Below, piece by piece: positions 1-64,000 of a DNA stretch of 64,000 nt (positions are counted from its first letter, which is position 1; every line of letters starts with the position of its first letter). The stretch lies in assembly GCA_016282015.1 (NCBI GenBank), contig JAEEJS010000001.1, forward strand, positions 62,001-126,000. The letters run 5' to 3'. The translations under genes were made by a program, and so were the position numbers. Under the pieces are notes generated by a model. It ran no database searches. It had not been told where the DNA came from and saw only the letters and a program-made list of their open reading frames with translations. The DNA comes from Bacteroidales bacterium (GTDB lineage Bacteria; Bacteroidota; Bacteroidia; Bacteroidales; F082).

Positions 1-162
1 CGAGGTGAAAGTGATGTCGTAATCTGATGACACATTAACTTTGTAATTGTCACGCAAGGCTATCTGCAAAGGGTCGGTATCTTTGAAATCCAAATTCTTC
101 GATTTGTTGCATCCTGTAGCTAATGCGGCTATGATGACCATTAAAAACAGAGTCTTTTTCAT
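1..162 (-). CDS. Lipoprotein of unknown function, N-terminal part only
   Basis: The reverse strand opens at an ATG at 162 and reads MKKTLFLMVIIAALATGCNK before continuing off the left edge; 54 codons are visible. The basic start, hydrophobic stretch and ATG-Cys lipobox (Cys18) mark a lipoprotein signal peptide, so the mature protein should be membrane-anchored. The visible mature part is polar and resembles no family I can name. It is divergent from gcvP, and a TAATTTTG -7 element lies 19 bases upstream of the ATG. Confidence 0.7.
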   Translation of the reverse strand, partial: MKKTLFLMVIIAALATGCNKSKNLDFKDTDPLQIALRDNYKVNVSSDYDITFTS

Positions 163-181
163 ATCAATAAAAATTATGATG

Positions 182-189
182 CAAAATTA
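182..189 (-). promoter_or_regulatory. -7 element of the left-edge lipoprotein gene
   Basis: TAATTTTG on the reverse strand matches the Bacteroidota -7 consensus TAnnTTTG, 19 bases before the ATG at 162. I see no clear -33 TTG at the expected spacing. Confidence 0.45.
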
Positions 190-222
190 TAAAATAATTA
201 CGGAAGTTTGAAGAAAAAAAAT

Positions 223-230
223 TAAATTTG
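223..230 (+). promoter_or_regulatory. -7 element of gcvP
   Basis: TAAATTTG matches TAnnTTTG, 39 bases before the gcvP ATG. There is no well-spaced -33 element. The leader is too short for a glycine riboswitch. Confidence 0.45.
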
Positions 231-269
231 CACGTTTAAGAAAACAAGGATTAATTAAAATATAACTCT

Positions 270-3131
270 ATGATTAACAACAACTTCATTAAACGTCACA
301 ATGGACCTACAGAAGCAGATGTCGAAAAAATGCTCAAGGTCATAGGCGTGAAATCAACAGAGCAGCTTGTCGATGAGATTATTTCTCCCGACATCCGTCT
401 GAAGAAAGACCTCAATATCGGTCGTGGCATGAACGAATACGAGTGCATCAGCCACCTCAAGGCTCTTGGCGCAAAGAACAAACAGTTCCGTAGCTACATC
501 GGAATGGGTTACTACAACGTAATCACTCCTGGCGTCATTACACGTAACATCCTTGAGAACCCGGGTTGGTACACCTCATATACTCCATATCAGGCTGAAG
601 TTTCACAGGGCCGTCTCGAGGCTTTGCTTAACTTCCAGACTGTTATCAGCGATATGACAGCCATGCCTTTGGCAAACGCTTCATTGCTCGACGAGGCTAC
701 AGCAGCAGCCGAGACAATGCTCATGTTCTACCACGAGCGTACTCGTGCTCAGGTTAAGGCCGATGTCAAGAAGATTTTTGTGGCAAACGACATGTTCCCA
801 CAGACTATCGAAGTCATCAAGACAAGAGCTCACTTCCTCGGAATCGAAGTCGTTGTTGATGATATCAAGAACTTCAGCGCAGGTGAGGAATACTTCGGCG
901 TCATCGTCCAGAATCCTAACCAGTTCGGTGAAGTCATCGACTACCGCGAGTCAGTGAAGGTTTGGAAAGAGAAGGGCATGCAGGTTGGTGTCGCAGCCGA
1001 CTTGATGAGCTTGGCTCTCATCACACCTCCAGGCGAATGGGGCGCTGACGTGGTGTTCGGCAGCAACCAGCGTTTCGGTCTCCCGATGGGCTTCGGCGGT
1101 CCTCATGCAGGATACTTCGCGACAACTGAAGCTTATAAACGCTCGATGCCAGGTCGTATCATCGGTATCTCAAAGGATGCCCTCGGCAACCCGGCATATC
1201 GTCTCGCATTGCAGACACGTGAGCAGCACATCAAACGTGAGAAAGCTACTTCAAACATCTGCACAGCACAGGCCTTGCTCGCTATCATGTCTGGATTCTA
1301 CGCAATCTATCACGGACAGGAAGGCATCAAGGAAATCGCACATCATATCAACTGCCTCGCCGGAAAACTCGCAAAAGAGTTGGAGAAATACGGCGTGAAA
1401 CAGCTCAATAAATACTTCTTCGACACATTGCTGTTCGAGTTGCCGGAAGGCGCTTGCACATGCAAAGTGAAAGAAGCCGCTGAGAAACACTGCATGAACT
1501 TCCGTATAATAGACAAGCAGCACTTCGGTATCAGCATCGATGAAACCACCTGCCGCGAAGACATCGACGAGATCGGAATGGTCATAGCTGAAGCTCTCGG
1601 AAAGGCACATCAGCCACTCGTTTGCGACCCTAACTGCCAGAACTTCTGCGGAATCCAGGATGGCATGAGAAGAACCTCAGCATTCTTGACAGCTCCAGTA
1701 TTCTCGAAGTATCGCAGCGAGACCGACATGATGCGTTACATGAAACAACTCGAAAACCGCGACCTCAGCTTGAACCGCTGCATGATTCCGCTTGGCTCAT
1801 GCACAATGAAGCTGAACCCAGCCACATCAATGTTCGCACTCAGCTGGCCTGAATTCGGTAACATCCACCCATTCGTGCCGGCAGAGCAGGCTGAAGGTTA
1901 TCTCGAGATGATCAACGAGATGGAGAAAGACCTCTGCGAAATCACAGGCTTCAAAGGTATCTCGTTCATGCCTAACTCAGGCGCTAGCGGTGAATACGCA
2001 GGCTTGATGACAATCCGCCGTTACCAGGAGGCTAAGGGCGAAGGTCATCGTAACATCTGCTTAATCCCAGCATCAGCACACGGAACCAACCCGGCATCAG
2101 CAGCCATGGCAGGTCTGCAGGTCGTAGTCGTGAAATGCGATGATCACGGTAACATCGACCTTGCCGACGCTAAAGAGAAAGCCGAGCAATATAAGGACAC
2201 TCTCGCCGCATTCATGGTGACATATCCTTCAACACACGGTATCTATGAAGACGGCATCCGCACCCTCGTGAAACTCGTTCACGACAACGGTGGTCAGGTC
2301 TATATGGACGGTGCTAACATGAACGCCCAGGTCGGCCTCACATGCCCTGGTTTCATCGGCGCTGACGTATGCCACCTCAACCTGCACAAGACATTCGCTA
2401 TCCCTCACGGCGGTGGCGGCCCTGGCGTAGGTCCTATCGGCGTCGCAGAACACCTCGTCCCATTCCTGCCAAGCCACGTCTGCTTCAAGACTGGCGGCTC
2501 AGAGCAGAAAGGCGCAGTGTCAGCAGCTCCATTCGGTAGCGCACAGATCCTCACAATCACCTACTGCTACCTCAAGATGTTGGGTGGCGAAGGTCTTAAG
2601 AAAGCTACAATGGGCGCTATCCTCAACGCTAACTACCTGAAAGACAGACTTAAAGATTACTATCCGATTCTCTATACCGGCAACCATGGTCACGTTGCAC
2701 ACGAGATGATTCTCGACATCAACCAGATCAACAAGACAACAGGTGTTGCCGCTATCGACATCGCAAAACGTTTGATGGACTACGGCTTCCACGCACCGAC
2801 AGTGGCATTCCCGGTTCACGAGACTTTGATGGTCGAACCTACCGAGAGCGAGCCATTGGCAGAACTCGACAGATTCGTCGACGCTATGATCAAGATCCGT
2901 CAGGAAATCAAGGACATCGAGGACGGTAAGGCACCTCAGGGCGACAACATCATCTCACACGCTCCTTACACAGCTGAGATGTTGATGGCCAACGAATGGA
3001 ACTTCCCATTCAGCCGCGAAGAAGCTGGCTTCCCGCTCAAGAGCGATGTTCAGGACAAATACTTCCCACATGTCACCAGAATCGACGACGCCTTCGGCGA
3101 TCGCAACCTGGTTTGCCGCGTGATGGAGTAA
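270..3131 (+). CDS. gcvP: Glycine dehydrogenase (decarboxylating), P protein of the glycine cleavage system
   Basis: This PLP enzyme decarboxylates glycine and passes the aminomethyl group to the lipoyl arm of GcvH in the cytoplasm. At 953 residues it is the fused form, with an N-terminal half (about 1-440) and a catalytic C-terminal half (about 450-953), rather than the split gcvPA/gcvPB seen in many Firmicutes and archaea. The PLP-binding lysine is K707, in HLNLHKTFAIPHGGGGPG, almost the same position as in E. coli GcvP. PNSGASGEYAGL and SAHGTNPASA are further PLP-site motifs. The gene stands alone; gcvT and gcvH are not in the window. It is followed directly by a hairpin terminator. Confidence 0.97.
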   Translation: MINNNFIKRHNGPTEADVEKMLKVIGVKSTEQLVDEIISPDIRLKKDLNIGRGMNEYECISHLKALGAKNKQFRSYIGMGYYNVITPGVITRNILENPGWYTSYTPYQAEVSQGRLEALLNFQTVISDMTAMPLANASLLDEATAAAETMLMFYHERTRAQVKADVKKIFVANDMFPQTIEVIKTRAHFLGIEVVVDDIKNFSAGEEYFGVIVQNPNQFGEVIDYRESVKVWKEKGMQVGVAADLMSLALITPPGEWGADVVFGSNQRFGLPMGFGGPHAGYFATTEAYKRSMPGRIIGISKDALGNPAYRLALQTREQHIKREKATSNICTAQALLAIMSGFYAIYHGQEGIKEIAHHINCLAGKLAKELEKYGVKQLNKYFFDTLLFELPEGACTCKVKEAAEKHCMNFRIIDKQHFGISIDETTCREDIDEIGMVIAEALGKAHQPLVCDPNCQNFCGIQDGMRRTSAFLTAPVFSKYRSETDMMRYMKQLENRDLSLNRCMIPLGSCTMKLNPATSMFALSWPEFGNIHPFVPAEQAEGYLEMINEMEKDLCEITGFKGISFMPNSGASGEYAGLMTIRRYQEAKGEGHRNICLIPASAHGTNPASAAMAGLQVVVVKCDDHGNIDLADAKEKAEQYKDTLAAFMVTYPSTHGIYEDGIRTLVKLVHDNGGQVYMDGANMNAQVGLTCPGFIGADVCHLNLHKTFAIPHGGGGPGVGPIGVAEHLVPFLPSHVCFKTGGSEQKGAVSAAPFGSAQILTITYCYLKMLGGEGLKKATMGAILNANYLKDRLKDYYPILYTGNHGHVAHEMILDINQINKTTGVAAIDIAKRLMDYGFHAPTVAFPVHETLMVEPTESEPLAELDRFVDAMIKIRQEIKDIEDGKAPQGDNIISHAPYTAEMLMANEWNFPFSREEAGFPLKSDVQDKYFPHVTRIDDAFGDRNLVCRVME

Positions 3132-3136
3132 GAGAC

Positions 3137-3164
3137 TTTAGCCTTTAGACATTAGACGTTAGTC
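3137..3164 (+). repeat. Four imperfect 7-bp repeats after gcvP (TTTAGNC type)
   Basis: TTTAGCC, TTTAGAC, ATTAGAC and GTTAGTC run head to tail just after the gcvP stop. The unit is close to the reverse complement of the ACTAAAG array at 3252-3293, so the two arrays form an imperfect inverted pair around the two terminators between these convergent genes. Confidence 0.6.
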
Positions 3165-3203
3165 AAATAGCCGTTAGGTTTGCAACCCGACGGCTATTTT
3201 TTA
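3165..3203 (+). terminator. Rho-independent terminator of gcvP
   Basis: AAATAGCCGT pairs with ACGGCTATTT across a short loop and runs into a T tract at 3198-3202, 34 bases past the gcvP stop. Confidence 0.75.
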
Positions 3204-3219
3204 TATTAATATCGATTCA

Positions 3220-3251
3220 AAAAATAGAGCCGCTTTGTCAGAAGCGGCTCT
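3220..3251 (-). terminator. Rho-independent terminator of the 2271-residue surface protein gene
   Basis: AGAGCCGCTT and AAGCGGCTCT form a 10-bp stem with a short loop. On the reverse strand it is followed by a T run at 3219-3224. It terminates the gene whose stop codon is at 3288. Confidence 0.8.
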
Positions 3252-3293
3252 ACTAAAGACTAAAGACTAAAGACTAAAGACTAAAGACTAAGG
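3252..3293 (-). repeat. Tandem 7-bp repeat ACTAAAG, five exact copies plus one degenerate
   Basis: Five exact ACTAAAG units (3252-3286) are followed by ACTAAGG. The last unit contains the TAG stop codon of the surface protein gene, so copy-number change would alter only the 3' UTR. The same period of 7 recurs with another unit at 13241-13268. Confidence 0.9.
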
Positions 3294-6200
3294 TCTAACG
3301 AGTACCTTAACTCCCTTCATCTCCTTGCCGTTGGTGAATCTGACTACATAGACTCCCTGGGCGAGGTCGTGACGAATCACGTTGTTGCCTGTGGCAACAG
3401 TCTGTTTGATGACCGGCTGACCTGCGATGTTGTAGACAACCATGTCAAGATTGCTGTCGCTGTTGTTTGCAATCATCAACTCGTTGACATTGTTCCACAC
3501 GTTGACGCTGTTGGCCAAAGTCTCGCCAATGCCGTCCTCAGTCACGTGACCGCTAACTGACACTACTGCCAATACTTCGTCCTCAATGGTGATGATTCCG
3601 TTGTATTCGCCGGCTTCTTCACCGTTCAGTCTGACGTAGATCGATGTAGGTTCGAGTGTGCCGTCTTCGGTTATGATACCCAGGTATGGATAGTATTCAA
3701 TACCGTCGAGTGATAACTCGTATGCAGGGTTGTCGCATGAGATGGTGATGCCGCTTGCTGTCGAACCTGGCATTGGAGGCAGGTTGCCGCCTGTCAATAC
3801 GAAGGTCTGAGCCTCTGACGGACCATAACCGACTGTGTGTGTGAATCCGCTCAAAGCGTTAGGTGTAGCGCTCAGATATGGATCTGTACCCATGTCGACC
3901 ATGAGCATGATGTCGTCGATTTCCCATGATGCTGCGCCATCGTCCAAAGTGCTGGTGTATCTGAATCCGATGTGGCAGATGGCACCGCTGAAGGCGTTGA
4001 GTGAAATCATACCTGATTCGACCCATTCGTAGTTGCCAGGTGACATATTGTATGACAATGGATACCATGTGGCTGCTGTCGGGTCGGCGCCGTCATAGTC
4101 GTTGGTGAAGAAGACTTCCATGTCAGGACCGTTGAACTTCATAGCGTTCATGAACATGAGGATTACATTCTGTCCGGCATACTGTGTAAGGTTGAAGTCA
4201 GGTGAGATGCACCACTGTTCGTTGTCGGTGTCGTCATTGTAACCGTTGGCGTTGGCGTAATGGTTGCCATTGTGCTCGCCTATTGTCCAAGGCTTGTTGC
4301 CTTCCACTGTGACGAAGGTCCAACCGTTCATGTCGCCTTCCCAGTCTTGTTCGAAGACTATGACTATCTCGCTCATGATGACGTAGTTGGCTGTTGCTAT
4401 GGCGCTGTTCTCAAAGCCTTCCTTGATGGCTATGGCCTTGATTGTCATGTCTGCATCCACGTGGATAGGATCCATGTAAAGCATTGCCATAGATGTCGGG
4501 TCGCTACCGTCGGTGGTGTAGAAAATCATCGCGTCTTCTGTCGCGCACTCAATCTCCACATCAATTTCTTCATAGTAGGTGCCTGATGCCATGCTGAATA
4601 CCGGCGTTGCCACTGTAGGAGTGCTGCTGCCACCCTGCACGAACAGGTCGACGTAGAAGTTGTAGCTGTCGTTGTTGATGTTGGTGGTTGAATATGCACC
4701 GTAGTTATGTGAGCTGTTCAATGCCACGCCACGGGTTGTGGTCTCAACGTTGGTGATTACAAAGCCTGTGTAGCCTGGTACCATTGCATTGTCACCTGCT
4801 GTCTCGAGTGCGATGTTCCATTCAGTGTTAACATTGCCTGAGAAGTTGGTGCTGCTGTTGTAACCCAGAGTGTCGCCGGCAGCGTTCACCAAAGTGATGA
4901 TGCTGCCGTTAAGGACGACGTTCCACAGATATGTGTCGGCGTTGTTGGCGATTTCTTCAGGAAGTGTCTCAACTCCACCTTCGTATTCTGATGTGAAGAG
5001 CACACCTTCTGGTTTGCCGCTAACACCAGCTGTCATTGCGTAATAACCGTCACTGACTGTAGCGTCATAACGTGCTGCAATGATGAGCTGGTCGCCATTT
5101 GAAAGGTCTGACAGAGAAAGTATTCTGTTCCAGCTGTCACCAGGTGTAGGCTCTTCTGTTACAGTGCCGCTTACGGTTACTGTAGCATTAGTTCCACCGT
5201 CCTCAAGGGTGACAACGCCGTCCCACTGACCGACAGTCAAGTCGTCTTCGAGTCTTACATAAACTGTGGTCGGCTCAAGAGTTCCAACAACTTCGATGGT
5301 TAAGCTATGCCAGTATTCTGTTCCGTCAAGTGAGAACTCATAGTGGCTGTTGCTGCATGTGATGCCTATGCCACCTCCAGTTCCGCCTGGCGCAGGAGGC
5401 AAGTTGCCACCTGAAACGGTGAAGGTCTGTGCTGCTGACGGGCCGTTACCAACCACATAATTGAAACCGCTCAAAGCTGTTGGGGTCACTGTGATGTATG
5501 GCAAAGTGGTGAATCCGATCAATGTCACATCGTCAATCTCCCATGATGCTGCGCCGCCTGTCTCAGGTGTGCTGGTGTACTTGAATCCGATGTAGCAGTT
5601 GTCGCCTGTGAAGTCAAGGGCGATAGCGCCTGACTCTGTCCAGGCGTATGAGCCTGTCGATTTCTCGTATGTCAACTCTGTCCATGTGGCTGTGGTTGGG
5701 TTGCTGCCGTCGTAGTCGTTCGAGAAGAACAGCTGCATATCCGGGCCTGTGTAATTTTTGGCATTTCTGAATGTCAAGCTGGCATTGGTATAAGTATTGA
5801 GGTCGATAGCAGGGGAGATGCACCACTGCACGTTGTTGACATTGTCGTTGAAACCGTTGGCGTTGGCGTAGTGGTTGCCGCTGGTTGATCCGATTGTCCA
5901 CGGTTTGTTACCTTCCACTGTGACGAATGTCCAACCGTTCATTTCGCCTTCCCAGTCTTGCTCGAAGATGGTGACTGCACCTAATATAATAATGTAGTCA
6001 GCTGTTGCGACGTTACTGTTTTCATAGCCCTCCATCATGGCAATAGCCTTGATGGTCATGCTTTCAGCTACTGTGATAGGCTCGCTGTAAACTGCACTGT
6101 TCTGGTCTGGCTCGGTGCCGTCCAATGTGTAGTAGATAGTAGCATCTGTTGTGGCGCAAGCGATAGCAACGGTCTGTACTTCATAGTATGTGCCGCCTTC

Positions 6201-9200
6201 CGGCGAGAAAGTAGGTGAAGCGCAAACTGGAGTGCCGCCGCCGTCCATAACAAACATGTCAATGTAGAAGTTGTAGCCGGAACCACCCATGTTCTGCTTG
6301 GCGTATGGGCCGAAGTTGTGCTGACTGTTCAATGCAAAGGCTCTGGCTGTGCTGTTGCCGTTTGTCACAACGAAACCGCTGTAGTTTGGAACCATTGCAC
6401 CCTCAGATGAGGTCTCAAATGTGATGTTCCATGCAGTGTTGTCGCCGCCAGTTGCAAAGTTGGTACCGCTGGTGTAGCCCAACACGTCGCCGTTGGCATT
6501 GGTGAATGTGTAGTTGGTACCGTCTGTAGCTACAGTCCAGTAGTAGGTGTCTTCCTCGTCTGAGATGATGGTAGGCAGAGTTTCTCCTGTAGCCGATGTG
6601 AGGCTTGTGAACAGCACGCCGGTTGGTTTGCCTGATGCCTGTGCTGTCATTGCAAAGTACTCGTTGGCAATCTCATTGTAACGGGCTGCAAACACTACCT
6701 TGGCACCGTTACTCAGCTCTGAGAGATCGCTGATGCGGGTGTAGTCGCTTGGCTGCAAAGGCTCGGTTACTGAACCGCTCAGTGAGATGTACACTGTGTC
6801 TGTTTCAGCTGAGCTCATGAACATTGTCTCCTGATATGTGTCAATTTCCAGACCGGCTTTCAATCTGACATAGACTGTCACGTTATTGATGACGCCTGAT
6901 GCCGATGGAGTCATGTTGATCTTGTTCATTGCCACGAAGTTAGGAGCATCTGACAACGAAATCTCATAGTTGGCCGAAGGGTTGACTGACACTGTGCTTG
7001 TCAGGTGGGCACCGTTCATAACGAATGACTTGGTGGCCGACGGACCTTCGCCATACTGATAGCTAAAGCCTGTCAACTCTGTAGGAGCACCAGTCAGAGT
7101 TGGATAAATCGGGTGTTCATAAGTCACATCGCTGGCGCTGCCGACGCGGAGTTGCAACACGTTGTTGAAAGCGCCGATAACACTTGTAACTGTAACTATG
7201 TCACCTTCCACAAGACCTTCTACTGTCGGAATCTTGTAGATGATGATTGAGTTGTCGCCCTGGCTGATTAAAGTGTTGCCGCTAGTGTTGATGGCTCCGA
7301 TTATTGCATCTTCAATCTTGACACGTGTGCCCTGTAAAGCATTGTTGGTATTGTAGTCTTCGATGATTTCAGCAATGGTCTTGATTGCCAATGGTAATGG
7401 ATTGCCGCTCGACAATACCAGGAACTGGTTCTCGTTGTTTCCATTGATGCTGGTCAACTCTACGAGACCGCCGTAAACGGTCTTTTTACCGTATCCCTTT
7501 ACCATATCGCCTAAAGCCAAGGTTGTAGGAACGGTGTTGTTGTTGAGATAAAGGTCGATACCGCCGGTTGCATCCTGGATGAATACATTTCTACCATCCA
7601 AGAATGTCACGACGCCTTGAACCAGAGCGTATTCGTTATTCTCTAAAGTTCTGGCAGCAGCTATTGTCATTACCTCGATCATGGTGTATTCTGCTGAAGC
7701 AATCGCACTGTTGTTCATGCCTTGTTTAGCAGCAAATGCCTTGACAGTTGTAGTCATGCCCACTGTGAATGGATTTGCATAAACAGTGCTTGCTGTCGTA
7801 GGCTCTGTGCCGTCGGTGGTGTAGTATATTGTCGCTCCTTCAGTGGCGCATGCCAATGAGACTGTCTGTGCGCTGATGTACATACCGGCTGCAGGTGTGA
7901 ATGTTGGAGTCGCAACAGTTGCAATCTCGGTGAATGTAGCGTTGACTGTCACATCGGCTGCAGGCAACTGGAACTGCATGCTTGTCTGGTCGATGTCGAC
8001 GGTTGTGCTGCCGTATGTATAGGTAAGTGTATTCAATTCATAGCCACTGGCTGGAGTTGCAGTCACTGTGATGGTTGTGCCGGCCGCTCCTGAAGTAGGG
8101 TTAACTGATACTGTACCGTTGGTAATGCCGGCGGCTACGGCCACATTGTATGTCGAAGGTGTCGGAGCGTCGCCGAGCACGAAGATTTCTATCTGGGTGT
8201 TCTTGATGTTGTTGTGGATAGTTGTGTATGTGCGCCAGTCTTGGTTACTGTAAACTCCGATATAACGGTTGAATGCCACGTTTTTGAATCCGTGATAATC
8301 CGGTTTGCTGGAATCGGTAATGTTCAATTCCCAAACATTGTTGGTGTTGGTGCCTACTCTCACACCGTTATTGGTGTTGGTAGTGTATAGATAGGCTGTT
8401 GTATCGCTGATAGGATTGATCTTGTATCCGCCGGTTGTAGTTTTGATGTTCCACTGCAGAGCTGCGTCAATTTCTCCTGTAATGGCGTCGTTTTCAATTG
8501 TCACTGCTACTGCTGTGGGTGCTGATGCTGAGCCGTTTACGCTTGTCAATGCATAACCGCCCTTAACGTCAACAATCATGTAGATGCCAGTATTGGTGAC
8601 ATCGGTGTGGTTGGCCAGTTTGTTGAATGTCAATGATGGGGTAGGAAGGTTGATGGTGTATTCCGCTGATGCTATTTCGCTGTTCACCATGCCGTCCTTC
8701 ACACCAATAGCCTTAACAGTTGAGGTTTCACTCACTGTGATGGCGGCAGAGTACACGCTGCTGGCAGTTGTCGGGTCGGTGCCGTCTACTGTGTAGTAAA
8801 TAGTGGCACCTTCTGTTGTACATGCGATTTCAACATTCTGCACTTCCGTGTATTCACCGGCTGCAGGTGAGAATGTAGGTGTGGCAACCTGTTGCATTGG
8901 AGTCTCGTGTTTTGTAACATCTGCTGCATAAGCAACACGAAGCTGTGGGTTGGTATGGCAACCGACAACACCGATGACATCGACAGCGTCACCTTCTGAA
9001 ATGCTGTCCAATGCTGGAATTTTGTATATATTCAAAGTGTTTTCACCTTGTGTAAGAGTTGTGTTGCTGCCAGTGTTGATTGTTCCGATAATCGCATCTA
9101 CAATCTTGACACGTGTTGACTGTAACATCTGGGTGCCTGCATGGTCTGCCAAGATTTCTGCAATGATCTTCTCTGCTAAAGGAAGAGTGTTTCCAGTTGA

Positions 9201-10103
9201 TATGATGCTGAACTGTGTTGCGTCGCCGCCGTTGATGGCAGTGAGCTCGATGAGACCGTTGTAAACAGTCTTTTTGCCATATGCCTGAACTTTATCGCCC
9301 AATGCCAAACCTGAAGGCACTGTGCCACTGTTGAGATAAAGGTCGATACCTGCTGTTTCATCCTGAACGTAAACGTTTCTTCCATCGATGAATGTCACGA
9401 TGCCTTGCACACAACCATACTCGTTGTTAGCTAACGCTCTTGCTTCTGCGATGGTGATGACTGATTCAATTGTATATGTTGCACTTGCCACGTTGCTGTT
9501 GCTCATACCTGTCTTCACACCCATAGCCTTCACTGTCGTTGTCTCGCTGATGGCGATAGGAGTGGAGTAGACTGCACTAGATGTCGTTGGAACGTCACCG
9601 TTTGTGGTGTAGTAGATTGTAGCGCCGTCAGTTGTGCAGCTTATAGTAACACTCTGTGCAGTTGTATATGTGCCGGCCTCTGGCGAGAATGTTGGAGTTG
9701 CTACTATTTCCTGGCCGCCATTGCTGTATGTTACAACTATTGACATTAAACGGGCTTGGCTGCCCAAAGTTTGTGACCATTGGTTAGTTGACAAACCTGT
9801 GTATGATGATTCCAAACCTCCGGAGTAGCTGGAACTAGAGAATGTGAAATCAATTTGTGTAATGGTGTTAGTTGATGAAATGGTGATAACACCGTTTTTG
9901 TAACAACGGATTTGTGTTGTGATATAACCTTTATCACAACTAAAGGTAACACCATTCACTGTAGCTTCAATAAGGCTCCCTGTTCCTGATGTACCAGTAG
10001 GATCCCAACTGGATGATGGAGTGAAAGTAGCTGTCTGTCCCCAGACAAAATTTGTCATCATCAGCAATAGAGCTGTGACAATGAATGTAAATCTTTTTCT
10101 CAT
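3288..10103 (-). CDS. Giant modular T9SS-secreted surface protein with chitobiase-like, OB-like and jelly-roll modules
   Basis: A 2271-residue protein with signal peptide MRKRFTFIVTALLLMMTNFVWG. Five chitobiase/hexosaminidase C-terminal-like domains (about 135-211, 404-485, 728-808, 1290-1370, 1828-1908) share GATIYYTxDGTxPT, VYxxPI and TxKAIAxKxGxxNS. Two OB-like modules (about 213-395 and 812-995) share VQGxVTFxDGRNVxxQD. An InlB-type repeat lies near 650-727. Two choice-of-anchor J/MAM-like modules (about 1375-1531, 1915-2070) begin FEQDWEGxMNGW. The last 70 residues (VVYNIAGQPV, GVYVVRF, GKEMKGVKVLV) are a T9SS type A sorting domain. I infer a surface-exported adhesin-like or carbohydrate-binding protein; I see no catalytic domain. 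The modules arose by internal duplication of about 1.6 kb. The substrate is unknown. Confidence 0.88.
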   Translation of the reverse strand: MRKRFTFIVTALLLMMTNFVWGQTATFTPSSSWDPTGTSGTGSLIEATVNGVTFSCDKGYITTQIRCYKNGVITISSTNTITQIDFTFSSSSYSGGLESSYTGLSTNQWSQTLGSQARLMSIVVTYSNGGQEIVATPTFSPEAGTYTTAQSVTISCTTDGATIYYTTNGDVPTTSSAVYSTPIAISETTTVKAMGVKTGMSNSNVASATYTIESVITIAEARALANNEYGCVQGIVTFIDGRNVYVQDETAGIDLYLNSGTVPSGLALGDKVQAYGKKTVYNGLIELTAINGGDATQFSIISTGNTLPLAEKIIAEILADHAGTQMLQSTRVKIVDAIIGTINTGSNTTLTQGENTLNIYKIPALDSISEGDAVDVIGVVGCHTNPQLRVAYAADVTKHETPMQQVATPTFSPAAGEYTEVQNVEIACTTEGATIYYTVDGTDPTTASSVYSAAITVSETSTVKAIGVKDGMVNSEIASAEYTINLPTPSLTFNKLANHTDVTNTGIYMIVDVKGGYALTSVNGSASAPTAVAVTIENDAITGEIDAALQWNIKTTTGGYKINPISDTTAYLYTTNTNNGVRVGTNTNNVWELNITDSSKPDYHGFKNVAFNRYIGVYSNQDWRTYTTIHNNIKNTQIEIFVLGDAPTPSTYNVAVAAGITNGTVSVNPTSGAAGTTITVTATPASGYELNTLTYTYGSTTVDIDQTSMQFQLPAADVTVNATFTEIATVATPTFTPAAGMYISAQTVSLACATEGATIYYTTDGTEPTTASTVYANPFTVGMTTTVKAFAAKQGMNNSAIASAEYTMIEVMTIAAARTLENNEYALVQGVVTFLDGRNVFIQDATGGIDLYLNNNTVPTTLALGDMVKGYGKKTVYGGLVELTSINGNNENQFLVLSSGNPLPLAIKTIAEIIEDYNTNNALQGTRVKIEDAIIGAINTSGNTLISQGDNSIIIYKIPTVEGLVEGDIVTVTSVIGAFNNVLQLRVGSASDVTYEHPIYPTLTGAPTELTGFSYQYGEGPSATKSFVMNGAHLTSTVSVNPSANYEISLSDAPNFVAMNKINMTPSASGVINNVTVYVRLKAGLEIDTYQETMFMSSAETDTVYISLSGSVTEPLQPSDYTRISDLSELSNGAKVVFAARYNEIANEYFAMTAQASGKPTGVLFTSLTSATGETLPTIISDEEDTYYWTVATDGTNYTFTNANGDVLGYTSGTNFATGGDNTAWNITFETSSEGAMVPNYSGFVVTNGNSTARAFALNSQHNFGPYAKQNMGGSGYNFYIDMFVMDGGGTPVCASPTFSPEGGTYYEVQTVAIACATTDATIYYTLDGTEPDQNSAVYSEPITVAESMTIKAIAMMEGYENSNVATADYIIILGAVTIFEQDWEGEMNGWTFVTVEGNKPWTIGSTSGNHYANANGFNDNVNNVQWCISPAIDLNTYTNASLTFRNAKNYTGPDMQLFFSNDYDGSNPTTATWTELTYEKSTGSYAWTESGAIALDFTGDNCYIGFKYTSTPETGGAASWEIDDVTLIGFTTLPYITVTPTALSGFNYVVGNGPSAAQTFTVSGGNLPPAPGGTGGGIGITCSNSHYEFSLDGTEYWHSLTIEVVGTLEPTTVYVRLEDDLTVGQWDGVVTLEDGGTNATVTVSGTVTEEPTPGDSWNRILSLSDLSNGDQLIIAARYDATVSDGYYAMTAGVSGKPEGVLFTSEYEGGVETLPEEIANNADTYLWNVVLNGSIITLVNAAGDTLGYNSSTNFSGNVNTEWNIALETAGDNAMVPGYTGFVITNVETTTRGVALNSSHNYGAYSTTNINNDSYNFYVDLFVQGGSSTPTVATPVFSMASGTYYEEIDVEIECATEDAMIFYTTDGSDPTSMAMLYMDPIHVDADMTIKAIAIKEGFENSAIATANYVIMSEIVIVFEQDWEGDMNGWTFVTVEGNKPWTIGEHNGNHYANANGYNDDTDNEQWCISPDFNLTQYAGQNVILMFMNAMKFNGPDMEVFFTNDYDGADPTAATWYPLSYNMSPGNYEWVESGMISLNAFSGAICHIGFRYTSTLDDGAASWEIDDIMLMVDMGTDPYLSATPNALSGFTHTVGYGPSEAQTFVLTGGNLPPMPGSTASGITISCDNPAYELSLDGIEYYPYLGIITEDGTLEPTSIYVRLNGEEAGEYNGIITIEDEVLAVVSVSGHVTEDGIGETLANSVNVWNNVNELMIANNSDSNLDMVVYNIAGQPVIKQTVATGNNVIRHDLAQGVYVVRFTNGKEMKGVKVLVRP
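3545..6740 (-). repeat. Internal tandem duplication, two units of about 1.6 kb
   Basis: Residues about 1122-1657 and 1658-2190 carry the same module order: RISDLSELSNG-type module, chitobiase-like domain, EQDWEGxMNGW jelly roll, then an SGFxxxVGxGPSxAQTF module. The similarity is visible in the DNA, for example 4258-4364 against 5873-5976. Boundaries are approximate. Confidence 0.75.
7120..9701 (-). repeat. Second internal duplication: chitobiase-like plus OB-like pair
   Basis: The pair at residues about 135-395 recurs at about 728-995, with matching VxTFxDGRNVxxQD and GKKTVYxGLxELTxING motifs. A different segment (chitobiase-like domain, an unrecognised module and an InlB-type repeat) lies between the copies. 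Confidence 0.65.
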
Positions 10104-10187
10104 GTTGTTTAATGTATTAGTTAATTATTTGATATTCTGATACTTATAATGATAAATTCATTTGCCTTTCGACAAATATACATCATG

Positions 10188-10195
10188 CAAAGATA
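10188..10195 (-). promoter_or_regulatory. -7 element of the surface protein gene
   Basis: TATCTTTG on the reverse strand, followed by CA, is a strong TAnnTTTG match. It predicts a leader of about 80 bases. No good -33 element is visible. Confidence 0.5.
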
Positions 10196-10245
10196 GGGAA
10201 TATCCCTCGGTTTTTGGCTCTATTATATAATTATTTATTAAATAA

Positions 10246-10300
10246 GTTATCAACAAAATGTTGATAACCCGCAAAAAACGTCAAGTTATCAACATTTTTT
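10246..10300. repeat. Three copies of GTTATCAACA, two of them as a perfect inverted pair
   Basis: GTTATCAACA (10246-10255) and TGTTGATAAC (10259-10268) form a 10-bp inverted repeat with a 3-base loop; a third copy is at 10285-10294, followed by T6. The stretch lies between the surface protein gene promoter and the 3' end of the next gene. It could serve as an AT-rich terminator for that gene or as a protein-binding site. TTATCAACA differs from the DnaA box TTATCCACA at one base. The rest of 10104-10323 is AT-rich, with nothing else recognised apart from the promoter. Confidence 0.5.
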
Positions 10301-10323
10301 ATAAGAAGAAGCCTTGTAAATCA

Positions 10324-11073
10324 CTACATCAGCTCGACGCCGAATAAGGCGAAATCGTATTTAACCGGGTCTGCAGGATCAAACTCACGTAGTTTTGCCG
10401 TCAGCATCTCAACGGTTTGCCTGTCGTTGCTCTTGCGTTCAATAAGTCCCAAATCGCGCGACACTCTGGCCACGTGAACATCAAGCGGAATCATCAAGTC
10501 GCGCGGATTCAGCCGCTTCCATATCCCCAAGTCCACAATGCCGTCATTTCTGACCAACCATCGCAAGGCCATGTGAAGACGCTTGCATGCCGAGCCTTTG
10601 TTGGGTTCACAACAGCTTGGGTTGGAGATATGCTTGCTGGTGCAGCCGTTAGCCTCTGCCATCAAATCCCTAAAGTTCTGTATGCCTTTCCAAACGTCGT
10701 GTTCATCATTGTAAAACACGTTTTCTAAACTGTTTGTCGGCATTTGATAAGCTTTGCTTAGCCCTTTGCAGTAGTACTTCAAATCTCTGCCGAAAAACGT
10801 CCTGTGCACACATTTGCTGTCATCCAGCTTCTCCCATCCGCCCGACATAACATAATCGTATGGAGATTTGCCCATAATAGCCAGCATGTTGTTGGCCGAG
10901 TTCAATATCATCTTACGGTTGCCCCAGGCAATGGTTGCCACCAGAAACGACACTATCTCTATGTCACGCACATCGCTGTACCGGTGGGGGAACTGTACCG
11001 GATCGTCCTTGATAAAGGCTTCGGTGTTGTTCTTTGCCACCAGCTCGTCCAAATAATCTTTCAGATTCTCCAT
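10324..11073 (-). CDS. TIGR02757 family (DUF2400) protein of unknown function
   Basis: A 249-residue cytoplasmic protein without signal peptide or membrane segments. The N-terminus (MENLKDYLDELVAKNN), FPHRYSDVRDIEIVSFLVATIAWGNRKMI and the C-terminal LNPRDLMIPLDVHVARVSRDLGLIERKxND resemble the TIGR02757 family, which is widespread in Bacteroidota and has no established function. I chose the ATG at 11073 because the in-frame extension to 11100 runs through the -7 element TATCTTTG at 11090-11097. It lies between two genes for T9SS cargo proteins but has its own promoter, so a link with them is not implied. Confidence 0.8.
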   Translation of the reverse strand: MENLKDYLDELVAKNNTEAFIKDDPVQFPHRYSDVRDIEIVSFLVATIAWGNRKMILNSANNMLAIMGKSPYDYVMSGGWEKLDDSKCVHRTFFGRDLKYYCKGLSKAYQMPTNSLENVFYNDEHDVWKGIQNFRDLMAEANGCTSKHISNPSCCEPNKGSACKRLHMALRWLVRNDGIVDLGIWKRLNPRDLMIPLDVHVARVSRDLGLIERKSNDRQTVEMLTAKLREFDPADPVKYDFALFGVELM

Positions 11074-11089
11074 GACCGGAAATTTTTCA

Positions 11090-11097
11090 CAAAGATA
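11090..11097 (-). promoter_or_regulatory. -7 element of the TIGR02757 gene
   Basis: TATCTTTG on the reverse strand, 16 bases before the ATG at 11073. It overlaps the tail of the upstream terminator. Confidence 0.5.
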
Positions 11098-11133
11098 CAA
11101 AAAAAGTAGAGACGCGCATAAGCACGTCTCTAC
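11098..11133 (-). terminator. Terminator of the 641-residue secreted protein gene
   Basis: GTAGAGACG (11106-11114) and CGTCTCTAC (11125-11133) form a perfect 9-bp stem. On the reverse strand it is followed by a run of T at 11099-11105. Confidence 0.85.
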
Positions 11134-11159
11134 AATTCTAATGACTATTGGTTAATAGC

Positions 11160-13085
11160 TTACTTAACAACGACTTTAACTGTCTGGTTGTTGGCGTTCA
11201 CGAAGTAAACACCTGACTCGAGATTGACGTTGATGTCTTTCACGTTCTTGTAAGTCTTGACCAACTGACCAACTGTGTTGTAGATGGTAACGTCTGAAGC
11301 ATAGTTCAGGTTGACCTGGAATGAGCCCTGAGCTGGGTTCGGGAAGACGTTCATCACTGGAGCAGCGTGAACATTGTTCTCGATAACGCCATCATACCAT
11401 TCGTTCAAATAAACCTTAACGGCGACATACTGGTTGTCAGTAGGATCTACATCGTCATCCTGTACGTATGAGCCAGGTGTGTAGTCTCTCTGATAACAAA
11501 CCCAGAGATAGTCACCGTCGGCGTCGTTGTAAACGTATGGGATGACTTGATCGTAAACCATTTCATCTAATGAAGATTCGAAACCTGTGAGTACTTGCTG
11601 TGTACCTTCCCATGTGATACCGCCGTTATATGATACATTGCAGAAGATTCTCAAGTAGTGCTGACCGACATCGCTGTTCCAGTACATCGCTGCTTCATCA
11701 CCGGCAATCATTGACCAGAATGCATAGATGGTGTTGCGTGCTTTGTCAAAATGCATTGTTGCGAAAGCGGCTTTACCTCCATTGTATGAACCGTGTTCAC
11801 CCCATGTATCTTGGCTTGGCCAGTAGCCTCCTGATGATTCACGTGGAAGGACGTTACCATCTTCGCCAACGATTTCAAGTTCGCCGATGTATTCCGGAAG
11901 AGGATCATGGTTTGCATCATCCCAATACCACTCTGACTGGTAGATATCCTGCATCAGGTAAGTTGTATCCATGATAAATGGCTCGCCAACGTTACCGATA
12001 CCACCAAGGCAAAGCTCGTTCTTTGGAAGAACTTCGCTCCAGTAACCGATACCACCGATAGCCGGATAGTATGAACCTGAACCTGGCTCACCTGTTGTGC
12101 CGTTGTATTCGTACACGATGTGGAGATTGTCTGCATTATCAAATGCGGCGCCTGTCCAACGTGGATAGAAGTACCAATTGTCGTATGTGTTGTTGATGCC
12201 TGGGTGCTGCCAGAATACTCTCTCGCTCCATGTTTCACCATTGTCTTCTGAAATGACGGCTTTACAATCGCTCCATGCATTGTTCAAAATGAATGCTACG
12301 CGATTTGGCTTTGCAGGATCGTAGTTCATGAAGTAGGTTATGTTTGAACCGCCGCCTGACAGGTGGTTGCCATCAAGGGCTTCAAGCATTACATCTGATG
12401 CGGTCCATTCGCCGTTTTGATAACGCCAATAGTAAATTGGATCACCATAAGGAGATGTTCCTTCATATTCGGTTGCAAGAACGTGCACAATGTCAAGGTT
12501 TTCACCTGAGCACTGAACAACAGGCCAAGCTGGGCCTAAATTGTTTGGCATTGTCACCTCTGTGCTGAAATCACGACTACCATTGCGGAAATCTTCACAG
12601 AAGAACAGATGGCAATAATTTGATGAGTGAGCTGCAATCACCAAACCATTCTCTTTGTAACGTGCAATTGATCCGAAACCAGTTGTTGCGATACCGGTTG
12701 GCATGGTTTCAACGCGTGTCTCTGTGTATTCCCACTCGCCAACAGCCGGATCCCAGATTGCAAGACCGGTACCACGATCTGTGAATGAATTGTTTGTAGC
12801 AATTGTGTAGCACATTACTGCGAAACCGTCAGGCCATACAGCTGTGAAATTTCTTGGACCCATGTTTGACTGCCAGTCGTAAGTTGTGAATGACAACTCT
12901 GTGACTTCTGGAGCCACCATGATGTTTCTTGTTGCTGACGGGAAGCTGGCCATAACAGCCTCATCACCTTTGAAAACCTGCTGCTGGGCAGGATTCATCT
13001 TGATGTTCTTTGAAACGCTTTTTACCTGAGCGAATCCTGTGACGGCCATTGCCATCACGAGTGCTAATGTAAATAATCTCTTCAT
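11160..13085 (-). CDS. T9SS-secreted beta-propeller-like protein with Asp-box (BNR) motifs
   Basis: A 641-residue protein with signal peptide MKRLFTLALVMAMAVTGFAQ and a C-terminal type A sorting domain (VFPNPAQGSFQVNLN, TIYNTVGQLVKTYKNV, LESGVYFVNANNQTVKVVV). The middle carries Asp-boxes of the form S-x-D-x-G-x-T-W (SEDNGETW near residue 275 and SYNGGITW near 490), typical of sialidase-type propellers. These mark the fold rather than activity, and I cannot identify the arginine triad of a real sialidase. Related Bacteroidota proteins are mostly uncharacterised. It is exported by Sec and then by T9SS. It has its own promoter and terminator. Confidence 0.85.
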   Translation of the reverse strand: MKRLFTLALVMAMAVTGFAQVKSVSKNIKMNPAQQQVFKGDEAVMASFPSATRNIMVAPEVTELSFTTYDWQSNMGPRNFTAVWPDGFAVMCYTIATNNSFTDRGTGLAIWDPAVGEWEYTETRVETMPTGIATTGFGSIARYKENGLVIAAHSSNYCHLFFCEDFRNGSRDFSTEVTMPNNLGPAWPVVQCSGENLDIVHVLATEYEGTSPYGDPIYYWRYQNGEWTASDVMLEALDGNHLSGGGSNITYFMNYDPAKPNRVAFILNNAWSDCKAVISEDNGETWSERVFWQHPGINNTYDNWYFYPRWTGAAFDNADNLHIVYEYNGTTGEPGSGSYYPAIGGIGYWSEVLPKNELCLGGIGNVGEPFIMDTTYLMQDIYQSEWYWDDANHDPLPEYIGELEIVGEDGNVLPRESSGGYWPSQDTWGEHGSYNGGKAAFATMHFDKARNTIYAFWSMIAGDEAAMYWNSDVGQHYLRIFCNVSYNGGITWEGTQQVLTGFESSLDEMVYDQVIPYVYNDADGDYLWVCYQRDYTPGSYVQDDDVDPTDNQYVAVKVYLNEWYDGVIENNVHAAPVMNVFPNPAQGSFQVNLNYASDVTIYNTVGQLVKTYKNVKDINVNLESGVYFVNANNQTVKVVVK

Positions 13086-13148
13086 AATGTTAATGAATTG
13101 GTTAATAAATAATTTTTAATTATATTCAGTTTTATACATTATACAACG

Positions 13149-13182
13149 CAAAATTACATTTTTTTTAAATTCATGCAACAAA
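13149..13182 (-). promoter_or_regulatory. Promoter of the 641-residue secreted protein gene
   Basis: TAATTTTG (13149-13156) with TTG at 13176-13178, 19 bases upstream, on the reverse strand. It predicts a leader of about 60 bases. The surrounding 13086-13240 stretch is AT-rich, with nothing else recognised. Confidence 0.6.
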
Positions 13183-13240
13183 AAAGTTTAAAAAAATAAA
13201 GCCTCATAATTAATAAGGTATCAACATTATTAAAAAAATC

Positions 13241-13268
13241 TAATGGCTAATGGCTAATGGCTAATGGC
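13241..13268 (+). repeat. Tandem 7-bp repeat TAATGGC, four exact copies
   Basis: Four exact TAATGGC units end 7 bases before the kdsA -7 element, occupying the place where a -33 element would lie. It has the same period as the ACTAAAG array at 3252 but an unrelated unit. Confidence 0.9.
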
Positions 13269-13275
13269 TTTTTTA

Positions 13276-13283
13276 TATATTTG
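13276..13283 (+). promoter_or_regulatory. -7 element of kdsA
   Basis: TATATTTG, 15 bases before the ATG at 13299. The TAATGGC repeat array occupies the -33 region. Confidence 0.5.
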
Positions 13284-13298
13284 CAAAAAAATTCAACA

Positions 13299-14114
13299 AT
13301 GGTAAATCTGAGCAATTATCCTTTTTTGAAAGGTATTAAGCCTAACCGTTTTTTCCTGCTTGCGGGACCATGTGTCATTGAGGATGAAGAGTCGCCTCTG
13401 CGTATAGCCGAGACTCTTGTCAAGATAACTAGAAGCCTTGATATTCCTTTTGTTTTCAAAGGTTCATACCGCAAAGCCAACCGTTCGCGCCTCGACTCTT
13501 TCCAAGGTATTGGCGATGAAAAGGCTTTAAAGGTTTTGGCCAGAGTTAAAAAAGAATTCGGCGTTCCTACAGTTACCGACATACATTCTTGCGAAGAAGC
13601 GGCTATGGCGGCCGAATATGTGGATGTGCTTCAGATTCCGGCTTTCCTTTGCCGTCAGACCGATTTGTTGATAGCAGCTGCCAAAACCGGCAAGACTGTG
13701 AACATCAAGAAGGGACAATTCCTCTCGGGCGCTTCAATGCGCTTCGCTGTTGAGAAAGTGCAACAATCGGGCAACCAGTCGGTTATGCTTACCGACAGAG
13801 GCAATTTCTTCGGTTATCAGGACTTGGTGGTCGATTATCGTAACATTTACGAGATGCAGCAGTGCGAGGTGCCGGTCATCATGGATGTCACCCATTCCTT
13901 GCAGCAGCCTAACCAGACTGCAGGAGTCACGGGCGGACGTCCGGAACTGATTGAGCTGATTTCGAAAGCCGCCGTGGCAGTGGGTGCCGACGGTCTCTTT
14001 ATGGAGACTCACCCCGATCCGGCTCATGCCAAATCGGACGGTGCAAACATGCTGCGCCTCGACCTTGTCGAGTCACTTCTCAAAAAACTCGTAAAAATCA
14101 AAGAAGCTCTGTAG
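13299..14114 (+). CDS. kdsA: 3-deoxy-8-phosphooctulonate (Kdo8P) synthase
   Basis: Condenses phosphoenolpyruvate with arabinose 5-phosphate to give Kdo8P for the LPS inner core, which shows a Gram-negative envelope. Motifs include LLAGPCVIEDE, FKGSYRKANRS, LQIPAFLCRQTDLL, VNIKKGQFLS, DRGNFFGYQDLVVDYRN, DVTHSLQQPN and METHPDPAHAKSD. Cys25 in GPCVIE occupies the metal-ligand position of the metal-dependent class (as in Aquifex), where E. coli KdsA has Asn. I chose the ATG at 13299 (272 residues) because the in-frame ATG at 13257 lies upstream of the promoter, inside the repeat array. No other Kdo gene is adjacent. Confidence 0.95.
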   Translation: MVNLSNYPFLKGIKPNRFFLLAGPCVIEDEESPLRIAETLVKITRSLDIPFVFKGSYRKANRSRLDSFQGIGDEKALKVLARVKKEFGVPTVTDIHSCEEAAMAAEYVDVLQIPAFLCRQTDLLIAAAKTGKTVNIKKGQFLSGASMRFAVEKVQQSGNQSVMLTDRGNFFGYQDLVVDYRNIYEMQQCEVPVIMDVTHSLQQPNQTAGVTGGRPELIELISKAAVAVGADGLFMETHPDPAHAKSDGANMLRLDLVESLLKKLVKIKEAL

Positions 14115-14137
14115 TTGCTGGTTATTGACAGCGAACT

Positions 14138-14890
14138 TTATACTTCCAGCTTAAGAAGTTCGGCTGTGCCGTCGCCCCAGTTACCGACCAGACTGTGTTC
14201 TTTGGTCAGACCCTTGAGCATTTTCATAAACTCCTTGCGTGGTATGGGAGCCGCGCCCAATCTCTTCATATGGCTTGTTTCCTGCTGGGCGTCGATTAGT
14301 TCAATGTTGTTCCTGATTAAAAACTGACACAGATTGTAGAAAGCCACTTTTGATGCGTCGGCCTTGGTGTGGAACATCGATTCGGCGCAGAAAACCTTAC
14401 CGATAGACACTCCGTACAAACCGCCCACCAGCTCGTTGTCGAGATAAGTTTCCACAGAATGGGCGAATCCCAGGGCATGCAACTCGCAGTAGGCCGCTAT
14501 CATGTCCTCGCTTATCCAGGTGCTGGGCTCGTCGGCATCCTCGGGTTCCTCCTCAGCCTGTTCGTCGGTGCGTGGGACTGTGGCGCAGGCACGTATCACA
14601 CCCTCGAAATCGGCGTCAAACGAACATGAGAAACGGTTTGACTCTATTGTCTTCCATAAAGATTTTGTAATCTTCATATCCGTGGGCTTGATAACCATTC
14701 TGGGGTCGAGCGACCACCACAAAATAGGCTCACCTTCGTTGTACCACGGAAATATCCCCGACTGATAGGCGATGAGAAGCCTTTCGGGAGATAAGTCACC
14801 GCCTATTGCAAGAAGACCGTCTTTGGAGGCCTGGCTCACTGGCGGGAAATCCAATACCTCATCTTTCAACATGTATATCGGCATATCCAA
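14138..14890 (-). CDS. aat: Leucyl/phenylalanyl-tRNA--protein transferase
   Basis: Transfers Leu or Phe from tRNA to the N-terminus of proteins starting with Arg or Lys, marking them for ClpS/ClpAP-type degradation (N-end rule). The family pattern is clear: FPPVSQASKDGLLAIGGDLSPERLLIAYQSGIFPWYNEGEPILWWSLDPRMVI, then AYCELHALGFAHSVETYLDNELVGGLYGVSIGKVFCAESMFH and ASKVAFYNLCQFL. It is 250 residues, or 248 if the second ATG at 14884 is used. The usual WWSPDPR motif reads WWSLDPR here. It converges on kdsA with a 23-base gap and is divergent from truA. Confidence 0.95.
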   Translation of the reverse strand: MDMPIYMLKDEVLDFPPVSQASKDGLLAIGGDLSPERLLIAYQSGIFPWYNEGEPILWWSLDPRMVIKPTDMKITKSLWKTIESNRFSCSFDADFEGVIRACATVPRTDEQAEEEPEDADEPSTWISEDMIAAYCELHALGFAHSVETYLDNELVGGLYGVSIGKVFCAESMFHTKADASKVAFYNLCQFLIRNNIELIDAQQETSHMKRLGAAPIPRKEFMKMLKGLTKEHSLVGNWGDGTAELLKLEV

Positions 14891-14915
14891 AGCTATTTGA
14901 GGTTAAACTACCCCA

Positions 14916-14923
14916 CAAAGGTA
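14916..14923 (-). promoter_or_regulatory. -7 element of aat
   Basis: TACCTTTG on the reverse strand, 25 bases before the ATG at 14890. It is divergent from the truA promoter. Confidence 0.5.
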
Positions 14924-14954
14924 AAATAAAAAATCCGATTATGCAAATATTTTT

Positions 14955-14962
14955 TAATTTTG
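14955..14962 (+). promoter_or_regulatory. -7 element of truA
   Basis: TAATTTTG followed by CA, 17 bases before the ATG at 14980. It supports that start over the ATG at 14806. Confidence 0.55.
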
Positions 14963-14979
14963 CAGGACAAAAATTTTCT

Positions 14980-15708
14980 ATGAATCGCTATTTCTTACAT
15001 CTGGCTTACAACGGCAAGGCTTACCACGGTTGGCAGGTCCAACCTGGAGATATCACTGTACAGGAAACCCTTGAACGTTGCATTGGCTTGAAGCTGAAGC
15101 AGACGGTAAGTGTGATTGGCTGCGGGCGAACGGACACCGGTGTCAATGCCCGCAATTTCTATGCTCATTTTGAAAGCGAACCCATAGACGATTTGCAGCA
15201 GTTTGTCTATCAGCTCAACGTGTTCCTGCCTGACGACATAGTGGTGTTCCGCTGCTGGCAAGTGGCTCCCGACATGCACGCGCGTTTCAACGCCACCTCG
15301 CGTACCTATCATTATTACGTAACTCGCAGGAAGAATCCGTTCCATACCGATGACGCTCTGTATATTTATGGTGACCTGGATGTGGACAAAATGAACGAGG
15401 CTGCCAAGCTTTTGTTTGAGTATCAGGATTTCACGAGTTTTTCGAAACTGCATACTCAGGTCAAGACCAACAACTGCAAAATCATGGAGGCCAGATGGTA
15501 TGAGGAGGGCGACTTGCTGGTTTTCCGAATCAAGGCCGACAGATTCCTGCGCAACATGGTCAGAGCCATAGTCGGGACTTTGCTGGAAGTGGGGAAGGGG
15601 AAACTGTCGCTTGACGGCTTCCGTGCAGTCATCGAACAGAAAGACCGCTGCTCGGCCGGTACCTCAATGCCAGCCCACGCCCTGTTTTTAGAGGACGTCA
15701 CATATTAG
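14980..15708 (+). CDS. truA: tRNA pseudouridine(38-40) synthase
   Basis: Isomerises U38-U40 in the anticodon arm of many tRNAs. At 242 residues it has the normal TruA length, starting MNRYFLHLAYNGKAYHGWQVQPG. Catalytic Asp52 lies in GCGRTDTGVNARNF; the usual GVHA reads GVNA. RTYHYYVTRRKNPF, DFTSFSKLHTQVKTNNC and FLRNMVRAIVGTLLEVGKG follow in family order. The longer reading frame from 14806 would overlap aat and lies upstream of the promoter, so I rejected it. It is convergent with the GH97 gene, 16 bases apart. Confidence 0.96.
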   Translation: MNRYFLHLAYNGKAYHGWQVQPGDITVQETLERCIGLKLKQTVSVIGCGRTDTGVNARNFYAHFESEPIDDLQQFVYQLNVFLPDDIVVFRCWQVAPDMHARFNATSRTYHYYVTRRKNPFHTDDALYIYGDLDVDKMNEAAKLLFEYQDFTSFSKLHTQVKTNNCKIMEARWYEEGDLLVFRIKADRFLRNMVRAIVGTLLEVGKGKLSLDGFRAVIEQKDRCSAGTSMPAHALFLEDVTY

Positions 15709-15724
15709 CGCTTACCTATAAACT

Positions 15725-17755
15725 TTAATTTCTAATTATAATCACTGCTCCGCCGCCACTCTTCAGTTCGATGCTGATTTTGTTGTCGCGGAAATCTTCA
15801 TCGTCGCGGTTGCCTCTGAGCTCCGAACTGTTGGTGATTACTTTGTAGTCTTCGGCATATCTGTTGGCGTTGACTCCGTCTACGAAGGCTTTGATATTGT
15901 CGGTTTTCACTCCGATTTTATCCAAATCTATTTCTATAGTTCTGGCATCCCAGTTGGTGATGGCACCTACGTACCATGTGTCGCCCGAGCGTCTTGCAAT
16001 CACTGCATATTCACCCAGTTTGCCGTCGAGGGCGACTGTTTCGTCCCACACTGTAGGAATACCGGCAATGTAATCGACGCACTCCTGGTCTTGCATGTAC
16101 TTGGTCGGGCTGTCGCATAGCATGTTGAACGGCGACTCGAATATCACATACTCAGCCAGCTGGCGGCAGCGTGTGCCTTGGCTCATGGGGTTGGTGTAAA
16201 TGGCACGGAAATGGTATTTCGTAGCGTTGTCCATGGCGCCCTGTGTGTAATCCAGGTTGCCGGCCACCATTCTGATGTAAGGTATCATGCACTCGTAGTT
16301 GACCTGGTTGAGGTCGTCGTCCCATTTCGACTGCTCCAAACCGTAAACTCCTTCGAAGTTCAGCACGTTAGGGTAGGTGCGGCTCAGTCCAGTGGGTTTG
16401 TATGCTCCGTGGAAATCTATGAACAGATGGTATTTGGCTGCCATGGCCGCCATGCGGTAATAGAAATCAACCACCTTCTGGTCGTCGCGGTCCATGAAGT
16501 CTACTTTAAATCCTTTTATACCCATCTCACTGTAATACTTGCACACATTTTCCATGTCTCTGTCTATGGCGTAGTAGCCGGCCCACAGCACCAGTCCTAC
16601 GTTGCGCTCTTTGGCGTAAGCTACAAGTTCCTCCAGATTGATCTCCGGCACGACCATGAAAAGGTCGGCCTGCTTGTTCACAGCCCAGCCCTCGTCCAGA
16701 ATCACGTATTCTATGCCGTTGGCCGAGGCGAAATCTATATAATATTTATAGGTGTCGTTGTTGACTCCGGCTTTGAAGTCGACTCCCCAAATGTTCCAGT
16801 TGTTCCACCAGTCCCAAGCTACCTTGCCGGGCTTGATCCAGCTCACATCCTTCACTCTGGACGGAGATGCCAGTTTGTAAACCATATCGCTGTTCATCAG
16901 CTCGGCGTCATTTTCTGAGATCACCATCGCTCTCCAAGGGAAGTCGCGGCTGCCGGCTACTTTGGCAACATAGTTCTCACGTTCTTTCACCACCATCTGC
17001 AGCATGTTGTGTCCGCCCTGTTCCTCTACTTTAGGGTAGGTTGACTGCACCCCTTCCAAGCTGTTGCCCTTGCCCTTGCGGAAAAAAGTGCCGGGATAGT
17101 CTTCCAGATCAGACTCCACTATCACAGCTTTTTTGCCGTCCTTCAGACATATTAATAAAGGTGTGAACGCTATGCGCTCCACATCCATTTTCGAAATCGA
17201 ATCAACGGTATACTGACTCTCGAACGAGGTAAAAAACTGCTGAGTCAGGAAATCGCCTTCGCCTTTGCGTGCATTCACGTATGGAATGTAAGCCGTATAA
17301 TCGTCGTCGAAGCAATAGTTGACATTCTCCTTCTTGACTATGATTTGGTTTTTGAAACTTGTCGAGAAACGGTAAGCCACTCCGTCGTCAAAAACTCTGA
17401 AGGTCAGTTTGTAATTCTCTTTAAAATTGACAATCAATTCGTTATAGTTGTTTCTGACTTGGGCTTTTTTGTAAAAATCGGCACTGATAATCTCGTCAAC
17501 AGTCTTGTTTTTCACATTTTTCACCTTGCCTCTGACGCCTAAAACCTTGCCGTCGTTCAACTCCATGGAGATAGGGGAGTCGGCTATGATTTGAGTGCCA
17601 TTGTGCATTACCGAATAGCTCACTGTCTCATCAATGTTTACCGTCACTTCAATCTTGGCATCAGGCGATTTCAAACTGTAGGTTCTTTGTGCGTTAAGGC
17701 TGCTAATTCCGCAAATTCCCAAAATCATTGCTATCAATACCAGTGTTCTTTTCAT
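15725..17755 (-). CDS. Glycoside hydrolase family 97 (SusB-like alpha-glycosidase)
   Basis: A 676-residue exported enzyme, starting MKRTLVLIAMILGICGISSLNAQ (signal peptide), probably periplasmic. It has the GH97 layout: an N-terminal beta-sandwich (RTYSLKSPDAKIEVTVNIDETVSYSV), a TIM barrel (KVAWDWWNNWNIWG, YVILDEGWA, LVLWAGYY, GFKVDFMDRDDQ, LFIDFHGAYKPTGLSRTYPN, GVYGLEQSKW) and a C-terminal sheet. Asp419 in KVDFMD is placed like the nucleophile of retaining GH97 alpha-galactosidases (Asp415 in BtGal97a), so I infer the retaining subgroup rather than true inverting SusB. No susC/susD pair is nearby. The ATG at 17755 is preferred because it places the signal peptide at the N-terminus. Confidence 0.9.
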   Translation of the reverse strand: MKRTLVLIAMILGICGISSLNAQRTYSLKSPDAKIEVTVNIDETVSYSVMHNGTQIIADSPISMELNDGKVLGVRGKVKNVKNKTVDEIISADFYKKAQVRNNYNELIVNFKENYKLTFRVFDDGVAYRFSTSFKNQIIVKKENVNYCFDDDYTAYIPYVNARKGEGDFLTQQFFTSFESQYTVDSISKMDVERIAFTPLLICLKDGKKAVIVESDLEDYPGTFFRKGKGNSLEGVQSTYPKVEEQGGHNMLQMVVKERENYVAKVAGSRDFPWRAMVISENDAELMNSDMVYKLASPSRVKDVSWIKPGKVAWDWWNNWNIWGVDFKAGVNNDTYKYYIDFASANGIEYVILDEGWAVNKQADLFMVVPEINLEELVAYAKERNVGLVLWAGYYAIDRDMENVCKYYSEMGIKGFKVDFMDRDDQKVVDFYYRMAAMAAKYHLFIDFHGAYKPTGLSRTYPNVLNFEGVYGLEQSKWDDDLNQVNYECMIPYIRMVAGNLDYTQGAMDNATKYHFRAIYTNPMSQGTRCRQLAEYVIFESPFNMLCDSPTKYMQDQECVDYIAGIPTVWDETVALDGKLGEYAVIARRSGDTWYVGAITNWDARTIEIDLDKIGVKTDNIKAFVDGVNANRYAEDYKVITNSSELRGNRDDEDFRDNKISIELKSGGGAVIIIRN

Positions 17756-17801
17756 ATTCTTAAATTTTAAATCTATAAATTCAATTGTCAAAATTTCTTT
17801 A

Positions 17802-17833
17802 CAAAATTAAAGAGAAAATCATTTCCTATCAAA
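17802..17833 (-). promoter_or_regulatory. Promoter of the GH97 gene
   Basis: On the reverse strand, TTTG (17833-17830), 20 bases, then TAATTTTG (17809-17802). This is a full match to the Bacteroidota consensus. It partly overlaps the divergent pepE promoter region. Confidence 0.7.
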
Positions 17834-17841
17834 AAAAACTT

Positions 17842-17849
17842 TATCTTTG
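17842..17849 (+). promoter_or_regulatory. -7 element of pepE
   Basis: TATCTTTG, 23 bases before the ATG at 17873. It lies 9 bases from the -33 element of the divergent GH97 promoter, so polymerase binding at the two may compete. Confidence 0.55.
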
Positions 17850-17872
17850 TGAAAATTTTAACGGATACAAAT

Positions 17873-18634
17873 ATGAGAAATTTACTTTTAATCAGCAATT
17901 CAACAAACTTTGGTGAACCATATTTGGCTTGGGCAATGACCCAGCTTGAACAGTTTTTCGACAAGAACAAACTCGGAGCAGAAAGTAAGGTGGCTTTTGT
18001 GCCTTTTGCCGGTGTTTTCATTGGCGGCAACCCATATCCGAAGAGCTATGACGCTTATACAGAGAAGGTTAAGAAGGTCTTTAACGAGAAACTGGGTGTC
18101 AAAAAGTTTGTCTCGGTTCACGAAGTGGAAGACAAAGTCGGTCTGGTTAAGACTGCAGACTGCATAGTAGTGGGCGGCGGCAATACCTTCCATCTGGTTG
18201 CCGAGTTGCACAAGTTCGGCCTGATGCAAGCCATAGCCGAATGTGCCAACAACGGCACACCATACATCGGATGGAGCGCTGGCTCGAACATAGCCTGCCC
18301 GACCTTGTGCACAACCAACGATATGCCTATAGTACAGCCCGCCAGCTTTAATACCTTGAATCTGGTGCCATTCCAGATAAATCCTCACTATCTCGACCCT
18401 CATCCGGAAATCGACAAGATGATCAAACACGGAGGAGAGACACGTCAGGACCGTATCAACGAATACCTCGCCGTCCGTCAGGATATGAAGGTGGTCGGCT
18501 TGCGTGAAGCCACAGCCATCTGGGTGATTGGCGACAAGTACTACCTCAAGGGTGGCAAGAAGATGATGATTTTCCAGTATGGTAAGGAACCTGTCGAGCT
18601 TGAGCCGAATCAGGAGATTACAAAATTTGTTTAA
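17873..18634 (+). CDS. pepE: Dipeptidase E, alpha-aspartyl dipeptidase (peptidase S51)
   Basis: A cytoplasmic serine dipeptidase specific for N-terminal Asp (Asp-X dipeptides). The nucleophile is Ser135 in GWSAGSN, the S51 elbow; VVGGGNTFHLVAEL, FQINPHYLDPHP and GLREATAIWV are further family motifs. At 253 residues it is somewhat longer than the E. coli enzyme (229). The GTG at 17849 overlaps the -7 element, so I used the ATG at 17873. It is transcribed alone; the next operon has its own promoter starting 3 bases after the stop codon. Confidence 0.92.
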   Translation: MRNLLLISNSTNFGEPYLAWAMTQLEQFFDKNKLGAESKVAFVPFAGVFIGGNPYPKSYDAYTEKVKKVFNEKLGVKKFVSVHEVEDKVGLVKTADCIVVGGGNTFHLVAELHKFGLMQAIAECANNGTPYIGWSAGSNIACPTLCTTNDMPIVQPASFNTLNLVPFQINPHYLDPHPEIDKMIKHGGETRQDRINEYLAVRQDMKVVGLREATAIWVIGDKYYLKGGKKMMIFQYGKEPVELEPNQEITKFV

Positions 18635-18636
18635 AA

Positions 18637-18668
18637 TTTGTTTTTCTATTTGAAAAGAATTATCTTTG
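18637..18668 (+). promoter_or_regulatory. Promoter of the LPP20-like/calcium ATPase operon
   Basis: TTTG (18637-18640), exactly 20 bases, then TATCTTTG (18661-18668) followed by CA. This is one of the best promoter matches in the window. The ATG follows 21 bases later. Confidence 0.8.
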
Positions 18669-18689
18669 CAGGTTGAAATACATGAGATA

Positions 18690-19628
18690 ATGAAAAAGAT
18701 ACTGATAATCGCTATGGCCCTTTTGATTCCATTCTGTGCATTTGCTCAGAAAAAAGGGTTCAAGCTGGTCGAGAGTAATCCGACCGAGAAACCGAAATGG
18801 GTTACTGAAAAGGAACGTATAGACTATATCTACGTCAAGAATCAGGAAGGCAGTACTTTGGCTGACGCCAAGGGAGCGGCCATGAAGGTGATAGTCGACG
18901 ACATCTCAATGTCGGTGGCTGTCAACGTGGAAGGTGAAATCATCGACAAGGCTATGACAACCATTGACGGTGACAATATGAGCTTCCAGGAGGAATACAT
19001 CAACAGAACGGTTACCAGAATAGCCAAATTGCCAGCCATTCAAGGCGTTACCATTCAAAAGGCGGATGTCTATTACGAACGTTATTACAACAAGAAAAGC
19101 GGAGAGGAATATTATCTGGTTTCACTCCGTTACCCTTATTCGGAGTTCGACAGAAGAGATCTGATTGAGGCATACAATGCTCAGGAAAAGGCCATCAACG
19201 ATGATATCAAGAAGTATAACGACGAGGTGGAAACCGTTACCAGCATTGAGGATATCAGCAAGAATATCACCTACCTTAACGGTATCAAGAAGGAACTCGA
19301 GGACACCGACACCAGAATCCACAAAATCAATTCCATCATCAATTTGTACAACGATATTTGCAAATCCATCATAATTGAGGTGGTTGAAAACAATCCGGAG
19401 CACATGGCTGTGCGCATGGTTTACAAAAACAGAACCATCACCACTTCGCAGAAGCCTTCGATTTCTTCATCATGTGCAAAGGATTTCGATGTCAGATACG
19501 AAAAAGGTATCTGCCACATCAATTTCGACAGTTATGACTGCTATGAGCAGGACGAGCCGACCATAAAGATAGTGTTCAAGGCTTGCTCAAGCAAACCAAG
19601 CAAACAGATTAGAATTAAATTCAGATAA
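18690..19628 (+). CDS. Exported protein with LPP20-like region, first gene of a five-gene operon
   Basis: A 312-residue protein with signal peptide MKKILIIAMALLIPFCAFAQ. I cannot name a function. Residues about 30-165 (KPKWVTEKERIDYIYV, then DAKGAAMKVIVDDISMSVAV, then YYLVSLRYPYSEFD) follow the plan of LPP20-type lipoprotein domains: a P-x-W start, then a helix of A-rich repeats giving way to V-x-V strands. A helical, probably coiled-coil segment follows (about 165-225), then a C-terminal beta-rich domain with four cysteines. There is no lipobox, so the protein is probably periplasmic. The two following genes encode similar exported proteins, suggesting a joint complex. The LPP20 resemblance is by eye and needs a profile search. 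Confidence 0.7.
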   Translation: MKKILIIAMALLIPFCAFAQKKGFKLVESNPTEKPKWVTEKERIDYIYVKNQEGSTLADAKGAAMKVIVDDISMSVAVNVEGEIIDKAMTTIDGDNMSFQEEYINRTVTRIAKLPAIQGVTIQKADVYYERYYNKKSGEEYYLVSLRYPYSEFDRRDLIEAYNAQEKAINDDIKKYNDEVETVTSIEDISKNITYLNGIKKELEDTDTRIHKINSIINLYNDICKSIIIEVVENNPEHMAVRMVYKNRTITTSQKPSISSSCAKDFDVRYEKGICHINFDSYDCYEQDEPTIKIVFKACSSKPSKQIRIKFR

Positions 19629-19684
19629 TATTTATGCGGAAGCCGAAAAGCAAAGAGTAGGCGTTAACTAAAATTTCAATTAAA

Positions 19685-20227
19685 ATGAAAAAAATCGGTT
19701 TATTCATGTGCGCCGCAGTTCTCGGAATGATGGTCATTTCATGCGGCTCAAGCAAAGAAGTTGCAACTGCAAAGGACGATCATTGCTGCTTGTCAACAAA
19801 GGATGCATTCAGAGCTGAAGGCTCATTCATGGCTCAGTATGAAACCATGGAACCAAAGGCAAAACAGAATGCCGCTAACAATGCCCGTCAGGAACTCGCA
19901 ACCATGATGCAGGCAACTGTGGAGAGAGTTATTGACGACTATGCTTCAACATATGTTGATGGCGACGCAATGGACTTCAAAGAAAGTGTTAAGGAACTCA
20001 GCCGCACTGTTGTAAAACAGGTTGTGAAGAACTCAGTCCCTGCTATCCCGGGCTGGAGCGAGAAGAAGACCAATGGCACCATGTTCTATGTCTGCCTCGA
20101 AACAGATCCTAACGCTCTCCTCGACGGTATCAAGGAGAAAGTCTCTAACGATGCCAAACTCAGAACCGACTTTGAATATGAGAAATTCAAACAGGTCTTC
20201 GAGAAAGAAATGGAGAATTTACAATAA
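19685..20227 (+). CDS. LPP20-like lipoprotein
   Basis: A 180-residue lipoprotein: MKKIGLFMCAAVLGMMVISC with lipid-modified Cys20. The mature part resembles an LPP20-type domain: KAKQNAANNARQELATMMQATVERVIDDY is the Ala-rich helix, followed by SVKELSRTVVKQVVKNSVPAIPGWSEKKTNGTMFYVCLETD, where the strand after the helix bears VCLETD. A Cys-Cys pair (HCCLS) follows the anchor. It is the second gene of the operon, 56 bases after the first and 3 bases before the third. The biological role is unknown. Confidence 0.75.
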   Translation: MKKIGLFMCAAVLGMMVISCGSSKEVATAKDDHCCLSTKDAFRAEGSFMAQYETMEPKAKQNAANNARQELATMMQATVERVIDDYASTYVDGDAMDFKESVKELSRTVVKQVVKNSVPAIPGWSEKKTNGTMFYVCLETDPNALLDGIKEKVSNDAKLRTDFEYEKFKQVFEKEMENLQ

Positions 20228-20230
20228 TCA

Positions 20231-21571
20231 ATGGCAAAAAGATTATTCCTAACAATAGTCTTGGCCATAGCTGTTAGCCTTGGAGCTAACGCAAAAATGG
20301 CAGATACGGGGAGTCAGAACGGCTCTCCCGTATCTGCTTATGATGCTTTGCCATTGTGGTTTTTCAGCCCGACAGGTCCTGTGGGTGTGTCCGATCCTTA
20401 CCTCGATGAGGAAGCGGCTCTCAACCAGGCGGTTGGCCGGGCTTTGTTCATGTATATGATATCAGACAGCTTGAATCTGATGTCGGTTTATGAGCTTTAT
20501 TATCATAATGAGACAGTGGGTGACAACGGCTCTGTCAACGAACAACAGTCACATGGCATGCTTGTGTTCAATGCACAAAACCATTATTTGAATTATGAGA
20601 TAGCCGAGATGTGTTATACCGAATACAACGAGGCTGTAGTTATGCTCAACGTCTATGCGGGCTATGATGATGATATGCTAAAAGACGTTGAATGTGCGGG
20701 CGATTACATGTTTTATTTTGACGGGGCCGAGAAAAATCCGGATTTCGGCGATATGATGTACATGAATCTGCGTACTCCGGATGAATTTGTGGAAAGGCAG
20801 GAATGGACGACCAAGACCGAGGGCAACATAGTGCTGGTTTATTCCAATACTGACACTGTGCAGACCAGGATTTTGGACAAGTGGTGCCGTTATACCGACG
20901 GAGGCACAACGTCCCCAAACGCCGTATTCCAAACTACCAGACACGGGCTGTGGCGTGCGATGACCGATACTTTCGTGCAATCGTTGTCCAACTTTGTCCC
21001 GCGCAAGACCTTGCTTGGAACCACCAACAAAATAGCTTCCGACACATACGGTTACAATGACGACATGGATTATCACAACAAAATCCAGGATTTGACACGA
21101 TTGGTATACAAGACCAAGGTATCTTGCATATTGGCGGCCATGTCGATAGAAGACGGAAAGCTGAGCGCTGATTGGGTGATTGTTGAGGATGGCAGCAACG
21201 GGAGTAATGAAAATGAGCAGGGGAACTGTTATTCATACGAGTCTGTGGGTTATGAGGGACTCGTCTATACGGAACATTCAAAAACCAAAAACGAAGCCAG
21301 GCGTATAGCCATGATGTTCGCCAAAAACGAACTCGCCAAAATGTCGAAAACAAATATCTCCAGCACTGTGGACGATTTTACCGTCAGTGAGGAGGATGCT
21401 TTTTATATGAGATATTGCGACTCGACCCAGTCGTCGACCAACATGTTGCTGTTTGACGCGGTTGACATACAGGTGGAGGCGCCGGAAATAGTCAATGGTT
21501 ATTATAAGGCAAAAATGGAATCCCGAGTCAGTAAAGGCAAAGTGATTCCGTTTATAAAAAGAAACAAGTAG
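20231..21571 (+). CDS. Exported protein with LPP20-like segment, third gene of the operon
   Basis: A 446-residue protein with signal peptide MAKRLFLTIVLAIAVSLGANA and no lipobox. The N-terminal DALPLWFFSPTGPVGVSDPYLDEEAALNQAVGRALFMYMI and the C-terminal SKTKNEARRIAMMFAKNELAKMSKTNISS segments both look like the Ala-rich helix of LPP20-type domains, suggesting two degenerate copies. The region between is rich in acidic and aromatic residues. It starts 3 bases after the lipoprotein gene and ends 5 bases before the calcium ATPase gene, so all are surely co-transcribed. I recognise no enzyme motif. Confidence 0.65.
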   Translation: MAKRLFLTIVLAIAVSLGANAKMADTGSQNGSPVSAYDALPLWFFSPTGPVGVSDPYLDEEAALNQAVGRALFMYMISDSLNLMSVYELYYHNETVGDNGSVNEQQSHGMLVFNAQNHYLNYEIAEMCYTEYNEAVVMLNVYAGYDDDMLKDVECAGDYMFYFDGAEKNPDFGDMMYMNLRTPDEFVERQEWTTKTEGNIVLVYSNTDTVQTRILDKWCRYTDGGTTSPNAVFQTTRHGLWRAMTDTFVQSLSNFVPRKTLLGTTNKIASDTYGYNDDMDYHNKIQDLTRLVYKTKVSCILAAMSIEDGKLSADWVIVEDGSNGSNENEQGNCYSYESVGYEGLVYTEHSKTKNEARRIAMMFAKNELAKMSKTNISSTVDDFTVSEEDAFYMRYCDSTQSSTNMLLFDAVDIQVEAPEIVNGYYKAKMESRVSKGKVIPFIKRNK

Positions 21572-21576
21572 TTCAG

Positions 21577-24303
21577 ATGAAGTACCAGGGCCTTAATGCC
21601 GAACAAGTTGAGAAAAGCCGTGCCGAACACGGCTTTAATATTTTAACTCCACCCAAGAAGGAGTCTATTTTTCATCAGTTTATCTGCAAATTCCAAGATC
21701 CTATCATCCGCATACTGCTGATAGCGCTGGTTTTGGCTATAGGTGTAGCTGTCTATCAGTACTTTACCACTTCCGAGGGAGTGGGCGTGCTGTTGGAGCC
21801 TCTGGGCATATTCCTGGCAGTGATGCTGGCGACAGGGGTGGGGTTTGCCTTTGAAGTGAGCGCCAACAAGAAATTTGACATACTCAACAGGATGAACGAT
21901 GAGGAGTCTGTCAAGGTGATTCGTGACGGCAATGTCACACAGGTGCAGCGCCGTGAAATTGTGGTGGGCGATTTGGTGATGGTTGAGACCGGCGACGAAG
22001 TGCCTGCCGACGGCATTCTCCTGGAGTGTTTCAGCCTGCAGGTGAACGAGGCCGACCTTACCGGTGAACCCATGGCCCGCAAAACCACAGACGAAAACGA
22101 GTTTGACCCGGAAGCCACATATCCTTCCAACTGCTTAATGCGTGGCAGCAAGATAATAGACGGACACGGGGTTATGCAGGTGGTGAAAGTGGGAGATAGC
22201 ACCGAGTGGGGCAAGGTTTACAAGGGCTCTCAAATAGACAATAAAATCAAGACACCGCTTAACATACAGCTCGACAAGCTGGGCAGTGTCATAAGTATAG
22301 GCAGTTACATAGTGGCTGCAATCATTGTGGTCATACGCTTTGTGATGTATTTCACACATCCGGAGACAAATACCGAGACTGTCGACTGGCTGGCGTTCGC
22401 CCATTATGCCCTCAATACCTTGATGATGGCAGTCACTATCATAGTGGTGGCTGTGCCTGAGGGCCTTCCGATGAGCGTGACTCTCAGTTTGGCTTTGAGC
22501 ATGAGACGTATGCTGACCACCAACAACCTCGTCCGAAAGATGCATGCCTGCGAGACCATGGGCGCCGCTACAGTGATTTGCACCGACAAGACCGGCACTT
22601 TGACAAAAAACCAGATGACCGTTAGCGATGTGCTGATTTACAGTCCTATGGACAAGCTGCTGGAGGAATGTATTTCGGTCAATACCACGGCTTTTCTCGA
22701 CTTGACCGATGGTCATAGGACTAAGGTTATAGGCAATCCTACCGAAGGTGCTCTGCTGATGTGGATGCACGGCAAGGGAGTCAATTATCTTGAATACAGG
22801 GATAATATGACACTATATCAAAGGGTGCCGTTCTCGACCAAGTACAAGTTCATGGCTACGGTGATGGAGTCGAAGGTGTTCGGCAAGCCAATGTTTTACG
22901 TCAAGGGAGCTCCTGAGATATTGCTGCGCCATTGTGACAAGGTCATGACTCAAAATGGAATTGTGCCGATTGATTCTTATCTGACAAACATTGAAAATCA
23001 GATAGATGCATATAATAACAGGGCTATGCGTACTTTGGCCCTGGCATACAAGGCAGGTGACCCCAACGAGCATTCTTTCGATCCGGATACCGACGATTTG
23101 GTGGCTAACAATCTTATATTCCTGGCGGCAGTGGCCATAGCCGATCCTATCCGCCCTGATGTAGCCGAAGCCATTGACAGTTGTTTGAATGCTGGCATCG
23201 ACGTGAAGATAGTCACGGGCGATACCTCGGCCACAGCAATAGAAATAGGCCGACAGCTGGGCCTGTGGAAAGAGACTGACCAGCGAGACTTCAATCATAT
23301 CACCGGAAAGGATTTCGAGGAGTTGTCCGATGAGGAAGCCAAGCGCTGCATTCCTATGATTAAGATAATGTCGCGGGCGCGTCCTATGGACAAGGAACGT
23401 CTGGTGCGCCTGCAGCAAGCTTACGGCGAGGTGGTCGCTGTCACGGGCGACGGTACCAACGACGCGCCCGCGTTAAAATCGGCTCAAGTGGGCTTGTCGA
23501 TGGGCGATGGCACCACAGTTGCGAAAGAGGCGTCGGATATTACCATTTTGGACAACTCATTCCGAAGCATAGCACGCGCTGTGATGTGGGGACGCTCGCT
23601 CTACCTCAACATCCAGCGTTTCATACTGTTCCAGCTGACCATCAACGTGGCGGCTTGCCTGGTGGTGATGATTGGCGGCCTGCTTGGTACCGACATGGTG
23701 CTCACTGTGACTCAGATGCTTTGGGTAAACCTCATCATGGACACTTTTGCCGCTATGGCCTTGGCCTCGCTTCCACCATCGGAAAGCGTGATGAAGGAGA
23801 AACCTCGCTCCAAAACAGCGCATATACTCACAAAGCCTATGATTTACAACATTTTCATAGTGGGATTGCTGTTCTTTGTGATAATGTTCGGCTTTGTGCA
23901 GTATTTCAAGCATTGTGATGTCAGGTCGATTGCCGATTTCTCGTTGGTCGATTACCTTGGCAACTTCTTCAATTTCAGGATAATGGACGGTCATTGCTAT
24001 ACTCTTTACGAACATACTCTGACGTTCACTATCTTTGTGTTCATGCAGTTCTGGAATCTCTTCAATGCCAAAGCTTACCATACCGGAGCCTCAGCTTTCA
24101 AGCATATTACGGGCTACTTTGGCGGCTTTGAGCTGGCTTTGCTGATAATACTTGTCGGACAGGTGGTTATAGTCACCTTCCTTGGCGATATGTTCAATGT
24201 GGAGCCTCTTGGCTGGCGCGACTGGCTGATATGCTTTGTCGGGACATGCCCGGTGCTGTTGGTAGGGGAGATAGTCAGAGGTTTTATTAAAGATAAATGT
24301 TGA
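21577..24303 (+). CDS. Calcium-translocating P-type ATPase, PMCA type
   Basis: A 908-residue inner-membrane pump, probably exporting Ca2+ from the cytoplasm. Order: cation-ATPase N-domain, TM1-2, actuator domain (GDEVPADGILLE, VNEADLTGEP), TM3-4 with PEGLPMSVTLSLA, phosphorylation site DKTGTLTKNQ (Asp337), nucleotide domain (FSTKYKFMATV, FYVKGAPE), hinge VTGDGTNDAPALK, then six C-terminal membrane segments with QMLWVNLIMDTFAAMALA. PEGLP in TM4 and N-x-x-x-D in TM6 fit a type IIB pump. Co-transcription with three exported proteins suggests they act on, or respond to, the same envelope condition; this is inference. Confidence 0.92.
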   Translation: MKYQGLNAEQVEKSRAEHGFNILTPPKKESIFHQFICKFQDPIIRILLIALVLAIGVAVYQYFTTSEGVGVLLEPLGIFLAVMLATGVGFAFEVSANKKFDILNRMNDEESVKVIRDGNVTQVQRREIVVGDLVMVETGDEVPADGILLECFSLQVNEADLTGEPMARKTTDENEFDPEATYPSNCLMRGSKIIDGHGVMQVVKVGDSTEWGKVYKGSQIDNKIKTPLNIQLDKLGSVISIGSYIVAAIIVVIRFVMYFTHPETNTETVDWLAFAHYALNTLMMAVTIIVVAVPEGLPMSVTLSLALSMRRMLTTNNLVRKMHACETMGAATVICTDKTGTLTKNQMTVSDVLIYSPMDKLLEECISVNTTAFLDLTDGHRTKVIGNPTEGALLMWMHGKGVNYLEYRDNMTLYQRVPFSTKYKFMATVMESKVFGKPMFYVKGAPEILLRHCDKVMTQNGIVPIDSYLTNIENQIDAYNNRAMRTLALAYKAGDPNEHSFDPDTDDLVANNLIFLAAVAIADPIRPDVAEAIDSCLNAGIDVKIVTGDTSATAIEIGRQLGLWKETDQRDFNHITGKDFEELSDEEAKRCIPMIKIMSRARPMDKERLVRLQQAYGEVVAVTGDGTNDAPALKSAQVGLSMGDGTTVAKEASDITILDNSFRSIARAVMWGRSLYLNIQRFILFQLTINVAACLVVMIGGLLGTDMVLTVTQMLWVNLIMDTFAAMALASLPPSESVMKEKPRSKTAHILTKPMIYNIFIVGLLFFVIMFGFVQYFKHCDVRSIADFSLVDYLGNFFNFRIMDGHCYTLYEHTLTFTIFVFMQFWNLFNAKAYHTGASAFKHITGYFGGFELALLIILVGQVVIVTFLGDMFNVEPLGWRDWLICFVGTCPVLLVGEIVRGFIKDKC

Positions 24304-24305
24304 TT

Positions 24306-24737
24306 ATGAGAATACTGATTTTAAACGGACCCAATCTGAACCTGATAGGACGTCGCGAGCCTGAGATTTATGGCAAGCAATCGCTGGACGAATTCCTGAA
24401 TGAGCTTAAAAAACGTTATCCTCAGCATCAGGTTGATGCTTTCCAGACCAATCATGAGGGCGTGCTGATTGACAAACTGCATGAGGCTATGGACAAATAC
24501 GACGGGGTTGTCATCAATCCGGGCGGTTATGCCCATACATCAATAGCTCTGGCCGACGCTGTGCGTGCCATAGGAAAACCCGTGGTGGAGGTTCATATTT
24601 CCAATATTTACGAGAGGGAAGAGTACCGCCGTCATTCATTCACGGCTGAAGCCTGTGTGAAAGCTATAGCCGGACACGGCCTGGAAGGCTATGCCGAGGC
24701 TGTGGATTATCTTTTAGGAAAAGTCTTGCTCGTTTAA
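24306..24737 (+). CDS. aroQ: 3-dehydroquinate dehydratase, type II
   Basis: The third step of the shikimate pathway, dehydrating 3-dehydroquinate to 3-dehydroshikimate, by the dodecameric type II enzyme. The 143-residue length fits. LNGPNLNLIGRREPEIYG carries the lid Arg and catalytic Tyr, FQTNHEGVLID and INPGGYAHTSIALADA line the site, and EVHISN carries the catalytic His. The ATG at 24306 gives the classical MRILILNGPN start; an ATG at 24297 would overlap the ATPase stop codon. It is the last gene of the operon, and its 3' end overlaps the convergent glycosyltransferase gene by 24 bases. Confidence 0.95.
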   Translation: MRILILNGPNLNLIGRREPEIYGKQSLDEFLNELKKRYPQHQVDAFQTNHEGVLIDKLHEAMDKYDGVVINPGGYAHTSIALADAVRAIGKPVVEVHISNIYEREEYRRHSFTAEACVKAIAGHGLEGYAEAVDYLLGKVLLV

Positions 24738-25733
24738 CTCGGTGTACAGCATCTTCTTTTCGAGGAAATGCTTGAAAACTATATTCTTTTGATACACTTG
24801 CGACACATTGGTGTGTTTGAGTGATTTTCTTTTCTTTTTCAAAGCCGGCAGATGCCGGTAGAAACTCAGGTGGGCTCTGGTGACCGCCCATAAGTCGGCT
24901 ATGCTTCCCTGTGCAAGGAACTTCAGACCGGCAATCCAGTCCAAAAGAATGCGGTAAACCAGGGTGCCGATAACGGCCTTCTTAGGCAGATTCTTCACCA
25001 ATAGCGACAGGTTGTTGCGGAAGTTGAGATATGTCTTCCTGGCTGAGCTTTTTGGCAAGGTGCCGCCTCCAATATGATATACCTTCGACTGTGGGCAATA
25101 CATAACCTTATAGCCTTCGTTTTTCACACGCCAGCAGAAGTCAATCTCTTCCATGTGAGCAAAGAATGTGTCGTCCAGGCCACCAAAGCGGTGATAAACC
25201 TCGGAGCGCACAAACATGCAGGCTCCGGTGGCCCAAAACACCTCTTTCACGTCGTCATACTGTCCGTGGTCTATCTCCAGATGCTGGAAAACTCTGCCAC
25301 GGCAGAAAGGATAGCCGTATTTGTCGATGAAACCGCCGCCTGCGCCTGCATATTCGAACCTTTCCTTGTCGTAGTAGGATAGCAGCTTGGGTTGGCATGC
25401 CGCTATGGTCTGGTCGCTGTCCATCAAGTCTATCACTGGCTCAATCCAATGCGGAGTCACTTCAATGTCGGAGTTAAGCAGGCAGTAATACTCGGCTTCC
25501 ACCTGACTCAAAGCCAGATTGTATCCGGTGGAAAAACCTCCGTTGCTTCCGTTGAGAATAAGTCTTACATTGGGGAAAGCCTCTTTCATGTAGGCTACAG
25601 AATTGTCGGTGGAGGCGTTATCGGCTACAACGATATCAGCAACATCAGAGCTATACTCGATGACTGTCGGAAGGAATTTTTCAAGAAACTTCTGCCCGTT
25701 GTAGTTCAATATGACAACTGCCACTCTTTTCAT
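24714..25733 (-). CDS. Glycosyltransferase family 2 (rhamnosyltransferase-like)
   Basis: A 339-residue GT-A fold enzyme probably acting at the inner face of the membrane in polysaccharide or LPS assembly. VAVVILNYNGQKFLEKFLP, VVADNASTDNS, NGGFSTGYNLAL and LLNSDIEVTPHWIEP are donor-binding motifs with the metal site at NSD. WATGACMFVRSEVYHRFGGLDDTFFAHMEEIDFCWRVKNEGYKVMYCP is the acceptor side. The C-terminus is basic with a likely membrane-association helix (about 250-285). The donor sugar cannot be told. A -7 element lies only 5 bases before the ATG. Confidence 0.9.
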   Translation of the reverse strand: MKRVAVVILNYNGQKFLEKFLPTVIEYSSDVADIVVADNASTDNSVAYMKEAFPNVRLILNGSNGGFSTGYNLALSQVEAEYYCLLNSDIEVTPHWIEPVIDLMDSDQTIAACQPKLLSYYDKERFEYAGAGGGFIDKYGYPFCRGRVFQHLEIDHGQYDDVKEVFWATGACMFVRSEVYHRFGGLDDTFFAHMEEIDFCWRVKNEGYKVMYCPQSKVYHIGGGTLPKSSARKTYLNFRNNLSLLVKNLPKKAVIGTLVYRILLDWIAGLKFLAQGSIADLWAVTRAHLSFYRHLPALKKKRKSLKHTNVSQVYQKNIVFKHFLEKKMLYTELNEQDFS

Positions 25734-25738
25734 TGGCG

Positions 25739-25746
25739 CAAAATTA
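25739..25746 (-). promoter_or_regulatory. -7 element of the GT2 gene, 5 bases from the ATG
   Basis: TAATTTTG on the reverse strand, followed by CGCCA and then ATG. Transcription would start at or within a base or two of the start codon, giving a leaderless mRNA. Confidence 0.5.
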
Positions 25747-25815
25747 CAAAAAATAATTATACTGAAGTTTTATTTTTTTATGGTAAACTTGTTTTAACTA
25801 CTAGGGATTAGTAAC

Positions 25816-25850
25816 GATAAGGGGCCCGATTTGCATCGAACCCCGTTATC
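25816..25850 (-). terminator. Hairpin after the GWxTD gene, possible terminator
   Basis: GATAAGGGG and CCCCGTTATC pair with one bulge, with an inner CGAT/ATCG stem. No T tract follows on the reverse strand, so termination is uncertain. Confidence 0.35.
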
Positions 25851-25894
25851 AAAACAAAGTATGTGTGGTATTGTGGTATGTTAAAAAGTCTTTG

Positions 25895-27379
25895 TTATCT
25901 AGGATTGTCGTAGTAATCCTTGGCTCTGTCGCCGTATGAGTTTGGATCGGCGGCACCGTCTACGCCGTAGTCGAAATATGTGCCGTATGTTCTCTGATAG
26001 ATCTCGGTTGTCCACCTGAAGTTGCTGAGCTCGCCTATGGCATCCGAGTGTATGAGTTTGAAGTCGTTGGTTGCCAGGTCGCGGGTCATGAACACGAACT
26101 TCTTGTTACGCTGTGTGGTGCCAAGCACATAGTAGTGCCAGATTTCGTATGGGAAAGCGCCCGGTTCGTTGTAGCTTTGCACTATTCTGTCAGGAGCTCC
26201 GTATTTCAGGAACACTATGCCTCTGTCTGATGCGTAACCTTTGGTCGTAAGAGTGGTGAACGAAGCGTTGACTCTCTTAACCTGAGTGTAATAGTCTTGC
26301 CAAGCCCTCTCCGGTTCGAGTTTGTTGCGGCTCGACCAGAAGGTGTAGAAAAACTGTTGCATTGTGATTATGTCATCGGTCTTGACCAACTCTTCGCCAT
26401 AATCCTTTTCAACAAGAGTCGAAATAGGGGCGAGAGTTCTGATATATTCACGAATGGTGTCCAGATTGTTGATTTTTCCGGTGAAAACAGCGTCCGGGTT
26501 GATGCTTGCCATCAAGGTGTTGTCAACCTGATAATACGGGTTGCTTCTTTGGAAGAACATGCGGTTCATGCCTATCACCTCGTTATTTCTATCGCGAGCC
26601 TCCAGCATCAGATAATAGTTGCCTGAAGGCAGGTTGGTGATGTCTATGTTGTTTATGATGACGTCTATATCCTTTGCTGTCATTCTCTTTGTGAAGAAGA
26701 AGTTGTTCAGAACAACACCTGTTTCGAAAGTGCTGATGTAAGTGTTGAGCAGATATTTATCGTCGCCAAGCTGTTTCTTTGCGTTGTAAATCTCGGCATA
26801 GAACGATAGCTTGTTCATGGATTCAGGATAGAATGGAACCATCATCGGGATGAGGTTGAAGCCGTTCTTTGTCATAGTGCCCTCTGTCTCGGCCTTTGAG
26901 TAGCTTTCCAAGCCTATAATGCTTGACATGCAAAGCTTTTCCGGGAAATCAACCAGCACCTCGTCTTCAGCATAGAACGGATGGCTTGACTTGTGGTTGG
27001 CGTCTTCAAGGGTGATCTCCATAATATAGGTGCCATTGTCCAGCGAATAACGCTGCATGTCCATGAAAAATCCGTTGACGTTTGTGGTGTCGCTGACGTA
27101 TGGGCTTGCCACTGAATATTTTCCGAAGTTCTTGATTGATTCACCTTGTTTGAATAAGATGGTGACATTCACCGTGGCGTTGAACTGTCCGTTGGCGTCT
27201 TTGACATAAACCAGACTGTTCTTGTCCAAAGTAATATAAGTTTCAACGTATGGGCTTGATTCTGTACCGGGGACATTGAAGGTAGCGTACGATACGTATG
27301 AATTCAACGCCTTTTGCTGTTGGGCGTTTACGCTAACACCTAGGATAACCATCAAGCAGACTAAAATGTACTTTTTCAT
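25895..27379 (-). CDS. GWxTD domain-containing exported protein
   Basis: A 494-residue protein with signal peptide MKKYILVCLMVILGVSVNAQ. The C-terminal third has the GWxTD-domain layout seen in Bacteroidota: ITMQQFFYTFWSSRNKLEPERAWQDYYTQVKRVNASF, then TKGYASDRGIVFLKYGAPDRI and PYEIWHYYVL. The N-terminal two thirds are beta-rich (ITLDKNSLVYVKD, LPSGNYYLMLEARDRNNE) and resemble stacked immunoglobulin-like modules. Location is probably periplasmic. The family has no established biochemical role that I can state. It has its own promoter and is probably monocistronic. Confidence 0.82.
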   Translation of the reverse strand: MKKYILVCLMVILGVSVNAQQQKALNSYVSYATFNVPGTESSPYVETYITLDKNSLVYVKDANGQFNATVNVTILFKQGESIKNFGKYSVASPYVSDTTNVNGFFMDMQRYSLDNGTYIMEITLEDANHKSSHPFYAEDEVLVDFPEKLCMSSIIGLESYSKAETEGTMTKNGFNLIPMMVPFYPESMNKLSFYAEIYNAKKQLGDDKYLLNTYISTFETGVVLNNFFFTKRMTAKDIDVIINNIDITNLPSGNYYLMLEARDRNNEVIGMNRMFFQRSNPYYQVDNTLMASINPDAVFTGKINNLDTIREYIRTLAPISTLVEKDYGEELVKTDDIITMQQFFYTFWSSRNKLEPERAWQDYYTQVKRVNASFTTLTTKGYASDRGIVFLKYGAPDRIVQSYNEPGAFPYEIWHYYVLGTTQRNKKFVFMTRDLATNDFKLIHSDAIGELSNFRWTTEIYQRTYGTYFDYGVDGAADPNSYGDRAKDYYDNPR

Positions 27380-27401
27380 TGCACTAAATTTGTTTCAGAT
27401 G

Positions 27402-27432
27402 CAAAAGTACAATGCTGAAAAAATTTTGTCAA
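27402..27432 (-). promoter_or_regulatory. Promoter of the GWxTD gene
   Basis: On the reverse strand, TTG (27432-27430), 20 bases, then TACTTTTG (27409-27402); the ATG is 22 bases on. Confidence 0.6.
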
Positions 27433-27516
27433 GGTTTTTGGGCTTGTATTTTGTCGAAAAATATCTACAAAATCCTTGTAATAAAATGAAATACAATTGA
27501 TTATGGCGCTTTGACT

Positions 27517-29073
27517 TTAGTATCTGACAGTGCGCAAAAAGTTGGGAATATAGTGTTCGAGCTCTTCCTCTGTGTGTAATATGTCCTTGATTCTGTTGCT
27601 GCGTTTGTTGGCCGAGCCGTAAGTTTGTTTCAACAGAACGGCAATTTCCAAGTCGGAGAATCCCATCACACTCAGTATGATGAATCTGAAATCGGCAGGG
27701 GTGAGTTCGGGATACATCTCTGATAATGTGTGTGTTAGGTTTGGGAATGACTCGTTAAACGTGGTGGTCAGGGTTACAAGCTTGGTTTTGCTCAAGGCCA
27801 AACGTGGATAATCTCTTACGGTTTTAATGAATATCTGTTTGCCTTCGAGCGAGGCCTTGATGTCAAGGTATATGGCGGTTTGAACAAAATCGTTGTAATT
27901 CTCGTCAAATGAATGGGGTGCATTCTCTTGGCTAGTGGCTTCCTCCAGTTTTTTGGATATGTCGTCTATTATTTGCTCTTTATCTTTTTTGTGACGTTTG
28001 AATATCACGTTCAGGATTACCACCACCATTATTAATATAATGACTGTTACTGTGAGAATCCAGTTGAAGCGTCTGAGATTGCCAGTGTTTTCAGGCTTAT
28101 TCGGATTGCTGTCCTCTAAAAAACTCTCATATAAAGCCTCCATCTCGACTCTCACCGGGGTTAATCGTGCCTCGGCTGATTGGGCTTTTGCCTGATATTG
28201 GGCATATTCAAGCTCTCTGGCGTGATCATTCAGTGAGAAATAAACACTGGCAAGCATTTCGGCTGCATAAAGCTTCATGTTCTGGTCGCCATCCTCAAAA
28301 CATTTCAGTAAATAGGGCAGAGCTTTGCCATATTCATTTCTGTTATAAAAATAGCAAGCTGTAAAGTATTTAAATTCAATGAATTGTGGCGATTTTGTCG
28401 ATATTCTTCGATATATCGAATCGGCCGATTCCATATCAAAAATGTCGTATAAGGCTATTCCTTTTTTAATTTGTATGATATCTGACTGCTGCTCGGTGAG
28501 GTTTTTCTTGCCTTCGGCCGTCTCATAGTTCAACAGTGCGATGTTGGAGATGTGATTGTGCTGGTATAGATCGCCTATCTTTAAAAGCATGTCTATCACC
28601 TCATGCTGACGGCTGGCTTTCTCATATTGGGTAAGGGCGTCGTCATAAAAATGCGAAGTCGGCTTGAGGCTGTTTACGTCGCCGTACACATCACCCAATT
28701 GCTCGTATATCTGTCCTAGATAGTGGAAGTCGTCGTTTGAGGGGAGTTTCTTGAGCGCTACCAGAGACCGTTGTGTAAGACAGGAGGTGATAAATGTCTT
28801 TGTGGCCTCAATATACTCGCCGTTTTTGTGGTGATTTATACCTTTTTGATAAAAGATTTGAGATTTTTTTTCTAAAAATATGGGGTCGTTGGCGTAAAAT
28901 TTTGTGCAACTGTCGGCCATTTTTGCCAAATGATCGAGCTGTTGGCTGTCGTTGTTGAAGTTGTTTTCGAACGCCATAATCTCCTCAGGGACATATCGGT
29001 TGCGACAGGCGCTGAAGCACAACGTCATGATTAGCAATGGAATGAGACTGATATGTCGTCTGAAGTTTGTCAT
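27517..29073 (-). CDS. Membrane-spanning TPR regulator with C-terminal LuxR-like HTH and N-terminal lipobox
   Basis: A 518-residue protein. MTNFRRHISLIPLLIMTLCFSAC looks like a lipoprotein signal peptide with Cys23. Residues about 30-330 are TPR-like helical repeats. NWILTVTVIILIMVVVILNVIF (about 335-357) is a transmembrane helix, followed by a coiled coil. The C-terminus (LTPADFRFIILSVMGFSDLEIAVLLKQTYGSANKRSNRIKDIL) is a LuxR-like HTH of the kind found in Bacteroidota TPR regulators. I infer a periplasmic sensor region coupled across the membrane to a DNA-binding domain. The reading frame extends to 29499, but that extension is antisense to two tRNA genes and contains the familiar GIRTLGTQSVQR artefact, so I start at the ATG at 29073. 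Confidence 0.8.
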   Translation of the reverse strand: MTNFRRHISLIPLLIMTLCFSACRNRYVPEEIMAFENNFNNDSQQLDHLAKMADSCTKFYANDPIFLEKKSQIFYQKGINHHKNGEYIEATKTFITSCLTQRSLVALKKLPSNDDFHYLGQIYEQLGDVYGDVNSLKPTSHFYDDALTQYEKASRQHEVIDMLLKIGDLYQHNHISNIALLNYETAEGKKNLTEQQSDIIQIKKGIALYDIFDMESADSIYRRISTKSPQFIEFKYFTACYFYNRNEYGKALPYLLKCFEDGDQNMKLYAAEMLASVYFSLNDHARELEYAQYQAKAQSAEARLTPVRVEMEALYESFLEDSNPNKPENTGNLRRFNWILTVTVIILIMVVVILNVIFKRHKKDKEQIIDDISKKLEEATSQENAPHSFDENYNDFVQTAIYLDIKASLEGKQIFIKTVRDYPRLALSKTKLVTLTTTFNESFPNLTHTLSEMYPELTPADFRFIILSVMGFSDLEIAVLLKQTYGSANKRSNRIKDILHTEEELEHYIPNFLRTVRY

Positions 29074-29081
29074 AATCGGTA

Positions 29082-29089
29082 CAAAGATA
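29082..29089 (-). promoter_or_regulatory. -7 element of the TPR/HTH gene, 8 bases from the ATG
   Basis: TATCTTTG on the reverse strand, followed by TACCGATT and then ATG. It supports the start at 29073 and predicts a leader of only a few bases. Confidence 0.5.
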
Positions 29090-29175
29090 ATGGATTTTTT
29101 GATGGGTTTTGAGATGGCTGGAAAAATTTTTTTAAAAAAATATCGGCGCATTAAAAACTTTTGTATTTTTGCAGC

Positions 29176-29260
29176 GGAGATATGGCAGAGTGGTCGATCG
29201 CGGCGGTCTTGAAAACCGTTATACAGAAATGTATCGGGGGTTCGAATCCCTCTGTCTCCG
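29176..29260 (+). tRNA. tRNA-Ser (anticodon UGA)
   Basis: An 85-base class II tRNA with a long variable arm. Acceptor GGAGATA pairs with TGTCTCC (29253-29259), with discriminator G. The anticodon loop CTTGAAA gives TGA at 29210-29212. The T arm holds GTTCGAATC. CCA is not encoded. Confidence 0.95.
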
Positions 29261-29266
29261 CAAGAG

Positions 29267-29290
29267 AGCAACTCAATAGGGTTGCTTTTT
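29267..29290 (+). terminator. Terminator after tRNA-Ser(UGA)
   Basis: AGCAAC and GTTGCT pair across an 8-base loop and run into T5, so the two tRNA genes may be separately terminated. Confidence 0.65.
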
Positions 29291-29306
29291 ATTTGTAAAC
29301 TGGTTT

Positions 29307-29392
29307 GGAGAGATGCCGGAGTGGTCGATCGGGGCGGTCTCGAAAACCGTTGAACGCTTTGCGTTCCAAGGGTTCGAATCCCTTTCTCTCCG
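29307..29392 (+). tRNA. tRNA-Ser (anticodon CGA)
   Basis: An 86-base class II tRNA. Acceptor GGAGAGA pairs with TCTCTCC (29385-29391), with discriminator G. The anticodon loop CTCGAAA gives CGA at 29341-29343. It has a long variable arm and a GTTCGAATC T loop. CCA is not encoded. Its 5' half is closely similar to the preceding tRNA-Ser, suggesting duplication. Confidence 0.95.
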
Positions 29393-29398
29393 CAATTA

Positions 29399-29430
29399 AA
29401 CCTCGGATTTTGGTCCGGGGTTGTTTGTTT
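29399..29430 (+). terminator. Terminator after tRNA-Ser(CGA)
   Basis: AACCTCGGA (29399-29407) and TCCGGGGTT (29414-29422) form a 9-bp stem with one T-G pair, followed by a T-rich tract. Confidence 0.75.
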
Positions 29431-29453
29431 TATATGGGTTTCAAACGCCCGTA

Positions 29454-29487
29454 TGTCAAAATGACATGCCAAAATGTCAAAATGGCA
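29454..29487 (+). promoter_or_regulatory. Phased TGNCA operator-like array upstream of hsp20
   Basis: Five TGNCA pentamers start at 29454, 29462, 29467, 29475 and 29483: TGTCA, TGACA, TGCCA, TGTCA and TGGCA. They are joined by AAA spacers except for one direct abutment (29466/29467). They form two nested inverted repeats, TGTCA-AAA-TGACA and TGCCA-(11)-TGGCA. The array lies about 110 bases before the hsp20 start, in a leader where I find no TAnnTTTG element close to the gene, so it may bind a heat-shock regulator or an alternative sigma factor. A perfect 14-base palindrome, CTTTCGGTCGAAAG, follows at 29519-29532. Nothing else was recognised in 29431-29597 apart from TATAGGAG at 29581-29588, a likely ribosome-binding site. 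Confidence 0.6.
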
Positions 29488-29597
29488 CAAAACCCTCATT
29501 GGTACATAGTTTGATATTCTTTCGGTCGAAAGTCGAGGCGATAAGCCAAGACGAAAAAAATGAAAGTTTAACTTAAAAAATATAGGAGATTAAAACT

Positions 29598-30020
29598 ATG
29601 TTACCAGTATTCAAAAACAGTTGGTTCCCAACAGTATTCGATGAATTCTTTGACAATGACGTTATGCCGCGTACAAGTGTTACAGCACCGGCCGTTAACG
29701 TAAAAGAAGACGACAAGGCTTACACAATGGAAGTGGCTGCCCCAGGCATCCGCAAGGAGTTCTGCCGCGTCAGCATCAATGAAGACGGTAACCTGAACGT
29801 TGCCATCGAAAACAAGACCGAACATAAGGATGAAGACCGCAAACAACATTATCTGCGTCGCGAGTTCTCTTACACCAACTACGAGCAGAACTACACTCTG
29901 CCGGATGATGTGGAACGCGATCAGATCTCGGCAAAGGTTGAGCACGGCGTCCTGACTGTGGTCCTGCCTAAGAAATCGAAAGTTGAGACAAAGATGTCGA
30001 AGACAATTGATATCAAGTAA
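29598..30020 (+). CDS. Small heat shock protein, Hsp20/alpha-crystallin family
   Basis: A 140-residue ATP-independent holdase chaperone. MLPVFKNSWFPTVFDEFFDNDVM is the usual Bacteroidota N-terminus. The alpha-crystallin domain spans about residues 30-125: VNVKEDDKAYTMEVAAPGIRKEFCRVSINEDGNLNVAIENK, then LRREFSYTNYEQNYTLPDDV and EHGVLTVVLPKK with the conserved G-V-L. A purine-rich TAGGAG lies 11 bases before the ATG, unusually SD-like for this genome. The gene is preceded by a distinctive TGNCA array and followed by a strong terminator, so it is a single-gene unit, probably stress-induced. Confidence 0.95.
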   Translation: MLPVFKNSWFPTVFDEFFDNDVMPRTSVTAPAVNVKEDDKAYTMEVAAPGIRKEFCRVSINEDGNLNVAIENKTEHKDEDRKQHYLRREFSYTNYEQNYTLPDDVERDQISAKVEHGVLTVVLPKKSKVETKMSKTIDIK

Positions 30021-30038
30021 AACGATTGAATTTAATGG

Positions 30039-30076
30039 ATGGAGTTTGGAGTTTTTGCTTCAAACTCCATTTTTTT
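30039..30076 (+). terminator. Terminator of hsp20
   Basis: ATGGAGTTTG (30039-30048) and CAAACTCCAT (30061-30070) form a perfect 10-bp stem followed by T6. The loop carries the -33 element of the next gene. Confidence 0.85.
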
Positions 30077-30085
30077 GTATATTTG
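30054..30085 (+). promoter_or_regulatory. Promoter of the EFR1 gene, embedded in the hsp20 terminator
   Basis: TTTG (30054-30057), exactly 20 bases, then TATATTTG (30078-30085). The -33 element sits in the loop of the hsp20 terminator. Confidence 0.65.
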
Positions 30086-30100
30086 CGAAAATTTTAAACT

Positions 30101-30868
30101 ATGATTTTCTATTTCTCAGGTACGGGCAACACCAGATGGGTGGCTCGGCAAATGGCTGAAATCACTGGAGAGAAACTGTTTTTCATTCCCGAAGAGTTGA
30201 ATGGTGGAATGCAATATCATCTGGAGGAAGGCGAGCGTATAGGCTTTTGTTTTCCAATTCACGGATGGCAACCGCCTCACATAGTGCGCGATTTTATCTT
30301 CTCAATGAATATAGACAATGCCGAGGGGCATTACTGCTACTGCCTGTGCACCTGTGGCGACTCCATAGGCTTGGGTATGAATATGCTTCAGCGTTACCTG
30401 TCGAAAAAGGCTTTGCATGCCGATGCCATGGTGACTATTCAGATGCCTGAGAGCTATGTAGCCTTGCCTGGCATGTATACCGACACTCCTGAGAAAGAAA
30501 AGTTAAAAATTGACAATGCCACTTTGAAAATCAAAGAGATATCACCTAAAATTCTCAACAGGGAGTCTTTTGAGGATATTAAAAAAGGCCCGATTCCTTG
30601 GACTTTGACACATATAGTCGGAGCTTTTTTCAACGGAAAGATGATAACCGACAAGCCGTTCCGGGTGGATGCCGAAAAATGTGTACATTGCGGTGCCTGT
30701 GCCGACAACTGCCCAACCAAAAACGTCGTCCTTGAAGACGGCTTGCCCAAATGGAAACACGAACGCTGCACGGCTTGCTTGGCCTGCTACCATCATTGTC
30801 CGGTGCATGCCATTAATTATGGCTCGGTTACTAAGAAACGCGGGCATTATTATTTTAAGGATAAATAA
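30101..30868 (+). CDS. EFR1-type flavodoxin/ferredoxin fusion protein
   Basis: A 255-residue cytoplasmic electron carrier. The N-terminal flavodoxin-like domain starts MIFYFSGTGNTRWVARQMAE, whose SGTGNT loop binds FMN phosphate. The C-terminal part carries two [4Fe-4S] motifs, CVHCGACADNCPTKNV and CTACLACYHHCPVHAI, as in 2[4Fe-4S] ferredoxins. The family is called EFR1 and its redox partners are unknown. The second cluster reads C-x2-C-x2-C-x3-C with a HH pair before the last Cys. It is convergent with the metal exporter gene, 1 base apart. Confidence 0.9.
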   Translation: MIFYFSGTGNTRWVARQMAEITGEKLFFIPEELNGGMQYHLEEGERIGFCFPIHGWQPPHIVRDFIFSMNIDNAEGHYCYCLCTCGDSIGLGMNMLQRYLSKKALHADAMVTIQMPESYVALPGMYTDTPEKEKLKIDNATLKIKEISPKILNRESFEDIKKGPIPWTLTHIVGAFFNGKMITDKPFRVDAEKCVHCGACADNCPTKNVVLEDGLPKWKHERCTACLACYHHCPVHAINYGSVTKKRGHYYFKDK

Positions 30869-30869
30869 G

Positions 30870-31925
30870 CTAGAATCCCAGCAACAGTCCGGCAACGCCT
30901 ACGGCAATGCCTATCACAATCTTGATGCCTTTCGAGAGGAAGAAGGCCTTCCGCGACTCGGCGAGGAGCGGAAGGGCGCCGTGTCCGTCCTGTACTATGC
31001 TGTTGGCCAAAAGCACGCTCAAAGGTATGCTTCCTTGGGCAAACAGGAGTACGAAGACCAGATGCGGTCCTGACTGCGGAATTATTCCCACCAAAATCGC
31101 CAGCAGCAGCACCAGATAATGGTTGTTGGTAATAAACGACTGAATGTCAATATATTCGTTTAATAAGGTTATAACCAATATCACACCTAAGCTCCAGAAG
31201 AATATCTTCGGAAGATGTACCTTGATGACATGCTCCCAAAGGTGTTCCTCGAGGAAATGTTCCTTAGCCACTATCACAATGATGAGGATGACGGAAAACA
31301 TCGCCAGCAGGGTGTAACGTATCCATTCCTCATCGCCGCCGTGTTCATGACCGTGTTCGTGTCCCTCGTCTATGACTCCGCCCAGTATCAGGCCTATCAC
31401 CAAAAGGCAGAGACCGATAAGCAGGGCTCTTACAAAGGTCATGTTTTTAAGGTTTTTCCGGCCGGTATGCTCGTGGTGGTCGTGATGACATTCTGGCTCA
31501 TCGTGCAAAGGGAAAGATTTTTCCGACAGTCCGATGAACTTGTTTTTCATTGTAAGCTGCAGAATGCCGCCCACAACTATGGACAAGCCGAACATTATGG
31601 CAGTGATGGTCAGGGCTTTACCGGGAAACATTGAGAACATGAAGAAGGCTTCGTCACCTGCTGTGGCAATCAGCGCCGCCATCAAAGCGGGGAAGTTGAC
31701 CACGCCGTGAATATATAGCGAAACTACAGTGTATGTGCCCAGACAACCGGGGATGACGCCCATGAAAGCGCCTATCAGAATCTGTGCCCAGGGCGAGGCC
31801 TGCAACTTTTTCGACCACAAACCGTCGGTCTTGACATTGATGAACTCTATTATCATCATCATGCCCAGTACAAAGGCTGTGATGGTAAGTGTCTGTTGCA
31901 GAATGGAATATAATGTTTCCAGCAT
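30870..31925 (-). CDS. Putative heavy-metal (manganese/arsenic-type) exporter with His-rich loops
   Basis: A 351-residue polytopic membrane protein with about ten predicted helices, resembling the ArsP_2 / putative manganese transporter family (GAFMGVIPGCLGTYTVVSLYIHG, ATAGDEAFFMFSMFPGKA and a C-terminal mirror, GIIPQSGPHLVFVLLFAQG and SIVQDGHGALPLLAES). The two halves look like an inverted repeat. The loop between them carries two histidine clusters, HDEPECHHDHHEH (141-153) and EGHEHGHEHGGDEE (187-200), likely divalent metal sites. The metal is unproven. The frame runs upstream to a TTG at 31934, but the ATG at 31925 is better placed relative to the promoter. Confidence 0.82.
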   Translation of the reverse strand: MLETLYSILQQTLTITAFVLGMMMIIEFINVKTDGLWSKKLQASPWAQILIGAFMGVIPGCLGTYTVVSLYIHGVVNFPALMAALIATAGDEAFFMFSMFPGKALTITAIMFGLSIVVGGILQLTMKNKFIGLSEKSFPLHDEPECHHDHHEHTGRKNLKNMTFVRALLIGLCLLVIGLILGGVIDEGHEHGHEHGGDEEWIRYTLLAMFSVILIIVIVAKEHFLEEHLWEHVIKVHLPKIFFWSLGVILVITLLNEYIDIQSFITNNHYLVLLLAILVGIIPQSGPHLVFVLLFAQGSIPLSVLLANSIVQDGHGALPLLAESRKAFFLSKGIKIVIGIAVGVAGLLLGF

Positions 31926-31941
31926 CGTTTTCAAATTTTTG

Positions 31942-31949
31942 CAAAAATA
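31942..31949 (-). promoter_or_regulatory. -7 element of the metal exporter gene
   Basis: TATTTTTG on the reverse strand, 16 bases before the ATG at 31925. Confidence 0.5.
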
Positions 31950-31995
31950 CTACTTTTAGTTTATTATGTTCACAAAGTTTATAAAGTTTTTAAAG

Positions 31996-32025
31996 TTGTC
32001 AGTTTAGTGAATTTTAGTAATTTTG
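31996..32025 (+). promoter_or_regulatory. Promoter of rimM-trmN6
   Basis: TTG (31996-31998), 19 bases, then TAATTTTG (32018-32025); the ATG at 32046 is 20 bases on. Confidence 0.65.
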
Positions 32026-32045
32026 CATACTGAAAATTTGTGATT

Positions 32046-32573
32046 ATGACAAAAAACGACTGCTTCTTTTTTGGCAAAGTAACCAAGACGCACGGTCTGA
32101 AGGGCGAGATAACCATTAAACTGGATGTGGTAAACCCAGCCGATTTCAAGGAATTGCGATATGTCCTGATTGATCAGAACGGAACTTTGGTCCCATATTT
32201 CATTGAGAGTCTGAAGATTAACGGCGACAAGATGTTTGTACAGCTGCAGGATGTGAAGAAGATGGAGCAGGCGGTTGGTTTTATCGGACGGGCGGTGTTC
32301 CTGCCTAACGAGATGATGCCTGAATTGGATGATAACGACTTCTACTACAGTGAAATTAAGGGTTATAAGCTTGTGGATGTCAAAAAAGGGGAGGTGGGAA
32401 CTATTTCCGATGTGCTGGAGTATCCGACTCAGGCGGTGATACAAATCATGAGGGACGGTAAGGAAATCCTGATACCCGTACACGATGACATTATCCAAAA
32501 AGTCGATAAGAAAGCCAAGGTGTTGACTGTCAATGCTCCTGAAGGTTTGATAGACATGTATATGGAACTGTAA
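32046..32573 (+). CDS. rimM: 16S rRNA maturation factor RimM
   Basis: Assists late assembly of the 30S head, binding uS19 and 16S rRNA. The 175-residue length and two-domain plan fit: an N-terminal beta-barrel (FFFGKVTKTHGLKGEITIKLD) and a C-terminal PRC-barrel (FYYSEIKGYKLVDVKKGEVGTISDVLEYPTQAVIQI, then EILIPVHDDIIQKVDKKAKVLTV). In E. coli rimM sits with rpsP and trmD; here it is followed after 2 bases by another RNA modification gene, trmN6. The ATG at 32046 is chosen over the GTG at 32040. Confidence 0.95.
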   Translation: MTKNDCFFFGKVTKTHGLKGEITIKLDVVNPADFKELRYVLIDQNGTLVPYFIESLKINGDKMFVQLQDVKKMEQAVGFIGRAVFLPNEMMPELDDNDFYYSEIKGYKLVDVKKGEVGTISDVLEYPTQAVIQIMRDGKEILIPVHDDIIQKVDKKAKVLTVNAPEGLIDMYMEL

Positions 32574-32575
32574 TC

Positions 32576-33286
32576 ATGGATAGACGTCCGTTTTTTTTCA
32601 AAAAATTCGCTTTGTTTCACCATCGCTCGACCATGAAGATTGGCACTGATGCCATTTTGCTGTCTCGCTGGGTGGAGGTGAATGCCGATGACGAGGTGCT
32701 TGACATAGGCACTGGATGCGGATTGATACCGCTTATGCTCTCGCAGAAAGGCATAAAAAATGCCGACGCGGTGGAGATTGACGGCGATTCATGTGAAGAG
32801 GCGGCGCAAAATTTCAGGAATTCGGCGTGGAATTCGCGTCTTTTTGCCATTCATGCTGACATAAAGTCATATTCTGAGACCTGCGGGAAAAAGTACGATT
32901 TAATAGTCTCAAATCCACCGTTTTTCTTTGGAGATAATGTCCCTCAAAAGGCTAAAAAGGGTTTGGCAAGACATACTAATACATTGAGTTACAATGATTT
33001 GCTATCTTCGGTAAAAAGAATGCTCAAGCCTAATGGACGCTTCGCCTTGGTGCTGCCGGCACTTGAAGCACGCACCTTTTTGAAAGAAGCTGAAAATCAA
33101 GGATTTTATCTTAAAAAGGAAATGAAAATAGTCCCGATTGAAGGTAAAGAGCCCAACCGAATTAATATGCAACTAGTTGTAAATCAAGTTGATAGAGCTG
33201 AATCGGAAACCTTTGTGCTGCGTTATGCCGATCATAGTTTTACCAAGGAATACAAAGACTTTTTAAAAGATTTTTATTTGGATTGA
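32576..33286 (+). CDS. trmN6: tRNA1(Val) (adenine(37)-N6)-methyltransferase
   Basis: A SAM-dependent Rossmann methyltransferase that modifies A37 of tRNA-Val in E. coli (YfiC). The N-terminal PFFFKKFALFHHRSTMKIGTDAILLSRW is a family hallmark, followed by the SAM loop VLDIGTGCGLIPLML (42-55), acidic EID (68-70) and the catalytic NPPFFFG (113-119). Residues KKGLARHTNTLSYNDLL also fit. At 236 residues it has the normal length. It starts 2 bases after the rimM stop codon, so the two are surely co-transcribed, a pairing that makes sense as RNA maturation. Confidence 0.92.
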   Translation: MDRRPFFFKKFALFHHRSTMKIGTDAILLSRWVEVNADDEVLDIGTGCGLIPLMLSQKGIKNADAVEIDGDSCEEAAQNFRNSAWNSRLFAIHADIKSYSETCGKKYDLIVSNPPFFFGDNVPQKAKKGLARHTNTLSYNDLLSSVKRMLKPNGRFALVLPALEARTFLKEAENQGFYLKKEMKIVPIEGKEPNRINMQLVVNQVDRAESETFVLRYADHSFTKEYKDFLKDFYLD

Positions 33287-33295
33287 AAAAAGTCG

Positions 33296-33303
33296 TAATT
33301 TTG
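33296..33303 (+). promoter_or_regulatory. -7 element of the small DMT transporter gene
   Basis: TAATTTTG followed by CA, 13 bases before the ATG at 33317. Confidence 0.5.
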
Positions 33304-33316
33304 CAAAAAAATATTT

Positions 33317-33667
33317 ATGTTTAAACTGATAATCATGGCCGTAATCCAATCCGGCTTTCTCGCAATCGCCCAATACTTTATGAAATTGGGCGTGGACAGA
33401 ATAGTGGAGTACAGTATGACCTGGGCGTTTTTCCGCAGTGTCTTGAACTGGCAACTGGGACTGTCGTTGTTGTTGTATGTTATCGCCATGATGATATACA
33501 TGATTATGCTTAAGTCATACCAGCTGTCAATTGTCTATCCTTTGACCAGTATCAGTTACATTTTCACAACTCTGATAGCTATATTCTTACTGGGAGAAGT
33601 TGTTCCTCCGGTAAGATGGATCGGCATCTTGTGCGTTATGCTGGGAGTTGGCCTGATTGCCAGATAA
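33317..33667 (+). CDS. Small four-helix DMT/EamA-like transporter
   Basis: A 116-residue inner-membrane protein with four predicted helices, each about 20 residues. It resembles the short DMT proteins (SMR or ArnE/ArnF-like): a QYFMKLGV motif after TM1, then SYQLSIVYPLTSISYIFTTLIAIFLLGEVVPPVRWIGILCVMLGVGLIAR, typical of the TM3-TM4 half with the GE and RWIG residues. Such proteins work as dimers. The substrate cannot be told; an undecaprenyl-phosphate sugar flippase role is one possibility. It is followed after 29 bases by a carbamate kinase gene, with no terminator between. Confidence 0.75.
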   Translation: MFKLIIMAVIQSGFLAIAQYFMKLGVDRIVEYSMTWAFFRSVLNWQLGLSLLLYVIAMMIYMIMLKSYQLSIVYPLTSISYIFTTLIAIFLLGEVVPPVRWIGILCVMLGVGLIAR

Positions 33668-33696
33668 ATTCGGAAATTAAATTTTAAAAATAAGAT

Positions 33697-34635
33697 ATGA
33701 GTAAATTGGTTGTTGTAGCTCTTGGTGGCAATGCTTTATTGCGTAGTAACCAGAAGGGCACATACAAGGAACAGATTGCAAATGTCACTGAGACATGTGA
33801 AGCTTTGATGAGTTTTATTAAACGTGGCGATAATCTGATTATCGGTCATGGTAACGGCCCTCAGGTGGGTAATGTTATGCTTCAGCATGAAGCTGGCGCT
33901 AAAATGTTTGACGTGCAGGCCATGCCAATGGATTTCTGCGTCTCCGAGACACAGGGCTCTATAGGTTATCTTATTGAGACTGGTTTTCGCAAAGTGCTTT
34001 CCCAGAACGGTTTTAATAACAACATAGTCACATTGGTGACACGTGTGCTGGTTGACGGCAACGATCCTATGTTCAAGAATCCTACCAAGCCGGTCGGTCC
34101 TTACTACGAAAAGGAAGAGGCTGAGGATTATGCCGCCGCCACCGGCGCGATTTTCAAGGAAGACCCGAAGGGCAGGGGCTGGCGTAAAGTCGTGGCGTCC
34201 CCACAGCCTTTGGAAATAAATAATATCGAGCTCGTGGAACTGCTCGCAAGACAGGGCAATATCGTGGTCACTGCAGGTGGCGGCGGTATCCCTGTGGTCG
34301 AAAAGGACGGTTACTACGTCGGAGTTGAGGCTGTTATCGACAAGGACCTCGCTTCATCACTGGTAGCAGTTAAGACCAAGGCCGATGAGTTCTATATCCT
34401 TACAGACGTTCCTCAGGCATATATCAATTTCCGCAAGGAAAACGAGAAAGCCCTCGGCAGAATCACGGTGGCCGAAGCCAAGAAGTATTTGGAAGAAGGT
34501 CAGTTTACCGAAGGTTCTATGGCGCCTAAGATGCGCGCAGCCATCAAGTTTGTTGAGGCAACAGGTCATGATGCTGTCATCACTGACGCCAGCAGCCTCG
34601 GCAATCCTGAAGCCGGAACCCGCATAGTAAAATAG
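33697..34635 (+). CDS. arcC: Carbamate kinase
   Basis: Interconverts carbamoyl phosphate plus ADP and carbamate plus ATP. The 312-residue length is normal. The amino-acid kinase fold shows VVALGGNALL at the start, HGNGPQVGN, SETQGSIGYLIE, VTRVLVD, FKNPTKPVGPYY, RGWRKVVASPQP, TAGGGGIPV, EAVIDKDLASSLVA, LTDVPQAYINF and FTEGSMAPKMRAAIKF. No arcA or arcB is adjacent, so it could serve agmatine, allantoin or arginine breakdown, or carbamoyl phosphate supply. It lies 29 bases downstream of the DMT gene and ends at a strong terminator. Confidence 0.95.
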   Translation: MSKLVVVALGGNALLRSNQKGTYKEQIANVTETCEALMSFIKRGDNLIIGHGNGPQVGNVMLQHEAGAKMFDVQAMPMDFCVSETQGSIGYLIETGFRKVLSQNGFNNNIVTLVTRVLVDGNDPMFKNPTKPVGPYYEKEEAEDYAAATGAIFKEDPKGRGWRKVVASPQPLEINNIELVELLARQGNIVVTAGGGGIPVVEKDGYYVGVEAVIDKDLASSLVAVKTKADEFYILTDVPQAYINFRKENEKALGRITVAEAKKYLEEGQFTEGSMAPKMRAAIKFVEATGHDAVITDASSLGNPEAGTRIVK

Positions 34636-34660
34636 TCGCTAGTATAGCGTAAATATAAAA

Positions 34661-34687
34661 GGAGACAAAATTTTGTCTCCTTTTTTT
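34661..34687. terminator. Bidirectional terminator between arcC and dnaB
   Basis: GGAGACAAAATTTTGTCTCC is a perfect 20-base palindrome with T7 on the forward side and a T4ATATTT tract on the reverse side, serving both convergent genes. Confidence 0.88.
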
Positions 34688-34710
34688 GTGTATTAACTGT
34701 CAGTTTTTAC

Positions 34711-36258
34711 TTAGAATGGAACGTCGTCATTCATTTTGGATTTGAAGCGGCGCTCGTTAGGTGTGTTGAAGTTGGCGTTAGGCGCGAACTGTGTTGGCTC
34801 GTTGGTTGAAGCTTCAGCATTTTCGCCAGCGGGTCCTTTTGAATAATCTTGTTCCAGATCCTCAAAGCGGGCGTATTGTCCGACAAAACGCAATTCTACA
34901 TCACCCAGCTTACCGTTACGGTGTTTTGCTATGTTGATTATTGCCTTGCCTTTGGTCGACTCGTGTTCCTCGTCTTCGCTCAAACCGTAATATTCCGGAC
35001 GGTAGATGAAGAGTACCATGTCGGCATCCTGCTCGATAGCACCTGATTCACGAAGGTCGGAAAGTATAGGTTTCTTCGATCCCGGACGTGTTTCCACGCT
35101 ACGTGACAGCTGTGAGAGTGCCAGCACCGGAATGTTGAGCTCCTTGGCCAAACTCTTGAGCGAACGGCTGATGTTGCTGATTTCCTGCTCGCGGTTGCCG
35201 TTTTTATCGGTTTTGGCTGTCATAAGCTGCAGATAATCAATGAAAACCATCTGTATGTCGTGCTGCTGCTTCAGTCGGCGGCATTTGGCCCTGAGGTCGA
35301 ACACCGAAAGCTGAGGAGTGTCGTCTATGAACAGTTTGGCATTAATAAGAGGGGACACCTTGGTGTTAAGCTGCTGCCACTCGTATTCCGCCAGTTGGCC
35401 TGTACGCAGTTTGTCGGCTGTGAGCGAAGTCTCAGATGAAATCAGACGGGTCACCAGCTGTACTGACGACATCTCAAGCGAGAAGAAAGCTATTGGCTTG
35501 TTGAAGTCGACAGCCGCATTGCGTGCCATGTTGAGCGCGAAAGCAGTTTTACCCATGGATGGACGGGCCGCAAGAATTATGAGGTCCGACTTTTGCCAAC
35601 CTTGGGTGATGCGGTCCAAAGCTGTGTAGCCAGAAGGCACTCCGCGAAGGGTGGAACCTGCGTTCTTGGCCTTTTCAATATCATCAATGGCGAGTTTAAC
35701 CAAATCAGGCATCTGGTCGTAGTTGCGGCGCAGATTGTTTTCGCTTACCTGAAACAGCTTGTTTTCGGCGCTGTCGAGCAGGTCGAAAACATCGGTGGAG
35801 TCTTCGTAGGCGTCTTTTATGGTTTCAGAAGAAATCTGTATGAGTCTGCGCTGTATGTATTTCTGCAGTATGATGCGCGAGTGGTACTCAATATTGGCTG
35901 AGGAAACCACTCGGTTGGTGAGCTGGGAAATGTAATATGGTCCGCCCACTGCCTCGAGGTCGCCGGTCGACTTCAGGTGATTGGTTACCGTGAGTATGTC
36001 GATGGGTTCCGACTTGGTGAACAAGTCCTTGATAGCTGCGAAAATTATCTGGTGAGCCTCCTTGTAAAACACCTCTGGAGACAAAATATCGATGACGGCG
36101 TTCACAGCTTCCTTTTCAAGCATGAGAGCACCCAGAACCACCTCTTCCAAATCAACTGCCTGTGGTGGTATACGTCCTTGAGTGTCAAGCAGATCCGCTC
36201 CGGAAGAGAGGGGCTGTGACTTCACTAATCCTGTTCGTTTTAAACTCTCGTTATTCAT
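34711..36258 (-). CDS. dnaB: Replicative DNA helicase DnaB
   Basis: The hexameric 5'-3' helicase at the replication fork. The N-terminal domain (about 30-135) has PPQAVDLEEVVLGALMLEKEAVNAVIDILSPEVFY. The RecA-like ATPase (about 195-465) has Walker A ARPSMGKTAFAL, Walker B MVFIDYLQLM, then EISNISRSLKSLAKELNIPVLALSQLSRSVE and SGAIEQDADMVLFIYRPEYY. At 515 residues it has the typical Bacteroidota length, and the C-terminal tail is unstructured. No intein is present. A -7 element lies 4 bases from the ATG. Confidence 0.97.
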   Translation of the reverse strand: MNNESLKRTGLVKSQPLSSGADLLDTQGRIPPQAVDLEEVVLGALMLEKEAVNAVIDILSPEVFYKEAHQIIFAAIKDLFTKSEPIDILTVTNHLKSTGDLEAVGGPYYISQLTNRVVSSANIEYHSRIILQKYIQRRLIQISSETIKDAYEDSTDVFDLLDSAENKLFQVSENNLRRNYDQMPDLVKLAIDDIEKAKNAGSTLRGVPSGYTALDRITQGWQKSDLIILAARPSMGKTAFALNMARNAAVDFNKPIAFFSLEMSSVQLVTRLISSETSLTADKLRTGQLAEYEWQQLNTKVSPLINAKLFIDDTPQLSVFDLRAKCRRLKQQHDIQMVFIDYLQLMTAKTDKNGNREQEISNISRSLKSLAKELNIPVLALSQLSRSVETRPGSKKPILSDLRESGAIEQDADMVLFIYRPEYYGLSEDEEHESTKGKAIINIAKHRNGKLGDVELRFVGQYARFEDLEQDYSKGPAGENAEASTNEPTQFAPNANFNTPNERRFKSKMNDDVPF

Positions 36259-36262
36259 ACCG

Positions 36263-36270
36263 CAAAGGTA
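36263..36270 (-). promoter_or_regulatory. -7 element of dnaB, 4 bases from the ATG
   Basis: TACCTTTG on the reverse strand, then CGGT and ATG. It predicts transcription starting at the start codon. A copy of TGTTGATAAC follows at 36297-36306, just past the 3' end of the next gene. Confidence 0.5.
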
Positions 36271-36315
36271 AAAATAATGACAGTTTGTTTATAAAATGTT
36301 GATAACTTTTTTGGT

Positions 36316-37590
36316 TTAGCGGACCAGGTGAAAGTAGATATCCCGTAGTGCTTTGTTTTCCAATTCCATGTCGCTTCCGACCAGCTGTTCTTCGACCTCG
36401 TTGCCGCTGAGCGCGTTCAAGATTATGCGGCTGTGCTCGAACAGATTTTTGCCTGTGAATACGCTTTCGTACACATTTTTCAAAGAGAAGTCGGATTTGA
36501 CTTTTTCATGATGAAACTCAGACTGCTCCAGAATGTCTTTCAGATTGAGAATCTTGTAGTTGAGATCTTTGGATTCCATCAGGTTGAAGCGTTGCAGGGA
36601 AGCCGTGATGTTTTGAGGCGCAAAGCACACCACCCGTTCGAAGCCCTGAAGCTGCTCGTTCAGTAGAGGCAGACTTTCTTTCCAGCGTGACAGCTCGTCA
36701 AGGCAGTCCCAGTTGTAGATTCTGTCGAAGTTTCCGTTGTTGGATAGTATTGAAAAGCCTATAATGAACTCGGTGTATGGCTTGTCGCCGTCGAAAAGCG
36801 GCACGGCAGGGCGGTAGAACAGCAGGTTGAGAAAGGCTGTAGACTGGTTTTTGTCGCCGATTAAGCTGTAAAGTGATTTATAATCAATGGTGTAAGGCTT
36901 GTCGCTTTCGTTTGGCATGTCCTTCCAGCAATGGCCGTGAAACTCACAACGGTACGGACTGTCGCATTGGTTTCCCACCGGAATCTTGGGAGAATGCGGC
37001 TGCTTGATGACCTCTTTGAAATGAGTGATGTTGCGCGAGATGACATCCTGATATTTTTCTGCATATTCCATGACCGACTGAAAGACAAACAGCTGCGACA
37101 AATCCAGGTCGCCGTTTCTGACATAGTCGGCATTGATATACATTAGCTGCATGTCGGACAGTGGAACGTTGCAGCCTTTCAAAACGTAGTACTGCAGGGC
37201 TGCGTCTTTGTAATATGTGGGGCTGAGGCTTAGAGAACTTTTCACCTCAATGGCCCGCCATTTGTCGCCGTCTCTAACTATGATGTCGAGCATGATAAGC
37301 GTGTCATCGTATTGAAACACAGCCTCATACATCACATTGACAGCGGGATTGCCGAGATTCTGCATGGTTTCGTGGAATCTCTTGTCGAACTGCGAAGGCG
37401 AATTGGGTGTCATGTTCAGTCCGCCTGGAAAATACTGTTGCGCCAGCAAACCCACATCTGTTCCGCGCTTGAACTTGGCTCTTTGCTCCATGCTCAGCTT
37501 GTCACGCAAAAACGGTCTGTTTTTGAACAGATACAAAGCTTTCTCGCATTGCTCGCCCTTGATATATGTGGATTTTGACAGTATGTGCAT
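36316..37590 (-). CDS. Cas4-like RecB-family nuclease with C-terminal DUF2779 region
   Basis: A 424-residue protein. The N-terminal half is a PD-(D/E)XK nuclease: Glu89, Asp102 and EVK (Glu115, Lys117), then motif QYY (Gln133). Four cysteines (15, 209, 215, 221) are spaced as in Cas4/AddB-type enzymes that hold a [4Fe-4S] cluster. The C-terminal part matches DUF2779 (YRPAVPLFDGDKPYTEFIIGFSI), but the D-x-E usually found just before the PAVP segment reads N-L-L (255-257), so this second domain may be inactive. No cas genes are near. It starts 1 base after the MATE stop codon, suggesting translational coupling. A role in DNA repair or defence is only a guess. Confidence 0.75.
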   Translation of the reverse strand: MHILSKSTYIKGEQCEKALYLFKNRPFLRDKLSMEQRAKFKRGTDVGLLAQQYFPGGLNMTPNSPSQFDKRFHETMQNLGNPAVNVMYEAVFQYDDTLIMLDIIVRDGDKWRAIEVKSSLSLSPTYYKDAALQYYVLKGCNVPLSDMQLMYINADYVRNGDLDLSQLFVFQSVMEYAEKYQDVISRNITHFKEVIKQPHSPKIPVGNQCDSPYRCEFHGHCWKDMPNESDKPYTIDYKSLYSLIGDKNQSTAFLNLLFYRPAVPLFDGDKPYTEFIIGFSILSNNGNFDRIYNWDCLDELSRWKESLPLLNEQLQGFERVVCFAPQNITASLQRFNLMESKDLNYKILNLKDILEQSEFHHEKVKSDFSLKNVYESVFTGKNLFEHSRIILNALSGNEVEEQLVGSDMELENKALRDIYFHLVR

Positions 37591-37591
37591 C

Positions 37592-38899
37592 TTAATTGTC
37601 TTTAATGGCTTGAAGAATGTTTTTCTTGGCTGACAGCGTCATTGTGACGCCTCGGGCTACCATGAAACAGAGGAAGGCTATCCAAAGGCCATGGTTGCCC
37701 CAAACAGGTACCAGCAGATATCTCAAAGGCAGAAACACCAACAATGACGAGATAATCATAGTGTTTCGGATGGCTTTGGAAGCTGTGGCGCCTATATAGA
37801 TGCCGTCCCAAAGGAAAGCCGCGAAGGTTATCACCGGTATGAGCACCATATATATATAATAAGGTTGTACCTGTTCGATGATTACCGGGTTGTCGGATAT
37901 CATTTTGACGAAAGGAGTGGGGAAGATGGCATAAACTATGGCGAAAGGCAGGCTAATATACATTCCCCATTTGAAAAGCTGCCTGACTACCAGGTTTAGG
38001 CTGGCGGAATCCCTGGAGCCTATGAATTTTCCTACCAGAGCTTCTCCGGCATAGGCAAAGCCGTCGGTGAAATATGAGAATATGTAGAAGAATTGCATGA
38101 GTATCATGTTGACACTCAGAATGTCGTCTCCAAAGCTGGCCGATTGAATGTTGAAAAAGGCTATGGTGAAAACCAGCAGTATGCTGCGTATCATCAAGTC
38201 GGTGTTGACTTTGAAGAAGCGTTTTAGCTTGTTTATGTCTATAAGTGTCTTGACATCTATCTTAATCAGATAATGCTTGTATTTTGTGAACAGGAAAATC
38301 AGGGCTGTGGCCAGTCCGCAATATTGGGCTATGACTGTGCCTAGTGCCACGCCTTCCACATCCCTGTGCATCACCAATACGAAGAACACGCTGAAAACAA
38401 TGTTCAACACATTTATAACTATCGCTATGGTCATAGGTATCTTGGTGTTCTGCATGCCGATGAACCATCCGTTGAGACAGTACAGCAGCATGTTGGCCGG
38501 TGCCGCCCAAATCCTTACATAAAAATAGGTGATGGCCAAATTGAGGAGTTCGTCGCTGCCCTCCAGAATTATCAAATTGAGTTTTGCTATGGGATGTTGC
38601 AAAACTAATATTAATAAGGAGGCAAAAATCGCTATGGTAAACGATCTGTATAGCGAGTAACTTATTTCCGATTGGTCTTTGCTGCCGTAGGACTGGGCGG
38701 TGAAACCGGTGGTGCCGGCTCTGAGAAAACTGAAAAACGAATACAGTACACTGAAGATGGTGCCGCCAAGCGCTATAGCCCCAATGTAAACCGGTGAGCT
38801 CAGGTGTCCCATCAGCGTCATGTCGACCAGTCCCAGCAACGGAACTGTTATGTTGCTGATTATGTTGGGGATGGCCAATTTTAGAATCTCGCGGTTCAT
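37592..38899 (-). CDS. MATE family efflux transporter (DinF-like)
   Basis: A 435-residue inner-membrane antiporter with 12 predicted helices that exports drugs or metabolites using Na+ or H+. MNREILKLAIPNIISNITVPLLGLVDMTLMGHL, GTTGFTAQSYGSKDQSE, FYVRIWAAPANMLLYCLNGWFIGMQNTKIPM and YFTDGFAYAGEALVGKFIGSRD are typical of the DinF-like branch. I use the ATG at 38899; the longer frame to 39010 would run through the promoter at 38916-38923. Its last codon is followed 1 base later by the start of the DUF2779 nuclease gene, so the two are an operon. Confidence 0.92.
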   Translation of the reverse strand: MNREILKLAIPNIISNITVPLLGLVDMTLMGHLSSPVYIGAIALGGTIFSVLYSFFSFLRAGTTGFTAQSYGSKDQSEISYSLYRSFTIAIFASLLILVLQHPIAKLNLIILEGSDELLNLAITYFYVRIWAAPANMLLYCLNGWFIGMQNTKIPMTIAIVINVLNIVFSVFFVLVMHRDVEGVALGTVIAQYCGLATALIFLFTKYKHYLIKIDVKTLIDINKLKRFFKVNTDLMIRSILLVFTIAFFNIQSASFGDDILSVNMILMQFFYIFSYFTDGFAYAGEALVGKFIGSRDSASLNLVVRQLFKWGMYISLPFAIVYAIFPTPFVKMISDNPVIIEQVQPYYIYMVLIPVITFAAFLWDGIYIGATASKAIRNTMIISSLLVFLPLRYLLVPVWGNHGLWIAFLCFMVARGVTMTLSAKKNILQAIKDN

Positions 38900-38915
38900 T
38901 TGTAAAAAATTTACG

Positions 38916-38923
38916 CAAAAATA
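38916..38923 (-). promoter_or_regulatory. -7 element of the MATE-DUF2779 operon
   Basis: TATTTTTG on the reverse strand, 16 bases before the ATG at 38899. Confidence 0.5.
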
Positions 38924-38933
38924 AAAAATAATG

Positions 38934-38963
38934 TTGTATGTATCAAATAATTTCTTACCTTTG
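38934..38963 (+). promoter_or_regulatory. Housekeeping-type promoter far upstream of the coiled-coil lipoprotein gene
   Basis: TTG (38934-38936), 19 bases, then TACCTTTG (38956-38963). Transcripts from here would carry a leader of about 200 bases containing the TGTGGA/TCCACA array and the sigma-54-like promoter. Confidence 0.6.
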
Positions 38964-38982
38964 CGTCGGAAAATCAAGGAGT

Positions 38983-39019
38983 TGTGGAGAATTGTGGAGC
39001 GATTCCACACATTTCCACA
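38983..39019 (+). repeat. TGTGGA/TCCACA array phased at 10 bp, two direct and two inverted copies
   Basis: TGTGGA at 38983 and 38993, then TCCACA at 39004 and 39014. Each pair is 10 bp apart, on the same face of the helix, and the whole is a dyad about a 5-base centre. It could be an operator, possibly enhancer-like sites for an NtrC-type activator about 90-120 bases upstream of the sigma-54-like promoter, or an RNA hairpin with a 4x4 internal loop. AATTTTCCAAAAATTTT at 39085-39101 is AT-rich; nothing else was recognised in the 269-base gap. Confidence 0.65.
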
Positions 39020-39106
39020 CCTGTTGCTGAGTAAACGGGAAAAGAGAAATTTTTTATCTGATTGATTGTCAATAGTTTAGAGAAAATTTTCCAAAAATTT
39101 TATGTT

Positions 39107-39121
39107 TGGCACGGTTTTGGC
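39107..39121 (+). promoter_or_regulatory. Candidate sigma-54 (RpoN) promoter
   Basis: TGGCACGGTTTTGGC has the -24 GG (39108-39109) and -12 GC (39120-39121) exactly 10 bases apart. It differs from TGGCACGNNNNTTGC only at one T. Predicted start near 39133, 36 bases before the ATG at 39169. An NtrC-family activator gene lies one gene downstream. Confidence 0.65.
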
Positions 39122-39168
39122 GCCAGATTTAACCGGTTAGTGCAGACTAATTTAAAATTATAACAAAA

Positions 39169-40017
39169 ATGAAGAAAACATTAGCAATTTTGTCAGTCGC
39201 ATTAGTAGCTCTCGTGATGAGCTCATGCGTTGAGAGTTCAAAGAAGTATCAGGCTTTGTTAGCAGAGAAGGAAGCTCTCGTTGTTGAAAACCAGACAATG
39301 GAGAACGAATTCAATGCCACATTAGGTATCCTCAATGAGGTTGAAAACAACCTTCAGGCTATCCGCGACGCAGAAGGTATCCTTCTGGTTCAGCAGGAGG
39401 GAAGCCAGAGAGAACAGATGGTTTCAGAACTCATTCAGTTAAAAGAAGTCATGGCTGCTAACCACGCGCGTTTGGACTCACTTGACAACGCCTTGGCACA
39501 GTCAAAGAAGAGCAACGCAAACCTTCGCGCTCAGGTGAAGAAGCTCCAGGCTCAGCTTGAAGAGAAAGAAGAGATGATTGCAAATCTGCAGGGTCAGATT
39601 GCTGAGAAGGACGGTCAGATTGCCAACCTGAACAACCAGGTGGACAACCTCAACACCAACCTCAACAAAGCTAACAGCCAGATTGAAAATCTTACTAATG
39701 CCAACTTGATGCAGGTCAACGAACTGAACGCTGTTTACTACATCGGCGCCAGCAAGAAAGAATTGAAGGCTAAAGGTATCATGTCAAACCTCAAGAACGT
39801 GCTCAAGCAGGAAGTTCCTACAGAGGAATTCATCAAAGCTGACAAGCGCGAGCTCAGAACCATCAATTTCGAGGCTAAGAAGGCTGTGGTTATCTCAAGT
39901 CATCCAGTTGATTCTTACAACATCGTGAAAGTTGACAAGAAGAACGTTCAAATTGAAATCACAAATCCAGAGGCATTCTGGAGTGTTACAAAATATTTGG
40001 TTGTAATAACCAAGTAA
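39169..40017 (+). CDS. Coiled-coil lipoprotein
   Basis: A 282-residue lipoprotein: MKKTLAILSVALVALVMSSC with Cys20. Residues about 25-180 are a long coiled coil with heptad runs (NANLRAQVKKLQAQLEEKEEMIANLQGQ, then GQIANLNNQVDNLNTNLNKANSQIENL). A C-terminal domain of about 100 residues (VNELNAVYYIGASKKELKAKGIMSNLKNVLKQEV and FEAKKAVVISSHPVDSYNIVKVDKKNVQIEIT) is conserved among similar Bacteroidales lipoproteins. The function is unknown; some relatives are named adhesins in databases, which I cannot verify here. It is preceded by a sigma-54-like promoter and ends with a strong terminator, so it is regulated separately from the following operon. Confidence 0.8.
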   Translation: MKKTLAILSVALVALVMSSCVESSKKYQALLAEKEALVVENQTMENEFNATLGILNEVENNLQAIRDAEGILLVQQEGSQREQMVSELIQLKEVMAANHARLDSLDNALAQSKKSNANLRAQVKKLQAQLEEKEEMIANLQGQIAEKDGQIANLNNQVDNLNTNLNKANSQIENLTNANLMQVNELNAVYYIGASKKELKAKGIMSNLKNVLKQEVPTEEFIKADKRELRTINFEAKKAVVISSHPVDSYNIVKVDKKNVQIEITNPEAFWSVTKYLVVITK

Positions 40018-40044
40018 TTTTTCTGCTCGTTTTCAATATTTACG

Positions 40045-40081
40045 GGAATCCGACGCCGCCTGGTGTCGGATTCCTATTTTT
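40045..40081 (+). terminator. Terminator of the coiled-coil lipoprotein gene
   Basis: GGAATCCGAC (40045-40054) and GTCGGATTCC (40065-40074) form a perfect 10-bp stem followed by TATTTTT. Confidence 0.88.
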
Positions 40082-40116
40082 ATGCACTTTTTTGTAGCAT
40101 GTAATGATAAAATATA

Positions 40117-40124
40117 TATTTTTG
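40117..40124 (+). promoter_or_regulatory. -7 element of the response regulator-OPT-pepT operon
   Basis: TATTTTTG followed by CA, 23 bases before the ATG at 40148. TTTG at 40091-40094 is 22 bases upstream. This is a housekeeping-type promoter, not sigma-54. Confidence 0.55.
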
Positions 40125-40147
40125 CAAAACGAGCAGAATATTTTAAT

Positions 40148-41482
40148 ATGTCAAAAAAGATTTTGATTGTCGACGATGACGTCGCTTTCGGCGTGATGCT
40201 TCGTACATGGTTTCAGAAGCATGGTTGGGAAGTGTCTTTGGCCTCTAGTCTGGATGGAGCGTTCCGTGAGTGCTTGTCGGCTCAATTTGATTTGATACTG
40301 AGTGATTTGCGTCTGCCTGACGGCGACGGCATCATGCTTCTTACCGAATTGCGTGAGAAGAAAATAATGACACCTTTCATGATCATGACCGGTTATGCCG
40401 ATGTGCAAACCGCCGTTAACGCCATTAAACTTGGAGCTTTCGATTATCTCAAGAAGCCCATAACCCCCGATGTTCTTGAACAGAAGATTGAGGCGGCCTT
40501 GCAGCAGGCCAATGAGGTGCGCAAGGAACTCAAACCCAAGTCACAACCAAAGGCGTCGGCAGTGGTGAAGGGGCAGAGTCAGGTTATACAGCGTGTGTAC
40601 AAACACGTGTCGCTTGTGGCTCCGACCAAGATGTCGGTGCTAATACTGGGAGAAAGCGGTACCGGTAAGGAGTACATAGCACGTATGATTCACGAGCAAA
40701 GCGGCCGTAAGAACAATCCTTTCATAGCGGTTGACTGTGGCAGCCTCTCAATGGAGCTTGCGCCTTCGGAACTGTTTGGTCACATTAAAGGCTCATTCAC
40801 CTCGGCAATAGCCGACAAGAAAGGTGTGTTTGAGGTGGCAAAGGGAGGTACGGTGTTTCTGGATGAGGTGGGAAACCTTCCTTACGAGGTGCAAAAACAG
40901 CTGTTGAGAGCTTTGCAGGAGCAGAAAGTAAGGCCTGTGGGCTCAGCTCAAGACATTACAGTGGATGTGAGAATTATCGCCGCCACCAACGAAGATCTGG
41001 TGGGAGCTATAGAAAAAGGCAATTTCCGTCAGGATTTGTATCATAGGATTAACGAGTTTTCCATAGAGGTTCCGCCTCTGCGTGAGAGGTTGGAGGATCT
41101 GGAGGAGTTTGCCTACCATTTCCTGGCGCAGGCCAACGAGGAACTTGGCAAGGATGTGAAACACATTTCGGATGAAGCCTTGGAGATGATGAAACAGCAT
41201 CAATGGGACGGCAACTTGAGAGAGTTGAGGAATGTGATTCGTCGGGCCACTTTGTTTGCTGAAAATGATGAGATTACAGCCGACAACCTGCCAGTCTTGA
41301 CAAGTCGTGCGCCCAAGGCCACGGCAGCGGAGGACATGGCTTTGCAACCTGGAGATGAGAAAGAACAGATTATTGCGGCTTTGAAAAAGGCCAGGGGTAA
41401 CAAAACTGTGGCGGCCAAACTTTTGCAAGTGGACAGAAAAACTCTGTACAACAAAATGCATTTATACGAAATCGAATTGTAA
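40148..41482 (+). CDS. NtrC-family sigma-54-dependent response regulator
   Basis: A 444-residue activator of RpoN promoters. The receiver domain (1-120) has the DDD acidic pocket and phosphorylation site Asp53 in SDLRLPDGDG. The AAA+ domain (about 140-375) has Walker A GESGTGKE, Walker B GGTVFLDEVG and RIIAATN. The sigma-54 contact loop reads GSFTSA (215-220) rather than GAFTGA. The C-terminal Fis-type HTH is KKARGNKTVAAKLLQVDRKTLYNKMHLYEI. No cognate histidine kinase is adjacent. It is first in an operon with OPT and pepT and one gene downstream of a sigma-54-like promoter, so it may regulate that promoter. The ATG at 40148 is preferred over the upstream frame to 40082. Confidence 0.93.
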   Translation: MSKKILIVDDDVAFGVMLRTWFQKHGWEVSLASSLDGAFRECLSAQFDLILSDLRLPDGDGIMLLTELREKKIMTPFMIMTGYADVQTAVNAIKLGAFDYLKKPITPDVLEQKIEAALQQANEVRKELKPKSQPKASAVVKGQSQVIQRVYKHVSLVAPTKMSVLILGESGTGKEYIARMIHEQSGRKNNPFIAVDCGSLSMELAPSELFGHIKGSFTSAIADKKGVFEVAKGGTVFLDEVGNLPYEVQKQLLRALQEQKVRPVGSAQDITVDVRIIAATNEDLVGAIEKGNFRQDLYHRINEFSIEVPPLRERLEDLEEFAYHFLAQANEELGKDVKHISDEALEMMKQHQWDGNLRELRNVIRRATLFAENDEITADNLPVLTSRAPKATAAEDMALQPGDEKEQIIAALKKARGNKTVAAKLLQVDRKTLYNKMHLYEIEL

Positions 41483-41499
41483 ATCAATAAAATAATACT

Positions 41500-43506
41500 A
41501 TGGAAGAAAATGAGAAATTCAGTCTGCCTGAGAATGCGCAGCGTGAGTTGAAACCAGGCGAGGTTTATGAACCTATATTGTCGCCCAAGAAAAAATACAA
41601 AGAGGTGACGGTTTGGTCGGTGGTGGTCGGCCTGTTGATGACAGTGCTGTTCTCGGCTGCCGCGGCATATCTCGGATTGAAGGTCGGACAAGTGTTTGAG
41701 GCTGCAATTCCTATTGCCATCATAGCTATCGGATTGTCGAATGTGGCAAAGAAAAACGACGCCTTGTCGCAGAACGTCATCATACAGTCAATTGGCGGAT
41801 GTTCGGGCGGCGTGGTGGCCGGTGCCATCTTCACCTTGCCGGCGCTGTACATACTTCAAGGCAAAGGCTATGAAATCGAGATAAATTACATGCAGGTGTT
41901 CTTGAGTTCGCTGCTGGGCGGCGTGCTGGGCATTTTGTTCCTTATTCCTTTCAGAAAGTATTTCGTCAAGGAACAGCACGGCAAGTTTCCGTTCCCGGAG
42001 GCTACAGCTACCACTCAGGTGCTGGTGAGCGGACAGAAAATGGGTAAGGACTCGCTGTTGCTTGTAATCAGCGGATTGATCGGCGGTATCTACGATTTCA
42101 TCATTTCGACATTCGGTTGGTGGTCGGAGACTATCAGCACCAAAGTGATACCTTGGGGTGCTGCTCTGGCTGACAAGGCCAAGCTGATGTTCAAGGTCAA
42201 TGTGGGCGCTGCAGTGCTCGGTCTGGGCTACATCATCGGACTGAAATATGCCTTCATCATCTGCTGTGGCTCTATGTTGGTGTGGTTTATCATTATCCCG
42301 GGAATGAATCTGATATGGGGTAACGACATTATCGATTTGATGAACACCGGCCTGAGCATGAGAATAGGTGACATGGCTCCGGAAATGATATTCAAAGATT
42401 ATGCGCGTCATATCGGTATCGGCGGTATAGCCATGGCCGGTGTGGTAAGCATCATCAAGTCGTGGGGAGTGATAAAATCGTCGGTAGGCCTTGCGGCTAA
42501 CGAGTTTAAAGGCAATAAGACAACAGGAGTGGAGGTGGAGCGCACACAGCATGACCTCTCGATGAAGTTCATCGTCATAGGAATCGTGGCTATTCTTCTT
42601 CTGACCTTCGTGTTCTTCCGTTTCGGTGTTGTGGGTAACTTCGGTCACGCAGCCATAGGCATACTTGTGGTGGCGGTGATAGCGTTCCTGTTCACAACAG
42701 TGGCAGCCAACGCAATAGCCATAGTGGGATCCAACCCTGTGAGTGGCATGACTTTGATGACCTTGATTCTGGCTTCACTGGTGATGGTGGCTGCCGGTTT
42801 GAGCGGAGCTGCCGGCATGACAGCGGCTCTGATAATTGGAGGCGTGGTGTGTACGGCATTGGCTGTGGCTGGCGCTTTCATTACCGATTTGAAGGTGGGA
42901 TATTGGATTGGCACAACTCCTAAGAATCAGGAAATCTGGAAGTTTGTGGGCGTGGCAGTGGCTTCGGCAACTGTGGCCGGCGTCATAATGATATTGAACA
43001 AGGCTTACGGCTTTGTGGGTGAAGGCGCTCTGGTGGCACCTCAGGCCAACGCCATGTCGGCTGTGATAGAGCCTATGATGTCGGGCGGCAACGCTCCTTG
43101 GCTGTTATACGGCATAGGCGCCGCTATAGCCTTGATACTTACATTCTTAAAGATTCCGGCACTGCCTTTTGCTCTGGGTATGTTTATTCCGATAGACCTC
43201 AATATACCGCTGTTGATTGGCGGAGCAGTCTCATGGTTTGTTTCTACACGCAGCAAAGACGAAAAACTCAACAAGGCACGCTACGACCGCGGCACTCTCA
43301 TAGCTTCCGGATTCATAGCAGGCGGAGCTTTGATGGGTGTGGTTAGTGCCATACTGAAGTTCGGTAATGTTGACCTTGTGGCCAGAACAGCCGACGGCTC
43401 GCTGTTTGCGTCTACACCATGGGCCTCACTGATTGCCTTGGTGATGTATGTGGCAATTATAGTTTACATGATTTGGGATTCTAAAAGAGCTAAAGTTGAA
43501 GAATAA
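41500..43506 (+). CDS. OPT family oligopeptide transporter
   Basis: A 668-residue inner-membrane protein with about 15 predicted helices. KKYKEVTVWSVVVGLLMTVLFSAAAAYLGLKVGQVFEAAIPIAIIAIG, then FPFPEATATTQVLVSGQK and ALPFALGMFIPIDLNIPLLIGGAVSWFV are hallmarks of the bacterial OPT branch, which takes up small peptides or metal chelates with protons. It lies 17 bases after the response regulator and 11 bases before peptidase T. Given that neighbour, peptide uptake is the best guess. Confidence 0.92.
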   Translation: MEENEKFSLPENAQRELKPGEVYEPILSPKKKYKEVTVWSVVVGLLMTVLFSAAAAYLGLKVGQVFEAAIPIAIIAIGLSNVAKKNDALSQNVIIQSIGGCSGGVVAGAIFTLPALYILQGKGYEIEINYMQVFLSSLLGGVLGILFLIPFRKYFVKEQHGKFPFPEATATTQVLVSGQKMGKDSLLLVISGLIGGIYDFIISTFGWWSETISTKVIPWGAALADKAKLMFKVNVGAAVLGLGYIIGLKYAFIICCGSMLVWFIIIPGMNLIWGNDIIDLMNTGLSMRIGDMAPEMIFKDYARHIGIGGIAMAGVVSIIKSWGVIKSSVGLAANEFKGNKTTGVEVERTQHDLSMKFIVIGIVAILLLTFVFFRFGVVGNFGHAAIGILVVAVIAFLFTTVAANAIAIVGSNPVSGMTLMTLILASLVMVAAGLSGAAGMTAALIIGGVVCTALAVAGAFITDLKVGYWIGTTPKNQEIWKFVGVAVASATVAGVIMILNKAYGFVGEGALVAPQANAMSAVIEPMMSGGNAPWLLYGIGAAIALILTFLKIPALPFALGMFIPIDLNIPLLIGGAVSWFVSTRSKDEKLNKARYDRGTLIASGFIAGGALMGVVSAILKFGNVDLVARTADGSLFASTPWASLIALVMYVAIIVYMIWDSKRAKVEE

Positions 43507-43517
43507 ATAATTGAAAT

Positions 43518-44735
43518 ATGGAAAAGTTACTGGATAAATTCTTGAGATATGTCGCCGTCGAGACGACATCCGACGAAAACTCTGACACACAGCCGAGCTC
43601 TATGAAGGAGTTCGATCTGCTCAGAATGTTGCAGAAAGAGCTGCAGGACATGGGTATCAAAGCCGATTTGGATGAATACGGCTATGTGATGGCCACCATA
43701 CCGGCTAATACGGATAAGGATATACCGGCCATTGGGTTTATAGCTCATGTCGATACCTCACCTGACGCATCGGGTAAGGATATCAAGCCGCAGATCATTG
43801 AGAATTATGGCGGAGGCGACATTTTGCTCAACGCTGAAAAAGACTTGTATCTGAAGGTTTCAGAATTTCCGGAGATGCAGCAGTATGTGGGCAAAACCCT
43901 GATTACCACCGACGGTACAACTTTGCTGGGCGCTGACGACAAGGGCGGTGTGGCTGCTATTATGTATGCCGCTCAGTATCTGATTGAACATCCAGAGGTG
44001 AAGCATGGAGAAATCAAAATAGGCTTCACTCCGGACGAGGAGATAGGACGCGGTGTGGCCAAGTTCGATGTGAAGAAGTTCGGAGCCAAGTATGCATATA
44101 CTATAGACGGCGGCGAGATAGGCGAATTGGAGTACGAGAACTTCAACGCCGCCGGCGCGAAGATCCGCATTCAAGGAAGTAACATCCATCCAGGTTACGC
44201 AAAGGATAAGATGGTCAATTCGATGCTCATAGCCATGGAGCTCAACGCCATGCTTCCTGTGGAGCAGAGACCGGCTTACACTCAGGGCTACGAGGGATTC
44301 TTCCATCTGACCGACATAACCGGAACGGTAGAGGAGACCACTATGGGGTATATTATCCGCGATCACGACAGAGCGAAATTTGAAGCCAAGAAAGAACTCA
44401 TCACCGAGGTGGTGGCTTTCCTGAACAAGAAATACGGTAACGTAGTGACGCTGGAGCTGAAGCATCAGTATTACAATATGCGCCAGGAGGTGGAGCCTCA
44501 TTATTTCATTGTGGAGAAAGCTATAAAAGCTATAGAAATGGCAGGCGTCAAGCCGAAAGTGCAGCCTATACGCGGAGGCACAGACGGAGCCAACTTAAGT
44601 TTCATGGGCTTGCCGTGCCCGAACATTTTCGCAGGAGGTCACAATTTCCACGGAAAGTGGGAGTATGTGCCGCTTGAGAGCATGGAAAAGGCTTCAGAAG
44701 TGATTCTGAATATCATCAAACTGTTTACGGAATAA
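43518..44735 (+). CDS. pepT: Peptidase T (tripeptide aminopeptidase, M20 family)
   Basis: A cytoplasmic dinuclear zinc enzyme that removes the N-terminal residue from tripeptides. The 405-residue length is normal. Metal ligands and catalytic residues are in place: His77 and Asp79 in AHVDTSPD, Asp140 in LGADDKGG, Glu174/Glu175 in TPDEEIG, Asp198 in TIDGGEIG and a His in FAGGHNFHGKWEYVP. The insert carrying GSNIHPGYAKDKMVNS provides the dimerisation-domain histidine. It is the last gene after the response regulator and OPT, so imported tripeptides would be hydrolysed at once. The stop abuts the stop of convergent trmH. Confidence 0.96.
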   Translation: MEKLLDKFLRYVAVETTSDENSDTQPSSMKEFDLLRMLQKELQDMGIKADLDEYGYVMATIPANTDKDIPAIGFIAHVDTSPDASGKDIKPQIIENYGGGDILLNAEKDLYLKVSEFPEMQQYVGKTLITTDGTTLLGADDKGGVAAIMYAAQYLIEHPEVKHGEIKIGFTPDEEIGRGVAKFDVKKFGAKYAYTIDGGEIGELEYENFNAAGAKIRIQGSNIHPGYAKDKMVNSMLIAMELNAMLPVEQRPAYTQGYEGFFHLTDITGTVEETTMGYIIRDHDRAKFEAKKELITEVVAFLNKKYGNVVTLELKHQYYNMRQEVEPHYFIVEKAIKAIEMAGVKPKVQPIRGGTDGANLSFMGLPCPNIFAGGHNFHGKWEYVPLESMEKASEVILNIIKLFTE

Positions 44736-45422
44736 TTATTTGAATTCCGGATACAACTCGTAAAACTTATTCTCGAACGTACGGACCCGATTCAATGATT
44801 TTCGGGTCCAGTCGAGACGTATCTCCTGTTTTTCCTCTTCGCTGAGATGCCAGTCGATGTCGCTTTTGTGAAGACGCTGGGTGAGGGTGTACATCAGCAA
44901 TGCGGCAGAAACACTGATGTTGAAGCTCTCGGTGAATCCATGCATGGGTATCTGTACGTACATGTCGGCATGCTCTAGGGCGTAGTCGGTGAGGCCGGTT
45001 TTTTCAGTTCCGAACACTACGGCTATGGGCTGGTCTAAAGGCAGGGTGTCGGGAGTGTAGTCGTTCTGGTGAGGGCAGGTGGCCACAATTTTATAGCCTT
45101 TGCTGTGCAAAAGGTCGAAAGCCTCGGGAGTGTTGAACTCGTTGACGTTGTATTTGTGGAGGTCAAGCCATTTGACGCTGCCTACAACTATGTCGGGATT
45201 GATGTCATAGACCCACTTGTTTTCGATGATGTGCACGTCCTGCACTCCGGTGAGGTCACAGCTGCGCAATACGGCGCTGGCGTTGTGCGACTGGTAGATG
45301 TCTTCGAGCACAATGGCGATATGACGTGTCCTGTAACGTAACACCTCCTCGAAGCGGTTTTTTCTCTCGTCAGTGATATAGTTGGAGAGAAATTCGTATA
45401 ATTTTTGCTCTTTTTCCTTCAA
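44736..45422 (-). CDS. trmH: tRNA (guanosine-2'-O)-methyltransferase, SpoU/TrmH family
   Basis: A SPOUT methyltransferase, probably forming Gm18 in tRNA. SPOUT motifs: ALEDIYQSHNASAVLRSCDLTGV (motif 1; reads IVLEDIYQSHN), IAVVFGTEKTGLT (motif 2) and IPMHGFTESFNISVSAALLMY (motif 3), the knotted SAM site. The reading frame goes to an ATG at 45494, but that passes through a -7 element (45467-45474) and translates AT-rich DNA. A TTG at 45422 gives LKEKEQKLYEF... and 228 residues, close to E. coli TrmH (229), so I prefer it; it is uncertain. It is divergent from the TPR gene. Confidence 0.85.
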   Translation of the reverse strand: MKEKEQKLYEFLSNYITDERKNRFEEVLRYRTRHIAIVLEDIYQSHNASAVLRSCDLTGVQDVHIIENKWVYDINPDIVVGSVKWLDLHKYNVNEFNTPEAFDLLHSKGYKIVATCPHQNDYTPDTLPLDQPIAVVFGTEKTGLTDYALEHADMYVQIPMHGFTESFNISVSAALLMYTLTQRLHKSDIDWHLSEEEKQEIRLDWTRKSLNRVRTFENKFYELYPEFK

Positions 45423-45466
45423 AATGAATGTGTTAAGAGTTGTATAATAGCTTGCTAAAATTTTTA

Positions 45467-45474
45467 CAAATATA
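45467..45474 (-). promoter_or_regulatory. -7 element of trmH
   Basis: TATATTTG on the reverse strand. Its position inside the longer reading frame is why I start trmH at the TTG at 45422. Confidence 0.4.
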
Positions 45475-45508
45475 TTAAAAAAAATGTTAGGCATTCAATA
45501 AAATATCG

Positions 45509-45516
45509 TATTTTTG
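45509..45516 (+). promoter_or_regulatory. -7 element of the TPR membrane protein gene
   Basis: TATTTTTG followed by CA, 24 bases before the ATG at 45541. Confidence 0.5.
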
Positions 45517-45540
45517 CAGTTCGAAAAAAGTGAATAGAAT

Positions 45541-46233
45541 ATGGCAAAACAAAACGTACAGAAAGACGAGGAACGTCTTGAATCAATCGAGTCAACATTA
45601 GGTAAGACAGAGATGTTTATTGAGAATTATAAGAAGACCATCACTACAGTGGTTGTAGTCATCGTTGTGGTTGTTCTTGCTATTTTCGGTGTCAAGAAAT
45701 ATTATATCGAGCCACGTGAGCAGGAAGCACAGCTTGCTATCTTCCGCGCTGAGCAGCTTTTTGAAAATGACGATTATGCCACAGCTTTGAACGGTGACGG
45801 CAACAACATGGGCTTCATGGATGTCATCAACGAGTACGGTAACACAAAGACCGGTAACCTGGCAAGATACTATGCAGGTATCTGCTACCTGAACACAGGT
45901 GACTATCAGAGCGCTATCAAGTATCTCGGCGAGTTCAAGAGTAAGGATCATCTGGTAAAGCCTTTGGCAACAGGTGCTATGGGCGACGCTTACATGGAGC
46001 TTGGCAACACAGCCGAGGCTGCAAGATGCTACGAGAAAGCTGCCAATGAGTCGAAGAATTCATTCACCAGCCCAATGATGCTTGTTAAGGCCGGTTTTGC
46101 TTACGAGATGATTGAAGACTATCAGAAGGCTTTGGAGATGTACCAAATCATCAAGGCTGAATATCCTAACAGTAACGAAGGTTTTGTCGTCGACAAGAAC
46201 ATCGCTATGGTGGAAACAAAGATGGCCCGCTAA
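45541..46233 (+). CDS. Membrane-anchored TPR protein (YfgM-like layout)
   Basis: A 230-residue protein: a charged N-terminal segment, one transmembrane helix (TTVVVVIVVVVLAIFGVKKYYI, about 35-56), then TPR repeats outside the cytoplasm (GNLARYYAGICYLNTGDYQSAIKYLGEF, then MGDAYMELGNTAEAARCYEKAA and AGFAYEMIEDYQKALEMYQII). The plan resembles YfgM, a periplasmic-chaperone partner of the Sec translocon in E. coli, and is common in Bacteroidota. Its exact role is not known. A terminator follows, then fmt. Confidence 0.8.
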   Translation: MAKQNVQKDEERLESIESTLGKTEMFIENYKKTITTVVVVIVVVVLAIFGVKKYYIEPREQEAQLAIFRAEQLFENDDYATALNGDGNNMGFMDVINEYGNTKTGNLARYYAGICYLNTGDYQSAIKYLGEFKSKDHLVKPLATGAMGDAYMELGNTAEAARCYEKAANESKNSFTSPMMLVKAGFAYEMIEDYQKALEMYQIIKAEYPNSNEGFVVDKNIAMVETKMAR

Positions 46234-46260
46234 ATTAAAAATTTAGACTATAGAGTTAAG

Positions 46261-46290
46261 GTGCCTGATTCTGAAGAGTCAGGCACTTTT
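46261..46290 (+). terminator. Terminator between the TPR gene and fmt
   Basis: GTGCCTGA (46261-46268) and TCAGGCAC (46279-46286) form a perfect 8-bp stem with a 10-base loop and T4. fmt starts only 19 bases later with no clear promoter of its own, so some read-through probably supplies it. Confidence 0.75.
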
Positions 46291-46309
46291 GATATAAAAA
46301 GGTAAGATT

Positions 46310-47275
46310 ATGAGAATAGTTTATTTCGGAACACCTGAATTTGCCGCTTCACAGTTGGACGCTATCGTGGCCGCCGGCCATGACGTGCCCGTAGTTGTTA
46401 CAGCCCCCGACAGGCCGGCGGGCCGTGGCAAGCAGCTTCACGCCCCTGAAGTTAAAGAATGCGCTCTCCGACACGGTTTACCCGTGCTCCAGCCCGAGAG
46501 TCTGAAAGACGAAGCTTTCGTGGAGCAGTTGCGCTCGTACAATGCCGACTTGTTTGTGGTAGTGGCTTTCAGAATGCTGCCCGAGGTGGTGTGGAGCATG
46601 CCTGCTAAAGGTACCATCAATCTACACGCCTCCTTGTTACCGCAGTATCGCGGAGCTGCCCCTATAAACCATGCCATCATAAACGGTGAAAAAGAGACAG
46701 GACTTACCACTTTCTTCCTTGATAAGGATATAGACACCGGCGCAATGATAATGCAGGAGAAGGTGGCTATAGGCGATAATATGACAGCTGGGGAACTGCA
46801 TGACACCTTGATGCATTTAGGCAATGAAGTCATCGTAAAGACCATAAAAATGATAGAGGAGGGGAAGGCGGATGCCAGAAGCCAGTCGTCTGTCATAGAG
46901 AAAGAGAAGCTGACACTGAAGCCGGCGCCGAAGATATTCAAGGAAGACTGTTACATCGACTGGACCAAGTCAGGAAATGATATACACAATTTCGTGAGAG
47001 GCTTATCGCCGTATCCGGCAGCCCATGCCAAAATACAAAATCCGGAGGGAGAGATATTGGATTTGAAGATATTTGCGACAGAATTGGCGTCAAAATCAAT
47101 TGAAAATGCGGGCGCTATAAGATTGAAAACCGACGGAAAGACAAGTCTGGAGGTGGTCTTGAGAGATTCTTGCATAAAAATTGAAGAGATTCAACAGGCT
47201 GGCAAAAAACCGATGAAAATTGCGGAATTCCTAAGAGGTACAAGGGTTTCCGAAGATTGGAAGCTGATTTGCTAA
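46310..47275 (+). CDS. fmt: Methionyl-tRNA formyltransferase
   Basis: Formylates initiator Met-tRNA using 10-formyl-THF. At 321 residues it has normal length. The formyltransferase domain has MRIVYFGTPEFAASQLDAI, VTAPDRPAGRGKQL, the catalytic triad region GTINLHASLLPQYRGAAPINHAIINGEKETGLT and DIDTGAMIMQE. The C-terminal OB domain includes FVRGLSPYPAAHAKI. The usual partner def is not adjacent; the neighbours are a TPR gene upstream and the HU gene downstream. GGTAAG precedes the ATG. Confidence 0.96.
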   Translation: MRIVYFGTPEFAASQLDAIVAAGHDVPVVVTAPDRPAGRGKQLHAPEVKECALRHGLPVLQPESLKDEAFVEQLRSYNADLFVVVAFRMLPEVVWSMPAKGTINLHASLLPQYRGAAPINHAIINGEKETGLTTFFLDKDIDTGAMIMQEKVAIGDNMTAGELHDTLMHLGNEVIVKTIKMIEEGKADARSQSSVIEKEKLTLKPAPKIFKEDCYIDWTKSGNDIHNFVRGLSPYPAAHAKIQNPEGEILDLKIFATELASKSIENAGAIRLKTDGKTSLEVVLRDSCIKIEEIQQAGKKPMKIAEFLRGTRVSEDWKLIC

Positions 47276-47328
47276 AAGACACTGAAAATTTTTTTTGAGT
47301 ATTTATGTAAAAAAAATCAAAAAAAATG

Positions 47329-47358
47329 TTGGAAGTTCTGAAATTTATGTTAAATTTG
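47329..47358 (+). promoter_or_regulatory. Promoter of the HU gene
   Basis: TTG (47329-47331), 19 bases, then TAAATTTG (47351-47358), with a poly-A tract upstream that could act as an UP element. It predicts a leader of about 32 bases. Confidence 0.7.
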
Positions 47359-47395
47359 CGTGTCAATACAAAATCAACTTCTTAAAACTAACAAA

Positions 47396-47659
47396 ATGAA
47401 TAAAGCAGAATTAGTCAATGTGATGGCAGAAAAAGCTGGCCTCACAAAGGTGGATGCCAAAAAGGCTCTTGATGCATTCCTCGGTGCAGCAACAGGTGCA
47501 ATTAAAAAAGGTGAACGTATCTCATTAGTTGGATTCGGTTCATTCTCAACAGCCAAACGTCCTGCACGTGAAGGCCGCAACCCACGTACCGGTGCTAAGA
47601 TTAAGATCGCAGCTAAAAAAGTTGTGAAATTCAAAGCAGCTGCTAATTTAGTGAAATGA
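47396..47659 (+). CDS. HU family DNA-binding protein
   Basis: An 87-residue nucleoid protein that bends and compacts DNA as a dimer. MNKAELVNVMAEKAGLTKVDAKKALDAFLGAATGAIKKGERISLVGFGSFSTAKRPAREGRNPRTGAKIKIAAKKVVKFKAAANLVK shows the whole family pattern, including the GFGSF and GRNPRTG arm that holds the DNA-intercalating Pro. It looks like HU rather than IHF. The ATG at 47396 is preferred; the frame to 47360 would begin at the promoter. A strong terminator follows, as befits an abundant single-gene transcript. Confidence 0.96.
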   Translation: MNKAELVNVMAEKAGLTKVDAKKALDAFLGAATGAIKKGERISLVGFGSFSTAKRPAREGRNPRTGAKIKIAAKKVVKFKAAANLVK

Positions 47660-47684
47660 GTTAGGTAGAAACCTAATTCCATAA

Positions 47685-47715
47685 CGAGGCCGCCGTCAGG
47701 CGGCCTCGTTTGTTT
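47685..47715 (+). terminator. Terminator of the HU gene
   Basis: CGAGGCCGCC (47685-47694), GTCA loop, GGCGGCCTCG (47699-47708), then TTTGTTT. It is a very stable GC-rich stem. A small TTAGGT/ACCTAA hairpin precedes it at about 47661-47676. Confidence 0.88.
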
Positions 47716-47716
47716 A

Positions 47717-49645
47717 TCAGAACAGGCTCCATTGCTGTTTTTCTTTGAGGTTGCCGTTTTCGTCCTGCTCAATGACGCCGTTGTCTAGCATCCAGCGGAC
47801 GGTTTCCAGAACTTTCTCCTCCAGGTAGTTCTTGGCCAGCGAAGGAGTTTCATATAGCGGCACCACACGCTTTTTCAGTTCGTCCAGTATTATTGCGCTT
47901 ATATTCTTGTATTCCTCGTCGTTAATGCTCATCTGATTGCGGATGTTGCATACGTCGCATTTTCCGCAGCGTGACTTGATTTTCTCGCCAAAATAACGGA
48001 GTAGCTGCACGCTGCGGCATTCCTCATCATTGTTGACAAAGTCGATAACGGCCTGTACACGTCGGGTGGCGTCATCCTTGCGGTCTTTGTAAACCTCGTC
48101 CGACAAGGCGAAGTGTCTGGTGTCGAGACGTTCGGTCAGATATTGTATCTGCGGTTTGTCTTTTCGCTGTATGTAGGTGAGGAAGTTGTACTTGTCCAGC
48201 CGCTGCAGAGTCTGTTCAATCTTGTTGACGTCGGTGCCAAGCTTATGACTGATCTGCTCTTCTTTGATTTTGACGAAATCTGACAATATGCCGGGATAAT
48301 TTCTGAGCATATATTTGATGATGACGTCGAAGTCGGGATATTCCACTTGGAATCGGTACAGGTCTTCGCGACTGGCTTTTATCATCACCTGCGATGGAGT
48401 GTCCATGGCTTCTGACAGCACGAAAAGGCCTTCCCGTTCCATGAGTTTCATGGCGTTGAAAACCTCCAGAAGCTGGAAGTTGTAACGGGTGGCGAAGTCA
48501 GTCATGTCGAAGTCGTAGCTCTGCCCGTTGCCTGTGCCTACAGGTATCTGTAGGTAGTTGCCCAAGGCGTCGTATATATCTTTGATGCGTTGCAGTTCGG
48601 GATAAGACTGCTGCAGGTTGTCCTTCAGTTGTTTGATGTCAGTGTCCGACACCAGCAGAAAGGCCTCGGAAGGCTTGAGGTCGCGTCCGGCACGTCCGGC
48701 TTCCTGGAAGTAAGCCTCCAGGCTGTCGGGCAGATCCATGTGGATGACCAGACGTACATCGGGTTTGTCTATGCCCATGCCGAAAGCATTGGTGGCCACT
48801 ATGACTTTGATGCGGCCGTCCATCCACAGTTTCTGACGCTCGTCTCTGGTTTTGGCGTCTATGCCGGCATGGTAGAATGTGGCGCTAATGCCTGCCGACT
48901 GCAGCCAGTCGGCTATGACTTTGGTGCGCTTGCGGCTGCGCACGTAGACTATGCCGCTGCCGTGATCCATTTTCTGGAACATGCGGTACATCAGTCCGTA
49001 TTTGTCGGCTATCTTGACCACATTGTATGTCACGTTTTTGCGCTCGTAGCTTGTCTGGAACACATTGGGCTCCTTGAAACCCAGGCGGAACTGTATGTCT
49101 TCGACCACTTTGGGTGTGGCGGTAGCGGTGAGGGCAAGTACCGGAGTCTGAGGTATGTAAGGACGAATGTCGGCGATTTTCAGATAGGGCGGGCGGAAGT
49201 CGTAGCCCCATTGCGAGATGCAGTGCGACTCGTCTATGGCGAGCAGGCAAACCTTCATCTTCTTGACGGCCTCAATGAAGGCGTCGGTTTTCAGACGTTC
49301 AGGTGACACATAGAGAAACTTCAAACCTCCGAACACGGCTTTGTTGTAGGCCAGCTCCACCTCGCTGGGGTGCATGCCTGAATAAATAGCCGAAGCGGGG
49401 ATATTGATTCTTTTCAGGTGTTCCACCTGGTCTTTCATCAGTGAAATCAAAGGAGTGATGACTATGCAAACCCCATCCATGGCCATGGCCGGCACTTGGA
49501 AACAAATGGATTTTCCGCCGCCTGTGGGCAAGAGTGCAAGGGTGTCGCGCCCCGCAATTACGGAGTCGACTATGTCTTCCTGCATAGGGCGGAAAGACGG
49601 ATAGCCCCAGTATTTAACCAGCACTGCGCGCGTCAGTTCACTCAT
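47717..49645 (-). CDS. recQ: RecQ-family DNA helicase with atypical C-terminal region
   Basis: A 3'-5' superfamily 2 helicase for replication and repair. The helicase core (about 1-340) has FRPMQEDIVDSVIAGRDTLALLPTGGGKS, the DEAH box as DESHCISQWGYDFRP, LTATAT, IKVIVATNAFGMGIDKPDVR and QEAGRAGRD. Instead of the usual zinc/WH/HRDC order, a block of about 200 residues (WH-like) separates the core from the zinc-binding cysteines (ECRSVQLLRYFGEKIKSRCGKCDVCN, about 540-565), and the protein ends about 75 residues later with no HRDC domain. It may be a specialised second RecQ. At 642 residues it is close to E. coli RecQ in length. Confidence 0.9.
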   Translation of the reverse strand: MSELTRAVLVKYWGYPSFRPMQEDIVDSVIAGRDTLALLPTGGGKSICFQVPAMAMDGVCIVITPLISLMKDQVEHLKRINIPASAIYSGMHPSEVELAYNKAVFGGLKFLYVSPERLKTDAFIEAVKKMKVCLLAIDESHCISQWGYDFRPPYLKIADIRPYIPQTPVLALTATATPKVVEDIQFRLGFKEPNVFQTSYERKNVTYNVVKIADKYGLMYRMFQKMDHGSGIVYVRSRKRTKVIADWLQSAGISATFYHAGIDAKTRDERQKLWMDGRIKVIVATNAFGMGIDKPDVRLVIHMDLPDSLEAYFQEAGRAGRDLKPSEAFLLVSDTDIKQLKDNLQQSYPELQRIKDIYDALGNYLQIPVGTGNGQSYDFDMTDFATRYNFQLLEVFNAMKLMEREGLFVLSEAMDTPSQVMIKASREDLYRFQVEYPDFDVIIKYMLRNYPGILSDFVKIKEEQISHKLGTDVNKIEQTLQRLDKYNFLTYIQRKDKPQIQYLTERLDTRHFALSDEVYKDRKDDATRRVQAVIDFVNNDEECRSVQLLRYFGEKIKSRCGKCDVCNIRNQMSINDEEYKNISAIILDELKKRVVPLYETPSLAKNYLEEKVLETVRWMLDNGVIEQDENGNLKEKQQWSLF

Positions 49646-49659
49646 TTTACTTTTTTTTG

Positions 49660-49667
49660 CAAAGATA
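49660..49667 (-). promoter_or_regulatory. -7 element of recQ
   Basis: TATCTTTG on the reverse strand, 14 bases before the ATG at 49645. Confidence 0.5.
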
Positions 49668-49690
49668 ACAAATAATTAGTGAAATTTTCG

Positions 49691-49698
49691 TATTTTTG
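49691..49698 (+). promoter_or_regulatory. -7 element of typA
   Basis: TATTTTTG, 25 bases before the ATG at 49724. It supports that start over the upstream in-frame codon at 49679. Confidence 0.55.
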
Positions 49699-49723
49699 CG
49701 CCCTATTTTTCAATTTTAATAAG

Positions 49724-51544
49724 ATGACAAGTATTCGTAATGTTGCGATAATCGCTCACGTTGACCACGGAAAGACCACTTTGGTGGATAGGATTCTTTA
49801 TCAGTCAAAGCTTTTCAGAGATGATAAGGATAATGGAGATTTGATTCTGGATAACAACGATCTGGAGCGTGAACGAGGTATCACCATCTTGTCGAAGAAC
49901 GTCTCTGTGCGTTATAAAGACGTTAAAATCAACATTATTGATACTCCCGGCCACAGTGACTTCGGTGGAGAGGTGGAGCGTGTACTTAACATGGCCGACG
50001 GTGTTTTGCTGCTAGTTGATGCCTTCGAAGGTCCTATGCCGCAGACACGTTTCGTGCTTGAGAAAGCTATCCAGCTCGGACTGAAGCCTATAGTTGTGGT
50101 AAATAAAGTCGACAAGCCGAACTGCACTCCAGAGGAGACTCAGGAAGCTGTGTTCGACCTGATGTACAACCTTGGCGCCAACGACGACCAGCTCGACTTC
50201 CCGACAGTATTCGGCTCATCGAAACAAGGTTGGATGTCAGACCATTGGACACATGTCACCAACGACGTTTCATATCTGCTGGACGTTATCATCAACACCA
50301 TTCCGGAAGCTAAATACGAAGAGGGTACTCCTCAGATGCTTATCACTTCACTCGACTACAGCTCATACGTGGGCCGTATAGCCGTGGGCCGTCTGAAACG
50401 CGGAATCCTTCAGGCTGGAATGAATGTCTCTTTGGTGAAACGTGACGGTTCTATAGAAAAGAATCAAATCAAGGAATTATACACATTCGAAGGTCTTGGC
50501 AAAGAGAGAACAAAGAAGCCTGTGATGGCTGGCGATATAGTAGCAGTGATGGGACTTGAGAACTTCGAAATCGGTGACACAGTCGCTGACTTTGAGAACC
50601 CAGAGGCCTTGCCTCCGATTCACGTTGACGAGCCTACCATGAGCATGCTGTTCACCATCAACAACTCTCCATTCTTCGGAAAAGAAGGCAAGTTCGTCAC
50701 ATCACGCCATTTGCGCGAGCGTCTTTACAGAGAGACAGAGAAGAACCTCGCTTTGCGTGTGGAAGACACCGATTCACCTGATTCGTTGATGGTTTACGGA
50801 CGTGGTATACTTCACCTCAGTATTTTGGTGGAGACCATGCGCCGTGAGGGTTATGAGTTCCAGATCGGTCAGCCGAAAGTTCTGTTGAAGGAAATCGACG
50901 GCAAGAAGTGCGAGCCTATAGAGGTGATGAACGTGCAGGTGCCTGAAAACTTCGCCGGTCGTGTCATTGAGTTGGCTTCACAGCACAAGGGTGAAATGAC
51001 CAACATGATGCCTAAGGGCGACCGTATGAATCTGGACTTCGACATTCCGGCACGTGGTCTGATAGGACTGCGTAGCGCCATGCTGACAGCTACCGAAGGT
51101 GAAGCTGTGATGTCGCACCGTTTCAAAGATTACGAGCCTTGGAAAGGTGATATGGAAACACACGAAGTGGGTGCCCTTATCGCTATGGAGACAGGAACTG
51201 CAGTGCCTTACGCTCTGTGGAAGCTGCAAGACCGCGGCAAGTTCTTTGTATCACCTAACGAAGATGTGTACATGGGCGAGGTTATAGGTGAGAATACCCG
51301 TTCAAACGACATAGTTCTGAACATCAACAAGACCAAGCATCTGACCAACGTCCGCGCTTCAGGTTCGGACGATAAGATAGTGCTCATCCCGCCAGTAAAG
51401 ATGTCGCTTGAGGAATACATGGAGTATATCCGCGACGACGAATATCTGGAAGTGACTCCTAAGAGCCTGCGTCTGCGTAAGATCATACTCGACGAAATCG
51501 AGCGTAAGCGTAGCGGCCGTAGAAGCGAGGAAGTGAGCGACTAA
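49724..51544 (+). CDS. typA: Translational GTPase TypA/BipA
   Basis: A ribosome-bound GTPase of the EF-G/LepA group involved in 50S assembly and stress responses. The 606-residue length matches the family. G1 is [10 protein letters not shown]2 ERGITI, G3 [17 protein letters not shown]4 NKVDK and G5 GSSKQGW. The C-terminal domains include [28 protein letters not shown] and [29 protein letters not shown], and EVSD is the terminal tail. Its stop codon interlocks with that of the convergent histidine kinase gene (TAA and TAG share three bases). Confidence 0.97.
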
Positions 51545-53991
51545 ACGGAAATATCATATTTATCGGCCAGCATGGCCAAGAGGGCATCGGATTGTTTCAT
51601 GAATTCGATGCCTTTTTCTTCCCAGTCGGGAAGGGAGGAGGCGTCTTGTCCGCGACGGCTGTCCATGTCGATGAGGTACTGTGCCGATTCCTGTTCCAAC
51701 TGAATGAACATAGGGCGCATCTTGTGGCACACAGCCTGGGCTTTGGCGAAGTCATGCTCGGTGACGGCGTCGTTAAGAGTGACCAGATTGTCGGAGGTGG
51801 TGTCGGCGAAAGTCTGAAGTATGCCGCGTATGGCTGTGGCGTCGTTGTTGAACATGGCGCACAGTTGTGGGAAGTCGTCAGTGAAGTCGCAACTTTGACT
51901 TGCCTCTTCGGCTATGCCGGTGTTGAGAAGCTGGGCCAGGTTTTTGATGCTGAACGGTTTCTTGATATAACCGTCGAAGCCTTCGTCCATGGCGAACTTC
52001 TCTGAATACTGGTCGCGGGCAGTCATCAGAATGACAGCCTTCTGAGGGTCGACTTTTTTAATCATCTTCAGCACATCGTTGCCAGAGAATGTGCCCATCT
52101 CGCGGTCGGTGATGACCAAGTCGTAGCGGTCCAGCTCTTCAATGTATCTGTTGAATTCGATGTAGGAACGGCAGATGTCGGAACTGTGGCCGATTTTGGT
52201 AAGCATGGCGCTCACTACCGACAGCAGGCTGTTGTCGTCGTCCACAAGTAGTATGTGGAGTTTTTTATTGGCAGCCACAATACGGTTGTCGGTGACGGCT
52301 GTTTTCTCAACAACTTTGTTTTCGACTGGCTTTACAGGTATCTTTATCTCAAAGTGACTGCCTTTTTCGAGCTCAGACATCACATTTATGCTGCCGCCAA
52401 GCAGCTCGAGCAAGCCTTTCACCACATAAAGTCCGAATCCGTTACCTTCAGCCAGTCCGGGGTTGTTGTCAGCCTTGCTGAACGGCTTGAACATCTCTTC
52501 AATCTTGTCGTTTGGAATGCCTATGCCTTGGTCTATCACATTGAAAATAAGCTTGTTGTTGGCGAAATAAACACCAAAGTGCACTTCACCCTCAATGGTA
52601 TATTTCAAGGCGTTGGAGATGATATTGCTAACAACCTGCTTTATCTTCAAAGGATCGGAGTTGACATAAACGTCGTCGGCTATATGCTTGTGATAGAAGA
52701 AGCTGAGCTGTTTGTTTTCGGCTATAGGACGGAACATGGCGGCCAGTTGGTCGCAGAGTTCACTCGGGTTGAAATCGGAGCGGCTGACATGCTGTTTGCC
52801 TTGATCCAGACTTGAGAACTCAAGCAGATTGGACAATAGAGACAGTATGTGTTCCGATGAGACTTTCATCGAATTGAGACGCTGCATGTCGTCGGCTTTG
52901 GGCTTTTCAAGTTGCATTAGCTCTATATGGCCGACTATGGACGAAAGCGGAGCCTTGATGTCGTGCGAAACAGACAGCAACAGCTTGTGGCGGCTTTCCA
53001 TAATTTCTTCGGTTCGTCTCTTGGCTTCCTCTGTGGCTTTTCGTGCTTTTGATACTCTTCTTATATCGTTGAATATCAACATTATACATAAAACTATAAA
53101 GCCAAGCGCCGTAGTGCCTCCATAGATTGCGTAGTTCAAATTGCGCTGAATAACCGATTCGCTCTTCTGAATCTCATCCATCACAGAGGTGAGCGACTGC
53201 TGGTGCAAAATGATCAGCAGGCCTGAAATCTGCTCAGAGATGATTTGATCTGATTTGATGAAAGTCTGATATTGATACTCAAGGGTTTGAATCCTTTCGA
53301 TATATTCTTTTCGGCCTTTTTCAGTGTAAAGTTTGATATCTTTCATGATATCTTCCTTGTTGTCGGCCTCTTCGCTTATGGTGTCGAAGGTGGTAGTGGT
53401 GACAAGAATGATGCTGTCACGGGCGTTTTCCGAAGAGAATATCCTTTGGAAGAAGCTTTGCTTTTCGGCTCTGTGTACTATGGTGTCCTGTCTGGTCACG
53501 GCCACCACCTTGGTTTTCTTCTCGGGTTTGTAGTCTTCCAAAAGCTTGTAGATGCTCTCGTAAGGGTTGAAGACATCGTAATGGTGGGATATCTGCTTGA
53601 TAATGATCTCTTTACGTCTGAGCAGCTGCAATATATCGTTCAGAATGGCTTTGTTTCTGGTATCGCTGGAATAGTAGATGATGGAATCTTTGATAGCCGA
53701 GATCTCCTGCAAATTGAGCTGGAAATTGTTGAGGTAGTCCTGATCGCCAGTGAAAGAATAGAGCTGGGCATCAGACTGGGTTTGATTCATCTTTTGAATC
53801 AAATCGTTGGTCAGGCTGAGCACCTTTTCGTTTTTGTATATGGTGACGCGTTGCTCCAGGATGGATTCCTTGATGTTTCTGACATAATATATCATAGCCG
53901 CGATTATGACTATCGCGATGATAAAAATCAACACGGCCTCTCCACGGACGCGGCTCTCGTAGTGTCGTTTATGTCTTAAACCTTCTGCCAT
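51541..53991 (-). CDS. Hybrid sensor histidine kinase with receiver and Hpt domains
   Basis: An 816-residue membrane protein carrying its own phosphorelay. TM1 (about 17-36) and TM2 (about 287-306) flank a periplasmic sensor region of about 250 helical residues that I do not recognise. The HisKA domain has His343 in SVSHDIKAPLSSIVGH. The HATPase domain follows (NIISNALKYT, FNVIDQGIGIPNDKIEEMF, GNGFGLYVVKGLLELLGGSINV). The receiver has Asp629 in LVITDREMG, and the C-terminal Hpt domain has His756 in AVCHKMRPMF. No response regulator gene is adjacent. A -7 element lies 5 bases from the ATG. Confidence 0.9.
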   Translation of the reverse strand: MAEGLRHKRHYESRVRGEAVLIFIIAIVIIAAMIYYVRNIKESILEQRVTIYKNEKVLSLTNDLIQKMNQTQSDAQLYSFTGDQDYLNNFQLNLQEISAIKDSIIYYSSDTRNKAILNDILQLLRRKEIIIKQISHHYDVFNPYESIYKLLEDYKPEKKTKVVAVTRQDTIVHRAEKQSFFQRIFSSENARDSIILVTTTTFDTISEEADNKEDIMKDIKLYTEKGRKEYIERIQTLEYQYQTFIKSDQIISEQISGLLIILHQQSLTSVMDEIQKSESVIQRNLNYAIYGGTTALGFIVLCIMLIFNDIRRVSKARKATEEAKRRTEEIMESRHKLLLSVSHDIKAPLSSIVGHIELMQLEKPKADDMQRLNSMKVSSEHILSLLSNLLEFSSLDQGKQHVSRSDFNPSELCDQLAAMFRPIAENKQLSFFYHKHIADDVYVNSDPLKIKQVVSNIISNALKYTIEGEVHFGVYFANNKLIFNVIDQGIGIPNDKIEEMFKPFSKADNNPGLAEGNGFGLYVVKGLLELLGGSINVMSELEKGSHFEIKIPVKPVENKVVEKTAVTDNRIVAANKKLHILLVDDDNSLLSVVSAMLTKIGHSSDICRSYIEFNRYIEELDRYDLVITDREMGTFSGNDVLKMIKKVDPQKAVILMTARDQYSEKFAMDEGFDGYIKKPFSIKNLAQLLNTGIAEEASQSCDFTDDFPQLCAMFNNDATAIRGILQTFADTTSDNLVTLNDAVTEHDFAKAQAVCHKMRPMFIQLEQESAQYLIDMDSRRGQDASSLPDWEEKGIEFMKQSDALLAMLADKYDISV

Positions 53992-53996
53992 CGGTA

Positions 53997-54004
53997 CAAA
54001 ATTA
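53997..54004 (-). promoter_or_regulatory. -7 element of the hybrid kinase gene, 5 bases from the ATG
   Basis: TAATTTTG on the reverse strand, then TACCG and ATG. It predicts a leaderless or nearly leaderless transcript. Confidence 0.5.
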
Positions 54005-54016
54005 CTAAAAATAATG

Positions 54017-54046
54017 TTGACTGTAGAAATATATTTTATAATTTTG
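54017..54046 (+). promoter_or_regulatory. Promoter of the aldose 1-epimerase gene
   Basis: TTG (54017-54019), 19 bases, then TAATTTTG (54039-54046); the ATG at 54065 is 18 bases on. Confidence 0.65.
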
Positions 54047-54064
54047 TCATATATTTAGAATGAT

Positions 54065-55186
54065 ATGAAAAAGGTATTGTTACTCGCGCTTTGCGCAATG
54101 ATTTTGGTCGGTTGTTCAAAAAAACGTGAGATTAAACTCATGAACACCAACGACTTTGAGACAGTGGTTGACGGCAAGAAAGTGTCACTCTACACTTTGC
54201 AGAACGGTTTTCTGACTATGCAGGTCACCAATTACGGAGGCCGTGTGGTCTCATTGTGGATGCCAGACTGCAATGGAAGCTATGACGACATAGTCATCGG
54301 ATACGATAATATCAACAAGTATATTAATAATAAAGGTGAAAGATACCTTGGCGCCGCTGTGGGACGTTATGCCAACCGTATTGGTCATGGCGAGTTTACA
54401 CTTGATGGCAAAAAATATGAACTTTACAAGAATGACAACGGTAACACCCTCCATGGAGGAGCGTTCGGCATAGACCGCATAGTGTGGGATGTGACCTCAG
54501 TTACAGCCAATTCTATAGTGCTTCACACTCTGCTGCCTGACGGAATGGACGGATTCCCTGGCAATCTTGACATCACTATGACTTACACTCTTACTGAAAA
54601 CAACGATTTCCGTATCGACTATACAGCCACCACCGATGCCCCGACAGTTTGCAACCTTTCGCATCATTCTTTCTTCAACTTGAAGGGGGAGGGCAAAGGT
54701 ACAATACTTGACCATGAAATGATGATTAAGGGCAAATTCATAACTACGGTGGACGAGCATTTGATCCCCACAGGAGCTTTCATGAGAGTCAAAGATACTC
54801 CTATGGATTTCACAGTCATGAAACCTATAGGGAAAGACATAAACGGGAATCATTATCAGCTGTATTATGCCAAAGGTTATGATTTCAACTGGATATCAGA
54901 GAAGCCTATGGGCCAAATGGGTCTGATGGCCGAAGTGTATGAGCCGGTTTCGAAAAGAATGATGACAGTGAGTTCCGACCAACCGGGACTGCAGTTCTAT
55001 AGCGGCAATTTCTTTGACGGAAGGACTAAGGGCAAGTATGGCGATCCCTTACTTTACCGAGAGTCATTCATAATGGAGACACAGATGTTTCCCGATGGTC
55101 CTAACCAGGAGAATTTCCCAAGCACAGTGCTGAGACCTGGCGAGCAGTACCATCACACCTGCATATATCACTTCGAGATTAAATAG
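54065..55186 (+). CDS. Aldose 1-epimerase (mutarotase), lipoprotein form
   Basis: Interconverts alpha and beta anomers of hexoses. Of 373 residues, the first are a lipoprotein signal (MKKVLLLALCAMILVGC, Cys17), so the enzyme is anchored in the envelope rather than cytoplasmic as in E. coli. Galactose-mutarotase motifs: YGGRVVSLWMPD, GAAVGRYANRIGHGEFTLDGK, NTLHGGAFGIDRIVW, NLSHHSFFNLKGEG (catalytic His) and SDQPGLQFYSGNFFDG. It probably acts on sugars released outside the cytoplasm, perhaps those from the window's GH97 enzyme. Its end overlaps the convergent PII-like gene by 8 bases. Confidence 0.93.
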   Translation: MKKVLLLALCAMILVGCSKKREIKLMNTNDFETVVDGKKVSLYTLQNGFLTMQVTNYGGRVVSLWMPDCNGSYDDIVIGYDNINKYINNKGERYLGAAVGRYANRIGHGEFTLDGKKYELYKNDNGNTLHGGAFGIDRIVWDVTSVTANSIVLHTLLPDGMDGFPGNLDITMTYTLTENNDFRIDYTATTDAPTVCNLSHHSFFNLKGEGKGTILDHEMMIKGKFITTVDEHLIPTGAFMRVKDTPMDFTVMKPIGKDINGNHYQLYYAKGYDFNWISEKPMGQMGLMAEVYEPVSKRMMTVSSDQPGLQFYSGNFFDGRTKGKYGDPLLYRESFIMETQMFPDGPNQENFPSTVLRPGEQYHHTCIYHFEIK

Positions 55187-55472
55187 TCTTGTCAATTTTC
55201 CACGAGAACGCCCTCAGGCCAAGTTCCGGAGTGGCGTTGTCATGTTCGTGAAGCAGATTCAAGATGCCGTCCACCTTTTCGTCATCGACAAAGGTGAGTA
55301 TGGCGTCGTTGAAGGTGGGCCAGGTGTGGTTGCCGTAATGCGCCTCGCCTGTAGCCGAGCCTCTTCCTGTGATTTCGTTCCAACGTGTGAATCCACGAAC
55401 TCCCTGCTTTTCAAGGAGTTCCTGGATTTCTTCGTAATAAGCCTGATTGTAGGCGATGAATATTGCTGTCAT
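55179..55472 (-). CDS. PII-like small protein, last gene of the efflux operon
   Basis: A 97-residue cytoplasmic protein with the ferredoxin-like plan of PII-family proteins: MTAIFIAYNQAYYEEIQELLEKQGVRGFTRWNEITGRGSATGEAHYGNHTWPTFNDAILTFVDDEKVDGILNLLHEHDN. It has the two beta-alpha-beta units and a Gly-rich TGRGSATGEAHYG segment where PII proteins have the T-loop. The Tyr uridylylation site of GlnB is not evident. Similar small proteins accompany RND pumps in Bacteroidota, but their function is not established to my knowledge. It lies 12 bases after the RND gene. Confidence 0.7.
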   Translation of the reverse strand: MTAIFIAYNQAYYEEIQELLEKQGVRGFTRWNEITGRGSATGEAHYGNHTWPTFNDAILTFVDDEKVDGILNLLHEHDNATPELGLRAFSWKIDKTI

Positions 55473-55484
55473 GATGATTCGATT

Positions 55485-58400
55485 TTAAAGTTCGTGAGCT
55501 AAAGCCAAACGTTCGTGTCTCTTTTGCTGACGTTTGATTCTTCTTGATACAAAGATGGCATACAGAGTAGGGATGAGTACCAGGGTGATAAGTGTAGATA
55601 TCGAGAGTCCCCAGGACACCACCACGCCGAGGCCGTTCCACATCTCAGCACCTTCGCCGGTTCCGAGAGCCATAGGCACCATACCGAGCACTGTGGTGAG
55701 CGTTGTCATGAGGATAGGACGCAGACGCTGGCGCGAGGCAGTGACAACCGACTCGTTGACACCCATGCCGCGTTCCAGACAGAGACGTGTGTAGTCGATA
55801 AGAACTATACCGTTCTTAACCACTATACCCATAAGGATCATGACTCCGATGAGTGCCATGACACCGAGTGCCATGCCGTTGATCCTCAATCCGATAAGCA
55901 CGCCTGTGATGGCAAATGGCACAGAGAACATGATGACGAACGGGTCGAGCAGTGACTCGAACTGTGATGCCATCACCACATAAACCAAGATTATGATGAG
56001 GAGAATGAGGGTGAACATGTCTTTGAAAGCATCCTGTTGGTCTTCGTAGTCACCGGCTATCTTTACCAGGAACTCGGCAGGAATCTCGACCTTGTCGATA
56101 CAGGCCTCAGAAGCTGCCACTCCATCACTCAAAGCATAGCCTTTAGAAACTATACCTGTGATTGTGACAATACGTTCACGGTCTTTACGCTCTATGGTAG
56201 GAGGGGTGCGGCCTTCAACTATCCTTGCCACCTCGCTGAGTCTAACTGCGTTACCTGATGCGCCGTAAAGCACAATGTTTTCGATATTCTCAATGCCTGT
56301 ACGGAACTCCGGGGCATAACGCACGCGGATGTTGTATTCGTCACCGTCTTCACGGAAATACGACATCACAGAGCCGTTGATGCGGTTTCTCACGTATTGT
56401 GAGGCTGTGGTGATATTGATGCCGTTGAGCACCAGCTTCTCGCGGTCGAAGTCGACGTACATCTCAGGGCTGTATTCGTCACGGCTGATGAGTACCTGTG
56501 AAATCTCCGGGCATTCACGAAGCTCTAAAGCCAAGTCGTTGGCGATTCGGTCGGAGACATTGAAGTCGTAGCCGTATATCTCGAGTTTGACACTGGCTGT
56601 AGAACCCATGCCCATGCCTTCTGAAACGTTGTATTTCTTAATTACAGCGTTGTTCTTCAGATCTTTACGTATATACTCGGCAATTTCCTGTGTGCTTCTT
56701 TCACGGGTGTCTTTACTTCCAAGGTTGAGGTTCATGGCGAGGATGTGGGTGCCGTTGCTCTGCATGGAAGCGAAGGCGTTTTCCTCGTCGGCGACACCGT
56801 AACGGTAGTTCATAACCTTGATTTCAGGAATCTCAGCCATGTATTTCTCTGCCAACTCAGCACCGAGTTGACCTGTAATGTTTTCTTGAGTACCTACAGG
56901 CATCTCAATGTTGACTGTCAGACGGCCCTGGTCCATGCTCGGCAGATATTCTGTCTTCATTCCCGGCAGGGTGGTGACGAGTGTCACAATGAATATTACT
57001 ACAGCTATGATAAGTGTCATGGCACGGTGTGTGACGGCCCAGTTGATGAGTCGTCCATAGCCGCGACTAAGAGCATCGAGACCTTTGTTGATAGGAGTGA
57101 ACAATATGCGGTGCCATGCGTGGCTTCTCGGGTTGCGCTTAAGCATCTTGGAGCACATCATAGGTACCAATGTCAATGCTGCTGATGTTGACACTATCAT
57201 GATAATACTGACAATCCAGCCGAGCTGATGGAAGAACACGCCCACTGCGCCGTTGACCATGGTGAGAGGCAGGAACACCGCCAACATGGTGAGGGTAGAG
57301 GCGATAACGGAGATTGACACTTCCTGTGTGGCATGCACGGCAGCCTCTTTAGGCTTAGCACCTCGGTCTATATGCGAGGTGATGTTCTCCAACACCACAA
57401 TTGCGTCGTCCACCACCATACCGATGGCGATGGTTAAAGCACTCATTGATATGATATTCAATGTGTTACCTGTTGCAAACAGGTAAACCACCGAGGCCAC
57501 TAACGAGATAGGGATGGAAAGCACAATGATGATGGTGGCTCTCCATCTGCCGAGGAAGATAAACACCACCAGCATAACCACGATAAATGTGATGAAGATG
57601 GTCTCTTTCAAAGAGTTGATGGTGTTGACTATGCTCTCACTGGTGTCGTTGATCAGGTTGATCTGGATGTCTGAAGGGAGAGTCTTCTTAATTTTTTCAA
57701 GCTCTTTGTGTATGCCTTGGCACACTTTCACCGAGTTGGCGTCGGTTTGTTTCTGTATTGTCACCATGGCTCCCTGGATCTTGTTCGAGAACACCTTTTG
57801 CAGACGTTCCTGCTCACCGTCGTTCACACGAGCCACGTCTTTCAAGTAGATTGGCGTGCCTTGGAATGTGCCGACAACCACGTCGAGCATCTCTCTTGCC
57901 GACTTGAACTCTTTTTCAACGCGCACGGCGTAAGAGTTAGAGCCTATATCTATGCTTCCGGCTGGAGTGTTACGGTTTTCGTATGCCAGAGCCTGTGAAA
58001 TCTGCTCAACCGTGAGGTTGTATGCCTCGAGCTTGTTAGGGTCGACATATACCTGAATCTCACGCTTAGGTGCACCTGACACTGACACTGTACCTACGCC
58101 GGGAACACGAGCCAAAGGTGTGGTGAGTTTGTCGTCGAGAATCTTGTCCAGGCCCGACAGACTCTCTTCGGCAGTAACAGAGAGGAACATAACTGGGATG
58201 TCCTCCATGCTGAACTTGAAGATGGTGGGGTTGCCTGCCCCATCGGGTAGGTATTGCCGCACCATGTCCAGTTTGTCTCGCACGTTGTTGGTGGCTGCCT
58301 CGATGTCTATGCCGTATTCAAACTGCACAGTGATGACGCTGACATTTTCCTTAGATGAGGATGAAAGGTGCTTCAGGTCACTCACGCCGTTGAGGGCGTT

Positions 58401-58604
58401 TTCCAAAGTTTTGGTGATATTGGTTTCTATATCCTCCGCGCTGGCTCCCGAATAGGATGTCATCACCATGATGGCATTAGTTCCCATGTCGGGGAAGAGG
58501 TTGATTGACAGTTTCGACAGCGCGAAGACACCCAGTATGGCTATCGTGATGAAGACCAACGATACCGTTACCGGATGATTGACTGATGATCTGTATAAAC
58601 TCAT
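55485..58604 (-). CDS. RND efflux transporter permease, HAE1 type
   Basis: A 1039-residue inner-membrane proton antiporter, the pump of a tripartite drug-efflux system, with 12 predicted helices and two large periplasmic loops. It starts MSLYRSSVNHPVTVSLVFITIAILGVFALSKLSINLFPDM. TM4 has the proton-relay acidic pair in IAIGMVVDDAIVVLENI. VYVVMASQFESLLDPFVIMFSVPFAITGV and GIVLIDYTRLCLERG also fit AcrB-like proteins. It has the AcrB length. The substrate is unknown. Operon order on the reverse strand is tolC-like, adaptor, this gene, then PII-like. Confidence 0.94.
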   Translation of the reverse strand: MSLYRSSVNHPVTVSLVFITIAILGVFALSKLSINLFPDMGTNAIMVMTSYSGASAEDIETNITKTLENALNGVSDLKHLSSSSKENVSVITVQFEYGIDIEAATNNVRDKLDMVRQYLPDGAGNPTIFKFSMEDIPVMFLSVTAEESLSGLDKILDDKLTTPLARVPGVGTVSVSGAPKREIQVYVDPNKLEAYNLTVEQISQALAYENRNTPAGSIDIGSNSYAVRVEKEFKSAREMLDVVVGTFQGTPIYLKDVARVNDGEQERLQKVFSNKIQGAMVTIQKQTDANSVKVCQGIHKELEKIKKTLPSDIQINLINDTSESIVNTINSLKETIFITFIVVMLVVFIFLGRWRATIIIVLSIPISLVASVVYLFATGNTLNIISMSALTIAIGMVVDDAIVVLENITSHIDRGAKPKEAAVHATQEVSISVIASTLTMLAVFLPLTMVNGAVGVFFHQLGWIVSIIMIVSTSAALTLVPMMCSKMLKRNPRSHAWHRILFTPINKGLDALSRGYGRLINWAVTHRAMTLIIAVVIFIVTLVTTLPGMKTEYLPSMDQGRLTVNIEMPVGTQENITGQLGAELAEKYMAEIPEIKVMNYRYGVADEENAFASMQSNGTHILAMNLNLGSKDTRERSTQEIAEYIRKDLKNNAVIKKYNVSEGMGMGSTASVKLEIYGYDFNVSDRIANDLALELRECPEISQVLISRDEYSPEMYVDFDREKLVLNGINITTASQYVRNRINGSVMSYFREDGDEYNIRVRYAPEFRTGIENIENIVLYGASGNAVRLSEVARIVEGRTPPTIERKDRERIVTITGIVSKGYALSDGVAASEACIDKVEIPAEFLVKIAGDYEDQQDAFKDMFTLILLIIILVYVVMASQFESLLDPFVIMFSVPFAITGVLIGLRINGMALGVMALIGVMILMGIVVKNGIVLIDYTRLCLERGMGVNESVVTASRQRLRPILMTTLTTVLGMVPMALGTGEGAEMWNGLGVVVSWGLSISTLITLVLIPTLYAIFVSRRIKRQQKRHERLALAHEL

Positions 58605-58625
58605 GATTTTCTTTCCTTTACAAAA

Positions 58626-59648
58626 TTATTTCACTACCACGACTTCTGCGCCGTTTTTCAATCTGGTCTGACCTGTCACAACCACTGTGGCATTGTCGTC
58701 AATACCGCTGATTACCTCATATCTGTTGCCCATGCGGCGGCCGAGTTCAACCACTGAATAGGTGACTGTGCCGTCTTCGTTGAGTACATAAATATACTGC
58801 TCGCCAGAACCGACCTGCTTCATGACAGCTCTGTCCGGAACCACAACATTGAAATTGTCGCCATAGTTGACAGTTACGCGTGCGAACATGCCTGGACGCA
58901 GAGCGAGGTCTTTGTTGGCGTATTTCACTTCAACTGCGAAAGTGTGTGTCATTGAATTGACTGTAGGGTGGATGAGGTCGACCACGCCTTTGAACACCTG
59001 ATCGCCGTAAGCCTCGGTGGTGATTTCCACTTCCATGCCTTTCTTTATCTGTGAGAACTGGCTTTCCGACACGTTGATGAGCATCTTGACAGGGTTGATT
59101 TTCTGTACTACGAACAGAGGCTGAGCCATAGCATACATATCGCCTTCATCATAGTTGCGGGCTGTCACCACACCGCTGATAGGGCTCTTCAAGATGGTGT
59201 TTTCCAGAAGGTTGTAATAAGTTTTCATGGAAACGTCATATTTCAGAGACATGGCCTCGTAGTCTGACTGGGTGGTTGCGCCGATCTTGTACAACTGCTC
59301 TATACGGCCGAATTCAATGGAATCGTTGATGAGTTGCAGACGTGACTTCTGCAAATTGACCTCGTCCATCAATGCCAGAGTTTGTCCGGCGTTCACGCGG
59401 TCACCTATTTCCACGTAAATCTTGCTGATACGTGATGCCGACTGCGGAGCGATGTTGTTCACGATGTCGGCTGTTATTGTGGTAGGGTAGACCATAAGCT
59501 GAGAGACGTACTCTGCGTTAACTGTCTCCACGGTGACCTTGGGCTTCTCCTCAACCATCTGAGTGTTCTGTGTGGTGCTCTGTCCGCATGACATCATCAT
59601 GGCTGCAGCAGCGATTAATAATGCTTTTCCTGTTTTCATATTTTTCAT
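58626..59648 (-). CDS. RND periplasmic adaptor (membrane fusion protein), lipoprotein
   Basis: A 340-residue protein linking the RND pump to the TolC-like channel. MKNMKTGKALLIAAAAMMMSC is a lipoprotein signal (Cys21; the MMSC lipobox is weak). The biotinyl-lipoyl-like region NIAPQSASRISKIYVEIGDRVNAGQTLALMDE is followed by the helical hairpin (SRLQLINDSIEFGRIEQLYKIGATTQSDYEAMSLKYD), the second lipoyl half (ILKSPISGVVTARNYDEGDM), and the beta-barrel and membrane-proximal domain (PGMFARVTVNYG, NRYEVISGIDDNATVVVTGQTRLKNGAEVVV). It starts 39 bases after the TolC-like gene and ends 21 bases before the pump gene. Confidence 0.93.
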   Translation of the reverse strand: MKNMKTGKALLIAAAAMMMSCGQSTTQNTQMVEEKPKVTVETVNAEYVSQLMVYPTTITADIVNNIAPQSASRISKIYVEIGDRVNAGQTLALMDEVNLQKSRLQLINDSIEFGRIEQLYKIGATTQSDYEAMSLKYDVSMKTYYNLLENTILKSPISGVVTARNYDEGDMYAMAQPLFVVQKINPVKMLINVSESQFSQIKKGMEVEITTEAYGDQVFKGVVDLIHPTVNSMTHTFAVEVKYANKDLALRPGMFARVTVNYGDNFNVVVPDRAVMKQVGSGEQYIYVLNEDGTVTYSVVELGRRMGNRYEVISGIDDNATVVVTGQTRLKNGAEVVVVK

Positions 59649-59687
59649 TTTTATTATTCTCTTTAACTGTTAAACTAAACTCCAAAC

Positions 59688-61025
59688 TTAAAACTGTTCA
59701 TCGTTGCCCAAAAGCTCTTCAATCGAAGCCTTTGTTACCATGAAGTTGTATACTGTCTGGCTCATGGTGAGCTGTGCCTGCACCAGTGCCAGCTGGGCGT
59801 CGTTAAGCTCCACCAAAGTGGCTTTGCCGAGTTCGTACATCTTTGAAGCTATGTCGTAGCTCTTCTGAGCCATCTCCAAAGTTGATTCGGCAGCCATGTA
59901 ATTCTTGATATAAGTGTCAATCTGGTTGTTGTAGTTCTTGACGACTATGCGCAAATTACGTTCCGTATCTTCAATGTTAAGTTGCAGTATGTTTTGCGTA
60001 GCCTGAACTTGCTTTATATTGTTGCGTTTGGCGAATCCTTCGAATATAGGGATGTTAAGGCTGAGACCCACCACAGAATAAGGGTTCCATTTAAACTTGA
60101 AGTCGTCGCCCATGGCAATGTAGTTGTATGAGAACGAGGCGGCAAGTGTGGGGATATACTGGTATTTGGCCATCTTCACGCTGCGCTCGAGCTGCTCATT
60201 CTGGATGTTGAGTTGCAGGAGGGTGCTGTTTTTGTCCAAATCAACCATAAGGTCGTCGCTTTCATACGTCAGCATCTCGTCTTTGTACATGTCAATCTCG
60301 CCGGCCACACCGATTTTGGTATCAAGGTCTACGCCCATGACGGCTTTGAGCTGCCAGATGGCGAGGTCGATGGCGGTGAGGGAACTGAATATGCTGGGCT
60401 CTGCGTTGCGAACGTTGACCTGCGCGCGCAGATACTCATATTCCGACGATTTGCCTGCCTTGTACAGGTGCTCGACATGTTCGAAGTTTTTGGTCGCATT
60501 GTCGTAAACCTCCTGGTATACCGCATAAACCTGCTGGGCCAGCAAGACAGCGTAATACGACTGCTTAACCTGAGTTATCATGGCGATCTTTGATGAGCGG
60601 GCCTGTTCAACTGCGAGTTCCACGTCTAAAGCCGAAAGCTTGAGTGACTGCCAAAGGGAGGCGTTGATCAAAGGCATGGCGGCGTTGATGCCTGCATTGA
60701 CGTTGTTCCATTTACCGACAGCTATTTCCATTGACTGTCCGTTGAAATCCATTGCCATGACCTGTTTCTTAAGTGTGCGCTGGTAACTTCCGGATGCGCT
60801 GATGTTGGGGTAGAGGGCGGCGTAAGCGCCTTTGCGCGCATAGCCAGTCTTTTCGATGGTGAGATTGGCTATTGTGATGGTGTTGCTTTCCTCAAGAGCA
60901 ATCTCAATGGCTTGGTCGAGACTGATAATCAGCGAGTCTTGAGCCTGCTGGGCTTTCAACAGGCTGGCTGACAGCGTCATCGCCATAGCCAAAACAGTAG
61001 TTAAAAACAATCTTTTTCTGAACAT
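59688..61025 (-). CDS. TolC-family outer membrane efflux protein
   Basis: A 445-residue outer-membrane channel, first gene of the efflux operon. The signal peptide is MFRKRLFLTTVLAMAMTLSASLLKAQ. Two repeated OEP domains show the pattern SLDQAIEIALEESNTITIANLTIEKTGYARKGAYAALYPNISASGSYQR, and later AKYQYIPTLAASFSYNYIAMGD with VVGLSLNIPIFEGF. Long helices follow each. The ATG at 61025 is chosen because it places the signal peptide at the N-terminus and fits the -7 element at 61062; the frame to 61112 is an extension. Confidence 0.92.
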   Translation of the reverse strand: MFRKRLFLTTVLAMAMTLSASLLKAQQAQDSLIISLDQAIEIALEESNTITIANLTIEKTGYARKGAYAALYPNISASGSYQRTLKKQVMAMDFNGQSMEIAVGKWNNVNAGINAAMPLINASLWQSLKLSALDVELAVEQARSSKIAMITQVKQSYYAVLLAQQVYAVYQEVYDNATKNFEHVEHLYKAGKSSEYEYLRAQVNVRNAEPSIFSSLTAIDLAIWQLKAVMGVDLDTKIGVAGEIDMYKDEMLTYESDDLMVDLDKNSTLLQLNIQNEQLERSVKMAKYQYIPTLAASFSYNYIAMGDDFKFKWNPYSVVGLSLNIPIFEGFAKRNNIKQVQATQNILQLNIEDTERNLRIVVKNYNNQIDTYIKNYMAAESTLEMAQKSYDIASKMYELGKATLVELNDAQLALVQAQLTMSQTVYNFMVTKASIEELLGNDEQF

Positions 61026-61061
61026 ATCCCTATTATATTTTATCCTTATTAATAAGACCTG

Positions 61062-61069
61062 CAAAAATA
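61062..61069 (-). promoter_or_regulatory. -7 element of the efflux operon
   Basis: TATTTTTG on the reverse strand, 36 bases before the ATG at 61025. CAAA at 61095-61098 is 25 bases upstream, too far for a strong -33. No repressor gene is adjacent. Confidence 0.45.
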
Positions 61070-61193
61070 GTGTTTTTGTGGTTATGAACGTAAACAAAAC
61101 TGAAGAATTCAACTGGATTTTTGGTCGCTTCAGATGAGATTTTTCACGTTTCGGGGAAAAATCAATTTTTTTTACACATTAAAAACTTTTTTG

Positions 61194-61201
61194 TATTTTT
61201 G
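61194..61201 (+). promoter_or_regulatory. -7 element of trkH
   Basis: TATTTTTG, 25 bases before the ATG at 61227. Nothing else was recognised in 61113-61226, which is AT-rich. Confidence 0.5.
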
Positions 61202-61226
61202 CGGGTTGCACATATATTAAACAAAT

Positions 61227-62756
61227 ATGAAGGCTAGGATTTATGGTATTTTCATCTTGTTGGAGGCATTCTTTATGCTGATTGCTTCCATGGTGGCCTT
61301 GTATTACAATGTGCATGCCGGTGAGGAGGATGTTATATATCTGCTTGCCGCAACAATGATTACAGGTATCTTCGGTTTTATTTTGCTTTCATCCGGCAGG
61401 GAGAAGGCTAAGCGCAAAGAAAACAACGATAGAGAATCAGGCGGTCTCACTATGAAAGACTCCTTGATAGTGGTTACTATGACATGGGTGCTGTTCTGTG
61501 TTTTCGGTATGCTGCCTTTCATATTTACGGGCTCAATAACATCTGTGACAGATGCTTTCTTTGAGACCATGTCGGGCTTTACCACAACCGGCTCCACAAT
61601 AATGGAGAATATTGACGATCAGCCTCATGGCATACTGTTCTGGCGCAGTATGATACAGTGGTTGGGAGGTTTGGGTATAATTGTGCTTTTCCTCGCTGTT
61701 CTGCCTGCCCTTAATAAAAAATCCAACCAGACTTCGCTTTATGCCGCCGAGATGTCAGGTCTTGGTGTGAAGAAACTGCATCCGAAGATGTCTGTCACTT
61801 CTCGTCATCTGTATACCATCTACATAATACTCACAATTGCCTGTATCATGGCATACTGGGCCGGACCTATGAACCTCTATGATGCGGTATGCCACGCTTT
61901 CACCACCATGTCTAGCGGCGGTTTCAGCACCCATCAGGCTAGCATAGGCTACTATAACTCGCATTATTTAGAATATGTATGCTCATTCTTCATGCTGGTG
62001 TCGGGTGTCAACTTCTCCTTATATTATTTCCTGTTCAGAGGCGATGTCAAGTACTTCGCTAAAAACGAGGAACTTCGCTGGTGGCTTGTTTTTACATTCA
62101 TTTGTGTCGCTATAGTTACAGCACTTTTCTACATAGCTCCGAAAACCGAAACAGTGCTAACGGTAACCTCTTCTTATCCTGAAAATACTTTTGAGGCTCG
62201 CTTCCGTTCTGCCTTGTTCCATGTGGTGGCTCTAATAACTTCAACAGGTTATCAGGGCTCGTGCTACGATTATACCCTTTGGGGCGGCTTGTTCCTTTTC
62301 CCGACATTGATGATTATGTTCAGCGGTTCTTGCGCCGGTTCCACTTCGGGCGGCGTCAAGATTATAAGACTTATGGTTTGTCTTAAGTCGTTGAAAATCA
62401 CTATTCGCCAGATACTTCATCCTAGCGCGGTGTTCACCGTGAAAGTGTCTAAAGAGGTGGTGCACAACGACTTGCTTCTGAAGACCTTGAACTATATGTT
62501 CTTCTATGCGATTATATGCGTAGTGGGTATAATGGTGCTGACCGTCAGCGGTTGCAACCTTGAGGAAAGCGTCTTCAACACCATAACCTCATTAAGCAAT
62601 ATGGGACCTGGCTACGGTTCAACCGGACCGGCAAGTACCTTTGCGGGATTGAGTGTGGCAGCCAAATGGGTAATGTCGTTCATGATGCTGCTCGGACGTC
62701 TTGAAATTTATACCGTCCTGCTGATTTTCATGCCGGCATTCTGGAACAAACGCTAA
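61227..62756 (+). CDS. trkH: TrkH family potassium uptake protein
   Basis: A 509-residue potassium-translocating membrane subunit with four M1-P-M2 pore repeats. The selectivity-filter segments are visible: MSGFTTTGSTIM, FTTMSSGGFSTH, ITSTGYQGS and ITSLSNMGPGYGSTGPAS. GGLGIIVLFLAVLPAL and SCAGSTSGGVKIIRL are family motifs. The usual gating partner trkA is not adjacent, so it lies elsewhere or another KTN subunit serves. It is convergent with the mechanosensitive channel gene, 20 bases apart, with no terminator seen; both are osmotic functions. Confidence 0.94.
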   Translation: MKARIYGIFILLEAFFMLIASMVALYYNVHAGEEDVIYLLAATMITGIFGFILLSSGREKAKRKENNDRESGGLTMKDSLIVVTMTWVLFCVFGMLPFIFTGSITSVTDAFFETMSGFTTTGSTIMENIDDQPHGILFWRSMIQWLGGLGIIVLFLAVLPALNKKSNQTSLYAAEMSGLGVKKLHPKMSVTSRHLYTIYIILTIACIMAYWAGPMNLYDAVCHAFTTMSSGGFSTHQASIGYYNSHYLEYVCSFFMLVSGVNFSLYYFLFRGDVKYFAKNEELRWWLVFTFICVAIVTALFYIAPKTETVLTVTSSYPENTFEARFRSALFHVVALITSTGYQGSCYDYTLWGGLFLFPTLMIMFSGSCAGSTSGGVKIIRLMVCLKSLKITIRQILHPSAVFTVKVSKEVVHNDLLLKTLNYMFFYAIICVVGIMVLTVSGCNLEESVFNTITSLSNMGPGYGSTGPASTFAGLSVAAKWVMSFMMLLGRLEIYTVLLIFMPAFWNKR

Positions 62757-62776
62757 AAATTCCAAACTATTTTTTA

Positions 62777-64000
62777 TTAATGCTCTGACGCTTCGTTCAT
62801 CGAATGTGATGACGGACGCTGGAACACTCTGAGGTCGAACTGTTTTACCACTGCATAAATGTGGTCGAATATGTCGTTCTGAATGGCCTCGTACGACACC
62901 CAGTCGGTCTTTGCGCTGAAGCAATAAATCTGCAACGGAATACCGTATTCTGTGGGGTCTCTCTGGCGCACCAACATGGTCAGGTCGTGATTCAAGTTAG
63001 GATTGCATTTAAGATATTCTGTTAAGTAGGCGCGGAAGATTCCGAGGTTGGTTTGACGACGTCCGTTGACAAGGGTAGAGGTGTCGACGGAGTTTTCTTT
63101 GTTGTATTCTTCTACAGCTTGCTCAGTTTCGGTGATGTATTTGGTGATAAGCTGGAATTTCTTGTATCTCTCTATCATTTCAGGAGTGCAGAACTTGACT
63201 GTGTCAACGTCGATAATGATGGCACGGGCTATTCTGCGGCCGCCTGATTCAGCCATGCCACGCCAGTTGATGAACGGGTCGGAAATGAGTGAATAGGTGG
63301 GTATGGTGGTGATGGTGTTGTCCCAGTTTTTGACCTTGACGGTGGTGAGTCCCATGTCGATGACAGTACCGTCGGCATTGCCTTTGACAATCCAGTCGCC
63401 TATGCGTACCATATCGTTAGAGGTTAGCTGTATGCCGCCCACAAAACCCAAAATGGGATCTTTGAAAACCAGCATCAGCACGGCCGATAAAGTACCCAGT
63501 CCGATAAAGATGTTGGCCAGGTCTTTGTTGGTGAGGACCGCTATTATCAAGAGAACGCATATAATTATCAGGATGATTTTGATGACTTGGACCAATCCCT
63601 TCAGAGGCTTGTTTTTTGAAACATCAAAGGAATTGTACATGTCAGAAATAGTGTCCAGAAAGGAGAGTATTATGCCGGTGTAGGTGGTCACTTCGCCCAC
63701 TCTGGTCCACACTATTATGAAGGAAGTGATGGTGTCCAAATCTGGTGCCACCTCATAAAGCAAGCCTTTAATCATGTAAATGGGGATGAGGAAGGCGATT
63801 CTTCTCTCAAGTTTCTTGCCGAGAAGATAGTCGTCGAAGCGGGTCTTGCTCTTTCTGATCCATCTGCCTACAAAACGCTTAAGCAGCTGTTTTACGACGA
63901 AAAACAGGAAGAATGACACCACAAACAGTGTGACTATGCCCACCCCCTGTGCCAAATTGTGGGCAGTGGTTGGCTCGAAACGTACATCGAGGAACAATCT
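62777..64000 (-). CDS. Mechanosensitive channel, MscM/YbdG type, 5' end cut by the window
   Basis: At least 408 codons; the frame is open to the edge at 64000, so the start is not seen (TTG at 63997 is not a convincing start). Resembles E. coli YbdG/MscM: several N-terminal helices, then the pore and beta-domain motif LGTLSAVLMLVFKDPILGFVGGIQLTSNDMVRIGDWIVKG, then GTVIDMGLTTVKVKNWDNTITTIPTYSLISDPFINWRGMAESGGRRI. The C-terminus DWVSYEAIQNDIFDHIYAVVKQFDLRVFQRPS also fits YbdG. It probably releases solutes on hypo-osmotic shock. It neighbours trkH. Confidence 0.9.
   Translation of the reverse strand, partial: RLFLDVRFEPTTAHNLAQGVGIVTLFVVSFFLFFVVKQLLKRFVGRWIRKSKTRFDDYLLGKKLERRIAFLIPIYMIKGLLYEVAPDLDTITSFIIVWTRVGEVTTYTGIILSFLDTISDMYNSFDVSKNKPLKGLVQVIKIILIIICVLLIIAVLTNKDLANIFIGLGTLSAVLMLVFKDPILGFVGGIQLTSNDMVRIGDWIVKGNADGTVIDMGLTTVKVKNWDNTITTIPTYSLISDPFINWRGMAESGGRRIARAIIIDVDTVKFCTPEMIERYKKFQLITKYITETEQAVEEYNKENSVDTSTLVNGRRQTNLGIFRAYLTEYLKCNPNLNHDLTMLVRQRDPTEYGIPLQIYCFSAKTDWVSYEAIQNDIFDHIYAVVKQFDLRVFQRPSSHSMNEASEH

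Follow-up and report, generated by a model that had tools for sequence, protein, structure and literature searches.

The locus

The window, by which we mean the whole 64-kb stretch analysed, belongs to contig C32 of a Bacteroidales assembly of 2.46 Mb (74 contigs, 98.3% complete). What is observed in it is motifs, their conservation, gene order and complementarity. A lipoprotein gene is followed by the gene of an NtrC-type response regulator (the activator), an OPT-family transporter gene and the gene of peptidase T (Table 1). An earlier, sequence-only reading of the same DNA had given this order correctly, with gaps of 17 and 11 bases behind the activator and the transporter; the activator starts at 40148. 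Three further features lie beyond that reading: an array of short boxes, a hybrid kinase gene and a conserved element in the 3'UTR of the lipoprotein message.

Table 1. Features of the locus, with positions in the window
Feature	Position	Strand	Basis
TAnnTTTG (-7) box, Bacteroides-type housekeeping promoter, alternative for lipoprotein	38956..38963	+	TACCTTTG
Proposed activator-binding array TGTGGA-N4-TGTGGA-N5-TCCACA-N4-TCCACA	38983..39019	+	conservation
Predicted sigma-54 -24/-12 promoter element, predicted start near 39133	39107..39121	+	motif, conservation
Cbp1-family lipoprotein, coiled coil and small C-terminal domain	39169..40017	+	NF052320, model
3'UTR 15-mer CTGCTCGTTTTCAAT, proposed seed of a 3'UTR-derived small RNA	40023..40037	+	conservation
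Intrinsic terminator of the lipoprotein message	40044..40085	+	14-pair stem, T-rich tail; two-sided pair changes
TATTTTTG (-7) box of the activator operon	40117..40124	+	sequence
Activator leader stretch, 13 bases complementary to 40021-40033	40126..40138	+	sequence
NtrC-type response regulator (activator), GSFTSA loop	40148..41482	+	domains, loop read-out
OPT transporter, beside activator not conserved	41500..43506	+	family match; gene order in relatives
Peptidase T, beside activator not conserved	43518..44735	+	family match; gene order in relatives
Hybrid histidine kinase (HisKA, HATPase, receiver), probable activator partner	51541..53991	-	homology, neighbourhoods

The lipoprotein belongs to the 'Cbp1 family' (NF052320, 213.5 bits against a cut-off of 90). 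It is modelled as a coiled coil with a small C-terminal domain (mean pLDDT 79.1, pTM 0.43), and comparison of the model with the PDB gave no match at E <= 0.001. Among the loci studied its identity drops to about 34%.

The activator has receiver, sigma-54 activation and Fis-type HTH domains (Response_reg, Sigma54_activat, HTH_8). Its sigma-54 contact loop reads GSFTSA instead of GAFTGA, in the window and in 71 of 80 loci, with the F and the T retained. In NorR, serine at the second glycine of the loop is described as leaving the protein active (PMC2941729, the part available). The named relatives of the activator come from Bacteroidales MAGs, many of them from rumen or gut, one being Candidatus Limimorpha caballi (Bacteroidales incertae sedis at NCBI).

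The proposed promoter and its upstream boxes

The stretch TGGCACGGTTTTGGC at 39107-39121 is one mismatch from TGGCACGNTTTTTGC, a -24/-12 match that the sequence-only reading had pointed out, and it is the sole one-mismatch match in the window. The counts of such matches are at the level of chance. Allowing up to three mismatches to TGGCACGNTTTTTGC gave 8 in the window against 7.83 expected, and TGGCACNNNNNTTGC with at most one mismatch gave 182 in the whole genome against 153 for the reversed pattern. The motif alone thus proves nothing, and motif statistics from the window and the genome, showing no enrichment, were dropped as evidence. What lifts the site above chance is that it is conserved with a fixed layout.

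Homologues of the lipoprotein were sought in 60 genomes, this one included, and found in 44; activator loci were taken from named genomes, 80 being kept of 178. The lipoprotein genes beside an activator provide 73 distinct upstream regions (74 less one duplicate). A -24/-12 site was accepted if it had at least 7 of 11 consensus letters, with GG and the -12 G required, within the last 85 bases, and a tandem box if it was a TCCACA/TGTGGA pair with at most one mismatch. The site is present in 69 of the 73 regions (shuffled mean 4.36), the tandem box in 65 (0.08) and both in 62, counts that overstate the surprise because the boxes were discovered on part of the same data and the shuffles ignore kinship. 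At stricter cut-offs of 8 and 9 letters 49 and 34 regions remain, against 1.22 and 0.26 for shuffles. The C of the -12 GC, present in the window, is kept in 46 of the 69 sites and lost in 23. Most of the 11 regions that lack one element are tandem-lipoprotein loci.

The reversed-pattern control and the Paludibacter loci are better tests than the shuffles. Of 99 genomes of the genus, 58 have the combined pattern TCCACA-N4-TCCACA-N62..92-TGGYA and 41 lack its exact form; the reversed pattern occurs in 2 of the 99. Thirty matches were inspected, and 26 of them lie before the lipoprotein gene and four do not. Both elements recur in three distinct Paludibacter-type upstream regions, where the activator is 59-61% identical. 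In a negative set of 15 homologous upstream regions from other families, the same criteria found one weak -24/-12-like site (7/11, L124) and no box pair.

The layout is also regular. Of the regions, 47 have an exact TCCACA pair. Measured in these, the spacing between the downstream box and the -24 element is 91-95 in 19, 73-76 in 24, 51 in three (Paludibacter type) and 84 in one; the 91-95 and 73-76 classes differ by about two helical turns. The boxes have a period of 10 bases, and the inner pair of the window array forms a 17-base dyad, in the manner of NtrC sites. Without mismatch, TTCCACANNNTTCCACA has one copy in the genome, at the array.

The boxes resemble TTATCCACA, the DnaA box consensus, and could be DnaA boxes or another replication signal. 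The match is only partial, however, the exact tandem form is unique in the genome, and the array stays with the lipoprotein gene through different neighbourhoods. A role in replication is so improbable as to be nearly negligible. Alternatively, the array might bind no protein and instead fold, as RNA, into a leader hairpin of the housekeeping transcript: the close group has inverted boxes, placed immediately behind the promoter of that transcript. In the distant congeners and Paludibacter, by contrast, the pair is tandem, that hairpin is impossible and the upstream promoter is mostly absent, and we regard the hairpin as highly improbable.

Another possibility is that the -24/-12-like stretch and the boxes are operators through which a different regulator acts on the housekeeping promoter at 38956, sigma-54 being uninvolved. 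The window motif overlaps the palindrome TGGCGCCA, and the TAnnTTTG box is kept in all 18 of 18 close relatives, 190-225 bases before the ATG. The 31 distant congeners, however, keep the -24/-12 site mostly without that box: any TAnnTTTG in the 300 upstream bases is present in 4 of 31. Moreover, GG and the -12 G at exact spacing are the least variable positions (both were required by the search), and the adjoining gene encodes a sigma-54 activator. This explanation is unlikely. Of the lipoprotein's two predicted promoters, the sigma-54 element is the more general.

Of the three tests that the sequence-only reading had named for its promoter, two were run, a search for rpoN and the conservation of the motif before orthologues, and neither refuted it. 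The genome has rpoN with all three sigma-54 domains, and the motif is conserved at the frequency given above. The genome also has four strong matches to the sigma-54 activator domain (the activator and three others) and three weak ones. Since a terminator lies behind the lipoprotein gene and a TATTTTTG box stands separately before the activator, the housekeeping-type promoter already ascribed to the regulator operon, the sigma-54 promoter would serve the lipoprotein, as that reading had thought likely. Judged from these sequence features, promoter, activator and lipoprotein probably belong to an NtrC/sigma-54 two-component unit for one lipoprotein.

Neighbours of the activator and its probable kinase

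Neighbourhoods were counted at the 73 of 80 loci where the activator is at least 58% identical, the seven below 58% being left out. In all but one of the 69 loci with room to see (68 of 69), the gene immediately before the activator is that of the lipoprotein; at the exception, L200, the upstream gene is a different one and no lipoprotein. The downstream side is far less constant. On the earlier view, an operon of the regulator with OPT and PepT would connect the lipoprotein with the uptake of peptides or the breakdown of tripeptides. The gaps in the window are indeed tight, and several relatives (e.g., L100, L104, L171) likewise have the two genes behind the activator. Yet OPT is directly downstream in 10 of the 67 loci with room to see, and it is absent there in the Paludibacter loci and in six close relatives (L097, L098, L099, L101, L102, L103), where the activator is followed immediately by a TrmH-like gene and the lipoprotein is kept. 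Since OPT is rarely beside the activator and is missing in those six, the peptide link is not supported, and we consider it very unlikely. Of the regulator hypothesis, then, the sigma-54 promoter and the lipoprotein as its target are supported, and the peptide connection is not. OPT-PepT (41500-44735 in the window; L171-L188) is present in some close relatives and absent from others, between the activator and the TrmH-like gene, in the manner of a small insertion/deletion island.

At 43 of 68 loci a kinase like that of the window is encoded downstream of the activator, at 27 of them no farther than 300 bases away; at the other 25 none is seen downstream. In the window, kinase and activator are 8 kb apart, and the kinase at 51541-53991 is the only match in its own genome, at E <= 1e-20, to the activator-adjacent kinase. 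Six activators of other families were read out: a hybrid kinase is beside L124, L131, L133, L134 and L135, and not beside L132. At L124 activator, kinase and lipoprotein are clustered. Homology and neighbourhood point to the hybrid kinase as the probable partner of the activator.

A conserved element in the 3'UTR

Between the stop codon of the lipoprotein and the terminator, CTGCTCGTTTTCAAT stands without a single change in 61 of 69 intergenic regions: 19/19 in the close group, 11/15 in other near congeners, 31/31 in distant congeners and 0/4 in the Paludibacter type. Among the eight exceptions are four tandem-lipoprotein loci with the exact 15-mer behind the first copy. (Tandem duplicates of the lipoprotein were seen at L189, L191, L192, L193, L194 and L198, with the exact 15-mer behind one copy only.) Of the 99 genomes of the genus, 94 contain the exact sequence and none contains the reversed control; the genome of the window has a single exact copy. 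Thirty copies were inspected; 26 lie behind the lipoprotein gene and four within coding genes, and in G002 and G028 the coding copy alone was found. The coding copies (L276, L280, L286, L289) are in two unrelated genes, which we take to be PHP-type phosphatase-like and SbcC-like, and appear to be a coincidence of the peptide IENEQ. As this peptide accounts for them, they were rejected as targets.

Two alignments, of close and of distant loci, were built from loci with the exact 15-mer, whose identity is therefore 1 by construction. Identity is 0.75 in both over the 38 columns that follow, and 0.92 (close) and 0.46 (distant) in the few columns before it. In the close set 23 pairs are predicted, of which 9 show changes on both sides, nearly all of these in the terminator; in the distant set the figure is 5 of 8. 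Such changes support the predicted terminator and not, by themselves, a small RNA. The terminator stem, which varies, does not include the 15-mer. In the predicted fold of the window RNA the 15-mer is mostly unpaired (mean 0.80), with about 0.45-0.5 at four positions. A search of Rfam over 38880-40200 gave nothing above the gathering cut-off, sar scoring 21.5 of 43 bits and RT-6 17.6 of 46.7 bits. A conserved seed beside a terminator, the mark of small RNAs derived from 3'UTRs, is found here.

Candidate pairing targets

The predicted duplex of the activator leader (40126-40138) with 40021-40033 is reached by 1.4% of 500 shuffled leaders. Of the 19 close-group loci, 13 have the complementary stretch AACGAGCAG without mismatch in the activator leader; the distant ones lack it. 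In other genomes AACGAGCAG follows a -7 box, 5-12 bases before the ATG of several unrelated genes, the sense of these leader copies being always the one that pairs with the 3'UTR. It precedes a gene for a zeta-toxin-family P-loop protein (19 fetched loci in 18 genomes, close kin), an OMP_b-brl_3 barrel protein (L360-L363; Pfam on L361) and a DUF3078 protein (L364 and L367, one genome). All of these loci, and L365 in the genome of the window, were fetched for holding the motif. Fifteen of the zeta-family loci also have GTGGAAAAG tandem boxes and a TGGCAYGA site, where the TGGCA site also forms a hairpin, and this gene is possibly a second target of the same activator. The upstream region of the zeta-family gene (L304-L306, L312, L345-L359) is strongly conserved, with GTGGAAAAG tandem boxes, TATCTTTG, a TGGCAYGAAAWATGC-like hairpin and AAAACGAGCAG before the ATG. 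The matches in leaders other than the activator's are leads, not proof. TTTG-AACGAGCAG-ATG has 277 matches in the 99 genomes against 64 for the reversed pattern, an excess that is no proof either, because AAC GAG CAG are ordinary codons and coding positions repeated among orthologues occur among the matches listed.

A more local explanation has to be taken seriously: the 15-mer may be a DNA site or an element of mRNA stability or termination, and the leader matches chance. AACGAGCAG is made of ordinary codons and many of its genome matches are coding, the activator leader match does not extend to the distant congeners, and in its own genome the leader L365, of a gene that is presumably PdxA-like, forms a duplex no better than 15% of shuffles. 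The leader copies, however, lie just after a -7 box and close before the ATG, in pairing sense and before several unrelated genes, and the 15-mer stands apart from a terminator stem that varies. We put the local explanation slightly short of an even chance. That the lipoprotein message releases a sigma-54-controlled small RNA, with the seed 5'-CUGCUCGUUUUCAAU almost unchanged genus-wide, which pairs with leaders near their 5' ends just before the ATG, we hold to be evenly balanced; the leaders proposed under this same joint reading are those of the activator, the zeta-family ATPase and outer-membrane barrel proteins.

A possible mechanism

We infer binding, phosphotransfer, promoter firing, RNA release and pairing, as follows. 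The hybrid kinase would phosphorylate the activator. Bound to the TGTGGA/TCCACA array, some 90 bases before the -24/-12 element, the activator would drive RpoN-polymerase, and the lipoprotein message would start near 39133. The upstream housekeeping promoter may yield a basal message that the bound activator may block. The message would end at the terminator after 40044, and the 15-mer in its 3'UTR may be the pairing region of a small RNA. In close relatives, the complement of the 15-mer in the activator's own leader could give negative feedback.

Relation to known systems

The nearest known arrangement is glnA-ntrB-ntrC with GlnZ in Enterobacteriaceae, and the present locus would work likewise if the RNA exists. 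As far as the accessible part of the source goes, both have, by prediction in the present case, a sigma-54 target gene upstream of the operon of its own activator, a second, upstream promoter of the sigma-70 type, a terminator and a conserved seed in the 3'UTR (PMC9731577). The two are not homologous, however: the target here is a lipoprotein, the hybrid kinase is encoded apart and the RNA is a candidate only. GlnZ, in the same text, needs Hfq (PMC9731577). If the mechanism is true, Bacteroidales would have an envelope two-component system with a non-coding arm, the small RNA, of an origin separate from that of GlnZ.

Within Bacteroidota there are partial likenesses. Cbp1 (BF0586) of Bacteroides fragilis, of the same NCBIfam family as the lipoprotein, is reported to bind collagen; neither 'promoter' nor 'operon' appears as a term in the portion of the Cbp1 text at hand (PMC3949742). 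In the sigma-54 regulon of Flavobacterium psychrophilum, -24/-12 promoters precede envelope and lipoprotein genes, and there are three proteins with the PF00158 domain, activator-target pairs being without assignment in the available text (PMC9723704). GibS, a small RNA of Bacteroides thetaiotaomicron, has a conserved single-stranded seed that pairs at translation initiation regions, as proposed here, but it is intergenic, shows no sigma-54 control in the text available and is proven by experiment (PMC7366714). In the same species, grpE and groES are stated to be sigma-54-dependent (PMC12316311, in part).

Sigma-54 control in Bacteroidales is poorly charted, and the literature covered, which leaves aside most subscription papers, holds no described set of a Bacteroidales sigma-54 activator with its binding site and target. 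In the present locus every putative member of such a set, from the sensor through the activator and its binding site to the promoter and the target, can be given a name. Should the 3'UTR RNA exist, it would be a small RNA under sigma-54 control, with candidate targets, in a group where the targets of few small RNAs are known.

Farther afield, Parabacteroides distasonis has a 53%-identical activator near genes for an ATP-binding protein and a phosphoethanolamine transferase, neighbours that hint at an envelope signal. Close to that related activator is a near-consensus -24/-12 site, TGGCACGATATTCGC (L263, 5552-5566).
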